Shown here piece by piece: positions 1-64,000 of a stretch of DNA of 64,000 bases (position 1 is its first letter; each line of letters opens with the position of its first letter). The position numbers and the translations under genes are program-made. Source of the DNA: Flavobacteriales bacterium. GTDB taxonomy: Bacteria; Bacteroidota; Bacteroidia; UBA10329. The notes beneath the pieces were generated by a model, which saw only the letters and a list, made by a program, of their open reading frames with translations, did no database searches and was not told the DNA's origin. The stretch covers positions 1 through 64,000 of the forward strand of contig JAIPBM010000019.1 of NCBI GenBank assembly GCA_021739695.1, read 5' to 3'.

Positions 1-73
1 AAAGAACTGGACAAGACCACTTAACGGATGGAACCTTACAATGTCACAGATGATGATCATATTTGAAAACCGA

Positions 74-122
74 TTGACACAACCCTGAAGGTTGGCCGCG
101 GCCAACCTTCAGGGTTGACACA
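74..122. repeat. Perfect palindrome with short direct flanks
   Basis: Bases 80-117 form a perfect 38-base palindrome centred on CCGCGG, with arms reading CAACCCTGAAGGTTGGCC outward from the centre. It is bordered by two copies of TTGACACA (74-81 and 115-122) that overlap the palindrome ends by two bases. This layout fits a tiny palindromic insertion with an 8-base target duplication, or a REP-like transcription-stopping hairpin. No T-run follows on either strand, so a simple intrinsic terminator is less likely. Confidence 0.75.
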
Positions 123-274
123 GTTCGTTGAACAGACCCAGTTGCAGCTCGTTGCTGTATAGTTTCTACTTATTCAAAGAGCGCCTTACAAATTTGCAGA
201 CTGGGAAAACATGAAAATCCTGTTGGGGCCGAAAAGCCCGTTTTTGGCTCGAAAACCCACTATTGTGGGGCTGA

Positions 275-508
275 ACAGGGAAAAAGAGCTTCTATTATGA
301 GCCAAATTTGCGGACTAAAACCAAGTACAAGGATGCAGGCATTCACAGCCTGCGTCACAGCTACGCGACCCACCTGATGTAAGCTGGCACAGACATCGGA
401 TTCATACAGAAACTGCTGGGCCATTCAGACATACGCACCACCCTTATCTATGCCAAGATAACAGACCGCGACATCAAGAAAATCAAGAGCCCATTGGATA
501 AGCTATGA
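275..508 (+). pseudogene. Tyrosine recombinase/integrase, C-terminal remnant
   Basis: The frame ending at TGA 506-508 encodes the catalytic end of a phage/Xer-type integrase. It shows HSLRHSYATHLM (the Arg box with R-H), LLGHSD (the second His), TTLIYAKI (the nucleophilic Tyr) and the family ending IKSPLDKL. A TAA at 380-382 interrupts the frame just after ATHL, where relatives have a Glu or similar residue. No recognisable core-binding domain is seen upstream, and the open frame begins only after a stop at 272-274. The gene is therefore truncated and carries a nonsense codon. Its end abuts a set of direct repeats and a cassette-like array, which suggests it was the recombinase of that array, although an unrelated relic cannot be excluded. 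Confidence 0.85.
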
Positions 509-628
509 AACATGCGCATTTTCGTTATCTATTTAGCAAATTCAAACATGCGCATTATTGTTATTTGAATTCCATCATTTTAATTTTCAATAGTTTAAAT
601 AAATAATGGAACATAAAAACATGCGCAT
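508..628. repeat. Three direct copies of AAACATGCGCAT
   Basis: AAACATGCGCAT occurs at 508-519, 544-555 and 617-628. The spacing is 36 and 73 bases, roughly one and two units of 36.5. The core ATGCGCAT is itself palindromic. The first copy overlaps the final base of the integrase remnant and the last lies 9 bases before the first attC-like junction at 637. The position suggests recombinase-binding or attI-like repeats. The role is inferred; only the repeats are seen. Confidence 0.6.
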
Positions 629-636
629 ATTTACAA

Positions 637-660
637 GTTAGCGGTCAGGCTATGACGACA
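637..660 (+). other. Cassette-junction half-site (attI- or attC-like)
   Basis: GTTA at 637-640 is followed 14 bases later by TATGACGACA (651-660). Exactly the same spacing and the same ten bases follow the GTTA end of the attC-like element at 1624 (TATGACGACA at 1638-1647). In both cases an ORF starts about 40 bases after the GTTA. The left half of an attC-like stem is missing here, so this could be an attI-type site or the right end of a lost cassette boundary. Confidence 0.5.
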
Positions 661-676
661 CAACCGACAGAAAAAT

Positions 677-1123
677 ATGAACAATAAAATAGCATTAGCA
701 CTTGCGACATTGACGGTAATTTTAAACGGATTCATTGGACATTTTTTTGCTCCAAATGGAATTATGCTGACACCAATTTTTTTGACAATCACTACCTCAC
801 TTGTTTGCTTCGGGACAAAAAATATCAAAAGCATTTTATTAAGTGCGTTGACATATTTATTTGTAGCATTAAACGACATTTCAATAAAACTATACTCAGG
901 CGGTTCACACGACAACGAAGGACTTGGATGGATACATATGCTTTTGTTCGTTGGACTATTGCCAACATTTGGAATTTTATTGGCGACAATTTTTAGGAAC
1001 AAACAAGAAACATTGACAAACAAAATAATTGCTCTGGTAATGTTCGTAGGACTTATCGCAGGACACTTGCAACTCTTTAGCAATTTAGGACTTGGACGAT
1101 ATTATTGGTATAATTGGAATTGA
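677..1123 (+). CDS. Small integral membrane protein, cassette-borne
   Basis: This 148-residue protein is not recognised as a known family. Four hydrophobic segments are visible (about residues 4-24, 29-46, 84-104 and 115-135), so it is a small integral membrane protein, with a short aromatic tail ending YYWYNWN. It starts 40 bases after the GTTA junction at 637, and the next ORF begins 9 bases after its stop. The two probably form one transcriptional unit within one cassette. Base composition is clearly AT-richer than in the housekeeping genes from 3 kb onward, consistent with acquisition. Confidence 0.65.
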   Translation: MNNKIALALATLTVILNGFIGHFFAPNGIMLTPIFLTITTSLVCFGTKNIKSILLSALTYLFVALNDISIKLYSGGSHDNEGLGWIHMLLFVGLLPTFGILLATIFRNKQETLTNKIIALVMFVGLIAGHLQLFSNLGLGRYYWYNWN

Positions 1124-1132
1124 TAAAATTAT

Positions 1133-1486
1133 ATGCTAAAACGACTTAAAAAATATAAGGTTCTATTTGGACTGATAGTATTGGTTATTGCATTTGGCAT
1201 TTATAATAGACAAGCATTTCCAGCAATCTACAGTATAATTTCAAGCTACTTTCAACCTGTCGACATTGAATACATAAAAGAACAAGGAGAATGGCTTGGA
1301 ACAACTGGCGGACTTGTGAGATTTGACGACAACTCAGAAACTATAAGCGGTGACACTATTTATCGCAACAACGAACCAATTATGATAGTAAAAAGATTGA
1401 ATAAAAAATTCAATGAAATGTATATTTACAGACTCGACAGAAAAACGTATGACACTTATACAAGCACAATTGAATTCACAAAATAA
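1133..1486 (+). CDS. Membrane-anchored small protein, cassette-borne
   Basis: This 117-residue protein has a basic N-terminus (MLKRLKKYK), one membrane anchor (about residues 10-25) and a soluble domain of roughly 80 residues rich in polar beta-like segments. No known family is recognised. It lies 9 bases downstream of the four-helix membrane protein gene and ends 15 bases before the attC-like element at 1502, as expected for the last ORF of a cassette. The pair may work together at the membrane; that is inference from adjacency only. Confidence 0.6.
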   Translation: MLKRLKKYKVLFGLIVLVIAFGIYNRQAFPAIYSIISSYFQPVDIEYIKEQGEWLGTTGGLVRFDDNSETISGDTIYRNNEPIMIVKRLNKKFNEMYIYRLDRKTYDTYTSTIEFTK

Positions 1487-1501
1487 AGAAGCCCGAACCG
1501 C

Positions 1502-1627
1502 TAACACGGGTTTGGCAAAAGTGGCGGTTCAGTGCTCCGCAGACACATTTGTGGTTAATCAAAGTTTGGTTCTCCGCATCAACATTTGTGGTAAAAATCG
1601 CCACCTTCGCCAAGCCGCAAAACGTTA
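1502..1627 (+). repeat. attC-like recombination element 1
   Basis: The 126-base element runs from TAAC (1502-1505) to GTTA (1624-1627). Its ends are complementary. Left arm order is TAAC, GGTTTGGC, GTGGCG; the reverse complement of the right arm reads TAAC, GGCTTGGC, GTGGCG, with short unpaired bases between blocks. This is the fold of an integron attC site (R and L boxes with extrahelical bases). The terminal boxes do not match the classical RYYYAAC/GTTRRRY perfectly. The interior holds a duplication, CTCCGCA-N3-ACATTTGTGGT, at 1535-1555 and 1572-1592. It follows the ORF pair 677-1486 and precedes the ORF at 1667. Confidence 0.65.
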
Positions 1628-1666
1628 TATGCCACCTTATGACGACAGACAATAAAATAAAGAACA

Positions 1667-2548
1667 ATGTTTAAAAACCTATTTAATAAACAAAATAGCA
1701 AGACAAAAAGTGTTTTTCTTGCAGGTTGGGAAGTTCATTTGAACGGAGATCAACAATGTGATAATTTCATTGCGACACAAATTACAAATAAGGGAACTGT
1801 CGAGACACTTTACAGTGGAATTGAATTAGTTTTTGAAAATAATAAACTAATCAGAGCTTACGATTATGAAGAAGGAAACAGAAAGGACAGAGAACTTAAA
1901 GCTGACGAAATTGGACTTGAATACAAAAAGTTTGAAGAAAACAGATTATTGCAGTTAGTTGAAAACAAAGATGGACTACATCAACTCGGTGGTGAAATTC
2001 CAAACGACTTTCAACTACCAGAGAATAATTGTGTTGTTCCATTTCAATATTTGGGGTTCATTGACAATCAAGACAAAAATTTTAGTTGGTTACCTTTTAA
2101 AGTTCATTTGACTTGCCCAATTTATCTAAATATAGGTAATGTATTTTTAGACTATACAAATCCAAATAAACCGACAATAATCAATCGTGACGAAGTTGAA
2201 AAAGCTGATACTTCACACGATGACGACTTAAATCAAACTTCTGAGATAGTATTTAATGAAATGAAATTTTCATTTGTTGAAGAAGAAGAATTTTCAGGAA
2301 CAGGACATTCCGGACTTCCAAATTGGATACAATACCCCGACATACCAATGTGCCCAAAATCGGGTAAAAGAATGAAGTTTCTTTGTCAATTAAACGGTGG
2401 AGTAACTGCAAAACGGACAAATGTTGAACCCAAAGACGAGTGGTATAGACACTATTATGAAGAGCTGAATTTTTGGGGTGACGGAGACTTATTTGTATTC
2501 TTTGAGCCGACATCAAAAGTTGCTTGCTATTTCATACAAAACACATAG
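1667..2548 (+). CDS. YwqG-like (DUF1963-type) protein, cassette-borne
   Basis: This 293-residue soluble protein has no signal peptide. The C-terminal third resembles the YwqG/DUF1963 family: a G-x-P-x-W-x-Q element (GLPNWIQYPD), then MCPKSGKRMKFLCQLNG with its Cys/Met-rich turn, then GDGDLFVFFEP near the end. The first 190 residues are not recognised. Function in this family is unknown. The gene is AT-rich and acid-rich, begins 40 bases after the attC-like end at 1627 and ends 21 bases before the next attC-like element, so it is the only gene of its cassette. Confidence 0.7.
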   Translation: MFKNLFNKQNSKTKSVFLAGWEVHLNGDQQCDNFIATQITNKGTVETLYSGIELVFENNKLIRAYDYEEGNRKDRELKADEIGLEYKKFEENRLLQLVENKDGLHQLGGEIPNDFQLPENNCVVPFQYLGFIDNQDKNFSWLPFKVHLTCPIYLNIGNVFLDYTNPNKPTIINRDEVEKADTSHDDDLNQTSEIVFNEMKFSFVEEEEFSGTGHSGLPNWIQYPDIPMCPKSGKRMKFLCQLNGGVTAKRTNVEPKDEWYRHYYEELNFWGDGDLFVFFEPTSKVACYFIQNT

Positions 2549-2569
2549 AATGACAAGAAAGGCGGCATA

Positions 2570-2695
2570 TAACAGCACCTACAAGAAATAGGCGGTTCAG
2601 TGGTTAAATGAAACTTTGTTTTTCGTATCAAGTTTTGTGCTGGCAGACAGTTTTGTTCTCCGAAAGCCGCCACTGCGCCAAGCCACAAACCGTTA
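2570..2695 (+). repeat. attC-like recombination element 2
   Basis: The second 126-base element has exactly the same length as the one at 1502, from TAAC (2570) to GTTA (2695). It shares the blocks GGCGGTTCAGTG near the left and CGCCAC-T-CGCCAAGCC-CAAA-CGTTA at the right end. The left arm is more decayed: the GGTTTGGC block is lost, and GGCGG still pairs with CCGCC. It marks the right end of the recognisable array. Confidence 0.6.
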
Positions 2696-2943
2696 GCTTT
2701 CCCCAGTCAAATTCATCCCACCCAAAGAAATCAGTGGGGTTGTTTGCAATCAAATTAACCTTTTATGCTCCTGAGATGTCGCGTCTTTCACTTAAGCGTA
2801 ACAGCTCTGCTACTCCTCAAAACCTCAATCGCTTCTCTTGCGCATTCAAAAATGCTTGAAGGCACTTGCAAACCCCATAAAAAGTGCCGCTACATAGGCA
2901 ACAACTCGTTCATTTAGTGGCGACATTCGCAGTCCATTTGATC
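2696..2943. other. Intergenic, right border of the cassette region
   Basis: No convincing gene, further attC-like copy or terminator was found between the second attC-like element and the acetyltransferase start. A small ORF spanning the element (2608-2859) is low complexity in composition and overlaps the recombination site, so it is not accepted. Base composition shifts here from AT-rich to the window norm. Confidence 0.4.
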
Positions 2944-3441
2944 ATGAACATTCGCGCAGCAACAGAAGACGACCTGAGTGGGATCTTAACGGTTCTCAAT
3001 CATCATATTCTCCACTCCACTGCCATTTGGAGCGAAGCGCCATTCACGTGGCTAGAGCTTCTGGAATGGTACCACGCACGCGTGGATGTCGGATATCCCG
3101 TGGTGGTGGCCGTTTCTGAAGACCAGACCGTTCTGGGCTATGGAACCTACGCCATGTTCCGTCCAAAATCTGGCTATCGTTTCTGTGTGGAGCACAGTCT
3201 TTATGTCAATCCGAACGTGCATAATAAAGGCATCGGCACCGGCATTATCACGGCATTGATAACACAGGCCAAAGCCCAAGGATTGCACACGATGGTCGGT
3301 GTAATAGAGGCCACCAATGTGCAAAGCATTCAGTTTCATGAGAAATTCGGCTTCGAAATAACAGGCAGATTGCCTGAAGCAGGTTTCAAGTTCAATCGCT
3401 GGCTCGATCTGGTTTTCATGCAATTGAAAATAAGCTCGTAG
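2944..3441 (+). CDS. GNAT N-acetyltransferase, phosphinothricin acetyltransferase-like
   Basis: A 165-residue GCN5-related acetyltransferase that would move an acetyl group from acetyl-CoA to an amino group. It begins MNIRAATEDDL, the usual first strand of PAT/Bar-like enzymes. The acetyl-CoA loop is in LYVNPNVHNKGIGTGIITAL (about residues 92-111) and the substrate-side motif is EATNVQSIQFHEKFGF. An ATG at 2884 in the same frame would add 20 unlike residues; 2944 fits the family N-terminus and is preferred. The true substrate is unknown: PAT-like proteins in marine bacteria often act on methionine sulfone or sulfoximine. It sits just right of the cassette array, but its composition matches the host. 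Confidence 0.85.
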   Translation: MNIRAATEDDLSGILTVLNHHILHSTAIWSEAPFTWLELLEWYHARVDVGYPVVVAVSEDQTVLGYGTYAMFRPKSGYRFCVEHSLYVNPNVHNKGIGTGIITALITQAKAQGLHTMVGVIEATNVQSIQFHEKFGFEITGRLPEAGFKFNRWLDLVFMQLKISS

Positions 3442-3473
3442 AGTGTGTATTTTTCGGCCAACTATCAACGCTC

Positions 3474-4637
3474 ATGGCCGACATCCGATCTCAATTCCTG
3501 CTCAATCCTGACATCATTCATCTGAACCACGGTTCGTTCGGGGCATGCCCCAAATCGGTGTTCGAAGATTACCAGAAATGGCAATTGGAACTGGAACGAA
3601 ATACGGTTGCGTTCTACGTTAGAAAAGGCCCTGAATTGCTCTTCCATGCGCGCAAAGCCTTAGGCGATTTTATCGGTTGCCATGCAGATGATGTGGTGTA
3701 CACCATGAATCCGAGCTACGCGATGAACATCATCATCAAGAGCTTTCCGATGAAAGAAGGCGATGAGATCCTTGCCACCGATCTGGAATATGGCGCCATG
3801 GACCGTACTTGGAATTACTACTGCCGCAAAACCGGAGCGAAGTACATTCAGCAGAAAATAAGCTTGCCTGTAACAAGCAAGGAACAGATCATAGAAGCGT
3901 TCTTCAGAGGGCTTACTCCAAGAACAAAAGCGGTATTTATCAGCCACATTACCAGCACAACGGCACTCATTCTGCCTGTAGAGGAAATCTGTGCTCGGGC
4001 AAAGGAACTTGGGCTGATAACCATTGTTGATGGTGCGCACATGCCAGGACATCTACCACTGAATTTGGCCACCCTGAACGCAGATATTTACACGGGTTCG
4101 TGCCATAAATGGATGATGACGCCAAAAGGCAGTTCGTTCCTGTATGTGAAACGCGAACTGCAAGCCTTGTTCGATCCCTTGGTGATCAGTTGGGGTTATG
4201 AAAGCGATACGCCAACGCATTCACAATTCATCGATTATCATCAGCTGCAAGGAACCCGCGATTTCTCGGCATTCCTCAGTATTCCAAAGGCGATTGAATT
4301 CCGAAAGGATTTTGATTGGGAAACTGTTTCAGCCAATGCACGGAAGATTTCGCAAGCCAATTACGAACGATTTGCAAAAGCCACCAACGGAATGATCCTC
4401 TGCCCTATTACCAACGATTTTCTTGGACAGATGTGCAGCGTTCAGATCTCCTGTCCCGATTTTGTGAAACTGGGCGAAATGCTTTACCAGAAATACGGCA
4501 TCGAAATTCCTGTTTTCCCGCACGGAAATCACGTGTACACGCGCTACAGTTTTCAGGGCTACAACACGCAGGAAGAATTGAATAAGCTATTCGCTGCCTT
4601 CGAAGAAATAAAGAAGACCACGAATCTACTTGGTTGA
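3474..4637 (+). CDS. PLP-dependent aminotransferase class V-fold protein
   Basis: A 387-residue fold-type I PLP enzyme of the isopenicillin-N-epimerase-like / cysteine desulfurase superfamily. The N-terminal HLNHGSFGACPKSV is the family opening. VDGAHMPGH (Asp186, His189) contacts the cofactor, and Lys212 in TGSCHKWMMTPKG is the Schiff-base lysine. No mobile cysteine loop typical of IscS/SufS is evident, so a desulfurase is less likely; an epimerase, lyase or kynureninase-like reaction is possible. Its 3' end overlaps the converging gene at 4626 by 12 bases. Confidence 0.85.
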   Translation: MADIRSQFLLNPDIIHLNHGSFGACPKSVFEDYQKWQLELERNTVAFYVRKGPELLFHARKALGDFIGCHADDVVYTMNPSYAMNIIIKSFPMKEGDEILATDLEYGAMDRTWNYYCRKTGAKYIQQKISLPVTSKEQIIEAFFRGLTPRTKAVFISHITSTTALILPVEEICARAKELGLITIVDGAHMPGHLPLNLATLNADIYTGSCHKWMMTPKGSSFLYVKRELQALFDPLVISWGYESDTPTHSQFIDYHQLQGTRDFSAFLSIPKAIEFRKDFDWETVSANARKISQANYERFAKATNGMILCPITNDFLGQMCSVQISCPDFVKLGEMLYQKYGIEIPVFPHGNHVYTRYSFQGYNTQEELNKLFAAFEEIKKTTNLLG

Positions 4638-5693
4638 TTCCCAAGTTAACCGCGCCATCTTTCCGCGCTTTCCCATCGCCCAACCAGTCGAATTGGCCAA
4701 CGCGCAAGTGTAATAGCCTTCGTCCGTTATCGGAATCCAAGTAGCGCCATCTGTGATCGAATATTCCATTCCGGTCCTTCCGCTTGCAATCAGCAAATTG
4801 GCTTCGGAAGAATAAGCCACGCACGAACGATAACCTCTTGGCTGATCTTTGGAAATCAAGTTCCAGGTCTTTCCTTCATCCAGCGAAACAGCACAGTTTG
4901 CTAGCGAATTCGTGCTATCCAAATAGCATCCGCCAACCGCCACCAGACCATTTTTGGTCTTGGAAATCGAGAAGATGCCGCATCCGTCTTCAGAACGAAG
5001 CGGTGTGTCATAAGCCGTCCAACGGCCTTTGGTCTCTTCCAAGGTCATGATGCGAGCAGTTGCACCACCGCCTGTAGCAATGAAATTCACCTTATTGCCC
5101 GCAATAATTCCCGTTCCGCTAGCGGCAAAACCAGCTTCTTTCTCTTGTGATGGAACCATGAGAGATGGATCAAGTTCTTTCCACGTTTTCCCTTGGTCTT
5201 CCGAACGGAGAACCACAAACTTTCCATCGATTGGATCACCATAACAAAAGCCCACATTCCCACGGAAATCCATTCCATCCAGAAAGATTCCCGAATCCAA
5301 ACGCGTATACACTTCAGTCCAAGAAATGCCGCCATCTTCCGTTCTCAGAATTCTTCCCTCCTCGCCTGCTGCCATGAGCAATGCCGTGTTGGCGTCAAAC
5401 CCGTGAACATCCCGAAAATCGAGATGCGTAAAACCCGCTACCGTATCAGATTTCCACTCCATTCCATCTGTCATTCGCAGAAACGTTCCTCCCGTTCCGC
5501 TTGCCCAAGCAACGGAATCATTCACCAAATAGAGTCCTCGGATGCTTGCTTTCGTTACACGTTCGATAGGCTCGATGTGAACGCTTGCAATAGTCAGCTC
5601 AGGTTCTGTAGCAGGCTTATTACTACACGAAAAAAGACCCCATCCGCAAGAAGCGAACAGGGTCGTATGAATTAAAGTTCGAATCGATTTCAT
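4626..5693 (-). CDS. Ycf48-like beta-propeller lipoprotein with Asp-box repeats
   Basis: A 355-residue exported protein. The N-terminus has a hydrophobic leader ending GLFSC (Cys23), a plausible lipobox although Phe at -2 is not ideal. The rest is a beta-propeller of the BNR / photosystem-assembly Ycf48 type, with repeated Asp-box motifs such as TEDGGISWTEV, SEDQGKTWKEL and SLDEGKTWNLI. In non-photosynthetic Bacteroidota such proteins have no assigned substrate. It follows the Crp/Fnr gene on the same strand with a 21-base gap, so the two may be cotranscribed. It overlaps the convergent PLP enzyme gene by 12 bases. Confidence 0.8.
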   Translation of the reverse strand: MKSIRTLIHTTLFASCGWGLFSCSNKPATEPELTIASVHIEPIERVTKASIRGLYLVNDSVAWASGTGGTFLRMTDGMEWKSDTVAGFTHLDFRDVHGFDANTALLMAAGEEGRILRTEDGGISWTEVYTRLDSGIFLDGMDFRGNVGFCYGDPIDGKFVVLRSEDQGKTWKELDPSLMVPSQEKEAGFAASGTGIIAGNKVNFIATGGGATARIMTLEETKGRWTAYDTPLRSEDGCGIFSISKTKNGLVAVGGCYLDSTNSLANCAVSLDEGKTWNLISKDQPRGYRSCVAYSSEANLLIASGRTGMEYSITDGATWIPITDEGYYTCALANSTGWAMGKRGKMARLTWESTK

Positions 5694-5714
5694 CGACCCG
5701 AAATTACGCGAAGA

Positions 5715-6320
5715 TCATCCTCCTTTGTGAACCTTGTTCCGAATTCGGCTCAAGGTTTCGGGTGTTACACCCAACATGGAAGCGATGTAGCGCAAAGGCA
5801 CGTGCTTCAGCAACTTCGCGTCCTGCGTCAACATTTTCCGGTAACGGTCTTCGGGACTCAAACTCAAATAATCCACTACCCGACCTTCCATATAACCGTA
5901 AACCTGCTCAGTTATCAATCGCCCCAATCGCTCCCATTTCGGAAAACGGTCGTACAGTTTCTGCATGCTCTGGTAGCTCATCACCAGCAATTCGCAATCG
6001 TTAATGGCCTGTATGTACGACATGGACGGCCGCTGAAGCGTAAAGCTTGTGTGGGCCGTGACAATATTGTGTTTTCCGAGCACCATAGTGGTTACTTCCT
6101 GATCGTTGATCTCGTAAAAAGTACGCACATATCCTTTGGTGATAAATCCGATGCTATTGCAGACCAATCCTTCATCTACAAAATACTCAGAAGCAGGAAT
6201 TACCATGGGCTTAAAATGCGCCATGATGATCTCCATTTCATCCTCCGAGAAGTCAACGATTCCTTGTATGTAGCTCTGTAAAGCGAAAGAGCCTTCAATG
6301 CGTTCCAGTACTTGTTCCAT
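5715..6320 (-). CDS. Crp/Fnr-family transcriptional regulator
   Basis: A 201-residue regulator. The cyclic-nucleotide-binding-like domain spans about residues 25-125 (FVDEGLVCNSIGFITKGYVRTFY). A winged helix near the C-terminus contains VPLRYIASMLGVTPETLSRIRNKV, the recognition helix. No Cys cluster typical of Fnr oxygen sensors is seen, and the RxS phosphate-binding motif of true CRP is not evident, so the effector is unknown. It is the first gene of a likely two-gene unit with the Ycf48-like lipoprotein. Confidence 0.9.
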   Translation of the reverse strand: MEQVLERIEGSFALQSYIQGIVDFSEDEMEIIMAHFKPMVIPASEYFVDEGLVCNSIGFITKGYVRTFYEINDQEVTTMVLGKHNIVTAHTSFTLQRPSMSYIQAINDCELLVMSYQSMQKLYDRFPKWERLGRLITEQVYGYMEGRVVDYLSLSPEDRYRKMLTQDAKLLKHVPLRYIASMLGVTPETLSRIRNKVHKGG

Positions 6321-6460
6321 TGTTTTTTGAACTTAAGAATTGATATAAGTCAAATGTACCGCTCAGTGTTGTACGGCAACGGAGAAGTAGGTTCGGATGG
6401 TTTATACGCACTGATTTCATGCCTGATCGCACTCCATGCGAACTTGAAAATGCGCGCAAA

Positions 6461-6488
6461 AAAAAGAGCGGCCCAAGGGTCGCTCTTT
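6461..6488 (-). terminator. Intrinsic terminator after the DUF6134 gene
   Basis: On the minus strand the stem AAAGAGCG pairs with CGCTCTTT around a short GC loop and runs into a T-tract (seen on the plus strand as the A-run at 6458-6465). It lies 22 bases beyond the stop of the gene at 6511. Confidence 0.85.
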
Positions 6489-6510
6489 CATTGCATTGTG
6501 TCCGAAAAAA

Positions 6511-7110
6511 CTACGGAAGTACGTTGAGTGTGATCGTGGTGAAGCTTTTCATCAATTCAGCCTTTATCACTTTGCCATTTTTGTAAGCGTAGCGCTCCTT
6601 TCCTCCATCAGGCAAGATCATTTCATATCGATGATCGCCAAGATCAACCACTTCCAGATCCATCGCATATCGCTCATTGAAAATGGTGCTTCTACCGATC
6701 GGCTCGTCAAAATACACGCAAGCAGAACTGTAGCTCACCAACTCTTTGCAAAGCTCCATTTCGTCCTCACCTTGATGTGTAATGTATCTGTCGCCTTCCC
6801 ACTGAATCCCGAAACTCGTTTCCAAGGTTTCATCAATCCACGTTTTGGTAGTGGACGAGATCAGTTTTGAATCTGAATAAGAGGTTAGCAGCACCAATTT
6901 GTGCTCTGAAGGACGAATGAGGCCTGCAGCGGTCTTCGTTTCTACTCGGAAGTTGACCGTTCCGTTCACTTCTGTTCTGTTGGCGGTGTATGTTCCGATC
7001 GGTTTTCCGTCCAAAAGCACTTGATAATTGTGGTCTTCTACCGTTGCCGTTGGCCCGAACGAACTCAACAAGAGCACCGTTGGAATGAAAAGACAAACTA
7101 ACTTTTTCAT
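6511..7110 (-). CDS. DUF6134 family exported protein
   Basis: About 199 residues from the preferred ATG at 7110 (MKKLVCLFIPTVLLLSSFG); an ATG three codons upstream at 7119 is the alternative. A signal peptide is followed by a domain recognised as DUF6134 by its order of motifs: YQVLLDGKPIGTYTANR, then a central CVYFDEPIGRSTIFNERYAMDLEV and the ending YEMILPDGGKERYAYKNGKV. The family is confined largely to Bacteroidota and related groups, is probably beta-rich and periplasmic, and has no known function. It is transcribed alone and ends at a clear terminator. Confidence 0.8.
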   Translation of the reverse strand: MKKLVCLFIPTVLLLSSFGPTATVEDHNYQVLLDGKPIGTYTANRTEVNGTVNFRVETKTAAGLIRPSEHKLVLLTSYSDSKLISSTTKTWIDETLETSFGIQWEGDRYITHQGEDEMELCKELVSYSSACVYFDEPIGRSTIFNERYAMDLEVVDLGDHRYEMILPDGGKERYAYKNGKVIKAELMKSFTTITLNVLP

Positions 7111-7337
7111 GGCGAGCATTTTTAAGGTTTACGCCATTCGACAACCGGTAGTTAGGTCATTTGTCGTAAAGTTTTCAACAGTAGCCGGAACTGCCTTCGT
7201 TTCATTGAACGACAACCAAGAAAGATCATTACTCCAAACTTGCTTCATATCAATGAAAGTTGATGCTCCATTCACATTCAAAGTGCGGAACACATAGTCC
7301 ATCGCATCAACTATCTTCGCAGCCTAAATTTACAACC

Positions 7338-8336
7338 ATGGCAGTAACCTTTCTTGATTTTGAAAGTGATATTCAAGAGTTGGAAGAACAGCTCGAAAAA
7401 TCGCGTGCTATTCAGGAACGAGGCAAGGTAGATGCGAGCAAAACGATTGAAGAATTGGAGCTCAGCATTATTCTGCGCACCAAAGAGATCTACGGAAGCC
7501 TTACGCCTTGGCAACGGGTTCAAGTGGCTCGCCATCCAAGCAGACCTTATACATTGGCGCACATCAATGCGCTTACCGACAATACCTTTATTGAACTGCA
7601 TGGCGATCGAACCGTAAAAGACGATAAAGCGATGGTTGGCGGTTTCGGAAGCATCGATGGAAAAACCGTGATGCTTATTGGACAACAGAAAGGCATCAAC
7701 ACCAAAATGCGTCAGTACCGAAATTTCGGAATGGCCAATCCTGAAGGCTACCGCAAGGCACTTCGCTTGATGAAATTGGCGGAGAAATTCAACAAACCTG
7801 TGATCACCTTCATCGATACGCCAGGAGCCTTTCCGGGTATTGAAGCGGAAGAGCGCGGACAAGGCGAAGCAATTGCGCGGAACCTGATTGAGATGATGCA
7901 ATTAAAGGTGCCGATCATCTGTGTGATCATTGGCGAAGGTGCTTCTGGAGGCGCCCTCGGAATTGGCATTGGCGACAAGGTTTTCATGCTTGAAAACACG
8001 TGGTATTCCGTTATCTCTCCAGAAAGTTGTTCGACTATTCTTTGGAGAAGTCGCGACCATAAAGAGCAAGCGGCCACTGCGTTGAAACTCACACCACAAG
8101 ACCTTCTTGAGAACAAACTGATCTCTGGAATCATTCCAGAACCATTAGGTGGTGCTCATAGGAATTACGATGAGACCTTTGCCAACGTGAAGAAAGAGAT
8201 CAAAAAACACTTAACCCGATTGCATAATCAGGATCCACAGGAACGCGTTGACAAACGCATCGAGAAATACAGCCAAATGGGTGTTTATCTTGAATGGGCA
8301 CTGACAAATGAGAAAGAACCTGAAGAAGAAGCATAA
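7338..8336 (+). CDS. accA: Acetyl-CoA carboxylase carboxyltransferase subunit alpha
   Basis: The alpha half of carboxyltransferase moves CO2 from carboxybiotin to acetyl-CoA to make malonyl-CoA, the first step of fatty acid synthesis. It works as a heterotetramer with AccD in the cytoplasm. Hallmarks include [48 protein letters not shown] (about residues 156-173) and [15 protein letters not shown] followed by [14 protein letters not shown]. The ATG at 7338 ([10 protein letters not shown]) matches family starts and gives 332 residues; the frame is open further upstream to 7260, but that extension is not family-like. gatB follows 21 bases downstream. Confidence 0.97.
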
Positions 8337-8357
8337 TCCAATCCATTGCCCATTTAA

Positions 8358-9809
8358 ATGAGTGTGAGAGATAAATATCAGCCTATCATCGGTTTAGAGG
8401 TGCACATGCAACTTATTACCGAATCGAAGGCATACAGCAGCGATAGCACTGAATTCGGAGGAATGCCGAACAGCAATGTGAGCGTGGTGACACTTGGTCA
8501 TCCTGGCACGCTGCCAATGGTGAACCGTGAGGTAGTAAACAGCGCCATCAAGTTGGGGTTGGCCTGCGGATGCAGCATTCGAGAATATAACGAGTATGCG
8601 CGCAAAAATTATTTCTATGCCGACCTTCCAAAAGGCTACCAGATAACGCAAGACACCACGCCTATTTGCAATGGTGGGTCGATTCAGATAAAACTCGCTA
8701 ACGGAGAAGCGAAATACATTCGTCTTACCCGTATTCATATGGAAGAAGATGCAGGCAAAAGCATGCACGATCAAGACCCATTTGATACGCTTGTTGACTT
8801 GAACCGTGCTGGAGTTCCTTTGTTGGAAATCGTTTCAGAACCAGACATCCGAACAGGCGATGAAGCCTACGATTACCTGATGGAAGTGCGAAAACTTGTG
8901 CGCTACCTCGAGATCTGCGATGGCAACATGGAAGAAGGCAGTTTGCGTTGCGATGCCAATATTTCGGTGATGTTGAAAGGCTCAGACAAGTACGGAAGAC
9001 GCGTGGAGGTAAAAAACATGAACTCCATGCGAAACGTGCAACGCGCCATTGAGTTTGAGATTGACCGTCAGATCGCAGAATTGGAAGCTGGTAGAGAGAT
9101 CAGTCAGGATACGCGAAGTTTCGATGCCGCCAAGGGAACAACCTTTGTGATGCGAAGCAAGGAAATGGCCAACGATTACCGCTATTTTCCAGAGCCAGAC
9201 CTGCCACCAGTTATTGTGGATAAGCAATGGATTGCGGATGTGAAAGCCACCATGCCAGCATTGCCAAACGAACTACACAAGAAGTTCACGAACGATTTTG
9301 GATTGAACGAATACGATGCAGGCGTTTTGACAGAAAGCAAACCTGTGGCGCTTTACTTCAACGAACTGACTTCGCACACAACGAATTACAAGGCTGCTTC
9401 AAACTGGGTAACAGGCGATATCAAATCGTTTTTGAATGAGTTTGCTGTTCACATGGAAGATTTTCCGGTGAAACCAAAAACAATGGCGAAGCTGATTGCC
9501 TTGATAGACGAAGGGAAAGTGAGCCATTCGGCTGCTTCTCAGAAACTATTCCCTGAGCTATGCAAAAACCCTGATAAGGCTCCGCTGGAGATTGCCCAAA
9601 GTCTCGACCTCATCCAAGAAAGCGATAGCGGACAACTGGAAGAATGGGTAGATGCAGCATTGGCAGCGTATCCAGATAAAGTGGAAGAATACCGTGGCGG
9701 AAAGCAAGGCGTGCTCGGCCTTTTTATGGGTGAAGTGATGAAATTGAGCAAGGGCAAGGCCGACCCGAAACTGGCCAATCAATTAGTAAGACAAAAACTA
9801 CAAGGATGA
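8358..9809 (+). CDS. gatB: Asp-tRNA(Asn)/Glu-tRNA(Gln) amidotransferase subunit B
   Basis: The 483-residue GatB subunit phosphorylates misacylated Glu-tRNA(Gln) or Asp-tRNA(Asn) so that GatA-derived ammonia can amidate it. Signatures are VRDKYQPIIGLEVHMQL at the start, YADLPKGYQITQ, DLNRAGVPLLEIVSEPD and GSLRCDANISV in the catalytic cradle, and a C-terminal YqeY-like tail domain ending GLFMGEVMKLSKGKADP. Length is normal. It lies between accA and the TlpA-like gene, and the latter's start codon overlaps its TGA. Confidence 0.97.
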   Translation: MSVRDKYQPIIGLEVHMQLITESKAYSSDSTEFGGMPNSNVSVVTLGHPGTLPMVNREVVNSAIKLGLACGCSIREYNEYARKNYFYADLPKGYQITQDTTPICNGGSIQIKLANGEAKYIRLTRIHMEEDAGKSMHDQDPFDTLVDLNRAGVPLLEIVSEPDIRTGDEAYDYLMEVRKLVRYLEICDGNMEEGSLRCDANISVMLKGSDKYGRRVEVKNMNSMRNVQRAIEFEIDRQIAELEAGREISQDTRSFDAAKGTTFVMRSKEMANDYRYFPEPDLPPVIVDKQWIADVKATMPALPNELHKKFTNDFGLNEYDAGVLTESKPVALYFNELTSHTTNYKAASNWVTGDIKSFLNEFAVHMEDFPVKPKTMAKLIALIDEGKVSHSAASQKLFPELCKNPDKAPLEIAQSLDLIQESDSGQLEEWVDAALAAYPDKVEEYRGGKQGVLGLFMGEVMKLSKGKADPKLANQLVRQKLQG

Positions 9810-10939
9810 TGAAACGAGCAATTCTTATACCGATGGCCACCTTCCTGTTTCTGGTAGGATGTGCCCAAAAAGACGCAACCATACACGGAAACCTGGCAAA
9901 CGCAGAAGGTGAAACCATGTTGTTGGAACGTCTCTCTTCATCTGCAGCCGAAGGCGTGGATTCTGCTGAAGTAAGTAAGAACGGAGATTTTAAACTCAGT
10001 ACGGGAGAAATCACCGAACCTGCATTCTACCGTCTTAGCGTCAATAAGAACAACTTCGTGATCTTGCTTTTGAACGCAGGCGAAAAGGCAGAATTGAAAG
10101 GAAATGCCCTTGATTTCTACCAGAGCTACGAGATCAGCGGTTCCGCAGGTTCAGACAAACTGAGAGTGTTGGACCAACGTCTGCGCTTGGATTACGAAAA
10201 AACAGACAGCCTTCGAAAGTCGTTTCAAGCGTATCAGCAAGCTGGGCATCCTCGCTTGGATTCCATTGCACAAAACATTGATGGCGTTTTCCAGCAAATG
10301 CAAGAAGAAAAACGTCAATACGTTATCCAGTTCATTAACGAAAATTCCAGTTCACTTGCATCGCTTTCGGCTGTACAATCGCTCAATCCAGCACAAGACC
10401 TAGATGTATTTGAGAAAGTTGCTGAAGATCTTACGGCAGCACTTCCAGAATCGGATTACGTTAAGAAATATAAGCTGCAATTGGTTGAGATGAAATCGAA
10501 ACAACAGGCAGCCAGCAGAACGCAGATCGGAGCGCAAGCACCAGAATTGGTGCTAAAAACGCCTGAAGGCGAAACCATCAAACTTTCTGATTTCCGAGGT
10601 AAAGTAACGCTGATCGATTTTTGGGCTGCATGGTGCAAACCTTGCAGAATGGAAAACCCGAATGTGCTCAAGGTTTACAACCGATTCAAAGACAAAGGCT
10701 TCGAGATATTCGGTGTTTCCTTAGATCAGAATCAGGAAAGTTGGGTAGGCGCCATCCAACAAGATGGTTTGATCTGGAAACACGGTTCTGAACTCAAATA
10801 TTGGCAATCGAGCTTTATCCCTGCTTACAACTTGGACGGCATTCCTATGACCTACTTGGTAGATCAAAATGGCATCATCATCGCTTCTGGCCTACGTGGT
10901 GCAGAATTGGAACAAAAGCTAGAGGAAATCTTCCAATAA
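9806..10939 (+). CDS. TlpA-like thiol-disulfide oxidoreductase lipoprotein with DUF4369
   Basis: A 377-residue lipoprotein. The leader ends in the lipobox LVGC (Cys19). It then has an N-terminal DUF4369 domain (about 25-110), a helical linker, and a C-terminal TlpA/ResA-like thioredoxin domain (about 240-375) with the redox motif WCKPC in DFWAAWCKPCRMENPN. It would reduce or shuffle disulfides of envelope proteins. Two adjacent ATG codons (9806, 9809) both work; the first overlaps the gatB stop, implying coupling. This two-domain arrangement is typical of Bacteroidota. Confidence 0.9.
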   Translation: MMKRAILIPMATFLFLVGCAQKDATIHGNLANAEGETMLLERLSSSAAEGVDSAEVSKNGDFKLSTGEITEPAFYRLSVNKNNFVILLLNAGEKAELKGNALDFYQSYEISGSAGSDKLRVLDQRLRLDYEKTDSLRKSFQAYQQAGHPRLDSIAQNIDGVFQQMQEEKRQYVIQFINENSSSLASLSAVQSLNPAQDLDVFEKVAEDLTAALPESDYVKKYKLQLVEMKSKQQAASRTQIGAQAPELVLKTPEGETIKLSDFRGKVTLIDFWAAWCKPCRMENPNVLKVYNRFKDKGFEIFGVSLDQNQESWVGAIQQDGLIWKHGSELKYWQSSFIPAYNLDGIPMTYLVDQNGIIIASGLRGAELEQKLEEIFQ

Positions 10940-10976
10940 TTTGCCGTTCAATTAAGGAGTAATCCGTACAGAAACC

Positions 10977-11074
10977 ATAGCAAGAGCACGTCATTGCGAG
11001 GAACGAAGCAATCTTTAACTATTCTGGTGAGAGATTGCTTACGTGTCACCTCCATTGTAACGATAGCAAGAACA
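10977..11074. repeat. Interspersed repeat insertion with 12-base flanking repeats
   Basis: A 74-base element (10989-11062) starts CGTCATTGCGAGGAACGAAGCAATCT. Its right part, AGATTGCTT...CCTCCATTGTAACG, is a decayed inverted copy of the left. It is flanked by ATAGCAAGAGCA (10977-10988) and ATAGCAAGAACA (11063-11074), an 11 of 12 match that looks like a target-site duplication. A relative lies at 43056-43154. The insertion covers the start region of the M1 peptidase gene. Confidence 0.75.
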
Positions 11075-14068
11075 TTTTCACTTGTTCTGTTCATCTGCTG
11101 TTCCGTTTTTCCGTTTATCGGTTCTGGGCAGGAATACTTCCAACAGGAAGTCAACTACGAAATCCACGTTTCCTTGGATGACGAGCGGCACCAGCTCCAT
11201 GCCACCGAAACCATCGAATACGTAAACAACTCCACTTCTACCCTCACATTCATCTGGTTTCACATTTGGCCCAACGCCTACAAGGACGGCCAGACTGCGC
11301 TTAGCAAGCAGATGCGGCAGGATAATGACCTCACGCTCTTCTTTTCCAAACCAAGCGACAGAGGCTGGATAGATAGCCTCGACTTTCAGATCAATGGGCA
11401 AAAGGCGCGCATGGAAATTGACCATCGCAACCAAGATATCTGCCGCGTATTCCTGAATGAACCGCTGGCACCTGGAGAACGGATTACCATTTCCACGCCT
11501 TTTACTGTTCAAATTCCGAAAGGCATCTTTTCGCGCTTGGGACATTTGGGGCAAGCCTATCAGATCACACAATGGTATCCAAAACCAGCGGTGTTCGATA
11601 AGGATGGCTGGCACCAGATGCCGTACCTCGGACAAGGCGAATTCTATTCCGAGTTCGGAACCTTCGATGTTCACATCACCTTGCCGCAGAATTACGTGGT
11701 GGGCGCCACGGGCGATCTTGTAAATGGTGAATCTGAACTCGCTTGGCTAGATGAAAAGGTAAAAGAAACCGAAGCAATTGCTGAATTCGATTACCGCGAC
11801 ATGTCGTTCCCTGCATCCGCATCAAGCACAAAAACACTCCACTATCATCAAGAGAAAGTCCACGATTTTGCTTGGTTTGCCGATAAGCGCTACCACGTGC
11901 TAAAGGGCGAAGTGGAACTTCCAAAAACCAAACGGAAAGTGACCACGTGGGCCATGTTTACGAACAACGAGGCCGACCTGTGGAAGAATTCCATCGAGTA
12001 TCTGAACGATGCCACGTATTACTATTCGCTGTGGGTGGGCGAGTATCCTTACAATCAGGTAACGGCTGTGGATGGCGTGCTCTCGGAAGGAGGCGGCATG
12101 GAATATCCGAACGTGACCATCATTGGCGAAAGCGGCAATGCCAAGAATCTCGAAGAAACCATCATGCACGAAGTGGGACACAACTGGTTCTATGGTATGC
12201 TTGGCAGCAACGAACGCGACCATCCGTGGATGGACGAAGGCTTGAACTCCTTCATCGAATCACGCTATATGGATAAGAAGTATCCGAACTTGAAATTCAG
12301 AGACGTGTACGGGGGACGAAAGCTTATCAATTTTGGAATGAAGTGGGCGGGCGTTTACAATCTCGACCAGAAACATTTGAACGAACACGCTTATCGTTTG
12401 GCAGCACGAACCAATACCGATCAGGCCATTGATCTGCCGTCTGAAGACTACACCAGCATCAACTACGGCACCATCGTTTATGCCAAAACAGCTTTGGTTT
12501 TCAATTACCTGATGAAGTATCTGGGTCAAGAGAAGATGGACGAGATCATGCTTTCCTATTATCAGCAATGGAAATACAAGCATCCACAGCCAGAAGACCT
12601 CAAAAAAGTAATGATCGATGTGGTGGGAGATTCGCTACCGTGGTTCTTAGACGATGTGATCGGAAGTCACCGCAAACTGGATTATTCCATTGCACAGATC
12701 AAGAAGGAAGACGGAAAACTGAAGATAAAGGTGCGGAACATGGGTAAAATTGCAGGCCCTTTCCCCATCAGTGGTATTACTGGAAAGGACACAGTCATCA
12801 CCCAATGGTTCGAGCCTGTGAAGAAAACCGGTTGGGTAACACTTGCCTGCAAATCGTGCGATCGTGTGGTCATCGATTCTGAAGAGGTCATTCCCGACAT
12901 CAACCGCAAGAACAACAGCATGCGAGTGAAGGGTTTTCTGCGCAAAGTGGAACCGATACAGCCGCGATTTGTAGGCTATTACGAAAACCCTTACCGTTCT
13001 CAATTTGCCTTGGCGCCCACCTTGGGTTGGAACACTTACGATGGTCTCATGCTTGGTTTTGCCGTGTACAACGACATGGCGCCTGAGAACAAATTCAGCT
13101 ACATGATCATGCCCATGTACGCCTTCGATTCCAAGACCATTACAGGCTCTGGCCGCATGTCCTACACCTTCCATCAAGAACATCGCTATCCCAATGTCAC
13201 CATCGGGTTGGAAGGTCAGCGTTTCAACGTGGGGCGTATTTCTCCGTTCTACAATCCAACTGATGCCTACAGTCCGCAGTTGCCGCGCAACATCATGCGG
13301 CAATACTTGCTCTTCGATTTTCTTCCGAATAAGAGACGAAGCAATATGAATCAGAGTATCCGCCTGCGAAACACGATGTTTTTCACCGAACAGGGAAAGC
13401 TGATCCGCAACATTCCGCAGATCACCTACCATTTCAAGCGTGCATACGCTCCACACATTGCGGAGCTTACTGCCGATCTCCAATGGTTGAACAATGAAGC
13501 CAAGTTCGGAATCGAAGCCATCTATCGTTTCAAATTCAAACGTGGCTATGGAATTAGGGCGCGCATGTTCTTCGGCAAATTCATTAACCGCTCATCTACT
13601 CCTGCGTTCAATTTCCGAATGGCTTCCTTCAGAGAATTTCAAGATTACCTCTATGAAGGCACCTTTATCGGTCGTAAACTCGATAATGGATTCTTATCAC
13701 AACAGCTGATGGAAGCAGACGGTGGATTCAAAAGCAATTTCTCCATAGGTAGTTCAAACGATTGGATCTTGGCGCTCAACCTCAGTTCCACTCTTTATCG
13801 CAGAATTCCCATCGAACTGTTTGCCAGCGTTGGAACTTACGCCAGAGCCAAAAGTGTGTTCCCCGGTTCTCAGCAATTTTTGGCCGAATTCGGAGTAAGC
13901 GTTATTGTGGTAAGGGATGTGTTGGAAGTGCATTTTCCCTTCCTTTACTCCAGAGATGTATCGGACAACGTCAAATTGGCCACCAACAATTACGGTCAGC
14001 AAATACGTTTTACCTTCAACCTCAACGAATTGAAACCGATCCAACGTTTGAAAAGCCTACTCAAGTAA
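10994..14068 (+). CDS. M1 family metallopeptidase (aminopeptidase N-like)
   Basis: A zinc aminopeptidase of about 1000 residues, exported. The catalytic centre is HEVGHNW (His392, Glu393, His396 counting from 10994) with the third ligand Glu415 in WMDEGLN, and the substrate loop EGGGMEYPN precedes it. A long C-terminal region of roughly 400 residues, rich in aromatic beta strands, may be an outer-membrane or surface domain. The start is uncertain. No ATG precedes the signal sequence (ARTFSLVLFICCSVFPFIGSGQ); candidates are TTG 10994 and GTG 11027, both inside the inserted repeat. The stop overlaps the ATG of the next gene (TAATG). Confidence 0.9.
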   Translation: MRGTKQSLTILVRDCLRVTSIVTIARTFSLVLFICCSVFPFIGSGQEYFQQEVNYEIHVSLDDERHQLHATETIEYVNNSTSTLTFIWFHIWPNAYKDGQTALSKQMRQDNDLTLFFSKPSDRGWIDSLDFQINGQKARMEIDHRNQDICRVFLNEPLAPGERITISTPFTVQIPKGIFSRLGHLGQAYQITQWYPKPAVFDKDGWHQMPYLGQGEFYSEFGTFDVHITLPQNYVVGATGDLVNGESELAWLDEKVKETEAIAEFDYRDMSFPASASSTKTLHYHQEKVHDFAWFADKRYHVLKGEVELPKTKRKVTTWAMFTNNEADLWKNSIEYLNDATYYYSLWVGEYPYNQVTAVDGVLSEGGGMEYPNVTIIGESGNAKNLEETIMHEVGHNWFYGMLGSNERDHPWMDEGLNSFIESRYMDKKYPNLKFRDVYGGRKLINFGMKWAGVYNLDQKHLNEHAYRLAARTNTDQAIDLPSEDYTSINYGTIVYAKTALVFNYLMKYLGQEKMDEIMLSYYQQWKYKHPQPEDLKKVMIDVVGDSLPWFLDDVIGSHRKLDYSIAQIKKEDGKLKIKVRNMGKIAGPFPISGITGKDTVITQWFEPVKKTGWVTLACKSCDRVVIDSEEVIPDINRKNNSMRVKGFLRKVEPIQPRFVGYYENPYRSQFALAPTLGWNTYDGLMLGFAVYNDMAPENKFSYMIMPMYAFDSKTITGSGRMSYTFHQEHRYPNVTIGLEGQRFNVGRISPFYNPTDAYSPQLPRNIMRQYLLFDFLPNKRRSNMNQSIRLRNTMFFTEQGKLIRNIPQITYHFKRAYAPHIAELTADLQWLNNEAKFGIEAIYRFKFKRGYGIRARMFFGKFINRSSTPAFNFRMASFREFQDYLYEGTFIGRKLDNGFLSQQLMEADGGFKSNFSIGSSNDWILALNLSSTLYRRIPIELFASVGTYARAKSVFPGSQQFLAEFGVSVIVVRDVLEVHFPFLYSRDVSDNVKLATNNYGQQIRFTFNLNELKPIQRLKSLLK

Positions 14069-14817
14069 TGGTGCTAGCTAAGAAGATCTACTTCGCATCC
14101 GATTTTCATCTGGGCGTTCCGAACAAGGAAAAAAGCCTTGAGCGCGAGCGTTTGCTGGTGAAATGGCTCGATGATATTTCGAAAGATGCTGCGGAAGTTT
14201 ACCTCGTGGGAGACCTCTTCGATTTCTGGTACGAGTATAAAACGGTAATTCCAAAAGGCTTTGTGCGCTTTCAGGGCAAACTGGCCGAACTCTGCGACAA
14301 AGGCATTCAGGTGCACATCTTTACGGGCAACCACGATATGTGGATGTTCCAGTATTTTGAAGAGGAACTAGGCGCTAAAATGCACCGCAAACCAATTACA
14401 CTCGAACGGAACAGCAAGAAATTCCTTGTCGGGCATGGCGATGGACTCGGCCCTGGCGATCACGGTTACAAGTTCATTAAGAAGGTATTTTCCAACCCCT
14501 TATGCATCTGGCTCTTTAAATGGCTGCACCCAGATATTGGCGTGGGCCTGGCCAATTTCTGGAGTGGCCGTAGCCGCGAAGCCAACTTTGCTGCAGACGA
14601 GATTTACAAGGGCGATGAGAACGAATGGCTCTTGCAATACTGTAAGACCGCGCTAGAGAAGGAACACTTCGACTATTTCATTTTCGGGCACCGTCACCTG
14701 GTGCTAGACCGCGTGGTGGGCAATAACTCCCGATACATCAACCTAGGGCATTGGTTCAAAGAACCGCACTATGCCGTTTGGGATGGCGGGGAATTGAAGG
14801 TTGAAAGATTAAGTTAA
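14068..14817 (+). CDS. lpxH: UDP-2,3-diacylglucosamine diphosphatase, LpxH-type
   Basis: A 249-residue calcineurin-like metallophosphoesterase. In the lipid A pathway LpxH hydrolyses UDP-2,3-diacylglucosamine to lipid X and UMP at the inner membrane. Metal motifs appear in order: SDFHLG (about residue 11), GDLFDFW, GNHDMW, GHGDGLGPGD and FGHRH. The ATG at 14068 overlaps the TAA of the M1 peptidase. A much longer frame reaching back to 13762 lies inside that gene and is rejected as the start. Bacteroidota commonly carry this LpxH-like form; substrate identity is by family. Confidence 0.85.
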   Translation: MVLAKKIYFASDFHLGVPNKEKSLERERLLVKWLDDISKDAAEVYLVGDLFDFWYEYKTVIPKGFVRFQGKLAELCDKGIQVHIFTGNHDMWMFQYFEEELGAKMHRKPITLERNSKKFLVGHGDGLGPGDHGYKFIKKVFSNPLCIWLFKWLHPDIGVGLANFWSGRSREANFAADEIYKGDENEWLLQYCKTALEKEHFDYFIFGHRHLVLDRVVGNNSRYINLGHWFKEPHYAVWDGGELKVERLS

Positions 14818-14854
14818 TGCACGATTAGGAACGGATTTTCTGGTAGTCGTTTGT

Positions 14855-15547
14855 TCACCTCAATTTTTGTTTGAGGAAGATCTGCAGGTCCTTGTTTGAG
14901 CCGTAAAGCACCAAAATGTTGTCTTGTTCGAGTACAATATCGGCAGAAACCACACCTTGCACCTGTGATTCAATCTTGTTTTTCCCTAAAACACTTTTCA
15001 CCTCAACCTTTTTGATAATGGTAAGCACCAATAAATTGAACTGCTTACGAAACCCTACCTCCCTTACTGACCTACCAACATAATCAGCAGGAACTTTTGC
15101 TTCGATAATGCTGTAATCATCGTTTAATTCGAAGGAATCTACCACATTGCTCAAACACAATTTCTTGGCCCAACGCTCGGCTGTTTCTTCTTCTGGGTGC
15201 ACAATTTCGTCTACACCAATGGCCCGCAATACTTTCTCGTGAAGCGGATTGATGGCGCGACTTATCAAACGTTTTACTTCCAGATTCTTAAAAAGTGCCG
15301 TGGTCATGATATTGGCTCCTTGGTCTTCGCCAATAGCTACAAGCACGATATCGGTGTCTTTCAATGGAAGGCCCGAAACGGTAAACTCGTCTGTGGAATC
15401 CATGCAAATGGTATGCGATATCTTTTCCTTGTAAGCATCCACCTTGGTCATACTGGTATCAATTCCAATCACCTCATTGCCCTGTTGTGTCAGTTTTTGG
15501 GCAAGGGATGCGCCAAAATTTCCAAGACCTACAATTATGTATTTCAT
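14855..15547 (-). CDS. trkA: Potassium uptake regulatory NAD-binding protein TrkA/KtrA
   Basis: A 230-residue cytoplasmic RCK protein that gates the TrkH channel-like subunit in response to nucleotide. The N-terminal Rossmann domain opens IIVGLGNFGASLA (GxGxxG) and continues through DSTDEF and VLVAIGEDQGAN. The C-terminal TrkA_C domain covers about residues 145-228. A single RCK unit is present, as in KtrA rather than the doubled E. coli TrkA. It lies 11 bases downstream of trkH on the same strand. Confidence 0.92.
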   Translation of the reverse strand: MKYIIVGLGNFGASLAQKLTQQGNEVIGIDTSMTKVDAYKEKISHTICMDSTDEFTVSGLPLKDTDIVLVAIGEDQGANIMTTALFKNLEVKRLISRAINPLHEKVLRAIGVDEIVHPEEETAERWAKKLCLSNVVDSFELNDDYSIIEAKVPADYVGRSVREVGFRKQFNLLVLTIIKKVEVKSVLGKNKIESQVQGVVSADIVLEQDNILVLYGSNKDLQIFLKQKLR

Positions 15548-15558
15548 TCTTAACTGAT

Positions 15559-17301
15559 TTAATTTATGGTCACTTCCTCTTTCGGGTACCGGTAGTTTTT
15601 ATGCTTCACTTTCTTGAAAACAGCAATTACCAGAGACAACATGCTGATACGGCCTACGAACATTACGATGATGACCACCAGCTTACTGGGACTGCTCAAG
15701 GCGCTGGTAATTCCTAAACTCAGACCAGTGGTACTGTATGCCGAAAAACATTCAAACGCTATATCCAACAATTCCTTTTCGCGATCAAAATGAGCGATGA
15801 GCATAATGGCAAAACCAATGACTATCAGCGATAATGATATGATGGCAAAGGCTCTTCGCACCGAAATATCCGCTATTTCCCTTCTGTAGATCTCTATGCG
15901 CGACTTTCCTTTTGCCAGACTCAGAATATTGAGTGTGGCAATGGCAAAGGTGCTTGTTTTAATACCTCCACCTGTCGATTGAGGCGAAGCCCCGATCCAC
16001 ATCAATAGAAAGACCATCATCTGCGTTGGAAACGCCATGGCTGCTGTATCTATGGAATTGAAGCCTGCGGTTCTTGGCGTTGTGACTCCGAAAAGTGTAG
16101 TCACCATTTTTCCGAAACCATTATGTTGGGCCAAGGTGTTGTTGTATTCAAGAATATAGAACATGATGAACGCCACGAAGGTGATGGATAGCGTAGTGAA
16201 CAGCGTAATGCGGCTGTTCAGGTTCAGTACCCATGGCTTGTATTTGCTTCTTCGAGATGAGAATAAGGTGATGACCTTGTACTTCAGGAATTTAAGGATG
16301 TTGACCACAATAGGGAATCCCAATCCACCTAGTACGAACGTAAAAATGACAACCAATTGGAGGTAATAGTTGAATCTGAAACCGTCCTCGTAGAAACTAT
16401 TGGACAAGGTGGAGAACCCTGCATTGCAAAATGCCGATATGGCATGAAATGCAGAGAAAAAGAGCTGTTCTGACTGCGACTGGAAATTGCTCGAGTCGAT
16501 GCTTGAATAGATCAACATTCCTGACACCATCTCAATGCCGAAGGTTATTAGAATGATGTTTTTGAGAGTTGAAAATACTTCGGCCATTTTTTCGGAGCTC
16601 GTCATGTCTCCCAATGCGAGTTGGTTCTCGTAAGTGGTTCCACCTTTAAAGAAGTAGCTGAAATAACTGGCAAAGGTCAAGATGCCCAAACCACCCACCT
16701 GAATAAGTATCATGATGATGGTCTGACCGAAAACGGTGAAGTGCGTACCTGTATCCACCACAGCTAAGCCTGTTACACAGACAGCACTTGTTGAAGTGAA
16801 CAGAGCATCTAGGTACGATATACCGTCATACGTTGCTTTGGGCAACATCAATAGTGACGAGCCAAACAGAATGATGGCCAGAAAACTGAGAATGAAGAGT
16901 TGTGCCGGATTTAAAAATGCCCGATTGAAGTTGATCCTTATCTCAGAAAACTCGCGTATGAAACTGAAAACCACCGCAATATGAATCCAGATGGGATTTT
17001 CAAGAAGCAGATCCGTTTCGAAGGGAATACCTACAAACAGATACATATAAAAAATCCATAAGGTGAAGGAAACTGAAAGGAGGTCGAAGACAATTACTTT
17101 TCTATCGAACGAACCTACCTTTTTGATGTAACGCGTGAAGGTGGATATAATGCCTATCGCAAGGACGATGAAGTAAAAATCATCCAGAAGCTGTTGGTAA
17201 CCTTCAGATTGCGCAAACCCAAAGTCTGAAATAATGGCAAAGAGTCCAATAAGGCTGATCCAAAATGTAATTCTGAAAAACAGGTTTATATCGAACTTCA
17301 T
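15559..17301 (-). CDS. trkH: TrkH-family potassium transporter
   Basis: A 580-residue integral membrane protein that forms the K+ path of the Trk/Ktr system. Four pore repeats can be recognised by their filter regions: TSAVCVTGL, SAFCNAGFS, TTPRTAGFN and YSTTGLSLG. An unusual N-terminal stretch of about 130 residues adds three or four hydrophobic helices before the first canonical repeat, which accounts for the length being above about 450. It is cotranscribed with trkA. Confidence 0.93.
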   Translation of the reverse strand: MKFDINLFFRITFWISLIGLFAIISDFGFAQSEGYQQLLDDFYFIVLAIGIISTFTRYIKKVGSFDRKVIVFDLLSVSFTLWIFYMYLFVGIPFETDLLLENPIWIHIAVVFSFIREFSEIRINFNRAFLNPAQLFILSFLAIILFGSSLLMLPKATYDGISYLDALFTSTSAVCVTGLAVVDTGTHFTVFGQTIIMILIQVGGLGILTFASYFSYFFKGGTTYENQLALGDMTSSEKMAEVFSTLKNIILITFGIEMVSGMLIYSSIDSSNFQSQSEQLFFSAFHAISAFCNAGFSTLSNSFYEDGFRFNYYLQLVVIFTFVLGGLGFPIVVNILKFLKYKVITLFSSRRSKYKPWVLNLNSRITLFTTLSITFVAFIMFYILEYNNTLAQHNGFGKMVTTLFGVTTPRTAGFNSIDTAAMAFPTQMMVFLLMWIGASPQSTGGGIKTSTFAIATLNILSLAKGKSRIEIYRREIADISVRRAFAIISLSLIVIGFAIMLIAHFDREKELLDIAFECFSAYSTTGLSLGITSALSSPSKLVVIIVMFVGRISMLSLVIAVFKKVKHKNYRYPKEEVTIN

Positions 17302-17505
17302 TCACTTCAGATTTCTTGCTGCCACATCTTATTGGGAAGTGCAACTCGCCACGCTTTCAGTCTGCATAACTCGGGACAAAAGTAGAAAGGGCTTGCTTAC
17401 CATGGTGTTATTGCTTGTTTTTCCTGCAAACAATTGTTGCAATATCTCCACACTCCATTTCTTAGTTCCTTTTTCCTTAGCCCTTATCAGCTTTAGGCTG
17501 GTCAT

Positions 17506-17542
17506 AAAAAAACTTCCCACCCGTATTGCTACAGATGGGAAG
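17506..17542 (-). terminator. Intrinsic terminator after the S74 fibre gene
   Basis: CTTCCCA (17513-17519) pairs with TGGGAAG (17536-17542). On the minus strand the stem is followed by the T-run that reads as A-run 17506-17512 on the plus strand. It lies 26 bases beyond the stop of the fibre gene. Confidence 0.75.
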
Positions 17543-17568
17543 AGCTAATAACTGGGAATTGAGAAGTA

Positions 17569-19398
17569 CTATTCTGCTTCCAGCACTTCAATTCGTTGCA
17601 GCAGCTGATCGATCAACAACTGTTGGGCCTCCATTTTCTGGTTCTGTTCTTGCATGGCCTTTACCATAATGGGAACAAGGCCTACGTAATTCACTGCTTT
17701 AAAATCAATGGATTCGATGTTTTCTTTAGAAACCAACCCTTGCTCAAAGCTTTCCACATCTTCAAAATGATTGGCTTTTACCAATTGAGGATAGATCTGC
17801 TCTAGATCCTGAGCCATGATACCTACCTGCTCTCCCTTTGGTAAACTCATTTTTCCATAGATGCCGTCCGTTCGATACGTGTAGGTTTTTACAGGCAGTG
17901 CTGTGATCGTTGCCAATGCAGTACGGTAATCTTTGATATTGGATTTCAGATCGGCATCTGATGGCAGGTAAGATCCTGTTGTGTAAACATCACCGAGAAA
18001 ATAACCGCCCCAGTTTGTTCCAGTACCAACTGCGTTGCCATAAACGGCATAGGCAGCATTGCTTGTACCTCCTGCAAAGCCATAAACCCCATAGCGCGTG
18101 TTGGTTCCGCTCATAGATGCCTCACCACGCACGCCATACCAGCCTCCTTCTCCTCTTACACCAAAACCATAATAAGCATTGACCACATTACGTCCAAACA
18201 CGCCAACCACATCGGCAAATCCAGTATGGTTAGCTTCGCCATGTATTACATGGGTTGTTGTGCTGGCCACATTATTGGTGAAATAACCTGCATAATCTCC
18301 CTCAGTGGCCGCCACATGCAACTTCCCTATAGGAGTACTTGTTCCTATTCCAACATTTCCGGTGGTCCGTTCTATCATCAGTCGTTCAGCTACACCTAAT
18401 TCAAGAATTCGAAAATAATCACCTGCGTTGTTGTTACCGATAAGCCACATCCCAGAACCAGCCTTATATAAACGCAAAGCGGCATCACCATCTGCTGCAT
18501 CAATATCTACCACACTGTAATTTGCGCTGGATTTAGAGCGGATACCTGTACTTCCACTGTGATACACATCCAATTTATAATTAGGAGAACTTGTTCCCAT
18601 ACCTACATTTCCTGTGGCGTTGATCACCATCCTATCTGTAGCCGAACTATAATCTCTGAAAATAAGCTTATTTGGACCTGTGCTTGCCGAACTGTTGGTG
18701 GCACTTATGGTCCATGACTTTGTTTCGCCATGCAGCATTATTGCTGGGCCCGTGGTTGCACCCGTATTCTTAATTCTCAGACCGCCTGTTATTGTTCCGT
18801 CTGTTACAATTTCAAGTTTACTCGCAGGAGCGGAAGTTCCTATTCCGACATTGACACCATCATCAAAGATCTGCGAATTGCCTAAGGCGGTTGCCGCGGT
18901 GAATTTTGAGATGTAATTCTCTGTTCCGTTGGCGTTGGCAGAACCGGCAGGCCCCGTTGGACCTATTGGTCCTGCTGGACCTACTGGACCTGGGTTTGCA
19001 GCCGTTTCTGCATAAAGTGCATAAGGAACTGACAGTAACTGAGATGTACCCATGCTTTGGTAAGTGGTACCACCTGTGGCATCCAGGCCTATTTCTATGT
19101 AATAGACGCCACCCGACCACGATATGGCCGCCATATTGGCGAAGGTGGGCGTTCCATCTCCAATTACAAGATTGAACAGGCCGAATGCATTGGTGGTTAC
19201 CGCATGCGTTTCTTCCATCACCGTAATGCCCGAAGGCGAAGAATGGTGAATAGTGACCTTTACTCCAATGTTCTGATCAGGAATAACGTTTCCTAGGCTG
19301 TTTCGGGCCACGCCCTGATAATTGAATTTCTGTGGGGTCTGTGCCGATGCAAAAAGCGCGGCAAAAACAAATAGTAGAATGCTCGAAAAAGTTTTCAT
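17569..19398 (-). CDS. Secreted fibre-like protein with S74 autoprotease (intramolecular chaperone) domain
   Basis: About 609 residues from ATG 19398 (MKTFSSILLFVFAALFASAQ, signal peptide). In-frame codons up to 19458 are unlikely N-terminal sequence. Order: a domain of about 130 residues; a short collagen-like tract GPVGPAGPIGPTGPAG; a long beta-helical fibre of repeats such as GNVGIGTSTP; and a C-terminal Peptidase_S74 chaperone with PSDADLKSNI, where the Ser and Lys match the self-cleavage dyad, followed by a coiled coil. The family trimerises fibres and cuts itself off. No other phage genes are near, so this is a host adhesin or surface fibre. Confidence 0.85.
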   Translation of the reverse strand: MKTFSSILLFVFAALFASAQTPQKFNYQGVARNSLGNVIPDQNIGVKVTIHHSSPSGITVMEETHAVTTNAFGLFNLVIGDGTPTFANMAAISWSGGVYYIEIGLDATGGTTYQSMGTSQLLSVPYALYAETAANPGPVGPAGPIGPTGPAGSANANGTENYISKFTAATALGNSQIFDDGVNVGIGTSAPASKLEIVTDGTITGGLRIKNTGATTGPAIMLHGETKSWTISATNSSASTGPNKLIFRDYSSATDRMVINATGNVGMGTSSPNYKLDVYHSGSTGIRSKSSANYSVVDIDAADGDAALRLYKAGSGMWLIGNNNAGDYFRILELGVAERLMIERTTGNVGIGTSTPIGKLHVAATEGDYAGYFTNNVASTTTHVIHGEANHTGFADVVGVFGRNVVNAYYGFGVRGEGGWYGVRGEASMSGTNTRYGVYGFAGGTSNAAYAVYGNAVGTGTNWGGYFLGDVYTTGSYLPSDADLKSNIKDYRTALATITALPVKTYTYRTDGIYGKMSLPKGEQVGIMAQDLEQIYPQLVKANHFEDVESFEQGLVSKENIESIDFKAVNYVGLVPIMVKAMQEQNQKMEAQQLLIDQLLQRIEVLEAE

Positions 19399-19795
19399 GA
19401 TCGTTAGGGTTTGTGTAGGATAAAGTTGAGTTGCTACCCCGAAACAAATAATGACCATGGTCAGAAAGATGGATGAGGTTTGAAAGCCCCTTACCTATTT
19501 GGTTCCGTATTCTTGTTTCTGCTGAAGACAAGCACGAAAAATATGGAACGAGATATGAGAAAAAGGAGATGCTTCTGTTGTCTTTGACGGGTTCAAGGCA
19601 AACGCCACCACGGTAAATAATCGTGGGACTTGCATGCATTTCGTACCATAAATAGCCAGATGCTGTGCTTTTTTAGCATATTTATCAGAATGATATTCTG
19701 CTTATAAATGAAAGGCTATCAATTGATGTTGGAAGCCCTTGAACGTCCATAAGTTGAAAACCGATAAAACCGACCACAGCCCACCTTAAATAACC
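19399..19795. other. Divergent intergenic region with an extended dyad
   Basis: It separates the fibre gene from the DUF922 gene. The only clear structure is a dyad at 19676-19710: CAGAAT (19686-19691) and ATTCTG (19695-19700) around GAT, with AT-rich flanks that are also roughly complementary. It could be an operator. No confident promoter box was identified. Confidence 0.35.
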
Positions 19796-20338
19796 ATGAA
19801 GTACTTCTTAACCGGACTTTTACTCCTAGTCCTTTTGTCTGTAAAAGCTCAGGTAAAGGTTTCTAACGACACGCTTCATTGGAATTCGAACAGACCACTT
19901 TCTTGGAACGACTTTAAGGGACAGCCAGAGGAAGGAGGAACTTTAAAAGGCCAAATTCTTTGTTTGAATCTTGGAGGTTTTCAACGACAAAGCGCCCATC
20001 ACCAAATACACTTCAATATTGTGAGCGTATTTGACCGAATGAATTCTTGGATGCCCGTAAAGGACCGGACGGATGCTGGTCTCAACTATTTCCAAGTGAT
20101 GTTCAACATATACGAGGTGCATGCGCGGAAAATGCGAGAGGCGTATGCACTAAGCCGAACAAGTACTAATCCTGATGCCGAATTTCAAGAAAAGTATAGC
20201 CATTCTGCCAACGACCGATCTGCCGAACTCGAGCAATTCAAAACGGAAACCAAGCTTGGTATGGATACCACGGCACTGGTCACTTGGAGATTGAAAGTGG
20301 ATGAGGAACTGAAGGCTTTGGAAGCCTATGGGCAATGA
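19796..20338 (+). CDS. DUF922-like exported protein with a degenerate metal site
   Basis: A 180-residue protein with a signal peptide (MKYFLTGLLLLVLLSVKAQ). It aligns by eye with DUF922 proteins: RPLSWNDFKGQPEE (W/N-D-F-K-G motif), VFDRMNSWM and FNIYEVHARKMREAY. In the family the helix preceding that last element normally reads like LLKHEQGHFDI, a HExxH-type site. Here it reads GLNYFQVMFNI, so the His, Glu and His positions are Tyr, Phe and Met. It is probably a non-catalytic homologue. Confidence 0.7.
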   Translation: MKYFLTGLLLLVLLSVKAQVKVSNDTLHWNSNRPLSWNDFKGQPEEGGTLKGQILCLNLGGFQRQSAHHQIHFNIVSVFDRMNSWMPVKDRTDAGLNYFQVMFNIYEVHARKMREAYALSRTSTNPDAEFQEKYSHSANDRSAELEQFKTETKLGMDTTALVTWRLKVDEELKALEAYGQ

Positions 20339-20406
20339 GTGCCTTTGTTAACGGCAGGCGCTGGCGAGCGTTTTTTCCTTTTGGGTAAAGATCACTTTCA
20401 ATCTTC

Positions 20407-20907
20407 TTACAACTCCATCCACTTTCCTTCCCGTTCTGTGGCGTCCCAAATCTTGAGGTCGAGTTTTTGAGCAAGATCTTTGGCGAAAACAAGTGCTTCC
20501 CCCACTTTTTCCGTTTCAAACACGCGGATGCGTTTGTTCTGCTCTGTGGCCAGATTAACTTGAATGACTGTCTGTGTGGTGGTTATGCTTGCGTTTGACC
20601 GTCCGTAGGTTGAGCTAACGAGCTTGGTTTTAAAAACAGAAACACATTTGATTTCTGGCAATGGTTCCCATCGACCAAATCCTTGCGGCCCTAAAGCGCT
20701 TATCATTCGATAGGTCCTTTCCTTATAATTCACTTCAATTCCGTTTTGATACGCAAGAAGTCCGCCAGCTCCTAGGGCCATCATCACTCCAAAGAACGGA
20801 GAGTAAGCAAGTCCGCCAATACTAAATATGGCAGCAAGTATACCCATGATCTTCATTGGCATGGGTTTGTCTCGCCTGTATAGGAATCGATATATGTTTG
20901 TTTTCAT
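20407..20907 (-). CDS. Hypothetical membrane protein, two N-terminal helices
   Basis: A 166-residue protein of unrecognised family. Two adjacent hydrophobic helices (about residues 19-36 and 38-52) anchor a cytoplasmic or periplasmic domain of about 110 residues with beta-rich character (YRMISALGPQGFGRWEPLP, then TTTQTVIQVNLATEQNKRIRVFET). The arrangement resembles PH-like bacterial membrane proteins, but no motif proves it. It stands alone on the minus strand. Confidence 0.65.
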   Translation of the reverse strand: MKTNIYRFLYRRDKPMPMKIMGILAAIFSIGGLAYSPFFGVMMALGAGGLLAYQNGIEVNYKERTYRMISALGPQGFGRWEPLPEIKCVSVFKTKLVSSTYGRSNASITTTQTVIQVNLATEQNKRIRVFETEKVGEALVFAKDLAQKLDLKIWDATEREGKWMEL

Positions 20908-21023
20908 TAACTATCTGTTTGGGTGTTTGGTTTAATTATGTGCTAAAATATGCTACATCGTTTCTCCTTTAGTTAGCTGGTGGCTTAGAAAGCCGCTACA
21001 AACAATTCGTAGCAACTTTATTT

Positions 21024-22676
21024 ATGGAGATCTTTCTCCGATCAGGTATCGGATTCGCAGAACGAGCTTTCGAATATTTTGTTCAGTGTGCGGTTTTATG
21101 TTATAACAAAAGTATATTTACTTCTCAACAACAATTCAAAACCACGACAAGAAATTTTAGCTTATTTGTTGCCGTCCTATTCGTTTGGTCGGCAAGTTTC
21201 GGCCAATCTGCTTCTTCTGAGAACGGAATCGATAGGCTTCGGGCCAAGCACAGAAAAGCGACTGAATTAAGACTTGACCAAACCTTGAACGACCTGCCTG
21301 TTGATACAGACTGCAGCACTTGCGGTGGTGGGTCTAATACGGACGATGGCGTTTTTGGTGGTGGCACCATTTACCTTACAGATACACTTAGCTGCGGCAC
21401 TTGGGATACCGAATTAAGTGAATGGTACCCTGGCAATAGACAGATAACCACCTACAATACGGAAGGCTCTGCCACTTATTTTGAAAGTCAGTATTGGAAT
21501 GGGGCTACTTACGAAAATCAATCAAACACTTCCTACACCTACGATGCCAATCAACGTGTGCTATCGGAAACAAATCAGCAATGGAATGGAAGCGCGTGGG
21601 AAAACAGCTTCAGAAGAATCTATATCTACGAAGCCAATGGAGCCATACTTACCGAAACCCAAGATAATTGGGATGCTGGTGCTTGGGTACATAGCACGTA
21701 CAACGAATATGTCTATAATGGTTCCGGTTTCGAAACCAGCTCCACTTTCAGCAATTGGATTGGCGGAGCGTGGGAGACCAACAGTAGATACCTCTCTGAA
21801 TATGACGGTAACAATTTCTTGGCCTCAAGCGAATACCAAGGTTGGACAGGAAGTGAATGGGTCGGTACTTTCATCGATCTCTACACCAACGATGCCGTGG
21901 GTAATGTGCTCGTTTACGAATCGCAATACTGGGATGGAACCATCTACTCCAACAATTATAGACACACATCAACGTATGATGTGAACGGAAATGAAACCTC
22001 TGGCCTAGACGAAAATTGGGATGGCACCCAGTGGCTGAACAGCTATCGGTCCTTTGCCACGTATGATGTGATGAGCCATCTACTCACCTACAATTCGCAA
22101 TCGTGGGATGGCACGGAATGGATAGAAGAGTCATTCGAAACCTATACCTATAGTGCCACTGGAAAGATTCTTTCAGAAACCTATCAGGCTTGGGATGGGA
22201 ATGCATGGCTTTATACCGATCAATACCTTCATACATATAACGCCAGCGATTATCAGATTCTTATGGAGCAGTTTGAATGGGACGGTATTCAATGGGTGCC
22301 CACGTATGAATCGAGCTACACCTTTGACGAAAATGATATCCGTACCATTTCGCTTACCCGCGATTGGGATGGCGATCAATTTGTAAACTCCGATATGTGC
22401 GAATTGACCTACGCAGCAATCCAAACAGGAGTGGCAGATGCTAATGCACCGAAGTTGTCGGTATATCCTAACCCAAGCAATGGGGTTTATAACGTTGTAC
22501 TGCCCGATATGCAGCCTTATGGTCTGGTACTTACCGACCTTCGAGGTCGCGAGGTGTACAGCCTTCAGGCCCAAGGAAGAGCAACCATTGATATTGAGCA
22601 CCTGCGGGCAGGAATTTACCTGCTACGTGGCACCCAAGGAGAAGCAAGCTCAGTTATCCGATTGATAAAACACTAA
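21024..22676 (+). CDS. T9SS-secreted protein with about eleven 30-residue tandem repeats
   Basis: A 550-residue frame; the true start is uncertain. Residues 1-40 are unlike a leader, and the signal sequence is RNFSLFVAVLFVWSASFGQ (about 43-61). No ATG sits just before it. The mature part has about eleven tandem repeats of 28-32 residues built around W-(D/N)-G-x-x-W and Y-x-Y-(D/N), reminiscent of YD/RHS-type strands. It ends with a type A sorting domain (SVYPNPSNGVYNVVLPD to the final IRLIKH) that sends it through the type IX secretion system to the cell surface. Confidence 0.8.
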   Translation: MEIFLRSGIGFAERAFEYFVQCAVLCYNKSIFTSQQQFKTTTRNFSLFVAVLFVWSASFGQSASSENGIDRLRAKHRKATELRLDQTLNDLPVDTDCSTCGGGSNTDDGVFGGGTIYLTDTLSCGTWDTELSEWYPGNRQITTYNTEGSATYFESQYWNGATYENQSNTSYTYDANQRVLSETNQQWNGSAWENSFRRIYIYEANGAILTETQDNWDAGAWVHSTYNEYVYNGSGFETSSTFSNWIGGAWETNSRYLSEYDGNNFLASSEYQGWTGSEWVGTFIDLYTNDAVGNVLVYESQYWDGTIYSNNYRHTSTYDVNGNETSGLDENWDGTQWLNSYRSFATYDVMSHLLTYNSQSWDGTEWIEESFETYTYSATGKILSETYQAWDGNAWLYTDQYLHTYNASDYQILMEQFEWDGIQWVPTYESSYTFDENDIRTISLTRDWDGDQFVNSDMCELTYAAIQTGVADANAPKLSVYPNPSNGVYNVVLPDMQPYGLVLTDLRGREVYSLQAQGRATIDIEHLRAGIYLLRGTQGEASSVIRLIKH

Positions 22677-22721
22677 GCCTCAGCGCTAGGAATAAGCTAG
22701 CACTCGGAATAGAAGAATGAA

Positions 22722-22759
22722 AAAACCGCCCATCGCGCTTTAGTGCGATGGGCGGTTTT
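22722..22759. terminator. Bidirectional intrinsic terminator
   Basis: A perfect 15-base stem, AAAACCGCCCATCGC (22722-22736) with GCGATGGGCGGTTTT (22745-22759), and an 8-base loop. An A-run precedes it and a T-run ends it, so it can stop the T9SS gene on the plus strand and the PKD fragment on the minus strand. Confidence 0.92.
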
Positions 22760-22770
22760 CTTTCCAGCAC

Positions 22771-23292
22771 CTATTTGATTACGGAAAGCCGCTCTGCAAA
22801 GACAGCATTTTGTGCCTTTACTAGGACGAAGTAATTTCCAGCAGGCCAATTGGCGCTGATGTTTACAGTTGCTGTGCCATTCAATGGCTGTGTGTGCAGC
22901 ACTTGCCCCAGTAGGTTTCTCACTTCCAACACACCTTCTACCCCAGCCTGCTCAAAACGGACCGTAAACTGATCAGAACCGGGGTTGGGATAAATGCCAA
23001 AATGAAGTGCTTCCTCCTCTTCCACCCCAAAAAATATGGTTCCTGCATTGATAACTGATGTGTTGGAGCCACAGGCATTGCTTACGGTAAGGGTTACCAC
23101 GTGCGATTGGTTGTCGGTATAGGTATGCGCTGGTGGAAAGCGTTCGGCAGAAGTCGTTCCATCGCCAAAATCCCAGAGGTAGCTGTCGCCTTCAGAAATA
23201 GATGCGAAGAAGAATTGGTTGGGAGTGGGCCAAAAGTAAGCGCAAGCAAAGCCAGTTGACTCTGCGTAATAAGCGTTCTGGCGAGGAAAACG
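22771..23292 (-). pseudogene. 3' remnant of a T9SS-secreted PKD-domain protein
   Basis: The open frame has no plausible start. From an upstream stop at 23293-23295 it reads into a partial PKD domain (SYLWDFGDGTTS, then PPAHTYTDNQSHVVTLTVSNACG), followed by a type A sorting domain (FGIYPNPGSDQFTVRF to the end LSVIK). No signal peptide or N-terminal domains are present; the region upstream belongs to the 3' end of the TPR lipoprotein gene. It is the tail of a once larger surface protein, left by deletion or rearrangement. Translation from an internal GTG at 23100 would give only the sorting domain. Confidence 0.8.
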
Positions 23293-23355
23293 CTATCAGA
23301 ACGCCACCTGCATCAAAAGCTTTAACTGAAACGAATTTATCAACCCGGCTCTATA

Positions 23356-24030
23356 TCACTTCTTCGTTAGAATTGAGAGGTTCTGTTGGGGTAGTGGGAA
23401 TTCTGGCGAAAATCTTATTGCTTCAAGAAGGTGGTATTTGCAATCTTCCAGCTTACCTTCATTTGCATACAGAACACCAAGCAGGTTTTGTGCAGCAGCG
23501 TAATAAGGAATATCATAGGTCTTGTTTGAGATATTCATGGAAGTAAACTCAACCTTGGAACCTGGAAGAGCAATTAACCTCAGTAATTCTGAACGGGCAT
23601 CGGAATCACGGCCCAAATTGTAATACGCTTTGGCCAGTTCATAACTCCATTTAGGAGACTCGACCCGCTCTGTTATAAGTATCTCTCCAAAAAGAACCAC
23701 ATCGTTAAGTTTATTCAACAAGATGGCACTTGTCATTCCTACTTCCAAGGTCTTTTCAGTATTACGGAATTTCAAAAGATATTTCGATGTGGCCAACGCG
23801 CTGCCGTACTCCCCTGCTTTCAGGTAATATGTGGCAAGCGAATCATAGTACATCAGTTCATTGGTGTCGGCCGACATGAGCTTATAGGTTGCTTGAATGG
23901 CTGTGTTGTAATCATCCAAGGATTTTGCGCGATGAATAATGAAATTAAGTTGGTCATCGTTGGTAGAATCAAAATTCCTACACCCTACAAACAGCGTAAG
24001 AAGTACTGCATAAGTGCCTATTTTTTTCAT
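23356..24030 (-). CDS. TPR-repeat lipoprotein
   Basis: A 224-residue lipoprotein with lipobox LFVGC (Cys17). The rest is helical with tetratricopeptide-type pairs: YDSLATYYLKAGEYGSALATSKYLL, WSYELAKAYYNLGRDSDARSELLRLI and AAQNLLGVLYANEGKLEDCKYHLLEAI. Such proteins scaffold envelope complexes; no partner is certain. It begins 3 bases after the stop of the YD-like gene upstream, so the two form an operon. Confidence 0.8.
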   Translation of the reverse strand: MKKIGTYAVLLTLFVGCRNFDSTNDDQLNFIIHRAKSLDDYNTAIQATYKLMSADTNELMYYDSLATYYLKAGEYGSALATSKYLLKFRNTEKTLEVGMTSAILLNKLNDVVLFGEILITERVESPKWSYELAKAYYNLGRDSDARSELLRLIALPGSKVEFTSMNISNKTYDIPYYAAAQNLLGVLYANEGKLEDCKYHLLEAIRFSPEFPLPQQNLSILTKK

Positions 24031-24033
24031 GAT

Positions 24034-25242
24034 CTAATCGAAGTATAAAATGTCTCTCTTGTGTAAATGTGTGTATTCAATGTCTGGTGTTATTAACCGT
24101 TCTATCCTATGCGTCCAGTTCCCAACTTCATCATAGTACCATTTGTTAAACTCAGTCATTCCTGCATCGGTAAGCAACTTTTCCGATTTAAGTCGACCGT
24201 CTGTAAAATACTGAAATGACCAATGAGATACCGTTGTGTTCCGTTCATCTGTCTTGGTTCTTTCCATTAACTGTCCTTGGTCGTTGTACAACCAATTTGA
24301 TTCATAAAGAACGATTCCGTGTGCACACTTCTGTTTAAATGTAATCTGCCCTAGACCATTGAAAACAACCCATTCATAGTTCACCGTGTCCGGCAAACCA
24401 TTTTTAAGAACAATTTTGAATTCGGAATAGCCATCAGGTTGGTAATAGACATATTTGGCATCTCTTAGTAAGAGCTGCTCACCTTCGTAACGGGTAAAGT
24501 TCTCGAGAGAAACGACAGAGTCATTCTCGTACCGTGTCTTTCTTCTTGACAAGAGGGAGCCTTCGTCATAGCTTATCTCATCGATAATCCTTTTTTTATC
24601 ATCAAATGCCCGTTCAATGCGTTTTTCAACTTCGCCTTTCTGATCCACTTCCTCAAACACAGCCCACTGGTTGCCAAAGCCTAGGTACTCATAGGTGAAC
24701 TTTCCCTTGTACACATCATTTCCGTCAAACCGATTAACTTTTTTCAGTCTGCCCACGGTGTCATGGTCATACCTTAGTATGTCACTGATCTGAAGACCAT
24801 CTCTTTCCTTCAAGTATTTTATCTGTTCGATAAACAGCCCGGAAGATGAGTAGCTGTAATAGTTGAGCGCTACCGTAACGGAGTCGTCTTCAATGCGTTC
24901 GTATTTCAACAGGTTCTGATGATTGTCGTAACTGATAAGTTTTCGCTTACATTCCAGGCCGTACATGTTGCAGAGAGACCTTTCGGTCATATATCCGTTT
25001 TTATCGAATACGAGCTTACTAGGCCACCGATTAGCGTTTATCTCTGCATCAATTGAAAACGTATCTCTCGAAACATGTGCATTAAACATTCTGTATTCTA
25101 CCTGTTTAACCGCACCGAGCAGCTTATAATTCCGAAGAATTTCTATATTTCCAGCATCATCATGTTGACCGAAAGATGATGTAGGGAATACAAATGCAAA
25201 CAGAAGAGATGGGTACATCCAATACAGGCTTCTTCTAATCAT
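24034..25242 (-). CDS. Exported YD-like repeat protein of unknown function
   Basis: About 402 residues from ATG 25242 (MIRRSLYWMYPSLLFAFVFPTSSFGQ, signal peptide). The frame is open to 25404, but that part overlaps the divergent gene and is not leader-like. The body consists of irregular beta-hairpin units of the YD/RHS style (YDNHQNLLKYERI, YNDQGQLMERTKT, YYDEVGNWTHRIERL), which often occur in Bacteroidota surface or periplasmic proteins. It is upstream partner of the TPR lipoprotein. Its start codon overlaps the start codon of the divergent HTTM gene. Confidence 0.7.
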   Translation of the reverse strand: MIRRSLYWMYPSLLFAFVFPTSSFGQHDDAGNIEILRNYKLLGAVKQVEYRMFNAHVSRDTFSIDAEINANRWPSKLVFDKNGYMTERSLCNMYGLECKRKLISYDNHQNLLKYERIEDDSVTVALNYYSYSSSGLFIEQIKYLKERDGLQISDILRYDHDTVGRLKKVNRFDGNDVYKGKFTYEYLGFGNQWAVFEEVDQKGEVEKRIERAFDDKKRIIDEISYDEGSLLSRRKTRYENDSVVSLENFTRYEGEQLLLRDAKYVYYQPDGYSEFKIVLKNGLPDTVNYEWVVFNGLGQITFKQKCAHGIVLYESNWLYNDQGQLMERTKTDERNTTVSHWSFQYFTDGRLKSEKLLTDAGMTEFNKWYYDEVGNWTHRIERLITPDIEYTHLHKRDILYFD

Positions 25243-26605
25243 GAATCGTACAATCATAAATCTATGGTATAGGGTCGAATCGGTTTTATTTACAGAACAT
25301 ACTGTTGTACCCATTAGCGTGTTCCGAATTCTGTGGGGAATACTCATGTCTTTCAACTTTTTTGAAGCGCTAACTGCCCGTGGCGAGTACAGGTATTTTA
25401 ACACCGTATTTCATTTCAGGTACCCTGGATTCGAGTTTATTCCTGTTTTAAATGACCAATGGTTATTGGTTGTCTTTGCTGTAGGACTCATAACATCCAT
25501 CTTTCTTCTATTCGGATATTTTTATAAAGCTGCATCTGTTGCTCTTTTTATCGTTTACCTCTATGTCTTTTCCATCGACCAGGCGTACTTCAACAATCAC
25601 TACTATTTCTATTGCTTGGTTAATCTGTTCTTTCTGTTCGTTCCTGCAAATCAACACTTCTCGCTAGATCATTTTTGGAGAAAGACAAAACCAATTAAAA
25701 CCTATCGGTGGATGTTGCTATTATTTCAGTTGCAGATCTGTATCGTTTATTTCTATGGCGGTGTATCAAAGCTTCTGAATCCAGAATGGCTTTCCGGTTT
25801 GGCTGTCAAAACCTTGTATACCAATATATCGAATCGACTTGAATGGGGATTAGGACAAGATGAACTTACAATTGTAGCGTTAATCGTAACCTTCGGGGGC
25901 TTGATCTTTGACCTATTAGTACCGTTCGGGTTGATGGCAAAAACAAGATGGATCAAACTACTCTCCTTTTGCTTCATATTCTTCTTCAATATAAGTAACG
26001 CCATCACTTTACAGATCGGTACATTCCCCTTTGCCATGATGGCATCTGTTGTCTTGTTCGTGTTTCCTGCACCACAAGGTCATTTTCGAATTACACAAGC
26101 AGTTGAAAAGAACAAATCCTTGGTTATTGGGCTTATCGCGATCCATTTCGCATTTCAATTAATTTTTCCACTCAGGCATTTGGTCGTTAATGGGAATGTG
26201 TTTTGGACAGGCGAGAGTAAGATGTGGAGTTGGCACATGATGTCGGGTGGTAGCGACATCAGCGCTGCATTTTTCTTGGCAGAACGAGATGAAAAGGACC
26301 AAGTGCTGCAGTGGCACGAATTGGACCCCTCAAAGTTTCTGAATAAGACCCAGCTTAGAAACTTAGGCAAATATCCTGCACTTATTCCACAATTTGCAAA
26401 ATTCTTAAAGCGTGAGGCCGAGCTTGCCGGAATGACCAATGTGGCGGTATATGCAGATATACTTGTGTCTCGGAATGACAAACCTTATCGTTTTATTGTA
26501 CATCCTGAGCAGGAATTGTCAGGATTGAAATACAATGTTTCTTTAAAACACAACAATTGGATATTGTTATATAAGGAGGAGAATCAACGATTGTATCATC
26601 GATAG
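25241..26605 (+). CDS. HTTM-domain membrane protein (vitamin K-dependent gamma-carboxylase-like)
   Basis: A 454-residue protein with eight or more membrane helices in the first 310 residues. The HTTM domain is recognised by VFRILWGILMSFNFFEA, FNNHYYFYCLVNLFFLFVPANQHFSLD and LQICIVYFYGGVSKLLNPEWLSG. The C-terminal 130 residues (MSGGSDISAAFFLAE onwards) form a soluble domain like that after the membrane part in gamma-carboxylase homologues. In animals the family carboxylates glutamates using vitamin K hydroquinone; bacterial members are largely uncharacterised, so the reaction is inferred. It is divergent from, and overlaps the start of, the YD-like gene. Confidence 0.82.
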   Translation: MNRTIINLWYRVESVLFTEHTVVPISVFRILWGILMSFNFFEALTARGEYRYFNTVFHFRYPGFEFIPVLNDQWLLVVFAVGLITSIFLLFGYFYKAASVALFIVYLYVFSIDQAYFNNHYYFYCLVNLFFLFVPANQHFSLDHFWRKTKPIKTYRWMLLLFQLQICIVYFYGGVSKLLNPEWLSGLAVKTLYTNISNRLEWGLGQDELTIVALIVTFGGLIFDLLVPFGLMAKTRWIKLLSFCFIFFFNISNAITLQIGTFPFAMMASVVLFVFPAPQGHFRITQAVEKNKSLVIGLIAIHFAFQLIFPLRHLVVNGNVFWTGESKMWSWHMMSGGSDISAAFFLAERDEKDQVLQWHELDPSKFLNKTQLRNLGKYPALIPQFAKFLKREAELAGMTNVAVYADILVSRNDKPYRFIVHPEQELSGLKYNVSLKHNNWILLYKEENQRLYHR

Positions 26606-26635
26606 CAACCATATAACTCAACTGCTACAACTTCC

Positions 26636-28390
26636 TTATTCAACTTTGATTATCCACACAACAGACATATTGGTTACCCTGGTTTCAACGCCTTCGTTCT
26701 TAAATCGCATCCTGTCATTGGAGTAGTACTGCTGAAACCAATCTGTATACTCTCCATCATCATCAAGTTGACGAGTATTAGCGCCCCCATCATCGGCATC
26801 TTGATTCACTTCATAAAAGTTATTTGAGGCATCTGTCTCAAACACACCACTTGAAGTGTGACCTCTTAAAAAATGCCCTTTTGATGCATCTCCAGATTTA
26901 GAAGTTGTACCTCCGTTGAGGTTTGGAATGGTTATGCCATTTCTTGAGGACGGGCTTCCATCACATTCTTCCCAACCTGATGGCAATGTGCCAGCCCCCC
27001 CATTTTTGTGCCACGCAACAATGGTTCCTAATGGCACACCAGCGGACCAAGTGGCGGTTCCATCCGTGCTGGTGGCGGTAAGTACGTCTCCAACTTCTGG
27101 GCTACCACCTCGAATTCTTACAGAGCCATTAACGTCTAACACTTCGGTTGGAGCCGTGGTTCTAATTCCTACACGGTCTTCAACAACTAGCCAACCATCT
27201 GCTAGGTCACTCCAAGTACCATCATTGTAATTTCCAACAACAACGCCACCGTTGTAGAACTGCCAAGCTCCGTCTCGCCCAAGTAATCGATACTTGTCAT
27301 CGGAACCCCCGGTGTCATCATCCCAATCTTGTAGGTAAAACCCTTTTACTTTTCTTACAAAGCCGTCATTCACACTTACACTACCTCCCGCCACCGTTTC
27401 TAGCGTATATGCAGGTGTGGTGGTTCCAATTCCTACTCTGTTTGCAGAGGCATCCATGTGGAATGTGCCTCCATCCATTTGAACGTCACCAGCGTTGTCA
27501 GAGTTAAGGAACAGGGTTGCATTTGTATTGGTGATAATCTCATTGTCGTCTATTCTCAGGCTGTTGCCAATTTCAAGAACTCCAGAACCAGCTGTACCAG
27601 AGGCATCGGTAGTCGCTAAAATCTCCACTCTTCCTCCGTCTTCAAATCGTACGCGTTCTGTTGCACCATCCATGACACGCATGTCGCCAGTGCCATTGAG
27701 GTTAAAATCCATGTTGTAGCTACCTTGAGTAATAGTGGTGGCCTGTGTAAGCGTACCGCCCAAACGAACCGTAGCAGGTGCCGTTTCCGTAAGTCCGTTC
27801 TCTACGGTCATTATGCCTGTTGGGTCGCTCCAGCTTGGTGCAGCCGCTCCGTTGGTTCTCAATATCCGCCCACTTGTGCTTGAGGCAAGACGTACCCAAT
27901 CCGTGCCATTATAGTACATCATATCGCCAATGGTATTGCCGCTAAGGTTAATGTCGGTGCCATCAACGGCATTGTCTGAAATGGTTGTTACGTTACTATT
28001 GGCCGCTGCAGTCACATCTCCCGTAAGCGCAGCACGTTCAAAACTGTTGCCATTCAGCGTAATGCTGGTACTGCCTGTTCCTTCAAACAAACGATTCCAT
28101 CCACTACCATTGTAAAGGTAGTAACCGGGCGTGTTGTCGGTCTGATAGATAAGCAGACCTTCGGCCGGACTGGCAATGTTGCCTCTATTGACGAGGGTCA
28201 TTCTTGGGGCCAAGAAACCACCGTAATCATTGGCTGTTGTACTCTGTAACCGACCAACTTCCAATGTGGCAGAAGGGTGCCGCGTAAGCGTTTCACTCGG
28301 ATCGATAAGTACACCATCATCCTGAGCAAGAGACAATTTTGCAAACAGAAGTGTAGCGGCAATAATTGGGAGAATTTGTATCGTTTTCAT
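26636..28390 (-). CDS. Secreted fibre protein with tail-collar-like C-terminus
   Basis: About 584 residues from ATG 28390 (MKTIQILPIIAATLLFAKLSLAQ); ATG codons at 28402 and 28399 are alternatives. A beta-helical fibre follows, with repeats such as VSVNDGFVRKVKG and RVGIGTTTP. The C-terminal part is a collar-like domain: GTIVAWHKNGGAGTLPSGWEECDGS, then GITIPNLNGG and GHFLRGHTSSG. Similar domains occur in phage collars and in microcystin-dependent-protein-like secreted fibres. No capsid or tail genes are present, so a host surface fibre is more likely. No T9SS sorting domain is seen. Confidence 0.8.
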   Translation of the reverse strand: MKTIQILPIIAATLLFAKLSLAQDDGVLIDPSETLTRHPSATLEVGRLQSTTANDYGGFLAPRMTLVNRGNIASPAEGLLIYQTDNTPGYYLYNGSGWNRLFEGTGSTSITLNGNSFERAALTGDVTAAANSNVTTISDNAVDGTDINLSGNTIGDMMYYNGTDWVRLASSTSGRILRTNGAAAPSWSDPTGIMTVENGLTETAPATVRLGGTLTQATTITQGSYNMDFNLNGTGDMRVMDGATERVRFEDGGRVEILATTDASGTAGSGVLEIGNSLRIDDNEIITNTNATLFLNSDNAGDVQMDGGTFHMDASANRVGIGTTTPAYTLETVAGGSVSVNDGFVRKVKGFYLQDWDDDTGGSDDKYRLLGRDGAWQFYNGGVVVGNYNDGTWSDLADGWLVVEDRVGIRTTAPTEVLDVNGSVRIRGGSPEVGDVLTATSTDGTATWSAGVPLGTIVAWHKNGGAGTLPSGWEECDGSPSSRNGITIPNLNGGTTSKSGDASKGHFLRGHTSSGVFETDASNNFYEVNQDADDGGANTRQLDDDGEYTDWFQQYYSNDRMRFKNEGVETRVTNMSVVWIIKVE

Positions 28391-28402
28391 TTTAATCATC
28401 AA

Positions 28403-28859
28403 TTAACTGGCAAAGAAAGTAAAATTATATAAGGTATTTGATTAATATTCTAATAACCGCCAGCAATAGTGCAATAACGAAATATCTACAATAAATGTAG
28501 TGGTTTTAATATGAAATTAAATGTAACATAGTTAATAATTCAATTAAAAATGAGGTTGATCATTTTAATAAAATCAAATTAGATGATTGTAAGAATATTA
28601 CAGATACGAATTGGTAAATCAATTTAACTATGTTATTATTACTTTAGCGGAAATTGGCATCTCAGACTTCTCGATTCAATGGTGTTGCTTCAATTCTACT
28701 ACATTGATCAAGACGTCTATATAAGAATGACAAAAAGCACAAGCAATGTCATCTGATTCCAAATATTGCTTTCCGAAGCTTTCAACAAAAGGTCTTTGAG
28801 ACCGTATGGTTATACCGATCTGTAACTGACTATTTATCGAAATTGATGATCGAGGAAAA
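28403..28859. other. Long AT-rich intergenic region
   Basis: About 450 bases upstream of the collar-like fibre gene (minus strand). It is very AT-rich, with no ORF, tRNA-like or strong hairpin structure. It must hold the fibre gene promoter, but no full TTG...TAnnTTTG pair was found with confidence. Confidence 0.4.
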
Positions 28860-28889
28860 TGAAAGAGCCGCCCAAAGGCGGCTCTTTCA
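28860..28889 (-). terminator. Intrinsic terminator of the broken small exported-protein gene
   Basis: A perfect 13-base stem, TGAAAGAGCCGCC (28860-28872) with GGCGGCTCTTTCA (28877-28889), and loop CAAA. It lies 22 bases past the second stop (28912) of the minus-strand gene, not its first, and is followed on that strand by TTTT. Confidence 0.85.
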
Positions 28890-28911
28890 ACTCTACTCTA
28901 TTTCAAATTTG

Positions 28912-29379
28912 TTATTCCGAAGCTATCGGATAAATGATGCGCGCAAGCCACTTACTGGTTTCGGGCTCTGCCTCTGGATCGGTTATGTATTCTTGTATGG
29001 CAAAGCCTACCAACTTCACCCCATTGGCGTTGCTTTAGTCCTCTAAGACATCGTGGGCTGGGCCTACTTCATCGTAATTGTAATAATACTCAATAAGCAG
29101 GGCTTTCCCTGCCGCGTACTGTCTGAATCCTATTTCATCCGTTCCGACCACTTCCCCTGCAATAAGAATGGCCGCGGCCATGGTGGCCAAGGTGTTTCCA
29201 TTTCCAGTATCCACCGAATAGTTCATACCCGGATTCTGTAGAAAACCCATACTTCCGTCACTATCAGCAGGAGCTATAACGTTATTGACGTCTAAAAAAG
29301 AGTATGCAGACTGAATGCATTGCGCCAAAGCATGATTGCAAAGGGCGGCACAGAATAGAAAGTTTAGAATGTTTTTCAT
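28912..29379 (-). pseudogene. Small exported protein gene with an in-frame stop
   Basis: From ATG 29379 the frame gives a signal peptide (MKNILNFLFCAALCNHALAQ) and a short domain ending DEVGPAHDVLED, then TAA at 29035-29037. The same frame stays open for another 40 codons (SNANGVKLVGFAIQEYITD to IIYPIASE), stopping at 28912-28914 just before a strong terminator. The reading frame and terminator position suggest one gene of about 155 codons with a nonsense mutation, or readthrough. The family is not recognised. Confidence 0.65.
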
Positions 29380-29717
29380 GACAGATGCTCTCTGAACCCA
29401 AAGGTTGACATTCCTCGAACCTTCAACTATGTTTTCATAACCATCTAGTAGGCTATAATTACAGGTTTACGCCCCCATACCAAATACCTCGCATCAATTA
29501 CTTCACTAAGCATCCATTCAGCTACTATTTGAACAGGAATTGATGATGTATATAAGAGTGGGATGTGCATTATTTCAAAGGTTTGAACCGAGAGCGCTTG
29601 TCGCAGCTCACACCTTCATCTCCTCATCTCTTGATCACCTCATTCCCATTTTCCTCTATTTTTTTTTCTCATTTTTCCTTTTCCCCAAATGGCTAATTTG
29701 CAGCCAAATCCTTTGTC
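29380..29717. other. Intergenic region between divergent genes
   Basis: About 340 bases between the broken exported-protein gene and the phosphoribosyltransferase. It ends in a long pyrimidine-rich run (about 29640-29690) before the latter. No gene or clear hairpin was found. Confidence 0.4.
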
Positions 29718-30221
29718 ATGCCTAACGTAAAGACACTTGTACTGAATCAAACACAGGTCAACCAGAAAATAGACCGCTTGGCCTTTCAGATCTACGAGAA
29801 CCATTACAACGAAACAGAGATCATTATTGCCGGTATTGCAGGCAATGGTTTCATACTTGCTAAGCTGTTGAAGGAGCGCTTGGCAAACTTCACCAACATG
29901 AAGGTGACCCTTGTGCCCGTAAACGTGAACAAGGAAGACCCATTGGCCATCAACGCCTTTGTACAACTCGAAAAGGCCGAAGCCGAAGACAGGGTGGTTA
30001 TTTTGGTGGATGATGTGCTTAACAGCGGCAAAACGCTGATCTATGGCATTCGTCACTTTCTACAAGTGCCACTAAAAGCTTTACGTACTGTGGCCCTTAT
30101 AGACCGCGACCACAAACGTTTTCCTGTGAAGGCAGACTACGTTGGGCTATTACTGAGCACCACGCTCAAAGAACACGTAAAAGTGGTATTGGAAGGCGAA
30201 ATGGCCGTTTATTTGGAGTGA
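29718..30221 (+). CDS. Phosphoribosyltransferase family protein (PyrR-like)
   Basis: A 167-residue type I PRTase. The PRPP loop is VVILVDDVLNSGKTLIY (about residues 94-110), the double-Asp motif of PyrR, Hpt and related enzymes. The N-terminal GIAGNGFILAKLL resembles PyrR/bifunctional uracil PRTases, and RDHKRFPVKADYVG matches the PyrR-like family end. It may be a uracil or xanthine/hypoxanthine PRTase; a pyr operon is not adjacent, so regulation of one cannot be claimed. Its last 13 bases overlap the convergent aroK. Confidence 0.85.
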   Translation: MPNVKTLVLNQTQVNQKIDRLAFQIYENHYNETEIIIAGIAGNGFILAKLLKERLANFTNMKVTLVPVNVNKEDPLAINAFVQLEKAEAEDRVVILVDDVLNSGKTLIYGIRHFLQVPLKALRTVALIDRDHKRFPVKADYVGLLLSTTLKEHVKVVLEGEMAVYLE

Positions 30222-30715
30222 TTGACCATTCCTACCAACTCATCCATGTCTAAGTTGATGCCATTTATGGTCCACGTGGCGCGCTTGTAAAAAGGCTCGC
30301 GCTTCTTTAGCTGAAAAGTCACTTTCTCCAGCATCTTATCTTCCTTCATCCCTTTCAGAATAGGACGTTCCTCTTTGCTGGAAGACACACGGTCTACCAC
30401 CGCCTTGGGCGTCATCTCCAGGTAGATGGTCACACCTGCTTGGTTCATCTCATCCATCGATTCGAAGTAGCACGGAGTGCCGCCACCGCAGGCCATCACA
30501 TAATCGTCTTTCTCTATCCACTTGCGCAATTCCTCCTGCTCCATTTTCCGAAAGGCCTTCTCCCCTTTTTCCTTGAATATTTCGGGAATGGACATGCCAG
30601 CCGTCCGCACGATCTCTGCGTCAAGGTCAACAGATTTGAGCCCCAGCTTGGTAGCCAACTTTTTTGCAGCCGTAGATTTACCACTGGCCATATATCCTAC
30701 TAGAAATACCTTCAT
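30209..30715 (-). CDS. aroK: Shikimate kinase
   Basis: A 168-residue enzyme that phosphorylates shikimate at the 3-hydroxyl using ATP in chorismate synthesis. The Walker A motif is GYMASGKST (residues 7-15). The shikimate-binding Asp lies in DLDAEIVRTAG, followed by EIFKEKGEKAFRKMEQEEL and the Gly-rich ACGGGTP. An Arg in EERPIL is in the lid region. Length is standard. It is convergent with the PRTase gene, overlapping 13 bases. Confidence 0.95.
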   Translation of the reverse strand: MKVFLVGYMASGKSTAAKKLATKLGLKSVDLDAEIVRTAGMSIPEIFKEKGEKAFRKMEQEELRKWIEKDDYVMACGGGTPCYFESMDEMNQAGVTIYLEMTPKAVVDRVSSSKEERPILKGMKEDKMLEKVTFQLKKREPFYKRATWTINGINLDMDELVGMVNHSK

Positions 30716-30790
30716 GTTGATTTGCGATAGACGATTTATGATATTCGATTTGCGATTTCAGCGCACAGACCGTTTTAAATGCCTTCACAC

Positions 30791-30843
30791 TGAACTTGTT
30801 TCAGGGTCTAAGCCCATTATTGATAGATGCTGAAACAAGTTCA
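30791..30843. repeat. Interspersed inverted repeat (TGAACTTGTTTCAG type)
   Basis: TGAACTTGTTTCAG (30791-30804) and its exact inverse complement CTGAAACAAGTTCA (30830-30843) are separated by 25 bases. Repeats of this type translate to the peptide LNLFQHLS and are common between genes of Bacteroidota. Likely a small non-autonomous element or structured RNA signal. Confidence 0.75.
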
Positions 30844-30900
30844 ACATGACCAGATTTTCTGTTTTTTGTAAGCGGTTATTGCACTCAAAGTTCCCCTCTA

Positions 30901-31313
30901 CGTTTCTTTTTTCTTTTTTCCTTAAAGCTAATACCTCAGGCCTTTCAGCAATCAGCAAAAGCATCAAATGCCAGCCCTTCCTAATTCTTAATCCTAAACT
31001 AATCCCCCGGCCTCCGGCCACCCCCTTTTTAAGGGGGAATTGCGCTCCCAACTCACAGTGAAAAGGAACTCCACGTTTCCCCTCTTCGTTTTTCCTTTTT
31101 CCTTAGAGCTAATACCTAAGGCCTTTCAGCTATCAGCAAAAGCATCAAGCGCCTGCCCCATTCTTAATTCCTAATTATTCATTCCAAACAAATCCCCCGG
31201 CCTCCGGCCACCCCCTTTATAAGGGGGAATTGCGCTTCCAACTCACAGTGAAAAGGAACTCCACGTTTCCTCTCTCCGTTTTTCCTTTTTCCTTAAAGCT
31301 AATACCTAACTCC
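30901..31313. repeat. Tandem intergenic repeat array, about 2.3 units
   Basis: Three starts of the same block (CGTTTC...TTTTTCCTT...AGCTAATACCT) occur at 30901, 31074 and 31264, giving units of 173 and 190 bases and a partial third. Each full unit includes CCCCCGGCCTCCGGCCACCCCC, the hairpin CCCCCTT-N3-AAGGGGG, and CAACTCACAGTGAAAAGGAACTCC split across two lines. It lies between aroK and the SDR gene. It is not CRISPR: the units are long, with no short spacers. Confidence 0.8.
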
Positions 31314-31319
31314 TAAAAC

Positions 31320-32132
31320 CTATTTAGGAAGATCCCCTTCCTTATCAATCGCTTTGATGACCATGCCATCAACGAACGAAGGCAGCAGTTTGCTCAGATA
31401 GTAGGAAAGTTTTCCCTGTGTGGTAAGCACTACGCGCTTCTTGCGCTTTTGCACTCCATGGTAAATATGGTCGGCCACTTCTTCAGAGGTCATCATCTTC
31501 GATTCGTCCCTTGGCGATTCGCCCTGAGAACTACCATCGGCCACCAAGGCCGTTTTGCGGATGTTGCTCTCCGTGTACCCTGGACACACGATCATGACGT
31601 GCAATCCCGTGTTGTGATTCTCCAAACGCAAGGCACTCAGAAAGCCTTCCATGGCAAACTTAGAAGCCGAATAACCGCTACGCCCTGGCAATCCTTGATA
31701 CCCGGCCACAGACGAAATCCCAACCACGGTCCCCTTGTACTTCAGCAATTGCTTCAAGGCATACTTGGTGCAATACACCGTGCCGAAGAAGTTCACCTCC
31801 ATCAACTGGCGCATCACCGAAATATCCACATGCTTGAAGAACGCACGCATGCTGATGCCTGCGTTATTGATGAGTACATCAATCCGCCCGTATTTGTTCA
31901 GCGTTTCGTTGATCATACGCACACAGTCATTCTCGCTGGCCACATCGCCCTGCACCGCCAATACTTCGATGTTCTTGTTCCGGAGCTCCGCTGCTGCCGC
32001 TTGCAGATTCTCGGCATTTCTACCCGTGATCACAATACGGCCGCCTTCTCTGCCAAAACGCTCGGCACAGGCCTTTCCAATGCCCGAACTTCCGCCCGTT
32101 ATCAGCACTACTTTATCCTTGATGAATGACAT
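31320..32132 (-). CDS. SDR family oxidoreductase
   Basis: A 270-residue short-chain dehydrogenase/reductase. Cofactor motif TGGSSGIG (residues 12-19), then NNAG, and the catalytic GISSVAGYQGLPGRSGYSASK with Ser, Tyr and Lys in family spacing. An Arg in TGRNAEN just after the second strand favours NADP(H). Substrate unknown. It is the last gene of a probable operon with the AraC-type regulator (41-base gap) and the DUF2147 gene. Confidence 0.9.
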   Translation of the reverse strand: MSFIKDKVVLITGGSSGIGKACAERFGREGGRIVITGRNAENLQAAAAELRNKNIEVLAVQGDVASENDCVRMINETLNKYGRIDVLINNAGISMRAFFKHVDISVMRQLMEVNFFGTVYCTKYALKQLLKYKGTVVGISSVAGYQGLPGRSGYSASKFAMEGFLSALRLENHNTGLHVMIVCPGYTESNIRKTALVADGSSQGESPRDESKMMTSEEVADHIYHGVQKRKKRVVLTTQGKLSYYLSKLLPSFVDGMVIKAIDKEGDLPK

Positions 32133-32173
32133 GCAGCAAACTTACTATTAAGTAATGGGATGGAATATGCCGA

Positions 32174-33328
32174 TCAGGCAGGAATGGAACCCTCGCGAAG
32201 CATCTTCTTGTAATCGGAAGGCGTGTGGCCATAATGCTGCTTGAAAAGACTGTTGAAGGTAGACTTAGAATTGAAGCCGCAATCGTTAGCCAGTGCCATG
32301 ATGGTGAGGTGATCATAATCGGGATTTGCCAACCTGCGTACCACGGCTTTCAGTCGGAATTCATTCACAAACGAGAAGAAATTCTTACCGATGTGAACGT
32401 TCAGTAATTCGGTCAATTCGTGCTTGGCCAGATTGATCTGAGCCGAAAGTTCTCCTAACGTCAATTCTGGATTGAGGTACGGGCGTTCCTCACTCATGTG
32501 TATGATCAATCGTTCTGTCAAAGCCTTAGCTTCCTCATCCGTAAAACGGGGTTTCACCTCTTTCTCATTGGGTTCTGAGCCCTTCAATTCGGCCTTATCT
32601 TCTTCAATGGCATATTCGTAGCGGAACAACGAAGGCTGCCGCAGACCAAAGTAGCTTACGGTGTAGGCAATAATGGTCAGTCCAAGGTGAGATAGCAGCG
32701 CGGTATCTAACATTTTCTTGAACATCATGGCATTGTAGGCACCGGCAACGATCACCACCAGACCGCTGAGGCTGAACAACAAGGCAATGAAGTTGAGCCA
32801 GAACAGCCGCAACCGGTTATCCTGATAACTGAACTGCGCCTGAATGTTCTTTCGGAAGTTGATGAGCTTGACGAACGTGAGTACCGTATAAGTGATGACC
32901 GAAGCGAAGAACACAATCGAGAAAGTGACGCGTACCCACAGGTATTCGTCCGGTTTCAGAAAGGTCTCATCCGAGAAATCGACCACATCCTGAAAGAACA
33001 TGAAGTACGCCAGCGTGATAAGTACAAAAGGAAGAAAATGAAGCAGGTCCAACGGACGGAACCGCTTTCTATCTGCCACCAGATAGGTGGTGTAGAGATA
33101 CAGAATAGGCCCGAAAGTAAGGGGAATAAGACCGAGCGAAAACTGCATATCGAAGAACTCTCCGTGCTCATTATTCAGAATAAGAATGATGAACTTGAAG
33201 GCAAAAACAAGCAAGCCACCCACCAATAGTTTATCGGGCAGGGTGACGCGTTTGCGCGTACCCAAGGCAAAGGCCGCAAAAAGCGATTGTGCCAGGCCGA
33301 TGTACAATATGGCTTCCGAGAGGTTCAT
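32174..33328 (-). CDS. AraC-family regulator with N-terminal seven-helix membrane domain
   Basis: 384 residues. The first 230 residues contain about seven hydrophobic helices, and the C-terminal 110 form an AraC/XylS DNA-binding domain: LTLGELSAQINLAKHELTELLN as the first helix-turn-helix and ALANDCGFNSKSTFNSLFKQHYGHTPSDYKK as the second. Membrane-embedded AraC regulators of this kind are characteristic of Bacteroidota and presumably sense an envelope signal. Its ATG overlaps the TGA of the DUF2147 gene by 4 bases, showing coupling. Confidence 0.88.
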   Translation of the reverse strand: MNLSEAILYIGLAQSLFAAFALGTRKRVTLPDKLLVGGLLVFAFKFIILILNNEHGEFFDMQFSLGLIPLTFGPILYLYTTYLVADRKRFRPLDLLHFLPFVLITLAYFMFFQDVVDFSDETFLKPDEYLWVRVTFSIVFFASVITYTVLTFVKLINFRKNIQAQFSYQDNRLRLFWLNFIALLFSLSGLVVIVAGAYNAMMFKKMLDTALLSHLGLTIIAYTVSYFGLRQPSLFRYEYAIEEDKAELKGSEPNEKEVKPRFTDEEAKALTERLIIHMSEERPYLNPELTLGELSAQINLAKHELTELLNVHIGKNFFSFVNEFRLKAVVRRLANPDYDHLTIMALANDCGFNSKSTFNSLFKQHYGHTPSDYKKMLREGSIPA

Positions 33329-33801
33329 TTCAGGCCGTAGGAACTTGCATTGCTAAGAGGAGACCATATTTTGGTGCGTCCTAAAAAGAAAAGGATGCTG
33401 TAGTAGCCTTTCAGCTTCAGCTCTCCATCTTCCATATAGATCTTTCCGTTGTAATCGTTGCCGGTCTGGTAATAGTAGATACGTCCTTTTCTCCATGCGT
33501 CTACCCCGTCCCACACAAAACCTTCCAGCATATCTATGCCCAAGACCTTGCGCGAACGCAGCTTCACATCATCGTTCAGCACATCCCGCAGTTTACCTCC
33601 GAATGTCGGATCCAAAGAGTCTTTAAGCCACACGATGCGGCCATAAAACATGCTGTTCTTTTTATAGATCTCGATGATGGTTTCGTGCTCTTCATCCATC
33701 CATTTGCCTAAAATGGCATCGGGGTTTTGCGCCAAAAGACCAAAGCTGCACGCATGCAGCAGTACTAATCCAACAATTGCTATTCTGACCATGGTCGGCA
33801 A
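33325..33801 (-). CDS. DUF2147 exported protein
   Basis: A 158-residue protein with a signal peptide (AIVGLVLLHACSFGLLAQ). DUF2147 features: ILGKWMDEEHETIIEIYKKNSMFYGRIVWL, then GIDMLEGFVWDGVDAWRKGRIYYYQTGNDYNGKIYM and LKGYYSILFFLGRTKIW. It is a beta-barrel-like periplasmic family of unknown function. First gene of the unit with the membrane AraC regulator and SDR. Confidence 0.88.
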   Translation of the reverse strand: MPTMVRIAIVGLVLLHACSFGLLAQNPDAILGKWMDEEHETIIEIYKKNSMFYGRIVWLKDSLDPTFGGKLRDVLNDDVKLRSRKVLGIDMLEGFVWDGVDAWRKGRIYYYQTGNDYNGKIYMEDGELKLKGYYSILFFLGRTKIWSPLSNASSYGLK

Positions 33802-33889
33802 GGAAATGAAAATGCGCGAAAGATTTAAAAACTTGAAGTACGGATTAAATGATCAGACCAAAGAACCAATGATCTGTGATGTTCTAAAG

Positions 33890-34531
33890 CTATTTCTTAT
33901 TGGAACGATAGTCATCGTGCAGGCCTTTTCCTTCAAGAATCTGAGCACGGTTCTTTTCAATGCGTTCCGCACGTGTCTTAGATTGCTTGGGTGCCGCAAA
34001 GAACAGAACATATCCGCGTTGCCTGCCTGGCGTCAATGCCTCAAAGGCAGCTTTGAAGGCAGCATCATCAGCCAGTTTCAGTTCTAACTCTTCTGGGTAG
34101 GCGAGTTCAGCCCGATCCTTCATGTCCACTTTCAGCCCCAACTTTTCCACTTCAATGGCTTCGTAGATGTAGGATCTGATAACCGTTTCTAAGTCTGCTA
34201 TCTCTTGCACATTCGTAAATCGGAGTTGCCGCGTAGCCTGTACATTCTCCGTTTGCTGGATAAGCATGCCATTGGAATCACGCAGCAGCGACCCTTTGAA
34301 AAAACTCAGTGCACAGTATTCTTTGAAGGCGCTTAGCAAAACGATGTTGCTGTTCTGGTAGGTGTAGCACGGAATGCTCCATTTCAGCTCCTCGTTCAAT
34401 CCGCAATGAAGCAGCATCTCTCTCAAAAGCACCAGTTCTTCGTGCCATCGATGAACCTTGCAGTCAGGAGTGCCGCCCAAGGAGCATCGACCACAGCCGT
34501 CACTCAGATATGTATCTACGAGGTGATTCAT
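33890..34531 (-). CDS. YdeI/OmpD-associated family protein with DUF1801-like fold
   Basis: About 213 residues from ATG 34531 (MNHLVDTYLSDGCGRC); an in-frame start at 34546 would add five residues. The N-terminal half is DUF1801-like (LNEELKWSIPCYTYQNSNIVLLSAFKEYCALSFFKGSLL) and the C-terminal half matches the YdeI bacteriocin-protection helix region, ending RAERIEKNRAQILEGKGLHD. A Cys pattern, CGRCSLGGTPDC, opens the protein and may bind metal. Cytoplasmic; role uncertain. Confidence 0.85.
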   Translation of the reverse strand: MNHLVDTYLSDGCGRCSLGGTPDCKVHRWHEELVLLREMLLHCGLNEELKWSIPCYTYQNSNIVLLSAFKEYCALSFFKGSLLRDSNGMLIQQTENVQATRQLRFTNVQEIADLETVIRSYIYEAIEVEKLGLKVDMKDRAELAYPEELELKLADDAAFKAAFEALTPGRQRGYVLFFAAPKQSKTRAERIEKNRAQILEGKGLHDDYRSNKK

Positions 34532-34817
34532 CAATTCAATGCACAAAATTAAGCGAGGATCTTAAAATCCTTCAAGAGGAATACAGCGCAAAAGCTTGTA
34601 GTGCTTGCAGCTGTTGCTGAATCGCATCCCTAAAAAATGTAATCCTTTGTGCAATAAACAACCTGAGCCGCAGTTTCGCGCGCTAAAGATCGAAACCGCA
34701 CACAATTCGTTTTGACCAACATCAACGATCATTTTTTTTCCACCCTATTCCTTTGTCGGGTCAATTAGTCAAATCAATGGTCAGCGGACTGGCCAATTAA
34801 AAACTAAAACAAAGACA

Positions 34818-35495
34818 ATGAGAAAATGGAAAGTAGCAGTATTAGCATTGGCCATTGCCGGTGCCACTGCAAACACAAGTAAGGCCCAACTTGCTGTTGG
34901 GGTCAAAGGAGGTGCAACGCTCAGCTCGATGTCGGGCAAGGCAGCTGCCGGTTCGGAAAAGGACATGCTATTCGGATATCAGTTCGGGGCGTTGGTCAAC
35001 TATGGTTTTAGCAAAACATTCTCGCTTCAGCCAGAAGTGCTCTTCATTCAGAAAGGCGGAAAGACCTCGTCTAGCTCTACCAGCGATTACACGCAGGTAA
35101 CGGCCAATTATTTGGAAATCCCAATTTTGGCCAAAGCCCAATTCGGTGGAGAAAAGTTTAAAGGCTATGCCGTTCTGGGGCCTTATGCCAGCTACTGGGT
35201 TGGCGGTCATACCAAGTCGAATGTGCTTGGAACCGAATCGAAAGAAAGCATCGATTTCGATAATAATATCGATGACGATGGTTACAAACAACATCGCTTT
35301 GACCTTGGTCTGAATGGAGGACTTGGAATGCAATATGCCGTTGGAAGAGGCAATGTGTTCTTAGATGCCCGTTATGGCTTCGGCCTTTTTGATACCAACA
35401 AGTATAAAACTGAACCGTCAGGCTACAAAACCCAAGCAAATCGTTCAATTCAACTTTCGTTGGGTTACACATTCAGGTTAAGTAAAGAAGGTTGA
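34818..35495 (+). CDS. Outer-membrane beta-barrel (porin-like) protein
   Basis: A 225-residue protein with a signal peptide (MRKWKVAVLALAIAGATANTSKAQ). It is an outer-membrane beta-barrel of the PorT/OMP_b-brl type: alternating strands such as LAVGVKGGATLSSMSG, FSLQPEVLFIQKGGK, NYLEIPILAKAQFG and RSIQLSLGYTFRL, ending near an aromatic residue. The last strands are typical of an eight-strand barrel. Probably a small porin or OmpA-like anchor. A GC-rich terminator follows. Confidence 0.88.
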   Translation: MRKWKVAVLALAIAGATANTSKAQLAVGVKGGATLSSMSGKAAAGSEKDMLFGYQFGALVNYGFSKTFSLQPEVLFIQKGGKTSSSSTSDYTQVTANYLEIPILAKAQFGGEKFKGYAVLGPYASYWVGGHTKSNVLGTESKESIDFDNNIDDDGYKQHRFDLGLNGGLGMQYAVGRGNVFLDARYGFGLFDTNKYKTEPSGYKTQANRSIQLSLGYTFRLSKEG

Positions 35496-35538
35496 TGATC
35501 AAATTGAATTAAACAGCCAGTCCGATCATTGCATCATC

Positions 35539-35556
35539 AGCCCCTCGGGGCTTTTG
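35539..35556 (+). terminator. Intrinsic terminator after the porin gene
   Basis: AGCCCC (35539-35544) pairs with GGGGCT (35547-35552) around TC, followed by TTT. It lies 43 bases beyond the porin stop and before the quinone-reductase gene. Confidence 0.75.
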
Positions 35557-35638
35557 GTGTTTGTATCGAACAGAGTTACCATTCCCTTCCTGTACCTATC
35601 AAATAGTTTACCTTCATTTTTCAAAATCAGTGGATGCG

Positions 35639-36754
35639 ATGATCAATGGAATGAAGGTGCAGGTGTCTGAATTTGCCGAAACACCCATGGAAGGTGTGGA
35701 GCAATTCCTGAGCATTGTAGCGCAGGAAATGCCCAACACCGAAGAGTTGGGAGATGACGATGTGTTGATTGCCGTAAAAAGTGCCGCTTTGGGCTGGGTA
35801 GATCTGATGATGTTGAGCGGACAGTACCAGCACCAACCTCCACTTCCCTACACGCCCGGATTGGAGTACTGCGGCATCGTTTTGTGGAAAGGAAAGAACG
35901 TAAGCGATGCAGTGGCCAAAACAGGCGATAAGGTACTGGTGGATGGTTTTATCAGCGGTCCTCGTTCTCCTGGAGAATACCAGCGCTACGGTGGCTTTGC
36001 CAGCTATGCCGTTGCTCCCAAAGAGGCCATCATTCACATTCCACAACGGCTCAATTACGATCAGGCCTGCAACCTACTGGGCAGCTACGAAACGGCCTAC
36101 TATTGCCTCATTACCAGCGGACAGCTGAAAGCGGGCGAAACGGTGCTTATTCATGGTGCATCGGGTGCAATTGGCATGGCAGCTGTTCATGTTGCCAAGT
36201 TGATGGGCGCCACAGTCATTGCCACTGGGCGTTCGGAAGAGAAACTGGCCATTGTAAAAGCCCAAGGTGCCGACCATGTGATCAATACCAAAGCCATCGA
36301 TCCGAACGAAAAACTACGGCCTTTTAGAGACGATGTGAAAGCACTGACCAACGGCAAAGGGGTTGATGTGGTGTATGATGGCGTAGGTGGAGCAGTATCT
36401 GAAGAGAGCTTGCGCTGCGTAAAATTCGGTGCACGATTCCTCATTGTAGGTTGGGCCTCTACTCCGTTTGTGGCCAAGGGCAAAGGACAGCGAGGCGCGC
36501 CCAATGCCAATCAGCTACCTACCAATCTCATTCTGATGAAAGGATTGAAAGTATTGGGCAGCCCGATGGTGATAGCCACGCAGCACGACCCAAGCATTCG
36601 TACACAACGACTAAAGGACATCTTGCAATGGGTAAATGAAGGCAAGATCACACCCTACGTTTCGGATGTATTTCCTCTGGCCGACATTAAAGAAGCGATG
36701 CGTGCTAAGTGGAACGGGAAGATCGTTGGTGGAGCTGCGGTGCAAATAAGCTAA
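35639..36754 (+). CDS. NADPH:quinone oxidoreductase-like MDR protein
   Basis: A 371-residue medium-chain reductase without zinc ligands. ATG 35639 (MINGMKVQV) is the likely start; an in-frame ATG at 35651 is possible, and the extension to 35561 is not family-like. The GroES-like half includes LPYTPGLEYCGIVLWKG, and the Rossmann half has VLIHGASGAIGMAAVHVAKLMGATVIATGRSEEK. The Arg in ATGRSEEK suggests NADPH. Substrate is likely a quinone or enal; not provable here. Confidence 0.88.
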   Translation: MINGMKVQVSEFAETPMEGVEQFLSIVAQEMPNTEELGDDDVLIAVKSAALGWVDLMMLSGQYQHQPPLPYTPGLEYCGIVLWKGKNVSDAVAKTGDKVLVDGFISGPRSPGEYQRYGGFASYAVAPKEAIIHIPQRLNYDQACNLLGSYETAYYCLITSGQLKAGETVLIHGASGAIGMAAVHVAKLMGATVIATGRSEEKLAIVKAQGADHVINTKAIDPNEKLRPFRDDVKALTNGKGVDVVYDGVGGAVSEESLRCVKFGARFLIVGWASTPFVAKGKGQRGAPNANQLPTNLILMKGLKVLGSPMVIATQHDPSIRTQRLKDILQWVNEGKITPYVSDVFPLADIKEAMRAKWNGKIVGGAAVQIS

Positions 36755-37002
36755 CGTGAATACTTGCGTTTATCTTCGAGCATATCAAGATAAAGCTGCT
36801 CTACTTTGGCGCGGGCCCAAGGTGTCTTTCTCAGAAATGCCAAGCTCGATCTGATGGACGGGTCGTAGTTGAAGCAACGGATGTCGATGAAATATCCCAT
36901 GTCTTCCCAACCATAATGTTCTACCAAAGCCTCTAGCATATCGGCCAGCTTCACACCATGCATCGGGTCCTTAGACTGTGATTGTTCTTTTGGATTATCC
37001 AT
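36751..37002 (-). CDS. VF530-family DNA-binding-like protein (DUF2132)
   Basis: An 83-residue protein. The motif KDPMHGVKLADMLEALVEHYGWEDMG, followed by IDIRCFNYDPSIRSSLAFLRKTPWARAKVEQLY, is the VF530/DUF2132 domain, a small helical fold of unproved DNA-binding function. It overlaps the convergent quinone reductase gene by 4 bases and lies downstream of the fatty acid hydroxylase on the same strand. Confidence 0.9.
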   Translation of the reverse strand: MDNPKEQSQSKDPMHGVKLADMLEALVEHYGWEDMGYFIDIRCFNYDPSIRSSLAFLRKTPWARAKVEQLYLDMLEDKRKYSR

Positions 37003-37027
37003 GGAATAGTGCTTATTCAGACATAGG

Positions 37028-37909
37028 TTAACGGGTGAATTCTTTGAAATCTACCGATGGGTCGTAATCATTCTTGGTCTTGATGGAATGCAGTTCGCTC
37101 CTTGGATCTTTGGATCGGATAATGGGAAACAGCAGCTGAACATACCAAGGTTCTTTTACTTGGTTCCATGCACCAAAACGTGTAGGATACTTTCGGGTGA
37201 TCTTGGCTGTTCCAAGCAGCACATCCCAAATAAACAGCAGGTTTCCGTAGTTGCCATTCGGATGCGAAACACCATCTTCTGCCGTCAATCCGTGGTGCGC
37301 AAAATGGGTACTTGGGGTAGAGATGGTCCGTTCTACCACCCAAGCCAACGGGCTCAGTAACTTGTATCGGTAGAGGAATCGATCCCATTTCGTCTCGCTG
37401 TGCGCCAACAGAATGATGGTGAGTTTTACGGGCAGATAGAACAGATAGGCATAACCCATTCCCAAATAGACCAGCAGTGCCGAAAGCCAAATGCCAGGCA
37501 TGAAAGCATAGTAAAGAATGGCATTGCGGTACGTGACCAGCACGCCCATTTCTTCCACCACATGATGCGGTCGGTGCAGTTTCCACATGGTGCGATTCAC
37601 ATGCGAAAGTCGGTGCCAGAGGTACTGCGTCAGATCATCGAACACCAGAAACGCCAGGAAGTGCCACCAAATGGATATCTGGACAAAATGATCTTCCAAC
37701 GCTGGAAAACCTGCGCGCATGGCCCAAAGCACAAAGAAGAAAATGGCCGGTTGGATCAAGGTGGGCAAGGTCACAAGGCTTACCAGTTCTATGGTAAAAT
37801 CGTTCTTGGTGCGTCTGTCATGGATGTAAAGCCCACCAAGCGCCTCCAGCACGCCTAGCACCAACATCACCACGCCTGGAATGAGTTTACTGAAAGTCTC
37901 TTCTTGCAT
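37028..37909 (-). CDS. Fatty acid hydroxylase / sterol desaturase family protein
   Basis: A 293-residue membrane di-iron enzyme. Histidine clusters that bind the iron pair are visible: LWHRLSH, RPHHVVEE, AHSETKWD and FAHHGLTA. Four to five membrane helices surround them. Bacteroidota members act on lipids or carotenoids (for example beta-carotene hydroxylase-like), but the substrate here is unknown. The VF530-like gene follows after 25 bases. Confidence 0.9.
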   Translation of the reverse strand: MQEETFSKLIPGVVMLVLGVLEALGGLYIHDRRTKNDFTIELVSLVTLPTLIQPAIFFFVLWAMRAGFPALEDHFVQISIWWHFLAFLVFDDLTQYLWHRLSHVNRTMWKLHRPHHVVEEMGVLVTYRNAILYYAFMPGIWLSALLVYLGMGYAYLFYLPVKLTIILLAHSETKWDRFLYRYKLLSPLAWVVERTISTPSTHFAHHGLTAEDGVSHPNGNYGNLLFIWDVLLGTAKITRKYPTRFGAWNQVKEPWYVQLLFPIIRSKDPRSELHSIKTKNDYDPSVDFKEFTR

Positions 37910-38114
37910 GCTTTTGTCTGATCAGCGGATTCATTTCGGTGAATTCAAGGTAAGTGCCCATCCTTGAATCAATGAAAGTAAATGTTTCAAGCGATAGAAC
38001 ATGCCAACCATTGACCATATCGTAAAAGAGACTAAAACCAGCTTACAGAGAAGCGCTATTTCATCTTATTCTTTTCCGTTTTCGCTTCTCGGATTTCACG
38101 ACATTCGCAGCCCC

Positions 38115-39011
38115 ATGCAGCGCGCCTATCTCCAAATGCATTTTGCCATTTTCCTTTGGGGATTCACAGGCATTTTAGGGAAGCTCATCCAGCTTCAGGA
38201 ATACCCGCTCGTTTGGTGGCGGGTTCTCATCACTGTCATTGCGCTTGGAGCCTTTCTAAAATGGAAAGGCGAACTGGAACCACCGCCTTGGAAAGAGATG
38301 AAGAAGATCGCTTTCGTTGGTGCCATGATCGCCATGCATTGGGTCACATTCTATGGTTCCATCAAGTATTCCAACGTTTCCATTGCACTGAGTGCCATGG
38401 CCAGCACTGCGCTGTTCACCGCCATCCTCGATCCACTTCTCAATAAGAGGAAACCGAAGGCTGCTGAGCTCGTGCTCGGACTGTTCACCATCTGCGGTAT
38501 CTACCTCATATTCCGCTTTCAGCAATTGTATGCCGTTGGTATATCATTAGGGTTGATAAGCGCCATGCTGTGCGCCTACTTTACCATACAGACCAAAGGA
38601 TTGTTGGAAAACCACGGTCCACGCAATCTGCTCTTTTACGAACTCATCGGTGGATTAGGAACACTCACGCTACTGGCTCCGCTTTACCTCTATCACTTCC
38701 CTGCTCCTAGCCTTGTTCCAAGTCTTTCAGACAGCGGTTATCTGCTCATCATGAGCTTGGTATGCACCGTTTATGCCATGCAGCTTTCTTATCAGGCGCT
38801 CAAGCATGTTTCTCCGTTTGTAATGAACCTTTCGGTCAATCTGGAACCCATCTATTCCATCATCCTTGCAGCCATCATTTTTCATGAACACGAAGAGTTG
38901 AACCTCGGTTTCTATGCCGGTGCAGGTGTCATTATCCTATCCGTTGCGGCCAACGGTGTGTTGCACCTGAATGACAAGCGGAAAGCGAGGAAGCAGATAG
39001 CTATTCCCTAG
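38115..39011 (+). CDS. EamA-family (DMT superfamily) transporter
   Basis: 298 residues from ATG 38115 (MQRAYLQMHFAIFLWGFTGILGKL); the frame is open to 38001, but the added stretch is hydrophilic and unlike a transporter start. Ten membrane helices in two EamA halves can be traced, the second beginning near LLFYELIGGLGTL. Exporter of amino acids or metabolites by family. Its stop overlaps the convergent hxlR by 4 bases. Confidence 0.88.
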   Translation: MQRAYLQMHFAIFLWGFTGILGKLIQLQEYPLVWWRVLITVIALGAFLKWKGELEPPPWKEMKKIAFVGAMIAMHWVTFYGSIKYSNVSIALSAMASTALFTAILDPLLNKRKPKAAELVLGLFTICGIYLIFRFQQLYAVGISLGLISAMLCAYFTIQTKGLLENHGPRNLLFYELIGGLGTLTLLAPLYLYHFPAPSLVPSLSDSGYLLIMSLVCTVYAMQLSYQALKHVSPFVMNLSVNLEPIYSIILAAIIFHEHEELNLGFYAGAGVIILSVAANGVLHLNDKRKARKQIAIP

Positions 39012-39442
39012 CCAAGAATCTGACTAACCATGTCTCGGTAGTTCTTCTTGAGGTGTTCAATTACCACCGACCTATCTGCATCAAAACCTCTTTCCGAAAT
39101 GGAAAACATTTCCTGATTGAAGGCTCTGACGTGCTGGTCGCTCCACAATACAATGTCCACGATTATAGGCGCAAGATCAATGCCTTTTTCGGTCAGTAGG
39201 TAGATGTTCTCCTTCTTGTTTTCGGGTAGTTTACGTTTGGTAATCAACTCAAAGCACTCCAGCAATTTCAATCTTGCAGACAGAATATTGGTGGCTATTC
39301 CTTCTTGCGAAAGGGATATTTCTTTAAAGGTCTTCTTACCTCCCATCAGCATGTCTCTTATGATCAGCAACGACCATTTATCGCCAATAATATCTAAGGC
39401 GGAGGCTATTGGACAAGACGAACGAAAATTATTTTCCATCAC
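39008..39442 (-). CDS. HxlR-family transcriptional regulator
   Basis: A 144-residue winged-helix regulator. It contains the family signature CPIASALDIIGDKWSLLIIRDMLMGGKKTFKEI, with the Cys near the N-terminus (Cys10) that senses reactive electrophiles or oxidants in YodB/HypR-type members. Helix 3 and wing lie in ILSARLKLLECFELITKRKL. It is divergent from the operon at 39590; two matching operator-like sites lie in the shared region. An ATG at 39439 is an alternative start. Confidence 0.92.
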   Translation of the reverse strand: MMENNFRSSCPIASALDIIGDKWSLLIIRDMLMGGKKTFKEISLSQEGIATNILSARLKLLECFELITKRKLPENKKENIYLLTEKGIDLAPIIVDIVLWSDQHVRAFNQEMFSISERGFDADRSVVIEHLKKNYRDMVSQILG

Positions 39443-39452
39443 TTTTCAATTA

Positions 39453-39473
39453 TTACTTGCTAAACGAAAGTAA
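39453..39473. promoter_or_regulatory. HxlR operator-like site 1
   Basis: TTACTTGC-N5-GAAAGTAA, an imperfect dyad (TTACTT and AAGTAA spaced by 9 bases). It ends 11 bases upstream of the hxlR start and covers the TTG at 39457-39459 that forms the -33 box of the divergent operon. The same layout recurs 30 bases away. Confidence 0.65.
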
Positions 39474-39485
39474 TCAATATATTTG
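39457..39485 (+). promoter_or_regulatory. Promoter of the DUF4345-SDR operon
   Basis: TTG (39457-39459), 18 bases, then TATATTTG (39478-39485), a perfect match to the Bacteroidota TAnnTTTG box. The first gene starts at 39590. Operator-like dyads overlap both boxes. Confidence 0.7.
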
Positions 39486-39503
39486 CTTGCAATTTGAAAG
39501 CAA
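39483..39503. promoter_or_regulatory. HxlR operator-like site 2
   Basis: TTGCTTGC-N5-GAAAGCAA, with TTGCTT and AAGCAA spaced by 9 bases. It matches site 1 in layout and in 14 or more of 21 positions, and its centre is 30 bases away (about three helical turns). It covers the end of the -7 box, so binding of both sites would block the promoter. Confidence 0.65.
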
Positions 39504-39589
39504 TATTAATAAGAATAATGTCAATTAGCTACGCAGCTTTTGTTGGTACTGCAAGTTGCATCATTCCTTCCAACTAAAGAATCCGTATC

Positions 39590-39958
39590 ATGCTTTTAAC
39601 CATCCGCATCATATTAGGCATCTATGGCCTCATTGCTATAGGCACGGGATTAATGGGTGCAACTGCTTCCTATAAGGTGGCAGCGTCCAATCCGATGCAA
39701 GATAACAACCACCGTTTTGTTGCCGCCATTTGGGCTTCCATGTCCTTGGCATTTTTCTACACGGCATGGAATCCTTCAGAAGTTGCGTTGTTCCGATTTC
39801 TGATGGTTGCCGTGTTCATTGGTGGCCTTGTCAGGACTTACGGACTGCGGTTTTACCCCGCAACTCCCTTCATCATTTTTGGCATTCTAGTAGAATTGCT
39901 TCCAACAACAATCTTGCTTTGGATGCATACCAAACTGATGAATGCTGGCTCCCTTTAA
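39590..39958 (+). CDS. DUF4345 membrane protein
   Basis: A 122-residue protein with four membrane helices, of the DUF4345 family (GIYGLIAIGTGLMGATASY, then RFVAAIWASMSLAFFYTAWNP). Function unknown; DUF4345 genes are often carried in small HxlR- or TetR-controlled operons with oxidoreductases, as here. First gene of a four-gene operon divergent from hxlR. Confidence 0.88.
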   Translation: MLLTIRIILGIYGLIAIGTGLMGATASYKVAASNPMQDNNHRFVAAIWASMSLAFFYTAWNPSEVALFRFLMVAVFIGGLVRTYGLRFYPATPFIIFGILVELLPTTILLWMHTKLMNAGSL

Positions 39959-39970
39959 CAACTCAATCTC

Positions 39971-40738
39971 ATGAATAATTCTAAACAAAAAGTATTGATC
40001 ACAGGTGGCGGTTCGGGCATTGGACTAGCGCTCGCGCAGAAGTTCTTGCAGCACGGAAACACCGTTATCATCACGGGCAGAAACCTGACTAAACTGGAGG
40101 AAGTGAAGGGAGAATTTCCCGAACTACACATTTTCCAAAGTGATGTTACGAAGGAAGAAGACGTAAAGAAACTGGTTGGTCAGCTACAAGCGGAATTCGG
40201 GGGTATTGATGTACTCGTAAACAATGCGGGAATCATGAATTTGGTAGATGCTGGAAACGAAAGCAACGATCTGAAAAAGCAGTTCCAAGAGATCGAGATC
40301 AACTACCATGCGCCTATCCGCATGCTGCACCATTTTCTTCCGCAGCTAAAGAAGAGTAAGCATGCCGTGCTTATCAACGTGTCATCAGGCTTGGCCTATG
40401 TTCCTTTCGCGCAAGCACCCGTTTATTCAGGTACAAAATCAGCTTTGCATTTTTGGACACAAGGCATTCGTCCACAACTGAAACAACACAATATCAGGGT
40501 TGTGGAGCTTCTTCCGCCTGTGGTAGACACCCCATTGGCCCACGGGGCCGATATTGCTGAAGACGACAATCTAAAACCAATGCCTCCTGAGAAAATGGCC
40601 AATATATTCTGGAAGGATTTCACGAACGGAAAAGATGAGATCACGCCAGGGATTTCAACCCAATTGAGACTTATGAGCCGATTGGCACCAAAATTTATTT
40701 TCAAACAACTGAATAAAGAACCGATTCCTAAAAGATAA
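39971..40738 (+). CDS. SDR family NAD(P)-dependent oxidoreductase (DltE-like)
   Basis: A 255-residue short-chain dehydrogenase: TGGGSGIGLALAQKF (cofactor loop), NNAGIMN, and the active-site run NVSSGLAYVPFAQAPVYSGTK with Ser, Tyr and Lys in place. An Arg in TGRNLTK suggests NADPH. DltE-like members reduce unknown carbonyls. Begins 12 bases after the DUF4345 gene; the next gene begins 4 bases after its stop. Confidence 0.9.
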   Translation: MNNSKQKVLITGGGSGIGLALAQKFLQHGNTVIITGRNLTKLEEVKGEFPELHIFQSDVTKEEDVKKLVGQLQAEFGGIDVLVNNAGIMNLVDAGNESNDLKKQFQEIEINYHAPIRMLHHFLPQLKKSKHAVLINVSSGLAYVPFAQAPVYSGTKSALHFWTQGIRPQLKQHNIRVVELLPPVVDTPLAHGADIAEDDNLKPMPPEKMANIFWKDFTNGKDEITPGISTQLRLMSRLAPKFIFKQLNKEPIPKR

Positions 40739-40742
40739 AAAC

Positions 40743-41201
40743 TTGAAAAAGACACTTCCCTATTTCGCCATCATTGGTATTGCTGCCTTTGCTGGCAATA
40801 TGATCAACATTGGCCTGAGCTATGGCATGCATTGGCTATCCTTGGAGCCCATCGCTTTTATGGAATCGTTTAAAGTGGATTTCCCGCTTTTGCTCGGTCC
40901 GACCACTGTTACTCTGATGCCCGGATTCATAGCCACACTTTGGTTGTATTTCCTGCATAAGGACAACAAACCAGCAAGACGTTACTGGCTTTTCGCCTTT
41001 GCGGGTTTGATGCTCGTCAACATTCAAACGGTGGTCTACCATTTGCCTATGAATCTGGATTTCATGGCATTGAGTTACACGGCCGAAGAAGCTACGAGCA
41101 AACTACAAGGCTGGATCATCTTCCATTGGATTCGGGTAGTAGTAGCTATCGTATCTGGAGTCTTTGCCATCAAAGCTTTTCAACTTTCCAATAACAACTA
41201 A
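40743..41201 (+). CDS. Four-helix membrane protein, DUF1772-like
   Basis: A 152-residue membrane protein starting at TTG 40743 (no better ATG precedes the first helix). Four hydrophobic helices are seen, and the end HWIRVVVAIVSGVFAIKAF resembles DUF1772/anthrone-oxygenase proteins, whose last helix follows a His-x-Arg motif. The assignment is tentative. Third gene of the HxlR-adjacent operon, 4 bases after the SDR stop. Confidence 0.65.
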   Translation: MKKTLPYFAIIGIAAFAGNMINIGLSYGMHWLSLEPIAFMESFKVDFPLLLGPTTVTLMPGFIATLWLYFLHKDNKPARRYWLFAFAGLMLVNIQTVVYHLPMNLDFMALSYTAEEATSKLQGWIIFHWIRVVVAIVSGVFAIKAFQLSNNN

Positions 41202-41214
41202 ACCCTCAACAATC

Positions 41215-41703
41215 ATGAATAATTTCGCAATCATCAACATTCAGGCAGCTATCGGATCTATCAGTATGATCCTTGCGTTCAAATGGTGGATACAACCACG
41301 CCTTGCAAAGCTTTCCATCCACGATGCGCTGCTGCCATTCGTATTCCTGAACACCTTCCGTTACCTCGGGTTGTCGTTTATGGCCAAAGAGCAGTTTTAC
41401 GATGGATTTCCGAGTCAATTCCTGACCACTGTAGGTCTTTGGGATATGAGCACAGCCATTTTGGCCGTCATCGCGGCCATTGCTCTAAAAGGCAAATGGA
41501 AGTTCGCCATTCCAATGGTGTGGATATTTAACATCGTTGGCTTTGCGGACCTGATCACCGCCTTTCCTCAGTTCTTCGGACTGGAACTGTACAATTACAA
41601 TCTAGGCACAATATGGCTCATGTTTATTACTTATGGCTTGGCAGCTTTTCTAAGTCACATCTTCATTTTTACGCGACTTTTCAAGCATTTGAAAGGGAAG
41701 TAG
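41215..41703 (+). CDS. Hypothetical integral membrane protein
   Basis: 162 residues from ATG 41215 (MNNFAIINIQAAIGS); the frame is open to 41164, inside the preceding gene. Five hydrophobic segments are seen. The sequence begins FAIINIQ, continues NTFRYLGLSFMA and ends HIFIFTRLFKHLKGK. Not recognised. Last gene of the HxlR-adjacent operon, 13 bases after the DUF1772-like gene. Confidence 0.65.
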   Translation: MNNFAIINIQAAIGSISMILAFKWWIQPRLAKLSIHDALLPFVFLNTFRYLGLSFMAKEQFYDGFPSQFLTTVGLWDMSTAILAVIAAIALKGKWKFAIPMVWIFNIVGFADLITAFPQFFGLELYNYNLGTIWLMFITYGLAAFLSHIFIFTRLFKHLKGK

Positions 41704-41754
41704 AACGGTTCGTCCGAAAAGTCTCAAGCTCTCTGAAACGTAAGCTGCTCAGAC

Positions 41755-43185
41755 CTACAAATAAACCTCCATCACCTTCCCAGCGATTCTGTTGAGGTTT
41801 ATTTCGATGGTTTTGAGCGTGTATTGCAGTTGCATGAGGCTTAGTCGGCTTTCCAAAAGTGTGAGTTGCGTGAGTCGGAAATCATAGCCATTGATGGCAC
41901 CCCGTTTCAATTGTTCTTCGGCAATGGCGTACACCTTTTGGCTCTCAGAAACATTGCTTTCAGCCAAGGTAATGCGTTCCAATATGGAGACATACTGCCC
42001 ATAAAGTTTCAGTACATCGGCATCGAGATTATGGTTGATCTGCTGCTTAGAAAGCGTGGCGTTCTCGGCATACACCCGCGAATTCTTGATGGCAATGTTG
42101 GTCTTACCACCATTGTAAAGGTTGAAACTGATGCTGGCGCCCACGGTTGGTCCAAAGTTTCTGTTCGATTGGATGAAGCCTACCTGCGCAAAACTTTCGC
42201 TGTATCTGTAGCCTGCAAACAGATTGATGGACGGATAGCGATCGGCCTTAGCCATGCGCAATTCTGTTTCGGCTATCAGTTCATTCAGGCGCTGCTGTTC
42301 TAACTGCTGGTTGGCGCCATTCACACTTTTCAGTAGGCTGTCTTTGCTTGGCAAGGGATTTACCTCAAACTCTTTTTCGCTGATGGTCAAGGCGCTTTCC
42401 AGTTCATTATTCAGAATGCGATTGAGTTCAATTTCTAAGGTTTGAATGGCATTCTGCTGCGCCAGATAACGGATGCTATCGGTCTGATAATCTACCAATG
42501 CCTGTGCATGGTCAATGCCCTTCCCCGCGCCTACTTCCTTCCGTTTCTTCTCAATACTAAGGCGATAGGCCGAGATTTGCATCGATTGCTTGTAGTTCTC
42601 TAGCAACTGCTGTTCGTAAATCAACTGGCTGTGCGCCATCACAATATCAGAAACGGTCTGTTCTATGTAGAACTTGGAATTCACCTTTCCCAACTCTTCT
42701 AAAAAACCCAGTTGCTTGCGCTTGGCACGTACATAAAAGCCATCAAAAAGGGTGTAATCAATCATTGCCTGCGCGCCCCCATTCACGTTTTGCGCATTAT
42801 TTCCGCTTCGTGTAGATCCATCGGCAAAGCCTTGCTCGGTATTGTTGAGCGAGTAGGCAGCCGTTCCGTCAATTCCGAACGAAGGGAGAAAACCTGCATT
42901 ACCCAAGGTATTGCTGTTGGACACAATCTGCTCCTCGTTCTTCAAAATCTGAATTTGGTAGTTCTTCTCCAATGCCGTTTTGATGAATTCGGTCAGCGTT
43001 TGTCCCGAGGCGTTGAGGTTGAAATAACAAATAACCACCGAAATAATTACAACGCGCGTCATTGCAAGCGCAGTCCCCGTCATTGCGAGGGAAGTATGAC
43101 CGAAGCAATCTATCTGATTAAGGTAGAGATTGCTTCGCTGCGCTCGCAATGACGTGCCCTTCGTTTTATTGAAAATCTGCTTCAT
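41755..43185 (-). CDS. TolC-family outer membrane efflux protein
   Basis: A TolC-type channel with two long helical repeats (about residues 50-260 and 265-470), including VNGGAQAMIDYTLFDGFYVRAKRKQLGF and GATISFNLYNGG-like strand motifs, with the signal-peptide core VVIISVVICYFNLNASGQ. It exports drugs or toxins with the neighbouring pump. The frame begins at ATG 43185 (MKQIFNKTK), overlapping the pump gene by 20 bases, but codons 10-43 come from an inserted repeat. Internal ATGs at 43083 and 43062 could also serve; 43062 gives a normal leader. Last gene of the marR operon. Confidence 0.9.
   Translation of the reverse strand: MKQIFNKTKGTSLRAQRSNLYLNQIDCFGHTSLAMTGTALAMTRVVIISVVICYFNLNASGQTLTEFIKTALEKNYQIQILKNEEQIVSNSNTLGNAGFLPSFGIDGTAAYSLNNTEQGFADGSTRSGNNAQNVNGGAQAMIDYTLFDGFYVRAKRKQLGFLEELGKVNSKFYIEQTVSDIVMAHSQLIYEQQLLENYKQSMQISAYRLSIEKKRKEVGAGKGIDHAQALVDYQTDSIRYLAQQNAIQTLEIELNRILNNELESALTISEKEFEVNPLPSKDSLLKSVNGANQQLEQQRLNELIAETELRMAKADRYPSINLFAGYRYSESFAQVGFIQSNRNFGPTVGASISFNLYNGGKTNIAIKNSRVYAENATLSKQQINHNLDADVLKLYGQYVSILERITLAESNVSESQKVYAIAEEQLKRGAINGYDFRLTQLTLLESRLSLMQLQYTLKTIEINLNRIAGKVMEVYL
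43056..43154. repeat. Interspersed repeat inserted in the TolC leader
   Basis: One full element, CGTCATTGCGAGG...CGAAGCAATC and AGATTGCTTCGCTGCGCTCGCAATGACG (43127-43154), plus a partial extra end CGTCATTGCAAGCGCAG at 43057. Same family as the copy at 10989-11062. On the minus strand it translates to the well-known repeat-derived peptide SLRAQRSNL. It adds about 33 codons in frame. Confidence 0.85.
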
Positions 43186-46100
43186 CTACGATAATGTTCT
43201 CCTTGCTTGCCATGTAAGAATAAAGCGCAGGAATGATGTAAAGTGTGAGTAAAAGGGAGAAAATCAATCCTCCAATAATTGACAATCCCATTGGTACACG
43301 ACTGGAGGATGAATCGCCTAAAGCCAAAGCAATGGGCAAGGCGCCAAGCACGGTACTAAGGCTGGTCATAAGAATGGGACGGAAACGTTGCGCTGCGGCT
43401 TCAAACGCGGCTTCTTTCAAGGACATGCCAGCATCGCGTTTCTGATTGGCAAATTCCACAATCAGGATACCATTCTTGGTTACAATTCCTACCAGCACCA
43501 CCATTCCGATCTGACTGAAGATGTTGAGGGTTTGCCCAAATGCCCAAAGCGTGAAAATGGCTCCAGCCAATGCTAAAGGCACGGTAACCATGATGATGGT
43601 TGGGTCGCGGAAGCTTTCGAATTGTGCCGCCAAGGTGAGATAAACCAACACCAACGCGAAAATGAAGATGAGCAGCGTGCTGTCTGAACTCTCTGCAAAG
43701 TCGGAGGCACTACCAGCCAACTCAGTACTAAAGCTCTCATCCAGCAGGTCTTTGGCAATGGCACGCATCTCGTCAATACCATCACCTATGGTGAAGCCTG
43801 GAGCAGGATCGGCCTGAATGGTAGCCGAAGTGTAACGATTGTAACGCAACAACGATGGCGGACGACTTTGATAGCCGATATCCACCAAGTTCTCGAGGGT
43901 TACCATTTGTCCGCTGCTGTTGCGCACCGTAATGTTTTTCACATCCACAGGTTCGTCCTTCTTCTCCTTAATGGCCTCAGTAATCACATAATACTGCTTG
44001 CCATCCTTCATAAAATAGCCAAGTCGTTGTTCGCTCAAATAGGTTTGAAGCGTCTTTGCAATATCAATCACACTCACGCCCATAAGCAACGCTTTATTCC
44101 TATTGATGGTAACGGTGATCTCAGGTTTGCTGAACTTTAGATCGACCGTAGAAGCAGTAAACTTTGGGCTTTGTGCCACGCGATCCATAAACTGTGGAAG
44201 CACCTGTTTCAATCTATCTAGATCAGGAGCCTGCACCACAAACTGAACAGGTAATCCTCCAAAACCTCCAGCGCTTGATTTGATGGTCGGGTCTTGCTGC
44301 ACAAACGATTGGGCAAAGGTCAAGTTCTTCAATAATCCGTTGATCTCGTTGGCCAACTGGCTTTGCGATTTCTCCCTAGCACCCGGTTGTTTCAAGGGCA
44401 TAAAAACAAAGGATGAATTGGCAGCCGTGGAAGCACGGAATGTAGGTGAAGTAACGCCCAATAGGAATGCCTTTTCGGGAATGGTGTCCAACATCTGCAT
44501 CAGTCTTTCCTGATAATTGTCCATGGCCTCGTAGGAGGTTCCTTCTGGTGCTGTGGAAATGATGCGCAGTTGGCTCTTATCTTCCATTGGCGCCAACTCC
44601 GATTGCAGACTGGAACCTACAAAGTAAGTGGCCACCGTAATGACGATGAAGATGGGAAAGGCCAACCACCGATGATTCATAAATGCAGTCAGCGAACGGG
44701 TGTAGCCATCAACCGTAGATTGCACCATTCGGCCAAACAAGCGCATGAGCGCATTTTCCTTTTTACTCTTTTTCAGAATCCGCGAACTCATCATAGGCGT
44801 AAGCGAGAGCGTAATGAAGGTGGAAATGACAATGGCGCCCACCACTACCATGGCAAACTCCTGAAACAACTGCCCCGTTAATCCCGGCATAAAGAAGATG
44901 GGCAGGAACACGCAAATAAGTGAAATAGACGTAGCAATAACCGCAAAGAACACTTCGCGCGAGCCTTCAAAAGCGGCCTTCATTGGGTGCATACCTTCCT
45001 CTACTTTAGTGTAGATGTTTTCCATTACCACAATGGCATCATCTACAACCAATCCTGTGGCAAGCACCAATCCCAAGAGGGAAAGAATGTTGATGGAGAA
45101 ACCAGCGGCATATAACACGCCAAAACTGCCAATAAGTGCAATTGGAATAAGCGTAATAGGAATGAGCGTGGTTCTCCAATTCCGAAGGAAAAAGAAGATG
45201 ACCATCAGTACCAGAATGAATGCCAAGAGGATGGTTCCTTCCACCTCGCGGATGGCCGAACGGATGCTCAGCGTTTTATCCATGGCCACATTGAGTTCAA
45301 TGTCTTCTGGCAGGTCCTTCTTCATAATCTCAATCCTGCGGAAGGCTTCATCTACAATATCGATGTAGTTAGAACCTGGCTGCGGTTGCAGGGCAATTCC
45401 TACCATGGGTTTTACGCCATTTCCGCGCAAAAGCGTGCGTTCCGATTCGGCTCCCAAACGCGCAGCACCCACATCTTTGAGGCGGATAAGCGTGTTATTT
45501 CGTTCTCCGATGATAAGTTGATCAAACTCCTCTGCTGTATAAAGTCGTCCAATGGTCCGCACAGTAAGTTCGGTTTCTGTACCCTCTATCCTACCCGATG
45601 GCAGTTCGATATTCTGAGCATCCAAGGCATTCTGAATATCGATGGGCGCAATATTGAACTCGCGCATCTTTGCTGGATCCAACTCCAAACGCATGGCGTA
45701 TTTCTTCTCGCCCCAAATACGAATGCTACTCACTCCCGGAATGGTTTGCAGCCGTTCCTTGAAAACGTTGTTTCCTATCTGTGTCAGTTCCAACAGACCA
45801 CGTTTATCGCTTTGCACCGTGATTGAAAGGATGGTCTCTGCGTTGGCATCGGCTTTATTCACAATAGGCGGATCGGCATCGGGCGGTAGGTTTTTGGTAG
45901 CCTGCGAAGCCTTGTCGCGCACATCGTTGGCGGCATTGTTCAAATCCATTTCTGGTAGAAATTCCACCGTAATGGTGCTTCTGCCATCTGTGCTGATGGA
46001 GCTGATCTTCTTAACCCCTTCTACGCTATTGATCTGTTCCTCCAGCGGCTCAGTGATCTGCGATTCAATGATCTCGGCATTCGCACCGATATAGTTGGTA

Positions 46101-46243
46101 GTGATGGTTACAACAGGTGGATCGACACTCGGATACTCGCGCACACCGAGGTTGATGTAGCCCACGGCCCCCAACAGCACCACCACAATGGCAAATACCG
46201 TGGCGAGAACGGGTCTCTTTATACTTATTTCTGATAATGTCAT
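43166..46243 (-). CDS. RND efflux pump inner-membrane transporter, HAE1/AcrB type
   Basis: A 1025-residue proton-driven drug exporter with twelve helices and two large periplasmic loops. The proton-relay pair Asp401-Asp402 lies in GLVVDDAIVVMENI, and the essential Lys follows in GIVTKNGILIVEFANQKR. The N-terminus MTLSEISIKRPVLATVFAIV is standard. Works as a trimer with the adaptor encoded just upstream and the TolC channel encoded just downstream. The adaptor gene stop is 12 bases before its start. Confidence 0.95.
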   Translation of the reverse strand: MTLSEISIKRPVLATVFAIVVVLLGAVGYINLGVREYPSVDPPVVTITTNYIGANAEIIESQITEPLEEQINSVEGVKKISSISTDGRSTITVEFLPEMDLNNAANDVRDKASQATKNLPPDADPPIVNKADANAETILSITVQSDKRGLLELTQIGNNVFKERLQTIPGVSSIRIWGEKKYAMRLELDPAKMREFNIAPIDIQNALDAQNIELPSGRIEGTETELTVRTIGRLYTAEEFDQLIIGERNNTLIRLKDVGAARLGAESERTLLRGNGVKPMVGIALQPQPGSNYIDIVDEAFRRIEIMKKDLPEDIELNVAMDKTLSIRSAIREVEGTILLAFILVLMVIFFFLRNWRTTLIPITLIPIALIGSFGVLYAAGFSINILSLLGLVLATGLVVDDAIVVMENIYTKVEEGMHPMKAAFEGSREVFFAVIATSISLICVFLPIFFMPGLTGQLFQEFAMVVVGAIVISTFITLSLTPMMSSRILKKSKKENALMRLFGRMVQSTVDGYTRSLTAFMNHRWLAFPIFIVITVATYFVGSSLQSELAPMEDKSQLRIISTAPEGTSYEAMDNYQERLMQMLDTIPEKAFLLGVTSPTFRASTAANSSFVFMPLKQPGAREKSQSQLANEINGLLKNLTFAQSFVQQDPTIKSSAGGFGGLPVQFVVQAPDLDRLKQVLPQFMDRVAQSPKFTASTVDLKFSKPEITVTINRNKALLMGVSVIDIAKTLQTYLSEQRLGYFMKDGKQYYVITEAIKEKKDEPVDVKNITVRNSSGQMVTLENLVDIGYQSRPPSLLRYNRYTSATIQADPAPGFTIGDGIDEMRAIAKDLLDESFSTELAGSASDFAESSDSTLLIFIFALVLVYLTLAAQFESFRDPTIIMVTVPLALAGAIFTLWAFGQTLNIFSQIGMVVLVGIVTKNGILIVEFANQKRDAGMSLKEAAFEAAAQRFRPILMTSLSTVLGALPIALALGDSSSSRVPMGLSIIGGLIFSLLLTLYIIPALYSYMASKENIIVDEADFQ

Positions 46244-46255
46244 ATTAGAATCCGC

Positions 46256-47305
46256 TTATTTGATGATGGACTGTAGCGTGACATCCATTCCTACTTTCAC
46301 TTGTAGAAGACCAGTTGTAATAAGCGTATCGCCTTTGCTAATGCCTGATGCTACATGTACCATATCGGCATTGCGGCCGCCCAACTGCACCGTCTTGCGC
46401 TCCACTTTTCCGTTCTTATACAAGAAGACCGTTTGGTCGTTGATCTCTGGAACAATGGCCTGCGTAGGAACCATCAGTGCATCTTCTACAAACTCTGTAG
46501 CCACTAGCACTTCGGCAAAGGTTCCGGGCATTACCGTGTTCTGACCAGATTGCTTCAGCATGGCCCGAACACTGATGGTGCGTGAACTGGCATCCACCAA
46601 CGGATTGATGGCGTAAATACTGGCCTCCAAAGTATCGTTGGCAACTACAACTCGCACCACTTTGCCCACTTTCAGGCTGTTTCGGTGTTCCTGCGCAATA
46701 GAGAAATCAACCTTCAGTCGGTCTAATTGCGTTACAACTGTAATCACCTCGCCTTCTTTCAAATAAGCGCCTTTACTGAAGTTGCGCAGCCCCAAAGTGC
46801 CAGCAAACGGTGCTTTCACATTGGCCAGATCTACGTTTACCTGCAACTGCTGTATCTGTGCACGCAAAGTCTCCACCTTCGACACCAAACCATCAATTTC
46901 TTCCTGCGTGCTGCCTTCAATGCTCAGCAAGGCTTTCTTTCTGTCGAGGTCTTTGGTGGCAGCATCCAACTCGGCATTCAAACCCAACAATTGCGCTTTC
47001 CAGCTTCTATCGTCCATTCGGATAATGGCCTGTCCTTCAGCCACTTTCTCTCCTTCGTTGAAGAAGATGTCCATCACCTGTCCCGACATGGGCGCCATCA
47101 GTTCTACCTGTTCGTTGGCCTGCAAAGCTGCAGTTACGGCCACCGTATTATTAAATGGTTGTGGCGTTGCAATAAAGCCGTCAACCTTCATCGTGGGTTT
47201 CGGACCTGTTGCGTCTTTCGCTTCGCCACTATCTCCGCAAGAAGCCAACAGCACTATGGCCGGAAGTACGAAAGCTCCAGCAATCCAATTCATTTTAGTC
47301 ATCAT
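46256..47305 (-). CDS. RND efflux periplasmic adaptor (membrane fusion protein)
   Basis: About 350 residues, a lipoprotein with the lipobox LLASC. Barrel-sandwich, hairpin and beta-barrel parts are recognisable (VELMAPMSGQVMDIFFNEGEKVAEGQ, then a coiled hairpin, then VKAPFAGTLGLRNFSKGAYLKEGEVI). Possible starts are GTG 47314 and ATGs at 47305, 47302 and 47293. The upstream ones overlap the marR stop region, so translation is probably coupled. Confidence 0.93.
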   Translation of the reverse strand: MMTKMNWIAGAFVLPAIVLLASCGDSGEAKDATGPKPTMKVDGFIATPQPFNNTVAVTAALQANEQVELMAPMSGQVMDIFFNEGEKVAEGQAIIRMDDRSWKAQLLGLNAELDAATKDLDRKKALLSIEGSTQEEIDGLVSKVETLRAQIQQLQVNVDLANVKAPFAGTLGLRNFSKGAYLKEGEVITVVTQLDRLKVDFSIAQEHRNSLKVGKVVRVVVANDTLEASIYAINPLVDASSRTISVRAMLKQSGQNTVMPGTFAEVLVATEFVEDALMVPTQAIVPEINDQTVFLYKNGKVERKTVQLGGRNADMVHVASGISKGDTLITTGLLQVKVGMDVTLQSIIK

Positions 47306-47735
47306 CTTTTTCACTTGCAGTCACTTTAAAACTTGGTTTCGGCTGGGTATCCAGCAATTTCATCATGTGGGTCATGCCACGCTCAAAGCATTCTTTTTCC
47401 TCGGCAGAAAAGTCTTTGAACATCAGTTCGTTGGTCTGCGCCACCGCTTCTTCAATCAACGGAATAAGTGCTTTGCCTTTAGTGGTCAACTCCACCAAAT
47501 GGCATCTTCTATCGTTGCTATCTTGCTTACGTTCTACAAATCCTAGGGCGCTAAGTGCATCTACCAAGCGCATGGTAAAGACCTTATCGCGCCTCAGCAC
47601 CTGACCCAATTCCGTCTGCGTAATGCTTCCGCTGTGCTCGTTGAGGTACATCACCGCCACGAAATAACGTTCCAGTCCGTGCGGCTTCATCAAAGCCGAA
47701 AGTGTACTGATGTACACCTCCGAAATGAGCGTCAT
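47295..47735 (-). CDS. MarR-family transcriptional regulator
   Basis: 146 residues from ATG 47735 (MTLISEVYIS). The frame is open to 47822, but that extra part would span the promoter and operator-like dyad. The winged helix shows TQTELGQVLRRDKVFTMRLVDALSALGFVERKQDSNDRRCHLVELTTKGKAL, the MarR DxRxxxxxLT wing. First gene of the efflux operon, which it probably represses until a drug or toxin binds. Confidence 0.92.
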   Translation of the reverse strand: MTLISEVYISTLSALMKPHGLERYFVAVMYLNEHSGSITQTELGQVLRRDKVFTMRLVDALSALGFVERKQDSNDRRCHLVELTTKGKALIPLIEEAVAQTNELMFKDFSAEEKECFERGMTHMMKLLDTQPKPSFKVTASEKDDD

Positions 47736-47782
47736 TTCATACCCGTAAACCTTTGAGCGATACAATGAATGGATGGTTTTGA

Positions 47783-47823
47783 TTGTAACAGTTACAAATG
47801 TAACTAGTGTTCCAAATTTCAAA
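47783..47823 (-). promoter_or_regulatory. MarR operator overlapping the efflux operon promoter
   Basis: TTGTAAC-A-GTTACAA (47783-47797) is a perfect dyad, and AGTTAC-AAAT-GTAACT (47790-47805) overlaps it, so three GTAAC-type half-sites alternate. On the minus strand TACATTTG (47795-47802) fits TAnnTTTG, with TTTG (47820-47823) 17 bases upstream as a -33 box. Regulator binding would cover the -7 box. Confidence 0.7.
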
Positions 47824-47938
47824 CAAAGCGAAGTGCTAAAAGTTCATTCGTTTTGAAACTCAGATACTGAACTGAAGGTCGGGCGGCCAACATTTTGGTG
47901 CTTGGCGCTGTTGTAGTTTCGAACAAACGCTTATTGCC

Positions 47939-48394
47939 ATGAAATCGTTATTCCCCTTAATTACCGTCCTTTTTCTGAGTGCTTGCACACACGCACAGAC
48001 TGACATTCAAAAAGACGTAAAATCAGATAGCTTTTACAAAGAGAAGCTGAACGAAGAACAGTATTACGTCACTCGCCAGCATGGTACCGAGCGTGCCTTT
48101 ACCGGCAAGTATTGGGACAATAAGGCCGATGGCATTTACACCTGCGTATGCTGCGGATTGGAGCTCTTTGATTCGCGCACCAAGTTTAAAAGCGGCACAG
48201 GTTGGCCAAGCTATTTCAGCTACATAGGCAACCATGTAGAGCAATCGACAGATACGAGCTTTGGCATGATGCGCGATGAAGTGCATTGCGCGCGTTGCAA
48301 TGCGCATTTGGGACATGTGTTCGATGATGGCCCCGATCCAACTGGCCTCCGCTATTGCATCAACTCCGCCTCTTTGGGGTTTCAAGCGAAATAG
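47939..48394 (+). CDS. msrB: Peptide-methionine (R)-S-oxide reductase, exported
   Basis: A 151-residue MsrB that reduces methionine-R-sulfoxide in proteins. A signal or lipoprotein leader ([16 protein letters not shown], Cys16) places it in the envelope. The zinc cysteines are CVCC and CARC, and the catalytic Cys lies in [19 protein letters not shown] at 47914-47921 is a 7 of 8 match to the TAnnTTTG box. Its stop is immediately adjacent to that of the convergent ABC ATPase gene. Confidence 0.95.
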
Positions 48395-49024
48395 CTACTT
48401 GTAATCAGCAATATCTACCTGCTTCCCGCAAAAGCTGAACTCATCCTTTTGGTCGTTAGAGCAGACAAGGATGATCCGGTCCTGTTTGTTTTCCTCCACC
48501 AGTTGCTTGTACCATTCGATGGCTTTCGCATCGAGGTTGGAGGTCGGTTCATCCAGCAGAACGAAAGGCGTATCAGATAGCAAGGCAAGACCGAGCTTTA
48601 CCCGTTGCTTCATTCCGGAAGAGTAATACTTGATGGCCTTGGTCTTGGAATCTGTGAGGTAGAGCTTATCGATGATGGCATCGATGGTCAGACCCTTTTT
48701 GAACGGCTTCATCTTCTGATGGAATTCGAGCATTTCAATAAGGGTGAATTCCTCGACCAGCTCCAAGTAAGGCGTTGCCAATGAGAACAGGCCGAGGCTC
48801 TCCTCTACTTTGAAACCCTTCCCATCTACCGTGAATAGAAGTTCCCCTTCAGAAGCTACGGTACTTCCCAGAATCACTTGCAAAAGCGTTGACTTTCCTG
48901 AACCATTCGGGCCAAGGATCACCGTATGTTCATTCTGTTTGAAGGTGTGATTTACACCTCTGAAGATCCACTCGTGGTTGTAGCGTTTCCCTACGTTCTG
49001 TAAAGAAATCTGCAGCGAAGACAT
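48395..49024 (-). CDS. ABC transporter ATP-binding protein
   Basis: A 209-residue ATPase. Walker A is GPNGSGKST (about residues 38-46), signature YSSGMKQRVKLGLAL and Walker B VLLDEPTSNLD. No permease gene is adjacent. In Bacteroidota this small ATPase is often found after lpxA, so it may serve envelope lipid or lipoprotein transport; that link is inference from gene order. It starts 2 bases after the lpxA stop. Confidence 0.9.
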   Translation of the reverse strand: MSSLQISLQNVGKRYNHEWIFRGVNHTFKQNEHTVILGPNGSGKSTLLQVILGSTVASEGELLFTVDGKGFKVEESLGLFSLATPYLELVEEFTLIEMLEFHQKMKPFKKGLTIDAIIDKLYLTDSKTKAIKYYSSGMKQRVKLGLALLSDTPFVLLDEPTSNLDAKAIEWYKQLVEENKQDRIILVCSNDQKDEFSFCGKQVDIADYK

Positions 49025-49026
49025 GA

Positions 49027-49827
49027 TTATTTAGCTCCGTTTCCGTTCAAGAACTGATAACCTTTCATGATACCACGTTTAGATTCGCGTACAAAATCAA
49101 TGATCTCATCGCGTTCATCGGTTACAGGGAATTCCGCCTCCAATTGAGAAAGCGCTTGCGTTACGTTGTAATGTTTCAGGAACAACACACGGTAGATCTC
49201 CTGGATCTCACGAACCTTCTCAACAGAAAATCCTCTGCGTTTCATGCCTACGCTGTTCACACCCGAATAGCTCAACGGATAACGTGCTGCCTTGCTATAA
49301 GGCGGAACATCTTTACCGACCAATGCGCCTCCTGAAAGAATGGCGTGTGCGCCAATCCTTACAAACTGATGCAATGCCGACATGCCTCCAATGATCGCGT
49401 AATCACCTATCACGATATGTCCGGCAAGGGTGCAGGCGTTGGCCAAAATCACACCTTTACCAATAACGCAATCATGTGCCACATGCACATAGGCCATCAG
49501 CATGGAATTATCTCCAATAACCGTCTTTCCACTTGCTTTTGTGCCTCTATTGATGGTGGCACATTCTCGGATGGTGACATTGTCACCAATTTCCACGAAC
49601 GATTCTTCGCCATCGAACTTCAGATCTTGAGGAATGGCCGAAATAACAGCTCCAGGGAAGATCCTACAGTTCTTACCGATCCGTGCACCTTCCATGATGG
49701 TGACGTTGGAACCGATCCAAGTTCCTTGGCCGATCTCCACATTCTTATGGATGGTGACAAAAGGTTCGATGACCACATTGTCTGCAATTTTAGCCTGTGG
49801 ATGAACGAAGGATAAGGGTTGATTCAT
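49027..49827 (-). CDS. lpxA: Acyl-ACP--UDP-N-acetylglucosamine O-acyltransferase
   Basis: A 266-residue LpxA, which adds the first 3-hydroxyacyl chain to UDP-GlcNAc in lipid A synthesis. It is a left-handed beta-helix of hexapeptide repeats (VVIEPFVTIHKNVEIGQG, and so on), with the catalytic His in MAYVHVAHDCVIGKG and a helical C-terminal cap. Its ATG overlaps the TAA of lpxC-fabZ by one base. Confidence 0.97.
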   Translation of the reverse strand: MNQPLSFVHPQAKIADNVVIEPFVTIHKNVEIGQGTWIGSNVTIMEGARIGKNCRIFPGAVISAIPQDLKFDGEESFVEIGDNVTIRECATINRGTKASGKTVIGDNSMLMAYVHVAHDCVIGKGVILANACTLAGHIVIGDYAIIGGMSALHQFVRIGAHAILSGGALVGKDVPPYSKAARYPLSYSGVNSVGMKRRGFSVEKVREIQEIYRVLFLKHYNVTQALSQLEAEFPVTDERDEIIDFVRESKRGIMKGYQFLNGNGAK

Positions 49828-51215
49828 TAATGCGTTCTTTTTACGATCTGTGCCATCATTTCAGCTTCCATCACTGGGTCGTTGCCCACATAGGCAATCC
49901 CCTTCATATGACACAGTCCTCTACGAATTGGGCTTAATAGGTCTAATTTGAATACGATGGTATCTCCAGGGAAAACCATCTTCCTGAACTTAACACCATC
50001 AATTTTAAGGAAATACGTTAAATAGTTTTCAGGGTCTGGAACGGTATTCAGTACCAGAATTCCTCCAACTTGTGCCATGGCTTCTATTTGCAACACGCCT
50101 GGCATCACAGGAGCTCCAGGAAAGTGTCCTTCAAAGAAGTACTCATTCATGGTGACGTTCTTCACTCCTACCACATGCGTTTCGCTCAGCTCATAGATCT
50201 TATCTATGAAAAGGAACGGTGGCCGATGCGGCAATTTGGCCATGATTCCATTGATATCGAGCAACGGCTCGGCATTGAGATCAATCTTCGGTGCTTTCGG
50301 TTTGCGGTTTTCCTTCACCAATCCCGTAAGGAACTTCCCAAAGCGGGAATTGCTACCGTGACCGGGTTTGGTGGCAATGATGTGTCCGTTGATGCGAACA
50401 TTCACCAACAGCAGATCACCAATAAGGTCGAGCAGTTTGTGGCGTGCCGGCTCATTCGGGAAACGAAGTTCCGTATTGTTCAAGGTGCCCGTTCGCGAAG
50501 CACGAATGTCCGGTTGATTGAATTGCTGCGCCAATTTCACTTGCTTCTCATCATCCATAGGATGTTCTACAAAAACAACAGCGTTGTCTAATCCGCCACC
50601 TTTTATGAGGTTGTGCTCTAGCAGCAATTCGAGTTCATGCAAGAAACAGAAGGTTCTATTCGGTGCAATCTCTGCTTCAAAATCGGCCATATCATTTAGC
50701 ACGGCATGTTGAGGTGGCAAAACCTTGCTGTTGTAATCGATCATTACGGTAAACCGTGGCCGATCGGATGGAATGATCAAGTACTCTGCTCCTGTCTCTT
50801 CGTCTTTGAATTCAATATTCGTATCGAAATTCAACACATCGCGATCCGCTTCTAATTCCTTGATACCAGCGTTCTTCAGTTTAGAGAAAAGCTCGATGGA
50901 ACTTCCGTCCAAGATCGGACATTCTGGCCCATCAATCTCAATCGTAACGCTGCTGATGCCAACGGCAGATAAAGCTGCCATTACATGTTCAATCGTACTT
51001 ACGGTTGCAGATCCAACACCGATGGTTGTTCCTCTGGCCGTGCTAACGATATGTGCCGAAATGGCTTTTATTTCAGCGTTATCGAGGTCCGTTCTTACGA
51101 AAAGGATTTCGCCTATTTCAGATGGTTTGAAAGTCAAATTGACATTAGCTCCGGTATGCAGACCCACACCGCTAACGGTGCATGCAGAAGTTATGGTCTT
51201 GTGCTTCAAACTCAT
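49827..51215 (-). CDS. lpxC: Bifunctional LpxC-FabZ protein
   Basis: A 462-residue fusion. Residues 1 to about 310 are LpxC (UDP-3-O-acyl-GlcNAc deacetylase, the committed lipid A step), with Glu76-His77 in IEHVMAAL and later RHKLLDLIGDL. The C-terminal part (about 325-462) is FabZ, 3-hydroxyacyl-ACP dehydratase, with LPHRPPFLFIDKI and FFEGHFPGAPVMPGVLQIEAMAQ. The fusion, typical of Bacteroidota, couples 3-hydroxyacyl-ACP use in lipid A with fatty acid elongation. It abuts lpxD without a gap. Confidence 0.97.
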   Translation of the reverse strand: MSLKHKTITSACTVSGVGLHTGANVNLTFKPSEIGEILFVRTDLDNAEIKAISAHIVSTARGTTIGVGSATVSTIEHVMAALSAVGISSVTIEIDGPECPILDGSSIELFSKLKNAGIKELEADRDVLNFDTNIEFKDEETGAEYLIIPSDRPRFTVMIDYNSKVLPPQHAVLNDMADFEAEIAPNRTFCFLHELELLLEHNLIKGGGLDNAVVFVEHPMDDEKQVKLAQQFNQPDIRASRTGTLNNTELRFPNEPARHKLLDLIGDLLLVNVRINGHIIATKPGHGSNSRFGKFLTGLVKENRKPKAPKIDLNAEPLLDINGIMAKLPHRPPFLFIDKIYELSETHVVGVKNVTMNEYFFEGHFPGAPVMPGVLQIEAMAQVGGILVLNTVPDPENYLTYFLKIDGVKFRKMVFPGDTIVFKLDLLSPIRRGLCHMKGIAYVGNDPVMEAEMMAQIVKRTH

Positions 51216-52229
51216 CTACAGATTTTTCAACTTCGTTTCAATGGCTTTCAGCGTTTCGGGCAAGCGTCTGAAAGACACGTACGACCTGCGATAGTTGCCT
51301 ACCTCAAATGCAGGCGAACCCTGAACGACAGCATTGTCTGGAAGGTTATTCCCAACTCCGCTTTGTGCAGCAATCTTGACGTTATCACCGATCTTCAAAT
51401 GACCGATAATTCCTACTTGACCACCGATCATGCAGCGTTTTCCGATCTTGGTTGAACCCGCAACTCCCGTTTGCGCGGCAATCACTGTGTGCTCTCCAAT
51501 TTCTACGTTATGTGCTATCTGAATCAGGTTATCCAACTTCACTCCTTTACGGATGATGGTTGAACCCATAGTAGCACGGTCGATGGTTGAATTGGAACCG
51601 ATCTCTACATCATCTTCCAATACCACATTCCCAACCTGCGGGATTTTACTGTAAGCTGCATCAGAAGGCGCAAAACCGAAACCATCGCTTCCGATGGTCA
51701 CTCCCGCATGAAGCGTACAATTATCTCCTAAAACACAATCGTGAAGCACTTTTGAACCAGCATGCAACTTGCATCCTTTTCCGATCTTGGCATTCTTTTC
51801 AAGAACGACCAGCGCACCGATTATAGTGTTATCGCCAACAACGGCAGCATCTTCTATTACTGCCCCAGCAGAAATGGTCACATTCTTACCGATGATGGCT
51901 GATTCTGAAATAATGGCTGCAGCATGAATTCCAGGTTTTGGCCGATTCATCTCATCATACTTCTGCAACAGCAAGGCAAAACAGGTGTAAGGATCGGCCA
52001 CGCGGATTAACGTTGGCTTAATATCAAACTGCGCCTCAAAATCATTCTTTACAATGACCACCGAAGCTTTGGTTGTAACGATGAATTCGCTGTATTTGGG
52101 ATTAGCCAAAAACGACAGGGAACCTTCAAAACCGCTCTCAATAGGACTCACTGTACTTACTTGTACATGTGGGTCGCCATCAACGCTGCCTCCAATAAGC
52201 TCAGCAATAACACCAGCGGTCAAAATCAT
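51216..52229 (-). CDS. lpxD: UDP-3-O-(3-hydroxyacyl)glucosamine N-acyltransferase
   Basis: A 337-residue LpxD that adds the second acyl chain in lipid A synthesis. An N-terminal uridine-binding domain (GSLSFLANPKYSEFI) precedes the hexapeptide-repeat left-handed helix; the catalytic His is in DNLIQIAHNVEIGEHTVIAAQTGVAGS. First lpx gene of the cluster, 63 bases after the HD gene. Confidence 0.97.
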   Translation of the reverse strand: MILTAGVIAELIGGSVDGDPHVQVSTVSPIESGFEGSLSFLANPKYSEFIVTTKASVVIVKNDFEAQFDIKPTLIRVADPYTCFALLLQKYDEMNRPKPGIHAAAIISESAIIGKNVTISAGAVIEDAAVVGDNTIIGALVVLEKNAKIGKGCKLHAGSKVLHDCVLGDNCTLHAGVTIGSDGFGFAPSDAAYSKIPQVGNVVLEDDVEIGSNSTIDRATMGSTIIRKGVKLDNLIQIAHNVEIGEHTVIAAQTGVAGSTKIGKRCMIGGQVGIIGHLKIGDNVKIAAQSGVGNNLPDNAVVQGSPAFEVGNYRRSYVSFRRLPETLKAIETKLKNL

Positions 52230-52292
52230 CCGCGCAAAAGTAAAATTTAATGAACCTGTTTTAAGTAGATGTTAACCGATCGGCAAGCAGGT

Positions 52293-53537
52293 TTAAAGTT
52301 GGTTGGTAAGGTGAGCTGGAAGGCAAAGAAAGTATTTTTCTACTGGTTTTGAAAGAACACTCAAACTTAGTGTGTCTGCAGCCTCAGTCAGGTCTTTCAC
52401 TTCTCCGTTTTTGAAGAGGATATTGATCCTGTCATCCTTCAGATCATAAGCGCTATTGGCTATCGATTCCGTAAAAACGAAGTAAGCAGCTTCCGTTTCG
52501 GTGATGTTCCAATCGGCAGCGAGCGCTTTCCTCAAGCGAACAAGAAGATCATTGGAAACTGCCTCTGAATACATCTTGATCTTCAGTAATTTCCTATCAA
52601 CCATAAAACCTGCAAGCTTAGAAAGCACGAAATCTGGATGATGTTTCCAGACTTTGACTGACGTCAAGACGTCAAAATCATCCAATTCCGCAAAACGGGC
52701 CAACAGATCAGGTTCATTTTCAAAATCCGATCGGGTCACTTTCCTATCCAAAAAGACCTTGAACGAAGGAGTTGCAAAAAGCTCCTCGCCTTTTTCGGTC
52801 AATTCCTTGGCACGTTTAAGAATGTTGATCAACAGGTATTCAGCAGAAAGCACGGTTTTGTGCAAGTAAACCTGCCAGTACATGATCCTTCTGGCCACAA
52901 TGAATTTCTCTATCGAATAAATGCCTTTGCTTTCAACAGCCAACTGATCATCCACCACATGCAGCATCTTGATGATGCGGTCAGAACCGACAATTCCTTC
53001 AGAAACTCCAGTAAAAAAACTATCGCGTTTCAGGTAATCAAGCCTGTCCATATCCAACTGGCTGCTGACCAACTGGTGTAAAAACCGCTTCGGATAGTCA
53101 TCATTGAATATCGAAATAGCTACATCCAATTTTCCTGCATATTCCTTATTCAATCGTTCCATGAAAAGCGCAGAAAGATCTTCGTGCGTCACGCCCGAAA
53201 CAATGCTATGCTCCAAAGCATGCGAAAATGGACCATGACCAATATCGTGGAGCAAAATGGCCAGCGTTACGCCTTCAGCTTCTTCATCGTTGATGGAATA
53301 TCCTTTGGCCCTTAATTCCTCAATGGCCATTCCCATCAGATGCATGGCTCCCAAGGTGTGATGGAAGCGCGTGTGCAACGCACCAGGATAGACCAAATGC
53401 GTGAGTCCAAGCTGTTTTATTCTGCGTAAACGCTGAAAAAACGGATGTTCGATGATGTCGAACACTATAGGATACGGGACTGTTATAAACCCGTAGACAG
53501 GGTCGTTGAATATCTTTCGCTTGTTATACTTTATCAA
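52293..53537 (-). CDS. HD-domain phosphohydrolase
   Basis: A 414-residue HD-superfamily protein of the dGTPase-like type. The metal motif is LLHDIGHGPFSHALEH (His-Asp), preceded by RFHHTLGAMHLM. Related proteins hydrolyse deoxynucleotides or other phosphates; the substrate of this clade, which sits conservedly beside lpxD in Bacteroidota, is not proved. Divergent from porX with 62 bases between starts. Confidence 0.9.
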   Translation of the reverse strand: MIKYNKRKIFNDPVYGFITVPYPIVFDIIEHPFFQRLRRIKQLGLTHLVYPGALHTRFHHTLGAMHLMGMAIEELRAKGYSINDEEAEGVTLAILLHDIGHGPFSHALEHSIVSGVTHEDLSALFMERLNKEYAGKLDVAISIFNDDYPKRFLHQLVSSQLDMDRLDYLKRDSFFTGVSEGIVGSDRIIKMLHVVDDQLAVESKGIYSIEKFIVARRIMYWQVYLHKTVLSAEYLLINILKRAKELTEKGEELFATPSFKVFLDRKVTRSDFENEPDLLARFAELDDFDVLTSVKVWKHHPDFVLSKLAGFMVDRKLLKIKMYSEAVSNDLLVRLRKALAADWNITETEAAYFVFTESIANSAYDLKDDRINILFKNGEVKDLTEAADTLSLSVLSKPVEKYFLCLPAHLTNQL

Positions 53538-53557
53538 AATAGCCCGCGTTAAGGTGC

Positions 53558-53565
53558 TAACTTTG
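53558..53565 (+). promoter_or_regulatory. porX promoter -7 box
   Basis: TAACTTTG matches TAnnTTTG exactly, 34 bases before the porX ATG at 53600. A good TTG -33 box at the usual distance is not seen. Confidence 0.5.
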
Positions 53566-53599
53566 GCAACCTTCGGGCACGAAATTAACTAAATACGAT

Positions 53600-55153
53600 A
53601 TGGAGAAATTGAGGATACTTTGGGCTGATGATGAGATTGACTTGCTGAAACCGCATTTACTCTTCCTTAGGGAAAAGGGATTTGAGGTAGAGACTGCTAC
53701 AAATGGTGATGATGCCCTTGATCTTTTTGATGAGAAGGATTTCGACATTGTGTTCTTAGATGAGAACATGCCAGGGCTTTCTGGATTGGAAACGCTGGTT
53801 AAAATGAAGAATAAGAATAATCGTGTGCCTGTGGTGATGATCACCAAAAGCGAAGAGGAGCACATTATGGAAGAGGCCATCGGTTCCAAAATCTCCGATT
53901 ACCTGATAAAACCCGTCAATCCGAATCAGATATTGTTGACGATCAAGAAGAATCTGGATAAGAAACGATTGATTGCCGAAGCGACCAGCCATAGCTATCA
54001 GCGCGAATTCCGAGAGATCGGAATGCGTTTAGGCGACCGTCTCAATTATCAGGAATGGAAAGACATTTACCGCAAACTGGTGCATTGGGAATTGGAGTTG
54101 GAACGCAGCAAAGAAGACGGAATGTCAGAAATCCTCAGCTCACAGAAAACAGAGGCCAATGCGCAATTCTTCAAGTTTGTTGAACGTAATTACTTGGATT
54201 GGATGACTGGAAAATCGGAAGATAATCCGACCATGTCACACACCGTTTTCAAGAATAAGATTGCCCCAAAAGTTGGAAAGGGAAAACCAACGTTCATGCT
54301 ATTGATTGACAACCTACGTTGGGATCAGTGGCAGATCATCAAAACAGCAGTTTTGGACATGTTCAAGTTAGAAAGCGAGGATATTTTCCTGAGCATTCTT
54401 CCAACTGCAACGCAATATTCGCGTAATGCCATTTTTGCCGGCCTCACTCCGCTTGAAATTGAACGCAGGTTCAAAGACAAATGGCTGAACGATGAAGATG
54501 AAGGCGGAAAAAACATGTACGAGGAAGATTTTCTTCGAGATCAACTTCAGCGATTGAATCTGAGCCAAAAATTCAGCTATAACAAGATCACCAATCACGC
54601 AGCGGGCAAAAAACTGGTGGATACCATTCCGAATTTGATGCAGAATGACCTGAATGTGATCGTCTACAATTTTGTGGATATGCTTTCGCATGCACGTACA
54701 GAAATGGAGATGATCCGCGAATTGGCCGATGATGAAGCTGCTTACCGTTCCATCACGCTAAGTTGGTTCAAACATTCGCCATTGAAAGACATGATGGAAC
54801 GTATTGCCGACTACGATGTGAATGTGGTGATAACTACCGACCACGGAACGGTACGTGTGCAAGAACCAAGCAAGGTAATTGGCGATAAGAACACGAACAC
54901 CAACCTGCGTTACAAACAGGCCAAAAACCTGAACTACGAAGCACGCGATGTGTTCTCAGTTCGTAATCCGCACGATGCACAACTTCCGAAGGTCAATGTG
55001 AGTCAGTCATTCATTTTTGCCAAAGAGGACAAGTTCTTCGCCTACCCGAACAACTACAACTACTACGTGAATTATTACAGGAACACTTTCCAGCATGGTG
55101 GCATTTCGTTGGAAGAAATGATGATTCCGATCGTACATTTGGGCAGTAAGTAG
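53600..55153 (+). CDS. porX: T9SS response regulator/phosphodiesterase-like PorX
   Basis: A 517-residue two-domain protein. The receiver domain (1-120) carries the phospho-acceptor Asp54 in VFLDENMPG with Asp10-Asp11 and Lys104. A helical linker follows, then a PglZ/alkaline-phosphatase-like domain (about 220-510): FMLLIDNLRWDQW, TATQYSRNAIFAGL, VITTDHGTVRVQEP. PorX controls type IX secretion with the sensor PorY in Porphyromonas and relatives. It would govern export of the T9SS-tagged proteins in this window. Confidence 0.95.
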   Translation: MEKLRILWADDEIDLLKPHLLFLREKGFEVETATNGDDALDLFDEKDFDIVFLDENMPGLSGLETLVKMKNKNNRVPVVMITKSEEEHIMEEAIGSKISDYLIKPVNPNQILLTIKKNLDKKRLIAEATSHSYQREFREIGMRLGDRLNYQEWKDIYRKLVHWELELERSKEDGMSEILSSQKTEANAQFFKFVERNYLDWMTGKSEDNPTMSHTVFKNKIAPKVGKGKPTFMLLIDNLRWDQWQIIKTAVLDMFKLESEDIFLSILPTATQYSRNAIFAGLTPLEIERRFKDKWLNDEDEGGKNMYEEDFLRDQLQRLNLSQKFSYNKITNHAAGKKLVDTIPNLMQNDLNVIVYNFVDMLSHARTEMEMIRELADDEAAYRSITLSWFKHSPLKDMMERIADYDVNVVITTDHGTVRVQEPSKVIGDKNTNTNLRYKQAKNLNYEARDVFSVRNPHDAQLPKVNVSQSFIFAKEDKFFAYPNNYNYYVNYYRNTFQHGGISLEEMMIPIVHLGSK

Positions 55154-55179
55154 AAACCTTCAATTCAATAGATTGAAAA

Positions 55180-55207
55180 TCAACCCAATAGAATTTTATC
55201 GGGTTGA
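55180..55207 (+). terminator. Weak terminator-like hairpin after porX
   Basis: TCAACCC (55180-55186) pairs with GGGTTGA (55201-55207). It is followed by an AT-rich stretch but no long T-run. Confidence 0.4.
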
Positions 55208-55278
55208 ATTATTATGTGTTTCCCAATCTAATTTTGATGCAATAATTCAAGCTTAACCTAGCGCTTGAAATCGTCAAA

Positions 55279-55884
55279 ATGATACACCCAAAAACTGAAC
55301 TGAAGTTTATTAGCAATGAAATTGGCTACGGTGTTGTAGCAACAGAATTTATCCCTGCAGGCACCATCACTTGGGTGCTCGATAAGTTGGATCGTGAATT
55401 CAGTCCTCTCGACTTCCAAAGCCTAGAACCAATTTACCAGAACATCCTCGATTATTACACTTTCAGAAACAACAATGGCAACTTCGTGCTTTGCTGGGAC
55501 AATGGTCGCTACGTCAATCACAGTTTCAACTCAAACTGCCTGACAACTGCCTACGATTTCGAAATTGCCATTCGCGATATTCATCCAGGCGAACAGCTCA
55601 CCGATGATTACGGTTATCTGAACATCCCTTCACCTTTCAGAGGTATTGACGAAGGCACCAAACGAAAAGTGGTCTATCCAGACGATCTGGTCAGGTACTA
55701 CAAGGTTTGGGACAAAAAACTGCTGAAGGTTTTTGGTAGTATTCCAAAGCACGACCAACCATTGCGAGAACTCGTATCTGACGCCATGTGGGCAGAAATT
55801 GTGGCTGTTTCCAAAGGCGAAAAGCAAATGGAATCCATTCTCAAGAATTACTTCCCTCAATCCAACGGAGTAGAGAAAAAGTAG
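55279..55884 (+). CDS. SET-domain protein
   Basis: A 201-residue SET-fold protein, a family of lysine methyltransferases. It opens KFISNEIGYGVVATEFIPAGTITWV and has NHSFNSNC (the conserved N-H-S pseudoknot), then GEQLTDDYGYLN near the C-terminal pseudoknot. Bacterial SET proteins are few; the substrate is unknown. It precedes tsaE by 21 bases. Confidence 0.88.
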   Translation: MIHPKTELKFISNEIGYGVVATEFIPAGTITWVLDKLDREFSPLDFQSLEPIYQNILDYYTFRNNNGNFVLCWDNGRYVNHSFNSNCLTTAYDFEIAIRDIHPGEQLTDDYGYLNIPSPFRGIDEGTKRKVVYPDDLVRYYKVWDKKLLKVFGSIPKHDQPLRELVSDAMWAEIVAVSKGEKQMESILKNYFPQSNGVEKK

Positions 55885-55905
55885 GGTTAACTTTGTGGTC
55901 TTAAT

Positions 55906-56334
55906 ATGACCACCACGAGAGAATTCAGCATCCATTCCGTCCAAGAACTTGGTTTGGTATGCGAACACCTTAAAACCATTTCCGAACAACAGAAGATCAT
56001 GCTGTTTTCTGGAGAAATGGGGGCTGGAAAAACCACGCTCATCAAGGCGTTTTGCGCTTACATAGGTATTTCGGATGAGGTTAGCAGCCCTACGTTTTCG
56101 TTGGTAAACGAATACGATAGCGCTGTTGGACCTGTTTATCATTTTGATCTATACCGTATTCGTTCAGAAGAAGAACTTTATGATATCGGATATGAAGACT
56201 ATTTCTTTAGTGGGTATCTTTGTTTGATCGAATGGCCAGAGATGGCCTCAGACCTTATTCCTACTGAACACGTAATGGTGAACATCCGTGTAAAAAATGA
56301 CCAACGCATGATTACTGTAAACCACTCAAAATGA
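55906..56334 (+). CDS. tsaE: tRNA threonylcarbamoyladenosine biosynthesis ATPase
   Basis: A 142-residue TsaE that powers TsaBD in forming t6A37 on ANN-decoding tRNAs. Walker A is GEMGAGKTTLIK (about residues 37-48). SPTFSLVNEY and FDLYRI, and LIEWPE toward the end, are TsaE hallmarks. Its stop overlaps the ATG of ald (ATGA). Confidence 0.95.
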   Translation: MTTTREFSIHSVQELGLVCEHLKTISEQQKIMLFSGEMGAGKTTLIKAFCAYIGISDEVSSPTFSLVNEYDSAVGPVYHFDLYRIRSEEELYDIGYEDYFFSGYLCLIEWPEMASDLIPTEHVMVNIRVKNDQRMITVNHSK

Positions 56335-57551
56335 GCAAGAAAGAAGGCAGTTTTTTCACCCTTACCGCTTCGGGCGGCCTAATGCCGCAAGAAGAAATGT
56401 TGGAAGTGGCAAAAAGCCAGCAAGACCTCTTCATCGGTATTCCAAAAGAATGCACACTTCAAGAAAACCGTGTAGCGTTGATACCCGAAGCAGTTGCCCG
56501 ATTGGTGCACAACGGACATCGGGTAATTGTTGAGACCGGAGCAGGAAAAGGCGCACACTACGAAGACAAGGATTTCAGTGAAGCTGGTGCTAAGATCGCT
56601 TACAGCACGAAGGAAGTTTACGAAGCAGACATCATTCTCAAAGTCGATCCACCTTCATTGGAAGAAATTGACCTGATGAAACCGAAGCAATGCCTCATTT
56701 CAGCTTTACAACTTTCGGTTCATCCCGAAAATTACCTGAAACGTCTGATGAAGAAACAGGTGACTGCTATTGCGGTTGACTTCATCCGCGACAGCGATGG
56801 TGGTTATCCATTTGTGCGGTCGATGAGTGAAATTGCAGGAAACACTGTTGTGTTGATTGCTGCTGAATACCTTTCAAACGTCAATGCCGGAAAAGGATTG
56901 ATGATGGGAGGCGTAACGGGTGTTCCGCCTACGGAAGTGGTTATTCTTGGTGCAGGAACAGTTGGAGAATATGCTGCGCGAGCTGCTCTCGGATTGGGCT
57001 CTTCCGTAAAAGTATTCGACAATTCGCTGCAAAAGTTGAGCAGAATGCAGAACGATATAGGTCAACGATTATACACCAGCACCATTCATCCAGATGTGCT
57101 GGCAAATGCTCTTGAAAATGCGGATGTCGTCATTGGAGCTATTCGTTCCAAAAAAGGCCGCGCACCCATTTTGGTGACAGAAGAAATGGTGAGCAACATG
57201 AAATTCGGATCGGTGATCATTGATGTGTGCATCGATCAAGGCGGTTGCATTGAAACCTCTGAGGTGACAAATCATGCTCATCCAACCTTTACAAAGTATG
57301 GAGTGGTGCACTATTGTGTTCCAAATATTGCATCGCGTGTGGCGCAAACAGCTAGCATGGCGCTGAGCAACATTTTTTCGCCCATGATGTTACAAATGTC
57401 TGACGCTGGTGGATTGAACAATATGATGCGATTTGATCAAGGTCTGCGCAATGGTGTTTACACCTTCAATGGTTCGGTTACCAATGAATATTTGGCAAAA
57501 ACATTTGACCTACCATTCAAAGACCTGAACCTTATAATGGCAGCATTTTAA
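56331..57551 (+). CDS. ald: Alanine dehydrogenase
   Basis: A 406-residue NAD-dependent enzyme that interconverts L-alanine with pyruvate and ammonia. The N-terminal domain begins after about 30 extra residues, at IGIPKECTLQENRVALIPEAV. The Rossmann loop VVILGAGTVGEYAARAALGLG (about 206-226) and the His in NHAHPT follow. The short N-terminal extension is usual in Bacteroidota. Tightly coupled to tsaE. Confidence 0.93.
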   Translation: MSKKEGSFFTLTASGGLMPQEEMLEVAKSQQDLFIGIPKECTLQENRVALIPEAVARLVHNGHRVIVETGAGKGAHYEDKDFSEAGAKIAYSTKEVYEADIILKVDPPSLEEIDLMKPKQCLISALQLSVHPENYLKRLMKKQVTAIAVDFIRDSDGGYPFVRSMSEIAGNTVVLIAAEYLSNVNAGKGLMMGGVTGVPPTEVVILGAGTVGEYAARAALGLGSSVKVFDNSLQKLSRMQNDIGQRLYTSTIHPDVLANALENADVVIGAIRSKKGRAPILVTEEMVSNMKFGSVIIDVCIDQGGCIETSEVTNHAHPTFTKYGVVHYCVPNIASRVAQTASMALSNIFSPMMLQMSDAGGLNNMMRFDQGLRNGVYTFNGSVTNEYLAKTFDLPFKDLNLIMAAF

Positions 57552-57577
57552 GTACGGAAAAGAAAGAGGAAGTTAGG

Positions 57578-58324
57578 ATGTCGCATGAACAGATAAGACC
57601 AGGAGGATTCAATATTCTACCGCCCGTTGTAAAGAATCTACTCATCATCAACGGCTTGTTTTATTTGGCAACCATGGCCTTTGGGCGCTACGGATTTGAC
57701 CTCGTAAAACTTCTCGGACTGTTCATCCCTCAATCAGCATACTTTAGGCCGCATCAATTGGTGTCGTACATTTTTATGCACGGCAGCTTCGAGCATATTT
57801 TCTTCAATATGTTCGCGCTTTGGATGTTCGGAAATGCCATCGAGAATTATTGGGGCGGCAAGCGATTTCTCATTTACTACATGGTTACTGGCCTCGGAGC
57901 TGGCCTTATTCATTTGGCTATTTTGGAGGTGGAGCTTTTCACCATTTTACCGCAACTTTCTGCAGATGCCATTCAGATGGTGAAAAACGAAGGCTTGTCT
58001 GTTTTGGAAATGAATCAGAATTATTCTGATCCTGCGTTGGCCAAGCTGAATTCGATACTGAATGTTCCAACCGTAGGCGCTTCGGGCGCGGTTTTCGGTT
58101 TACTCTTAGCTTTCGGAATGATGTTCCCTAATGCGATGATCTACCTCTACTTCTTCTTCCCTATCAAAGCCAAATACTTTGTGATCGGTTATGGTTTGAT
58201 GGAGTTGTTTTCGGGCGTAAGCAACCGACCTGGCGATAATGTGGCGCATTTTGCCCACTTGGGCGGAATGATCTTTGGCTTTATTCTGATAAAGATCTGG
58301 CGAAAAAAAGGTTCGCGCTTTTAG
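57578..58324 (+). CDS. Rhomboid-family intramembrane serine protease
   Basis: A 248-residue, six-helix rhomboid. The catalytic Ser is in VGASGAVFGLLLAFG and the His in AHFAHLGGMIFGF, with the HGSFEHIFFNMFALWMFG loop before them. It would cut membrane proteins within their helices; targets are unknown. A second rhomboid gene follows after 4 bases. Confidence 0.93.
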   Translation: MSHEQIRPGGFNILPPVVKNLLIINGLFYLATMAFGRYGFDLVKLLGLFIPQSAYFRPHQLVSYIFMHGSFEHIFFNMFALWMFGNAIENYWGGKRFLIYYMVTGLGAGLIHLAILEVELFTILPQLSADAIQMVKNEGLSVLEMNQNYSDPALAKLNSILNVPTVGASGAVFGLLLAFGMMFPNAMIYLYFFFPIKAKYFVIGYGLMELFSGVSNRPGDNVAHFAHLGGMIFGFILIKIWRKKGSRF

Positions 58325-58328
58325 GAAT

Positions 58329-59216
58329 ATGGCCTTATTGGACGACATAAAATTCCAGTTCAGAACGGGAAACATTCTCATGCAATTGATCTACATCAAT
58401 GGCGGAGTTTTTCTTGGAATGATGGTACTACGACTCCTGTTTTATTTGACAGGAACAGTTAGTACGTTCGATCAATTCGCTGCGCACCTCATATTGCCTT
58501 CATCGCTGGAATTATTACTCTATCGTCCATGGACGATTCTCACACACATGTTCATTCACGATGGTTTTCTACACATCCTCGTGAATATGATGTGGCTATA
58601 TTTTGGAGGAACGATCTTTCTCAATTTCCTCGACAGTAAGAAATTGCTGAGTACTTATTTGCTTGGTGGATTTTCTGGTGCCATCTTTTTTGTGCTTGCC
58701 ATGAACATCTTTCCGGTGTTCAACCAGCACGTTTCATTGTCATTTGCCGAAGGCGCATCGGCCGCTGTGCTGGCCGTGATGGTTGCTGCAGCCACAACTG
58801 TTCCCAACTACGTGGTGCATCTTGTATTGATTGGCCCTGTGAAATTGAAATACGTGGCACTTGTGTCTGTTGTTTTAGATGTTCTGCTTATTCCAAGTGG
58901 AAATGCTGGTGGCCATTTTGGGCATTTGGGCGGAGCACTTTTCGGATTCTTGTTTGCAACTCAACTTAAACAAGGAAACAACTTGACCGTAGATTTCCTG
59001 AAGCCTTTATCATGGGGCAGAAATGGATTTCCAAAGGGTAACAAGAAGATAAAAGTGGTCCATAGCCGCGCTAAAACAGACCAAGAATACAATGCTGAAA
59101 AGGTCTCTAAACAAGAACAGATAGATGCAATTCTCGATAAAATAAAGCGTTCGGGTTACGATAGCCTTTCCAAAAAAGAGAAAGAGATTCTGTTTAAAGT
59201 CGGCAAAGAATTATGA
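58329..59216 (+). CDS. Rhomboid-family protease with C-terminal extension
   Basis: A 295-residue second rhomboid. The Ser region reads EGASAAVLAVM, with Ser in place but Ala for the usual following Gly; the His is in GGHFGHLGGALFGF. A hydrophilic C-terminal tail of about 75 residues (DUF6576-like) ends EKEILFKVGKEL. Paired with the first rhomboid and overlapping the start of the EEP gene by 4 bases. Confidence 0.88.
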   Translation: MALLDDIKFQFRTGNILMQLIYINGGVFLGMMVLRLLFYLTGTVSTFDQFAAHLILPSSLELLLYRPWTILTHMFIHDGFLHILVNMMWLYFGGTIFLNFLDSKKLLSTYLLGGFSGAIFFVLAMNIFPVFNQHVSLSFAEGASAAVLAVMVAAATTVPNYVVHLVLIGPVKLKYVALVSVVLDVLLIPSGNAGGHFGHLGGALFGFLFATQLKQGNNLTVDFLKPLSWGRNGFPKGNKKIKVVHSRAKTDQEYNAEKVSKQEQIDAILDKIKRSGYDSLSKKEKEILFKVGKEL

Positions 59217-60319
59217 GCGAAGTAGGAATTAGAGTGCGTGGTTGGTTTGACCGCTTTGCGTTCGTTCTGAATATCATTCTGCTTATCGCCCTTTCGCTTT
59301 CGTATTTGGCTGGAATCGTCAGTCCTGAAAAATTTTGGCCTTTGGCCTTAGTTGGCATGTCCTACCCTATTCTATTGGCTATTACCGTTGGCTTCATCAT
59401 TTATTGGATACTGAAGCGTAGATGGTTCCTGTTCTTAAATATCGCGTTCCTCCTGATAAAATGGGATTACGTTCAAGCCACCATTCAATTCAATCCTCCG
59501 TCAAAAACTGAAACGGAAGAAGGTTTCAAAGTGATGAGCTTCAATGTTCGGTTGTTTGACCGATTCAATTGGATCAAAGACACCGATACAGAACTATCAA
59601 TTTATCGTTTTCTGTTCAGTCAACAGCCAGAAATCCTCTGCATTCAAGAATTCTTTCATAGTGATAAACAACGGTTTCCAAGAATGGATACTCTGCTTAA
59701 TATGGAGTCGGTCAAATACGTCCATTTTGAGAATCATCCGAATACGAAATGGAAGAGTTTTACTGGAATGGCCACTTTTAGCAAGTATCCTATAGTGAAC
59801 AAAGGCGTGGTCTATTTTGACAAAACCCATAATAACATGGGGATTTTCACGGACGTGCTCATCGGAAGTGATACTACACGCATTTACAATATTCATTTGC
59901 AGAGCATTGGACTAAGTGATAAGGATTACGCCATTCTTAATCGAATAATGGAACAACAGGAGCTGGAGGACACAGACGGAGGAAAACAGGTGATTCGGCA
60001 AATGAGGGAAGGTTTCCAGAGACGCAGCTCGCAGGCAGAAAAGGTGGCTGCGCACATTCAATCGTGCCATTATCCAATCATCGTCTGTGGCGATTTCAAT
60101 GAAGTGCCAACTTCTTATTCATACCAGACGATTCGTAAAGGCCTGACCGATAGTTTTTCCAAATCTGGCCGTGGACTGGGAGCCACCTATGTTCGCATCC
60201 CCTTTTTTCGGATTGACAATATCCTATTCAGTTCAGAATTCGGTTCTTCAGAACATATTGTTCATCACCAGATACTCTCAGATCATTTTGCTGTGAGCGC
60301 ACAGCTCAAAATTGATTGA
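59213..60319 (+). CDS. Membrane-anchored endonuclease/exonuclease/phosphatase family protein
   Basis: 368 residues. Two or three N-terminal helices (about 15-82) anchor an EEP domain: MSFNVRLFDRFNW, ILCIQEFF (Glu), YNIHLQSIG, VCGDFNEVP and LSDHFAV (His). The family uses Mg to cut nucleic acid or phosphate esters; membrane-bound members often act on sugars or lipids. The gene overlaps the upstream rhomboid. Confidence 0.9.
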   Translation: MSEVGIRVRGWFDRFAFVLNIILLIALSLSYLAGIVSPEKFWPLALVGMSYPILLAITVGFIIYWILKRRWFLFLNIAFLLIKWDYVQATIQFNPPSKTETEEGFKVMSFNVRLFDRFNWIKDTDTELSIYRFLFSQQPEILCIQEFFHSDKQRFPRMDTLLNMESVKYVHFENHPNTKWKSFTGMATFSKYPIVNKGVVYFDKTHNNMGIFTDVLIGSDTTRIYNIHLQSIGLSDKDYAILNRIMEQQELEDTDGGKQVIRQMREGFQRRSSQAEKVAAHIQSCHYPIIVCGDFNEVPTSYSYQTIRKGLTDSFSKSGRGLGATYVRIPFFRIDNILFSSEFGSSEHIVHHQILSDHFAVSAQLKID

Positions 60320-60394
60320 TAAAGTGATTCTACTTCCACTACTTGCAAACTCTCTTCTGAAACATCAGTTTAGCATCAAAAAATTTAGAATATA

Positions 60395-61624
60395 TTGAAA
60401 CGAACGCATTTAGTCCTACTCATATCCATCATCCTTTCACAACCTGCTTGGGCTCAAAAAGGAACCAAAAAGATTAAGTCTTACGACAAGTATTCCGGCA
60501 TACGCGAAGTGTACAGGGTAATTAAATCTGATATGACCACCAAATTTGGCGAGTATACATACAGTTTTGATAGCCATATTCAGATTAGAGGCACATACAT
60601 AAACAACTTAAAGCAAGGTGAATGGATTATGACGCCTAACTCAAAATTTAAGATTGTTGGGAATTATAAAGACAATCTCAAGAATGGTTCATGGAAGTAT
60701 TATGATGGTGATGTTGTAGTCGCAGAATGTCAATATCTGGATGGTAAACGAAGCGGCAAACAAGTCAGTTACTTCCCTGATGGAAAAATTGCTGGGGAAT
60801 ACAATGCGGTGGATGGGATAAAACAAGGCGATGAAAAAATCTATCACTCCAATGGCCAACTCAAAGAAAAAGTGACCTATTTGAATGGAAAAGAAAATGG
60901 TGAATGGCAATCGTACTCAACTGATGGTGAGCTGATTTGGTCGATTGAGTACTTCGAAGGGCAGCCTATTACGCTGATTTCGAATAAAACAGGCGATTTC
61001 CCATTGTATTACGAAGGAGACTTGAAAAATGGAACAGGATCACTTATTCTGTATTCTAATGATAATGATAATGGAACAAAAATGATTGTGCGCAATTTCA
61101 GAGATAGCCTGCTACACGGAGTAGTTGAGTATAATCCTGAGATTGACGGGGCAATTTCATACAACGGAAAGTTTGAGAATGGTTTTATGGTTGGTGATTG
61201 GACTTTTTGGAACAAAACCAAAGATTACAACAAACAAAAGAGCTATTCCATCAATGACAGCCTAACATACGACTCTGAAATAGGGTACGTCAAACAACTT
61301 GACCGCAGCTTTTATTTAGTCGAATCCATGCCTCAATTTGGTCCGAGAAGGAGTGATAGTGATTTGCTTCGGTTTGTAGGAAGATCTGTCAATTATCCAG
61401 CCGAATGTAAAACGAATGGCATAACGGGGGTTTCTTACGTAAGCTACATTGTTGGCGTTGATGGGGGCATTTATGATGTGGAAATACGTAAAGGTTCGGA
61501 CCCACAACTTGACGCAGAATCGGTAAGAGTGATCAGAAACTTGCCTTATTATCAACCTGGGTTACAAAGTTTCATGCCAGTTCCCGTTCAATTCACAATT
61601 CCCATCCGTTACCAGCTTAACTGA
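60395..61624 (+). CDS. MORN-repeat protein with C-terminal TonB-like domain
   Basis: A 409-residue protein starting at TTG 60395 (KRTHLVLLISIILSQPAWAQ leader; no ATG is available). Residues 60-270 hold MORN/YwqK-type repeats (GKRSGKQVSYFPDGKI, GKENGEWQSYSTDGEL). The C-terminal 90 residues are TonB-like: YPAECKTNGITGVSYVSYIVGVDGG, then the end VPVQFTIPIRYQL. TonB tails usually link to outer-membrane transporters, but this one has no N-terminal anchor of a true energiser. Confidence 0.8.
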   Translation: MKRTHLVLLISIILSQPAWAQKGTKKIKSYDKYSGIREVYRVIKSDMTTKFGEYTYSFDSHIQIRGTYINNLKQGEWIMTPNSKFKIVGNYKDNLKNGSWKYYDGDVVVAECQYLDGKRSGKQVSYFPDGKIAGEYNAVDGIKQGDEKIYHSNGQLKEKVTYLNGKENGEWQSYSTDGELIWSIEYFEGQPITLISNKTGDFPLYYEGDLKNGTGSLILYSNDNDNGTKMIVRNFRDSLLHGVVEYNPEIDGAISYNGKFENGFMVGDWTFWNKTKDYNKQKSYSINDSLTYDSEIGYVKQLDRSFYLVESMPQFGPRRSDSDLLRFVGRSVNYPAECKTNGITGVSYVSYIVGVDGGIYDVEIRKGSDPQLDAESVRVIRNLPYYQPGLQSFMPVPVQFTIPIRYQLN

Positions 61625-61627
61625 AGA

Positions 61628-63244
61628 TCAAGGAATTTTCATGACCGTTTTCAGGCTCAATCCGTTCATTGAATTTGAACTGAGCCCCGAAATATTCGTG
61701 TGTACGAACCGCAGAACCTGGTCGTAATACAACACCACAACAGGCGCTTCTTCTACAATAATGCTGTCCATTTGGGCATAGTAGCGGTAGCGCAGCGAAT
61801 CGTTAGTGGTTGAAAGAGAAGCTTCATACAAAGAATCATAAGCTTCTTTGGAGAAAAGCGTATAATTCGGTCCATTTGGAGTGAGGTTTTTGGAATAGAA
61901 CAGCGAGAGGTAATTCTCTGCATCGGCATAATCTGCAATCCAAGATTTACGGAAGAATGGAACTTGTGAATTGGCCACCAAAGCACCATGTGTGGCTCCG
62001 GGATTGACTTCAATGCTGAGTTTTATTCCTACTTCCTGAAGCTGATGTTGCATGTATTCGCACAGATCCAAATACTGTGATGTGGTGTACAAGGGAATTT
62101 CGGGCAAACCCTCTCCGTTAGGAAAACCAGCTTCCGCCAACAATTCCTTGGCTTTTTTCGGGTTGTAGTGATAGCCATCAACCCTGAATTCTTCTCCCGG
62201 AAGTCCAGTTGGAAGAAAGCCGTGAATGCCGGGTGAACCGATGTTATTCCGGATGTAGCGCATCATCTTCTCGCGGTCGAAACCGTAATTGATGGCCTGC
62301 CGAACTCGTTTATCGTTGAGTACGTTGATCTTACCATTCACAGAATCCTTCAGTAAGAATCCCAGGTATTCTGTATTCAAAAACGGTTCAGATAGCATAA
62401 CGAGTTTCTCCTTCATTTCGGGTTGAAGATTCCCGTTGGGAGTAATCAGCGCATCCTTGTAGCTGCCATCTTCCAAACCTGAAAGCATATCCAAGTTTCC
62501 TTTCATGAATTCGAGAAAAATAGACTGCGGATCGGGAATGAACGTAATGCCCACAGCATCAAGATACGGCAGTCGATTTCCTTCCGCATCAAGCTCAAAA
62601 TAAGCCTCACTCCGATGAAGCACCAACTTATTTCCCTCGTACCATTCCTTAAATTTAAAAGGACCAGTTCCCACAGGTTGGCGCCCGAAATCCTTGCCAA
62701 GCTTTTCGGTCACTTCTTCGGGCACCACCGAACAATACTGCATGGAAAGGATTCCAAGAAACGGAGGAAAGCTGTGGTTCAGTTGAATTTCCAAAACGCT
62801 ATCGTTCAACGCCTTGAAACCGTTTTCTTTCACTGCGTTGAATATCCAACGACCAGGAGAAAGTGTTCTATCATCCAAAATCCGATTGAAACTATACTCA
62901 AAATCGGAAGCCACCACACTCCTACCCGTTCCGTTGGCGAACAGTTCGTGGTCGTGGAATTTCACATCATTCCTCAAGATGAAACGGTAAGTCAATCCAT
63001 CTTCGCTGATTTCCCACCGTTTGGCAATACTTGGCTCCACTTCCATCCTATCATTTAGCTGCACCAAGCCGTTGTATAGCTGCGTAGTGGCCCAAATGTT
63101 TCCCATGGTGCGCGCCTGTGCCGGATCAAGCGAAGTGATGCCTTTGCTCTCGTTGTAACGGAAAACAGTCTTGTTTGAATTCGATTCTGGTCCAGCGCAC
63201 GAAGCAAGGAACATAATGACAAACAGGAACAGACTAGGGCGCAT
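61628..63244 (-). CDS. Oligopeptide-type solute-binding lipoprotein (SBP_bac_5)
   Basis: A 538-residue lipoprotein, lipobox FLASC (Cys16), of the SBP family 5. Landmarks: SLDPAQARTMGNIWATTQLYNGLVQL, WEISEDGLTYRFILRNDVKFHDHELF and VRQAINYGFDREKMMRYI. It captures peptides, nickel or similar solutes for an ABC importer, but no permease genes lie adjacent here. It converges with the MORN/TonB gene, 3 bases apart. Confidence 0.9.
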   Translation of the reverse strand: MRPSLFLFVIMFLASCAGPESNSNKTVFRYNESKGITSLDPAQARTMGNIWATTQLYNGLVQLNDRMEVEPSIAKRWEISEDGLTYRFILRNDVKFHDHELFANGTGRSVVASDFEYSFNRILDDRTLSPGRWIFNAVKENGFKALNDSVLEIQLNHSFPPFLGILSMQYCSVVPEEVTEKLGKDFGRQPVGTGPFKFKEWYEGNKLVLHRSEAYFELDAEGNRLPYLDAVGITFIPDPQSIFLEFMKGNLDMLSGLEDGSYKDALITPNGNLQPEMKEKLVMLSEPFLNTEYLGFLLKDSVNGKINVLNDKRVRQAINYGFDREKMMRYIRNNIGSPGIHGFLPTGLPGEEFRVDGYHYNPKKAKELLAEAGFPNGEGLPEIPLYTTSQYLDLCEYMQHQLQEVGIKLSIEVNPGATHGALVANSQVPFFRKSWIADYADAENYLSLFYSKNLTPNGPNYTLFSKEAYDSLYEASLSTTNDSLRYRYYAQMDSIIVEEAPVVVLYYDQVLRFVHTNISGLSSNSMNGLSLKTVMKIP

Positions 63245-63554
63245 GAGCGCAAATATAGCCAGAGCAGATTCTAAGTTCAGATTCTAATTTCTACTAGAAA
63301 AAGCAATAGTTTACTTCTTCGATTGACGAAAAACGATTAACGAACAGCGATTAACGATTTCTCCACGTAGCAACTTCCAGATGATTGATTGTATTTACAG
63401 GCTCCACGTATCACCCAAAAGATGATAACCGTTGACCACAACAATCGTAATTCGTTAATCGATATTCGCGAATAACTGAACGCAAAAAAGTTCATCATCT
63501 CAATACAAGACCACCTCTGTTCAGCTTGCCTGATCCTATCTATTTTTGAGGTCG
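63245..63554. other. Intergenic region with CGATTAACGA repeats
   Basis: CGATTAACGA occurs at 63334-63343 and 63348-63357 and inverted at 63452-63461. An inverted repeat of about 130 bases total span results. It separates the binding-protein gene from the TIGR02757 gene. No ORF of note. Confidence 0.55.
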
Positions 63555-64000
63555 ATGACGACTGAAGAGATCAAGCAATTGTTGGATGACAAGTATGAGC
63601 AATACTGCCATTCTGATTTTATTGAAACTGACCCCATTTCCATTCCGCATCTTTTCGAAGAAAAACAGGACATTGAAATAAGCGGTCTCATTGCGGCCAC
63701 CATCGCTTGGGGACAACGGCCAACCATCATCAAAAATGCCCATAGCGCTATGAAACGGATGGGAAACGAGCCGTATCGGTTTGTAATGGAACATTCAGAA
63801 AAGGATCTGAATGGATTTAACGGATTCGTCCATCGTACATTCAATGCAAATGACCTGAAGCATTTTGTGCGTTCGCTCAAAAACGTGTATTCCAAACATG
63901 ATTCGTTGGAAGAAATTTTTCTCACAGGAATCGCAAAGAATGATAGAAACATGAAGAACGCGATTCATCATTTCAAGAACGAATTCTTCTCCATTCCTCA
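63555..64000 (+). CDS. TIGR02757 (DUF2400) family protein, 3' end beyond the window
   Basis: The first 148 codons from ATG 63555 (MTTEEIKQLLDDKYEQY) run off the right edge. The segment has DIEISGLIAATIAWGQRPTIIKNAHSAMKRMG and FNANDLKHFVRSL, typical of the TIGR02757 family, which is helical and of unknown function in Bacteroidota. Divergent from the solute-binding lipoprotein gene. Confidence 0.85.
   Translation, partial: MTTEEIKQLLDDKYEQYCHSDFIETDPISIPHLFEEKQDIEISGLIAATIAWGQRPTIIKNAHSAMKRMGNEPYRFVMEHSEKDLNGFNGFVHRTFNANDLKHFVRSLKNVYSKHDSLEEIFLTGIAKNDRNMKNAIHHFKNEFFSIP

Follow-up and report, generated by a model that had tools for sequence, protein, structure and literature searches.

Repeats at the N-termini of bacterial proteins may be translated or may reflect misannotated starts, and the literature on REP sequences has leaned to misannotation. 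The question is raised again by an M1 peptidase gene in a 64,000-nucleotide stretch of a Flavobacteriales genome (GCA_021739695.1, contig JAIPBM010000019.1; the whole stretch is referred to as the window and the genome as G000), where a repeat occupies the place in which the start codon would be expected. Based on a comparison of orthologous leaders within the genus, we propose, with a probability of roughly 70%, that the repeat has been co-opted as the start codon and the signal-peptide n-region of the M1 peptidase.

Structure of the M1 leader and candidate start codons

The element is 74 bases long (10989-11062) and lies between near-identical 12-mers, as the initial annotation had described, and the 12-mers match at 11 of 12 positions. 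What had been missed is that the element is an inverted repeat, i.e., a palindrome of left arm, loop and right arm (Table 1). Pairing with the left arm involves the inner part of the right arm, AGATTGCTT; in the outer half, G000 reads ATTGTAACG where GCAATGACG, which includes an outward ATG, is usual. No match to the repeat core appeared in 100 shuffles of the window, and the Rfam scan of the window returned no match. An assembly artefact was rejected because the same insertion is present in four other assemblies.

The absence of an ATG from the leader, noted at the outset, was borne out: from the upstream stop codon (10937-10939) to the signal-peptide-like core SLVLFICCSVF there is no in-frame ATG, and the only standard in-frame starts are the TTG at 10994 and the GTG at 11027, both inside the repeat. 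The AAGGAG motif that had been taken as a possible original ribosome site is indeed found at 10954-10959, but such a role is unlikely because the motif lies 34 nt 5' of the TTG and is missing from the leaders of relatives, and because Bacteroidetes ribosomes make little use of Shine-Dalgarno sites, favouring instead A at position -3 and low structure (PMC6847099, PMC9976891).

Table 1. Features of the M1 peptidase leader and of the second repeat copy in the window
Feature	Position	Strand	Remark
Upstream thioredoxin-like protein (AhpC/TSA, DUF4369)	9806..10939	+	Same gene order in G002, G003, G004, G006
Left flanking 12-mer ATAGCAAGAGCA	10977..10988	+	Adjoins repeat; part of local duplication specific to G000
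Left arm CGTCATTGCGAGGAACGAAGCAATCT	10989..11014	+	Peptidase-frame reading S-M(TTG)-R-G-T-K-Q-S
TTG, proposed start	10994..10996	+	In frame in 5/5 insertion-carrying species
M1 family metallopeptidase (PF01433), probably exported	10994..14068	+	1024 codons counted from TTG
Loop of palindrome	11015..11031	+	Alignable with G004 loop, marking the same insertion event
Alternative in-frame GTG start, in loop	11027..11029	+	G000 only
Right arm AGATTGCTTACGTGTCACCTCCATTGTAACG	11032..11062	+	Inner AGATTGCTT intact, outer half decayed
Right flanking 12-mer ATAGCAAGAACA	11063..11074	+	Encodes I-A-R-T just before hydrophobic core
TolC-like outer membrane efflux protein (PF02321)	41755..43185	-	Frame open from ATG 43185 (MKQIFNK) through repeat
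Second repeat copy	43078..43154	-	TolC-like gene leader; right-arm ATG 43083-43081

The same insertion in related species

Orthologs of the M1 gene were found in eight congeners of G000 (G001 to G008), several of the genomes compared being incomplete assemblies. Comparison of their leaders, the check that the initial annotation had suggested, revealed the same insertion in four of them, so that the carriers are G000, G001, G002, G003 and G004, whereas the G006 leader is free of the repeat and has a plain GTG-TTA-AAA-AAA start (MLKKSTVFL) directly after the upstream stop. No such repeat was found in the M1 leaders of G005 and G007. The G008 ortholog has a different upstream region, and its leader consists of other repetitive sequence with no close start before the core. 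Loops (TTTAACTATTCTGGTGAGAG in G000, TTTCACTAGTCGAGTAAGAG in G004) and flanks can be aligned between these two carriers, whereas the loops of other copies differ, which argues for one shared insertion in the M1 leader. In the protein tree G003 groups with G006 and the remaining species group together, so that the history takes either two insertions or a single one that was lost in G006.

Evidence for translation of the left arm

The TTG of the left arm, read as M-RGTKQS, stands in the peptidase frame without a stop in all five carriers despite their differing leader lengths (135/135/111/114/120 nt from TTG to mature protein), and the alternative frames are interrupted by stops in four of the five leaders in +1 and in three of the five in +2. 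Judged from composition, the chance of a stop-free leader is 0.10-0.25 each, and the product of about 2e-4 overstates the case because the five leaders are related and the tests are not independent. In three of the carriers, G000, G002 and G003, every standard in-frame start falls within the repeat: G003 has the TTG alone, and G002 has a second TTG downstream of it. Both arms are kept in G001 and G004, with the right-arm ATG directly before the signal core (FAMTVVLFLLF in G004 and FAMTVFFFLHL in G001).

The decay of the two arms is asymmetric. In the three species that lack the right-arm ATG, the left arm carries 0-4 edits of 26 and the right arm 8-15, counted to the nearest known arm; the corresponding right-arm distance of G001 is 0 by construction, its own arm being in the reference set, and was not used as evidence. 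The substitutions in left-arm codons 2-7 of G002 and G003 are biased to synonymous ones, at five of seven vs about 29% expected (P 0.02-0.03). By prediction the TTG is highly accessible in G002 and G003, moderately so in G000, and inaccessible in G004 and G001, where the hairpin is complete. The decay of the right arm would thus have both eliminated the ATG and freed the TTG. Each of these lines is modest; taken jointly, they speak for translation starting at the TTG and for a left arm that serves as n-region. Points against are that the leaders are only five and related, that the TTG has T at -3 (with A at -6 and 40-50% A in the preceding 20 bases), that it lies partly within the predicted hairpin in G000 (probability of being unpaired 0.56/0.06/0.02), and that G006 needs a loss or a second insertion.

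In the history that we propose, a member of the repeat family would have inserted between the thioredoxin-like and M1 genes, at the end of the signal-peptide n-region, before the five species diverged, and the own start codon of the M1 gene would have been lost. The repeat would bring starts of its own, namely an outward ATG near each outer end and the TTG in the left arm. In G001 and G004 the right-arm ATG immediately 5' of the signal-peptide core may serve, and in G000, G002 and G003, where the right arm would have decayed with loss of its ATG, translation would proceed from the left-arm TTG. With the latter start the hydrophobic core would be preceded by a lengthened n-region of positive charge, and the peptide MRGTKQSLTILVR would be the expected product of the start at 10994. 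Changes of this kind are tolerated in signal peptides, where charge and hydrophobicity are the properties that chiefly count.

The start in G000 could instead be the GTG in the loop, with the left arm serving as an untranslated hairpin leader. This GTG is in frame, and starting there would leave the hydrophobic core unchanged and make the signal peptide (MRDCLRVTSIVTIARTFSLVLF...) 34 residues long, which is more ordinary than the length obtained from the TTG. However, the codon is GTA in G004 and G001 and has no counterpart in G002 and G003, so that a GTG start cannot explain the open left-arm frame in the latter two species, and we regard it as unlikely. It is less probable still that the insertion damaged initiation, leaving G000 with little or no translation of the gene: the missing ATG, the hairpin over the start and the loss of the right-arm ATG would fit such damage, but the M1 proteins of the carriers share more than 70% identity with HExxH intact and no stops, G000 retains an intact run of 1001 codons beyond the leader, and the leader frame is open in all five. 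Judged from these features, the M1 gene looks functional.

A recent transposition with 12-base target duplications (ATAGCAAGARCA) is very improbable, even though the 12-mers abut both borders of the element exactly and random flank pairs reach 11/12 in 0.03% of draws (P about 3e-4), since the same insertion lacks such flanks in the four congeners and none of the 21 other palindromes of the family has a flanking duplication, the best flank match being 8/12. Being specific to G000, the 12-mers are not insertion scars and probably arose by a later duplication of local sequence in the G000 lineage, at the base of the hairpin; its right copy extends the signal peptide by I-A-R-T. The earlier proposal that a repeat had moved into the leader and now supplies the start codon therefore survives in part: supply of the start by the repeat, which is dispersed and has its TTG in frame in the four congeners as well, is most likely, but the recent move that the 12-mers had seemed to mark does not agree with an insertion common to five species.

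Distribution and classification of the repeat family

The census of the 4.2 Mb G000 genome was made by pattern searches, in which the family gave 22 matches by DNA similarity and 45 matches to the arm pattern; the reversed pattern, used as a control, had 0. In a sample of Bacteroidia covering 295 genomes and 156 genera, 54 genomes and 23 genera had the repeat, the richest genome giving 224 matches. Many copies are palindromes of a left and a right arm of 71-100 nt, and intact copies end in GCAATGACG, with an ATG pointing outward near each end. Searching the literature for the core of the repeat and for LRGTKQS brought up no relevant papers.

The arms begin with CGTCATTGCGAG, i.e., a CGTC-type tag followed by a stem starting with AT, and a single arm folds as a 5 bp stem (ATTGC/GCAAT) with a 10 nt loop. 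Di Nocera et al. (2013, PMC3733652) described CGTC-tagged REPs in which a CGTC (or TGTC/CCTC) tag precedes an AT-starting stem and which occur mostly as inverted pairs, each unit having a stem of 8-9 bp and a loop of 4-5 nt, with no dedicated tyrosine transposase; copies at protein N-termini were noted and many were judged probably extragenic (PMC3733652). The element described here is similar in the CGTC tag followed by AT, the inverted pairs, the dispersed distribution, the lack of a Y1 transposase in G000 and the presence of some copies at N-termini. It is called CGTC-REP-like and not a member of that family because its stem and loop sizes differ, and, unlike the N-terminal copies called extragenic there, those in this genus appear from the species comparison to be translated. 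A RAYT transposase as the mover was rejected, as G000, the genome of the genus richest in copies, has no match to Y1_Tnp (PF01797). Terminal inverted repeats, as in MITEs, are present, and target site duplications were found neither at the 21 other palindromes nor, as far as the M1 12-mers are concerned, at the orthologous insertions.

Repeats in the leaders of other exported proteins

In at least four other exported-protein families of the genus, copies of the repeat lie in signal-peptide leaders. The TolC-like gene that carries the second copy in the window (Table 1) has other starts at 43083 and 43062, and its G008 ortholog, 75% identical, has the repeat in its leader too; in both species an ATG overlaps the end of the upstream gene (MKQIFNK in G000 and MKQIFSK in G008) and the frame is open through the repeat to the core. 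In a second TolC-like gene of G000 (C52), MTLFVTLSTNSQAQ begins at the ATG of the repeat, and the orthologs in G004, G002, G008 and G001 have leaders without it. A different repeat type, encoding SPLKRGCRETRRG and SPFQKGCRGTRRG, is found in the leader of this gene in G006 and G003 (L222, L224), and in G000 the gene is surrounded by a cluster of repeat arms in tandem and inverted arrangements (L144, C52, 1224-3725).

A DUF4381-like gene (L129/L232, L233-L238) has plain signal peptides in G006, G002 and G005 (MKQFLSISLL, MRKLFFILCLL and MMRIHSLIIGL); in G008 it reads MKKIASFLAMTLICVSGLFAQ from a repeat arm, with an n-region including MKKIASFLAMT, in G000 it carries in-frame repeats, and in G004 and G007 it carries other repetitive sequence. 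In G008 a DUF4159 gene runs through the arm as ILIKIASSFALAMTLGFGSLQAQ, mostly plain starts being present in the other congeners, and a putative lipoprotein of G000 (C12) reads KEIASFLAMTALLIVALTSC. Among the ends examined, nearly all repeat-end ATGs that open a long frame with no better start nearby belong to putative exported-protein genes; with a partial genome-wide count as denominator, we treat this as a lead. We tentatively suggest, at somewhat less than even odds, that the leaders of exported genes are a regular landing zone, in which the outward ATGs of the repeat and its signal-like segment (IASFLAMT, in one frame) replace what the insertion destroys, which would let the repeat persist at gene starts and renew signal peptides repeatedly.

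The enterobacterial RU-2 element forms part of the signal peptide of YPO1552 in Yersinia (Delihas 2007, PMC2759123). That is a single annotated case with no within-genus ortholog series, whereas here several families have repeat-free orthologs. What is new here is an ortholog series that appears to support translation and start-codon replacement, and that recurs at several exported loci within a single genus; orthologs with and without the insert argue for translation and for co-option of the start codon. Such insertions may offer a simple route for quick change of signal peptides, and they call for caution where start codons are assigned automatically in Bacteroidia.

Palindromic repeats that are kept in frame within protein genes are also known as the Rickettsia palindromic elements. 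These belong to another phylum, and most of the cases with a usable terminal ATG described here sit, unlike them, at signal-peptide leaders. Similar to their description, an in-frame palindrome lies inside a GNAT acetyltransferase in G008 and G004 (L115, 1203-1796 on the minus strand, and L181). A further in-frame copy away from a leader is found in a membrane protein of G000 (C4).
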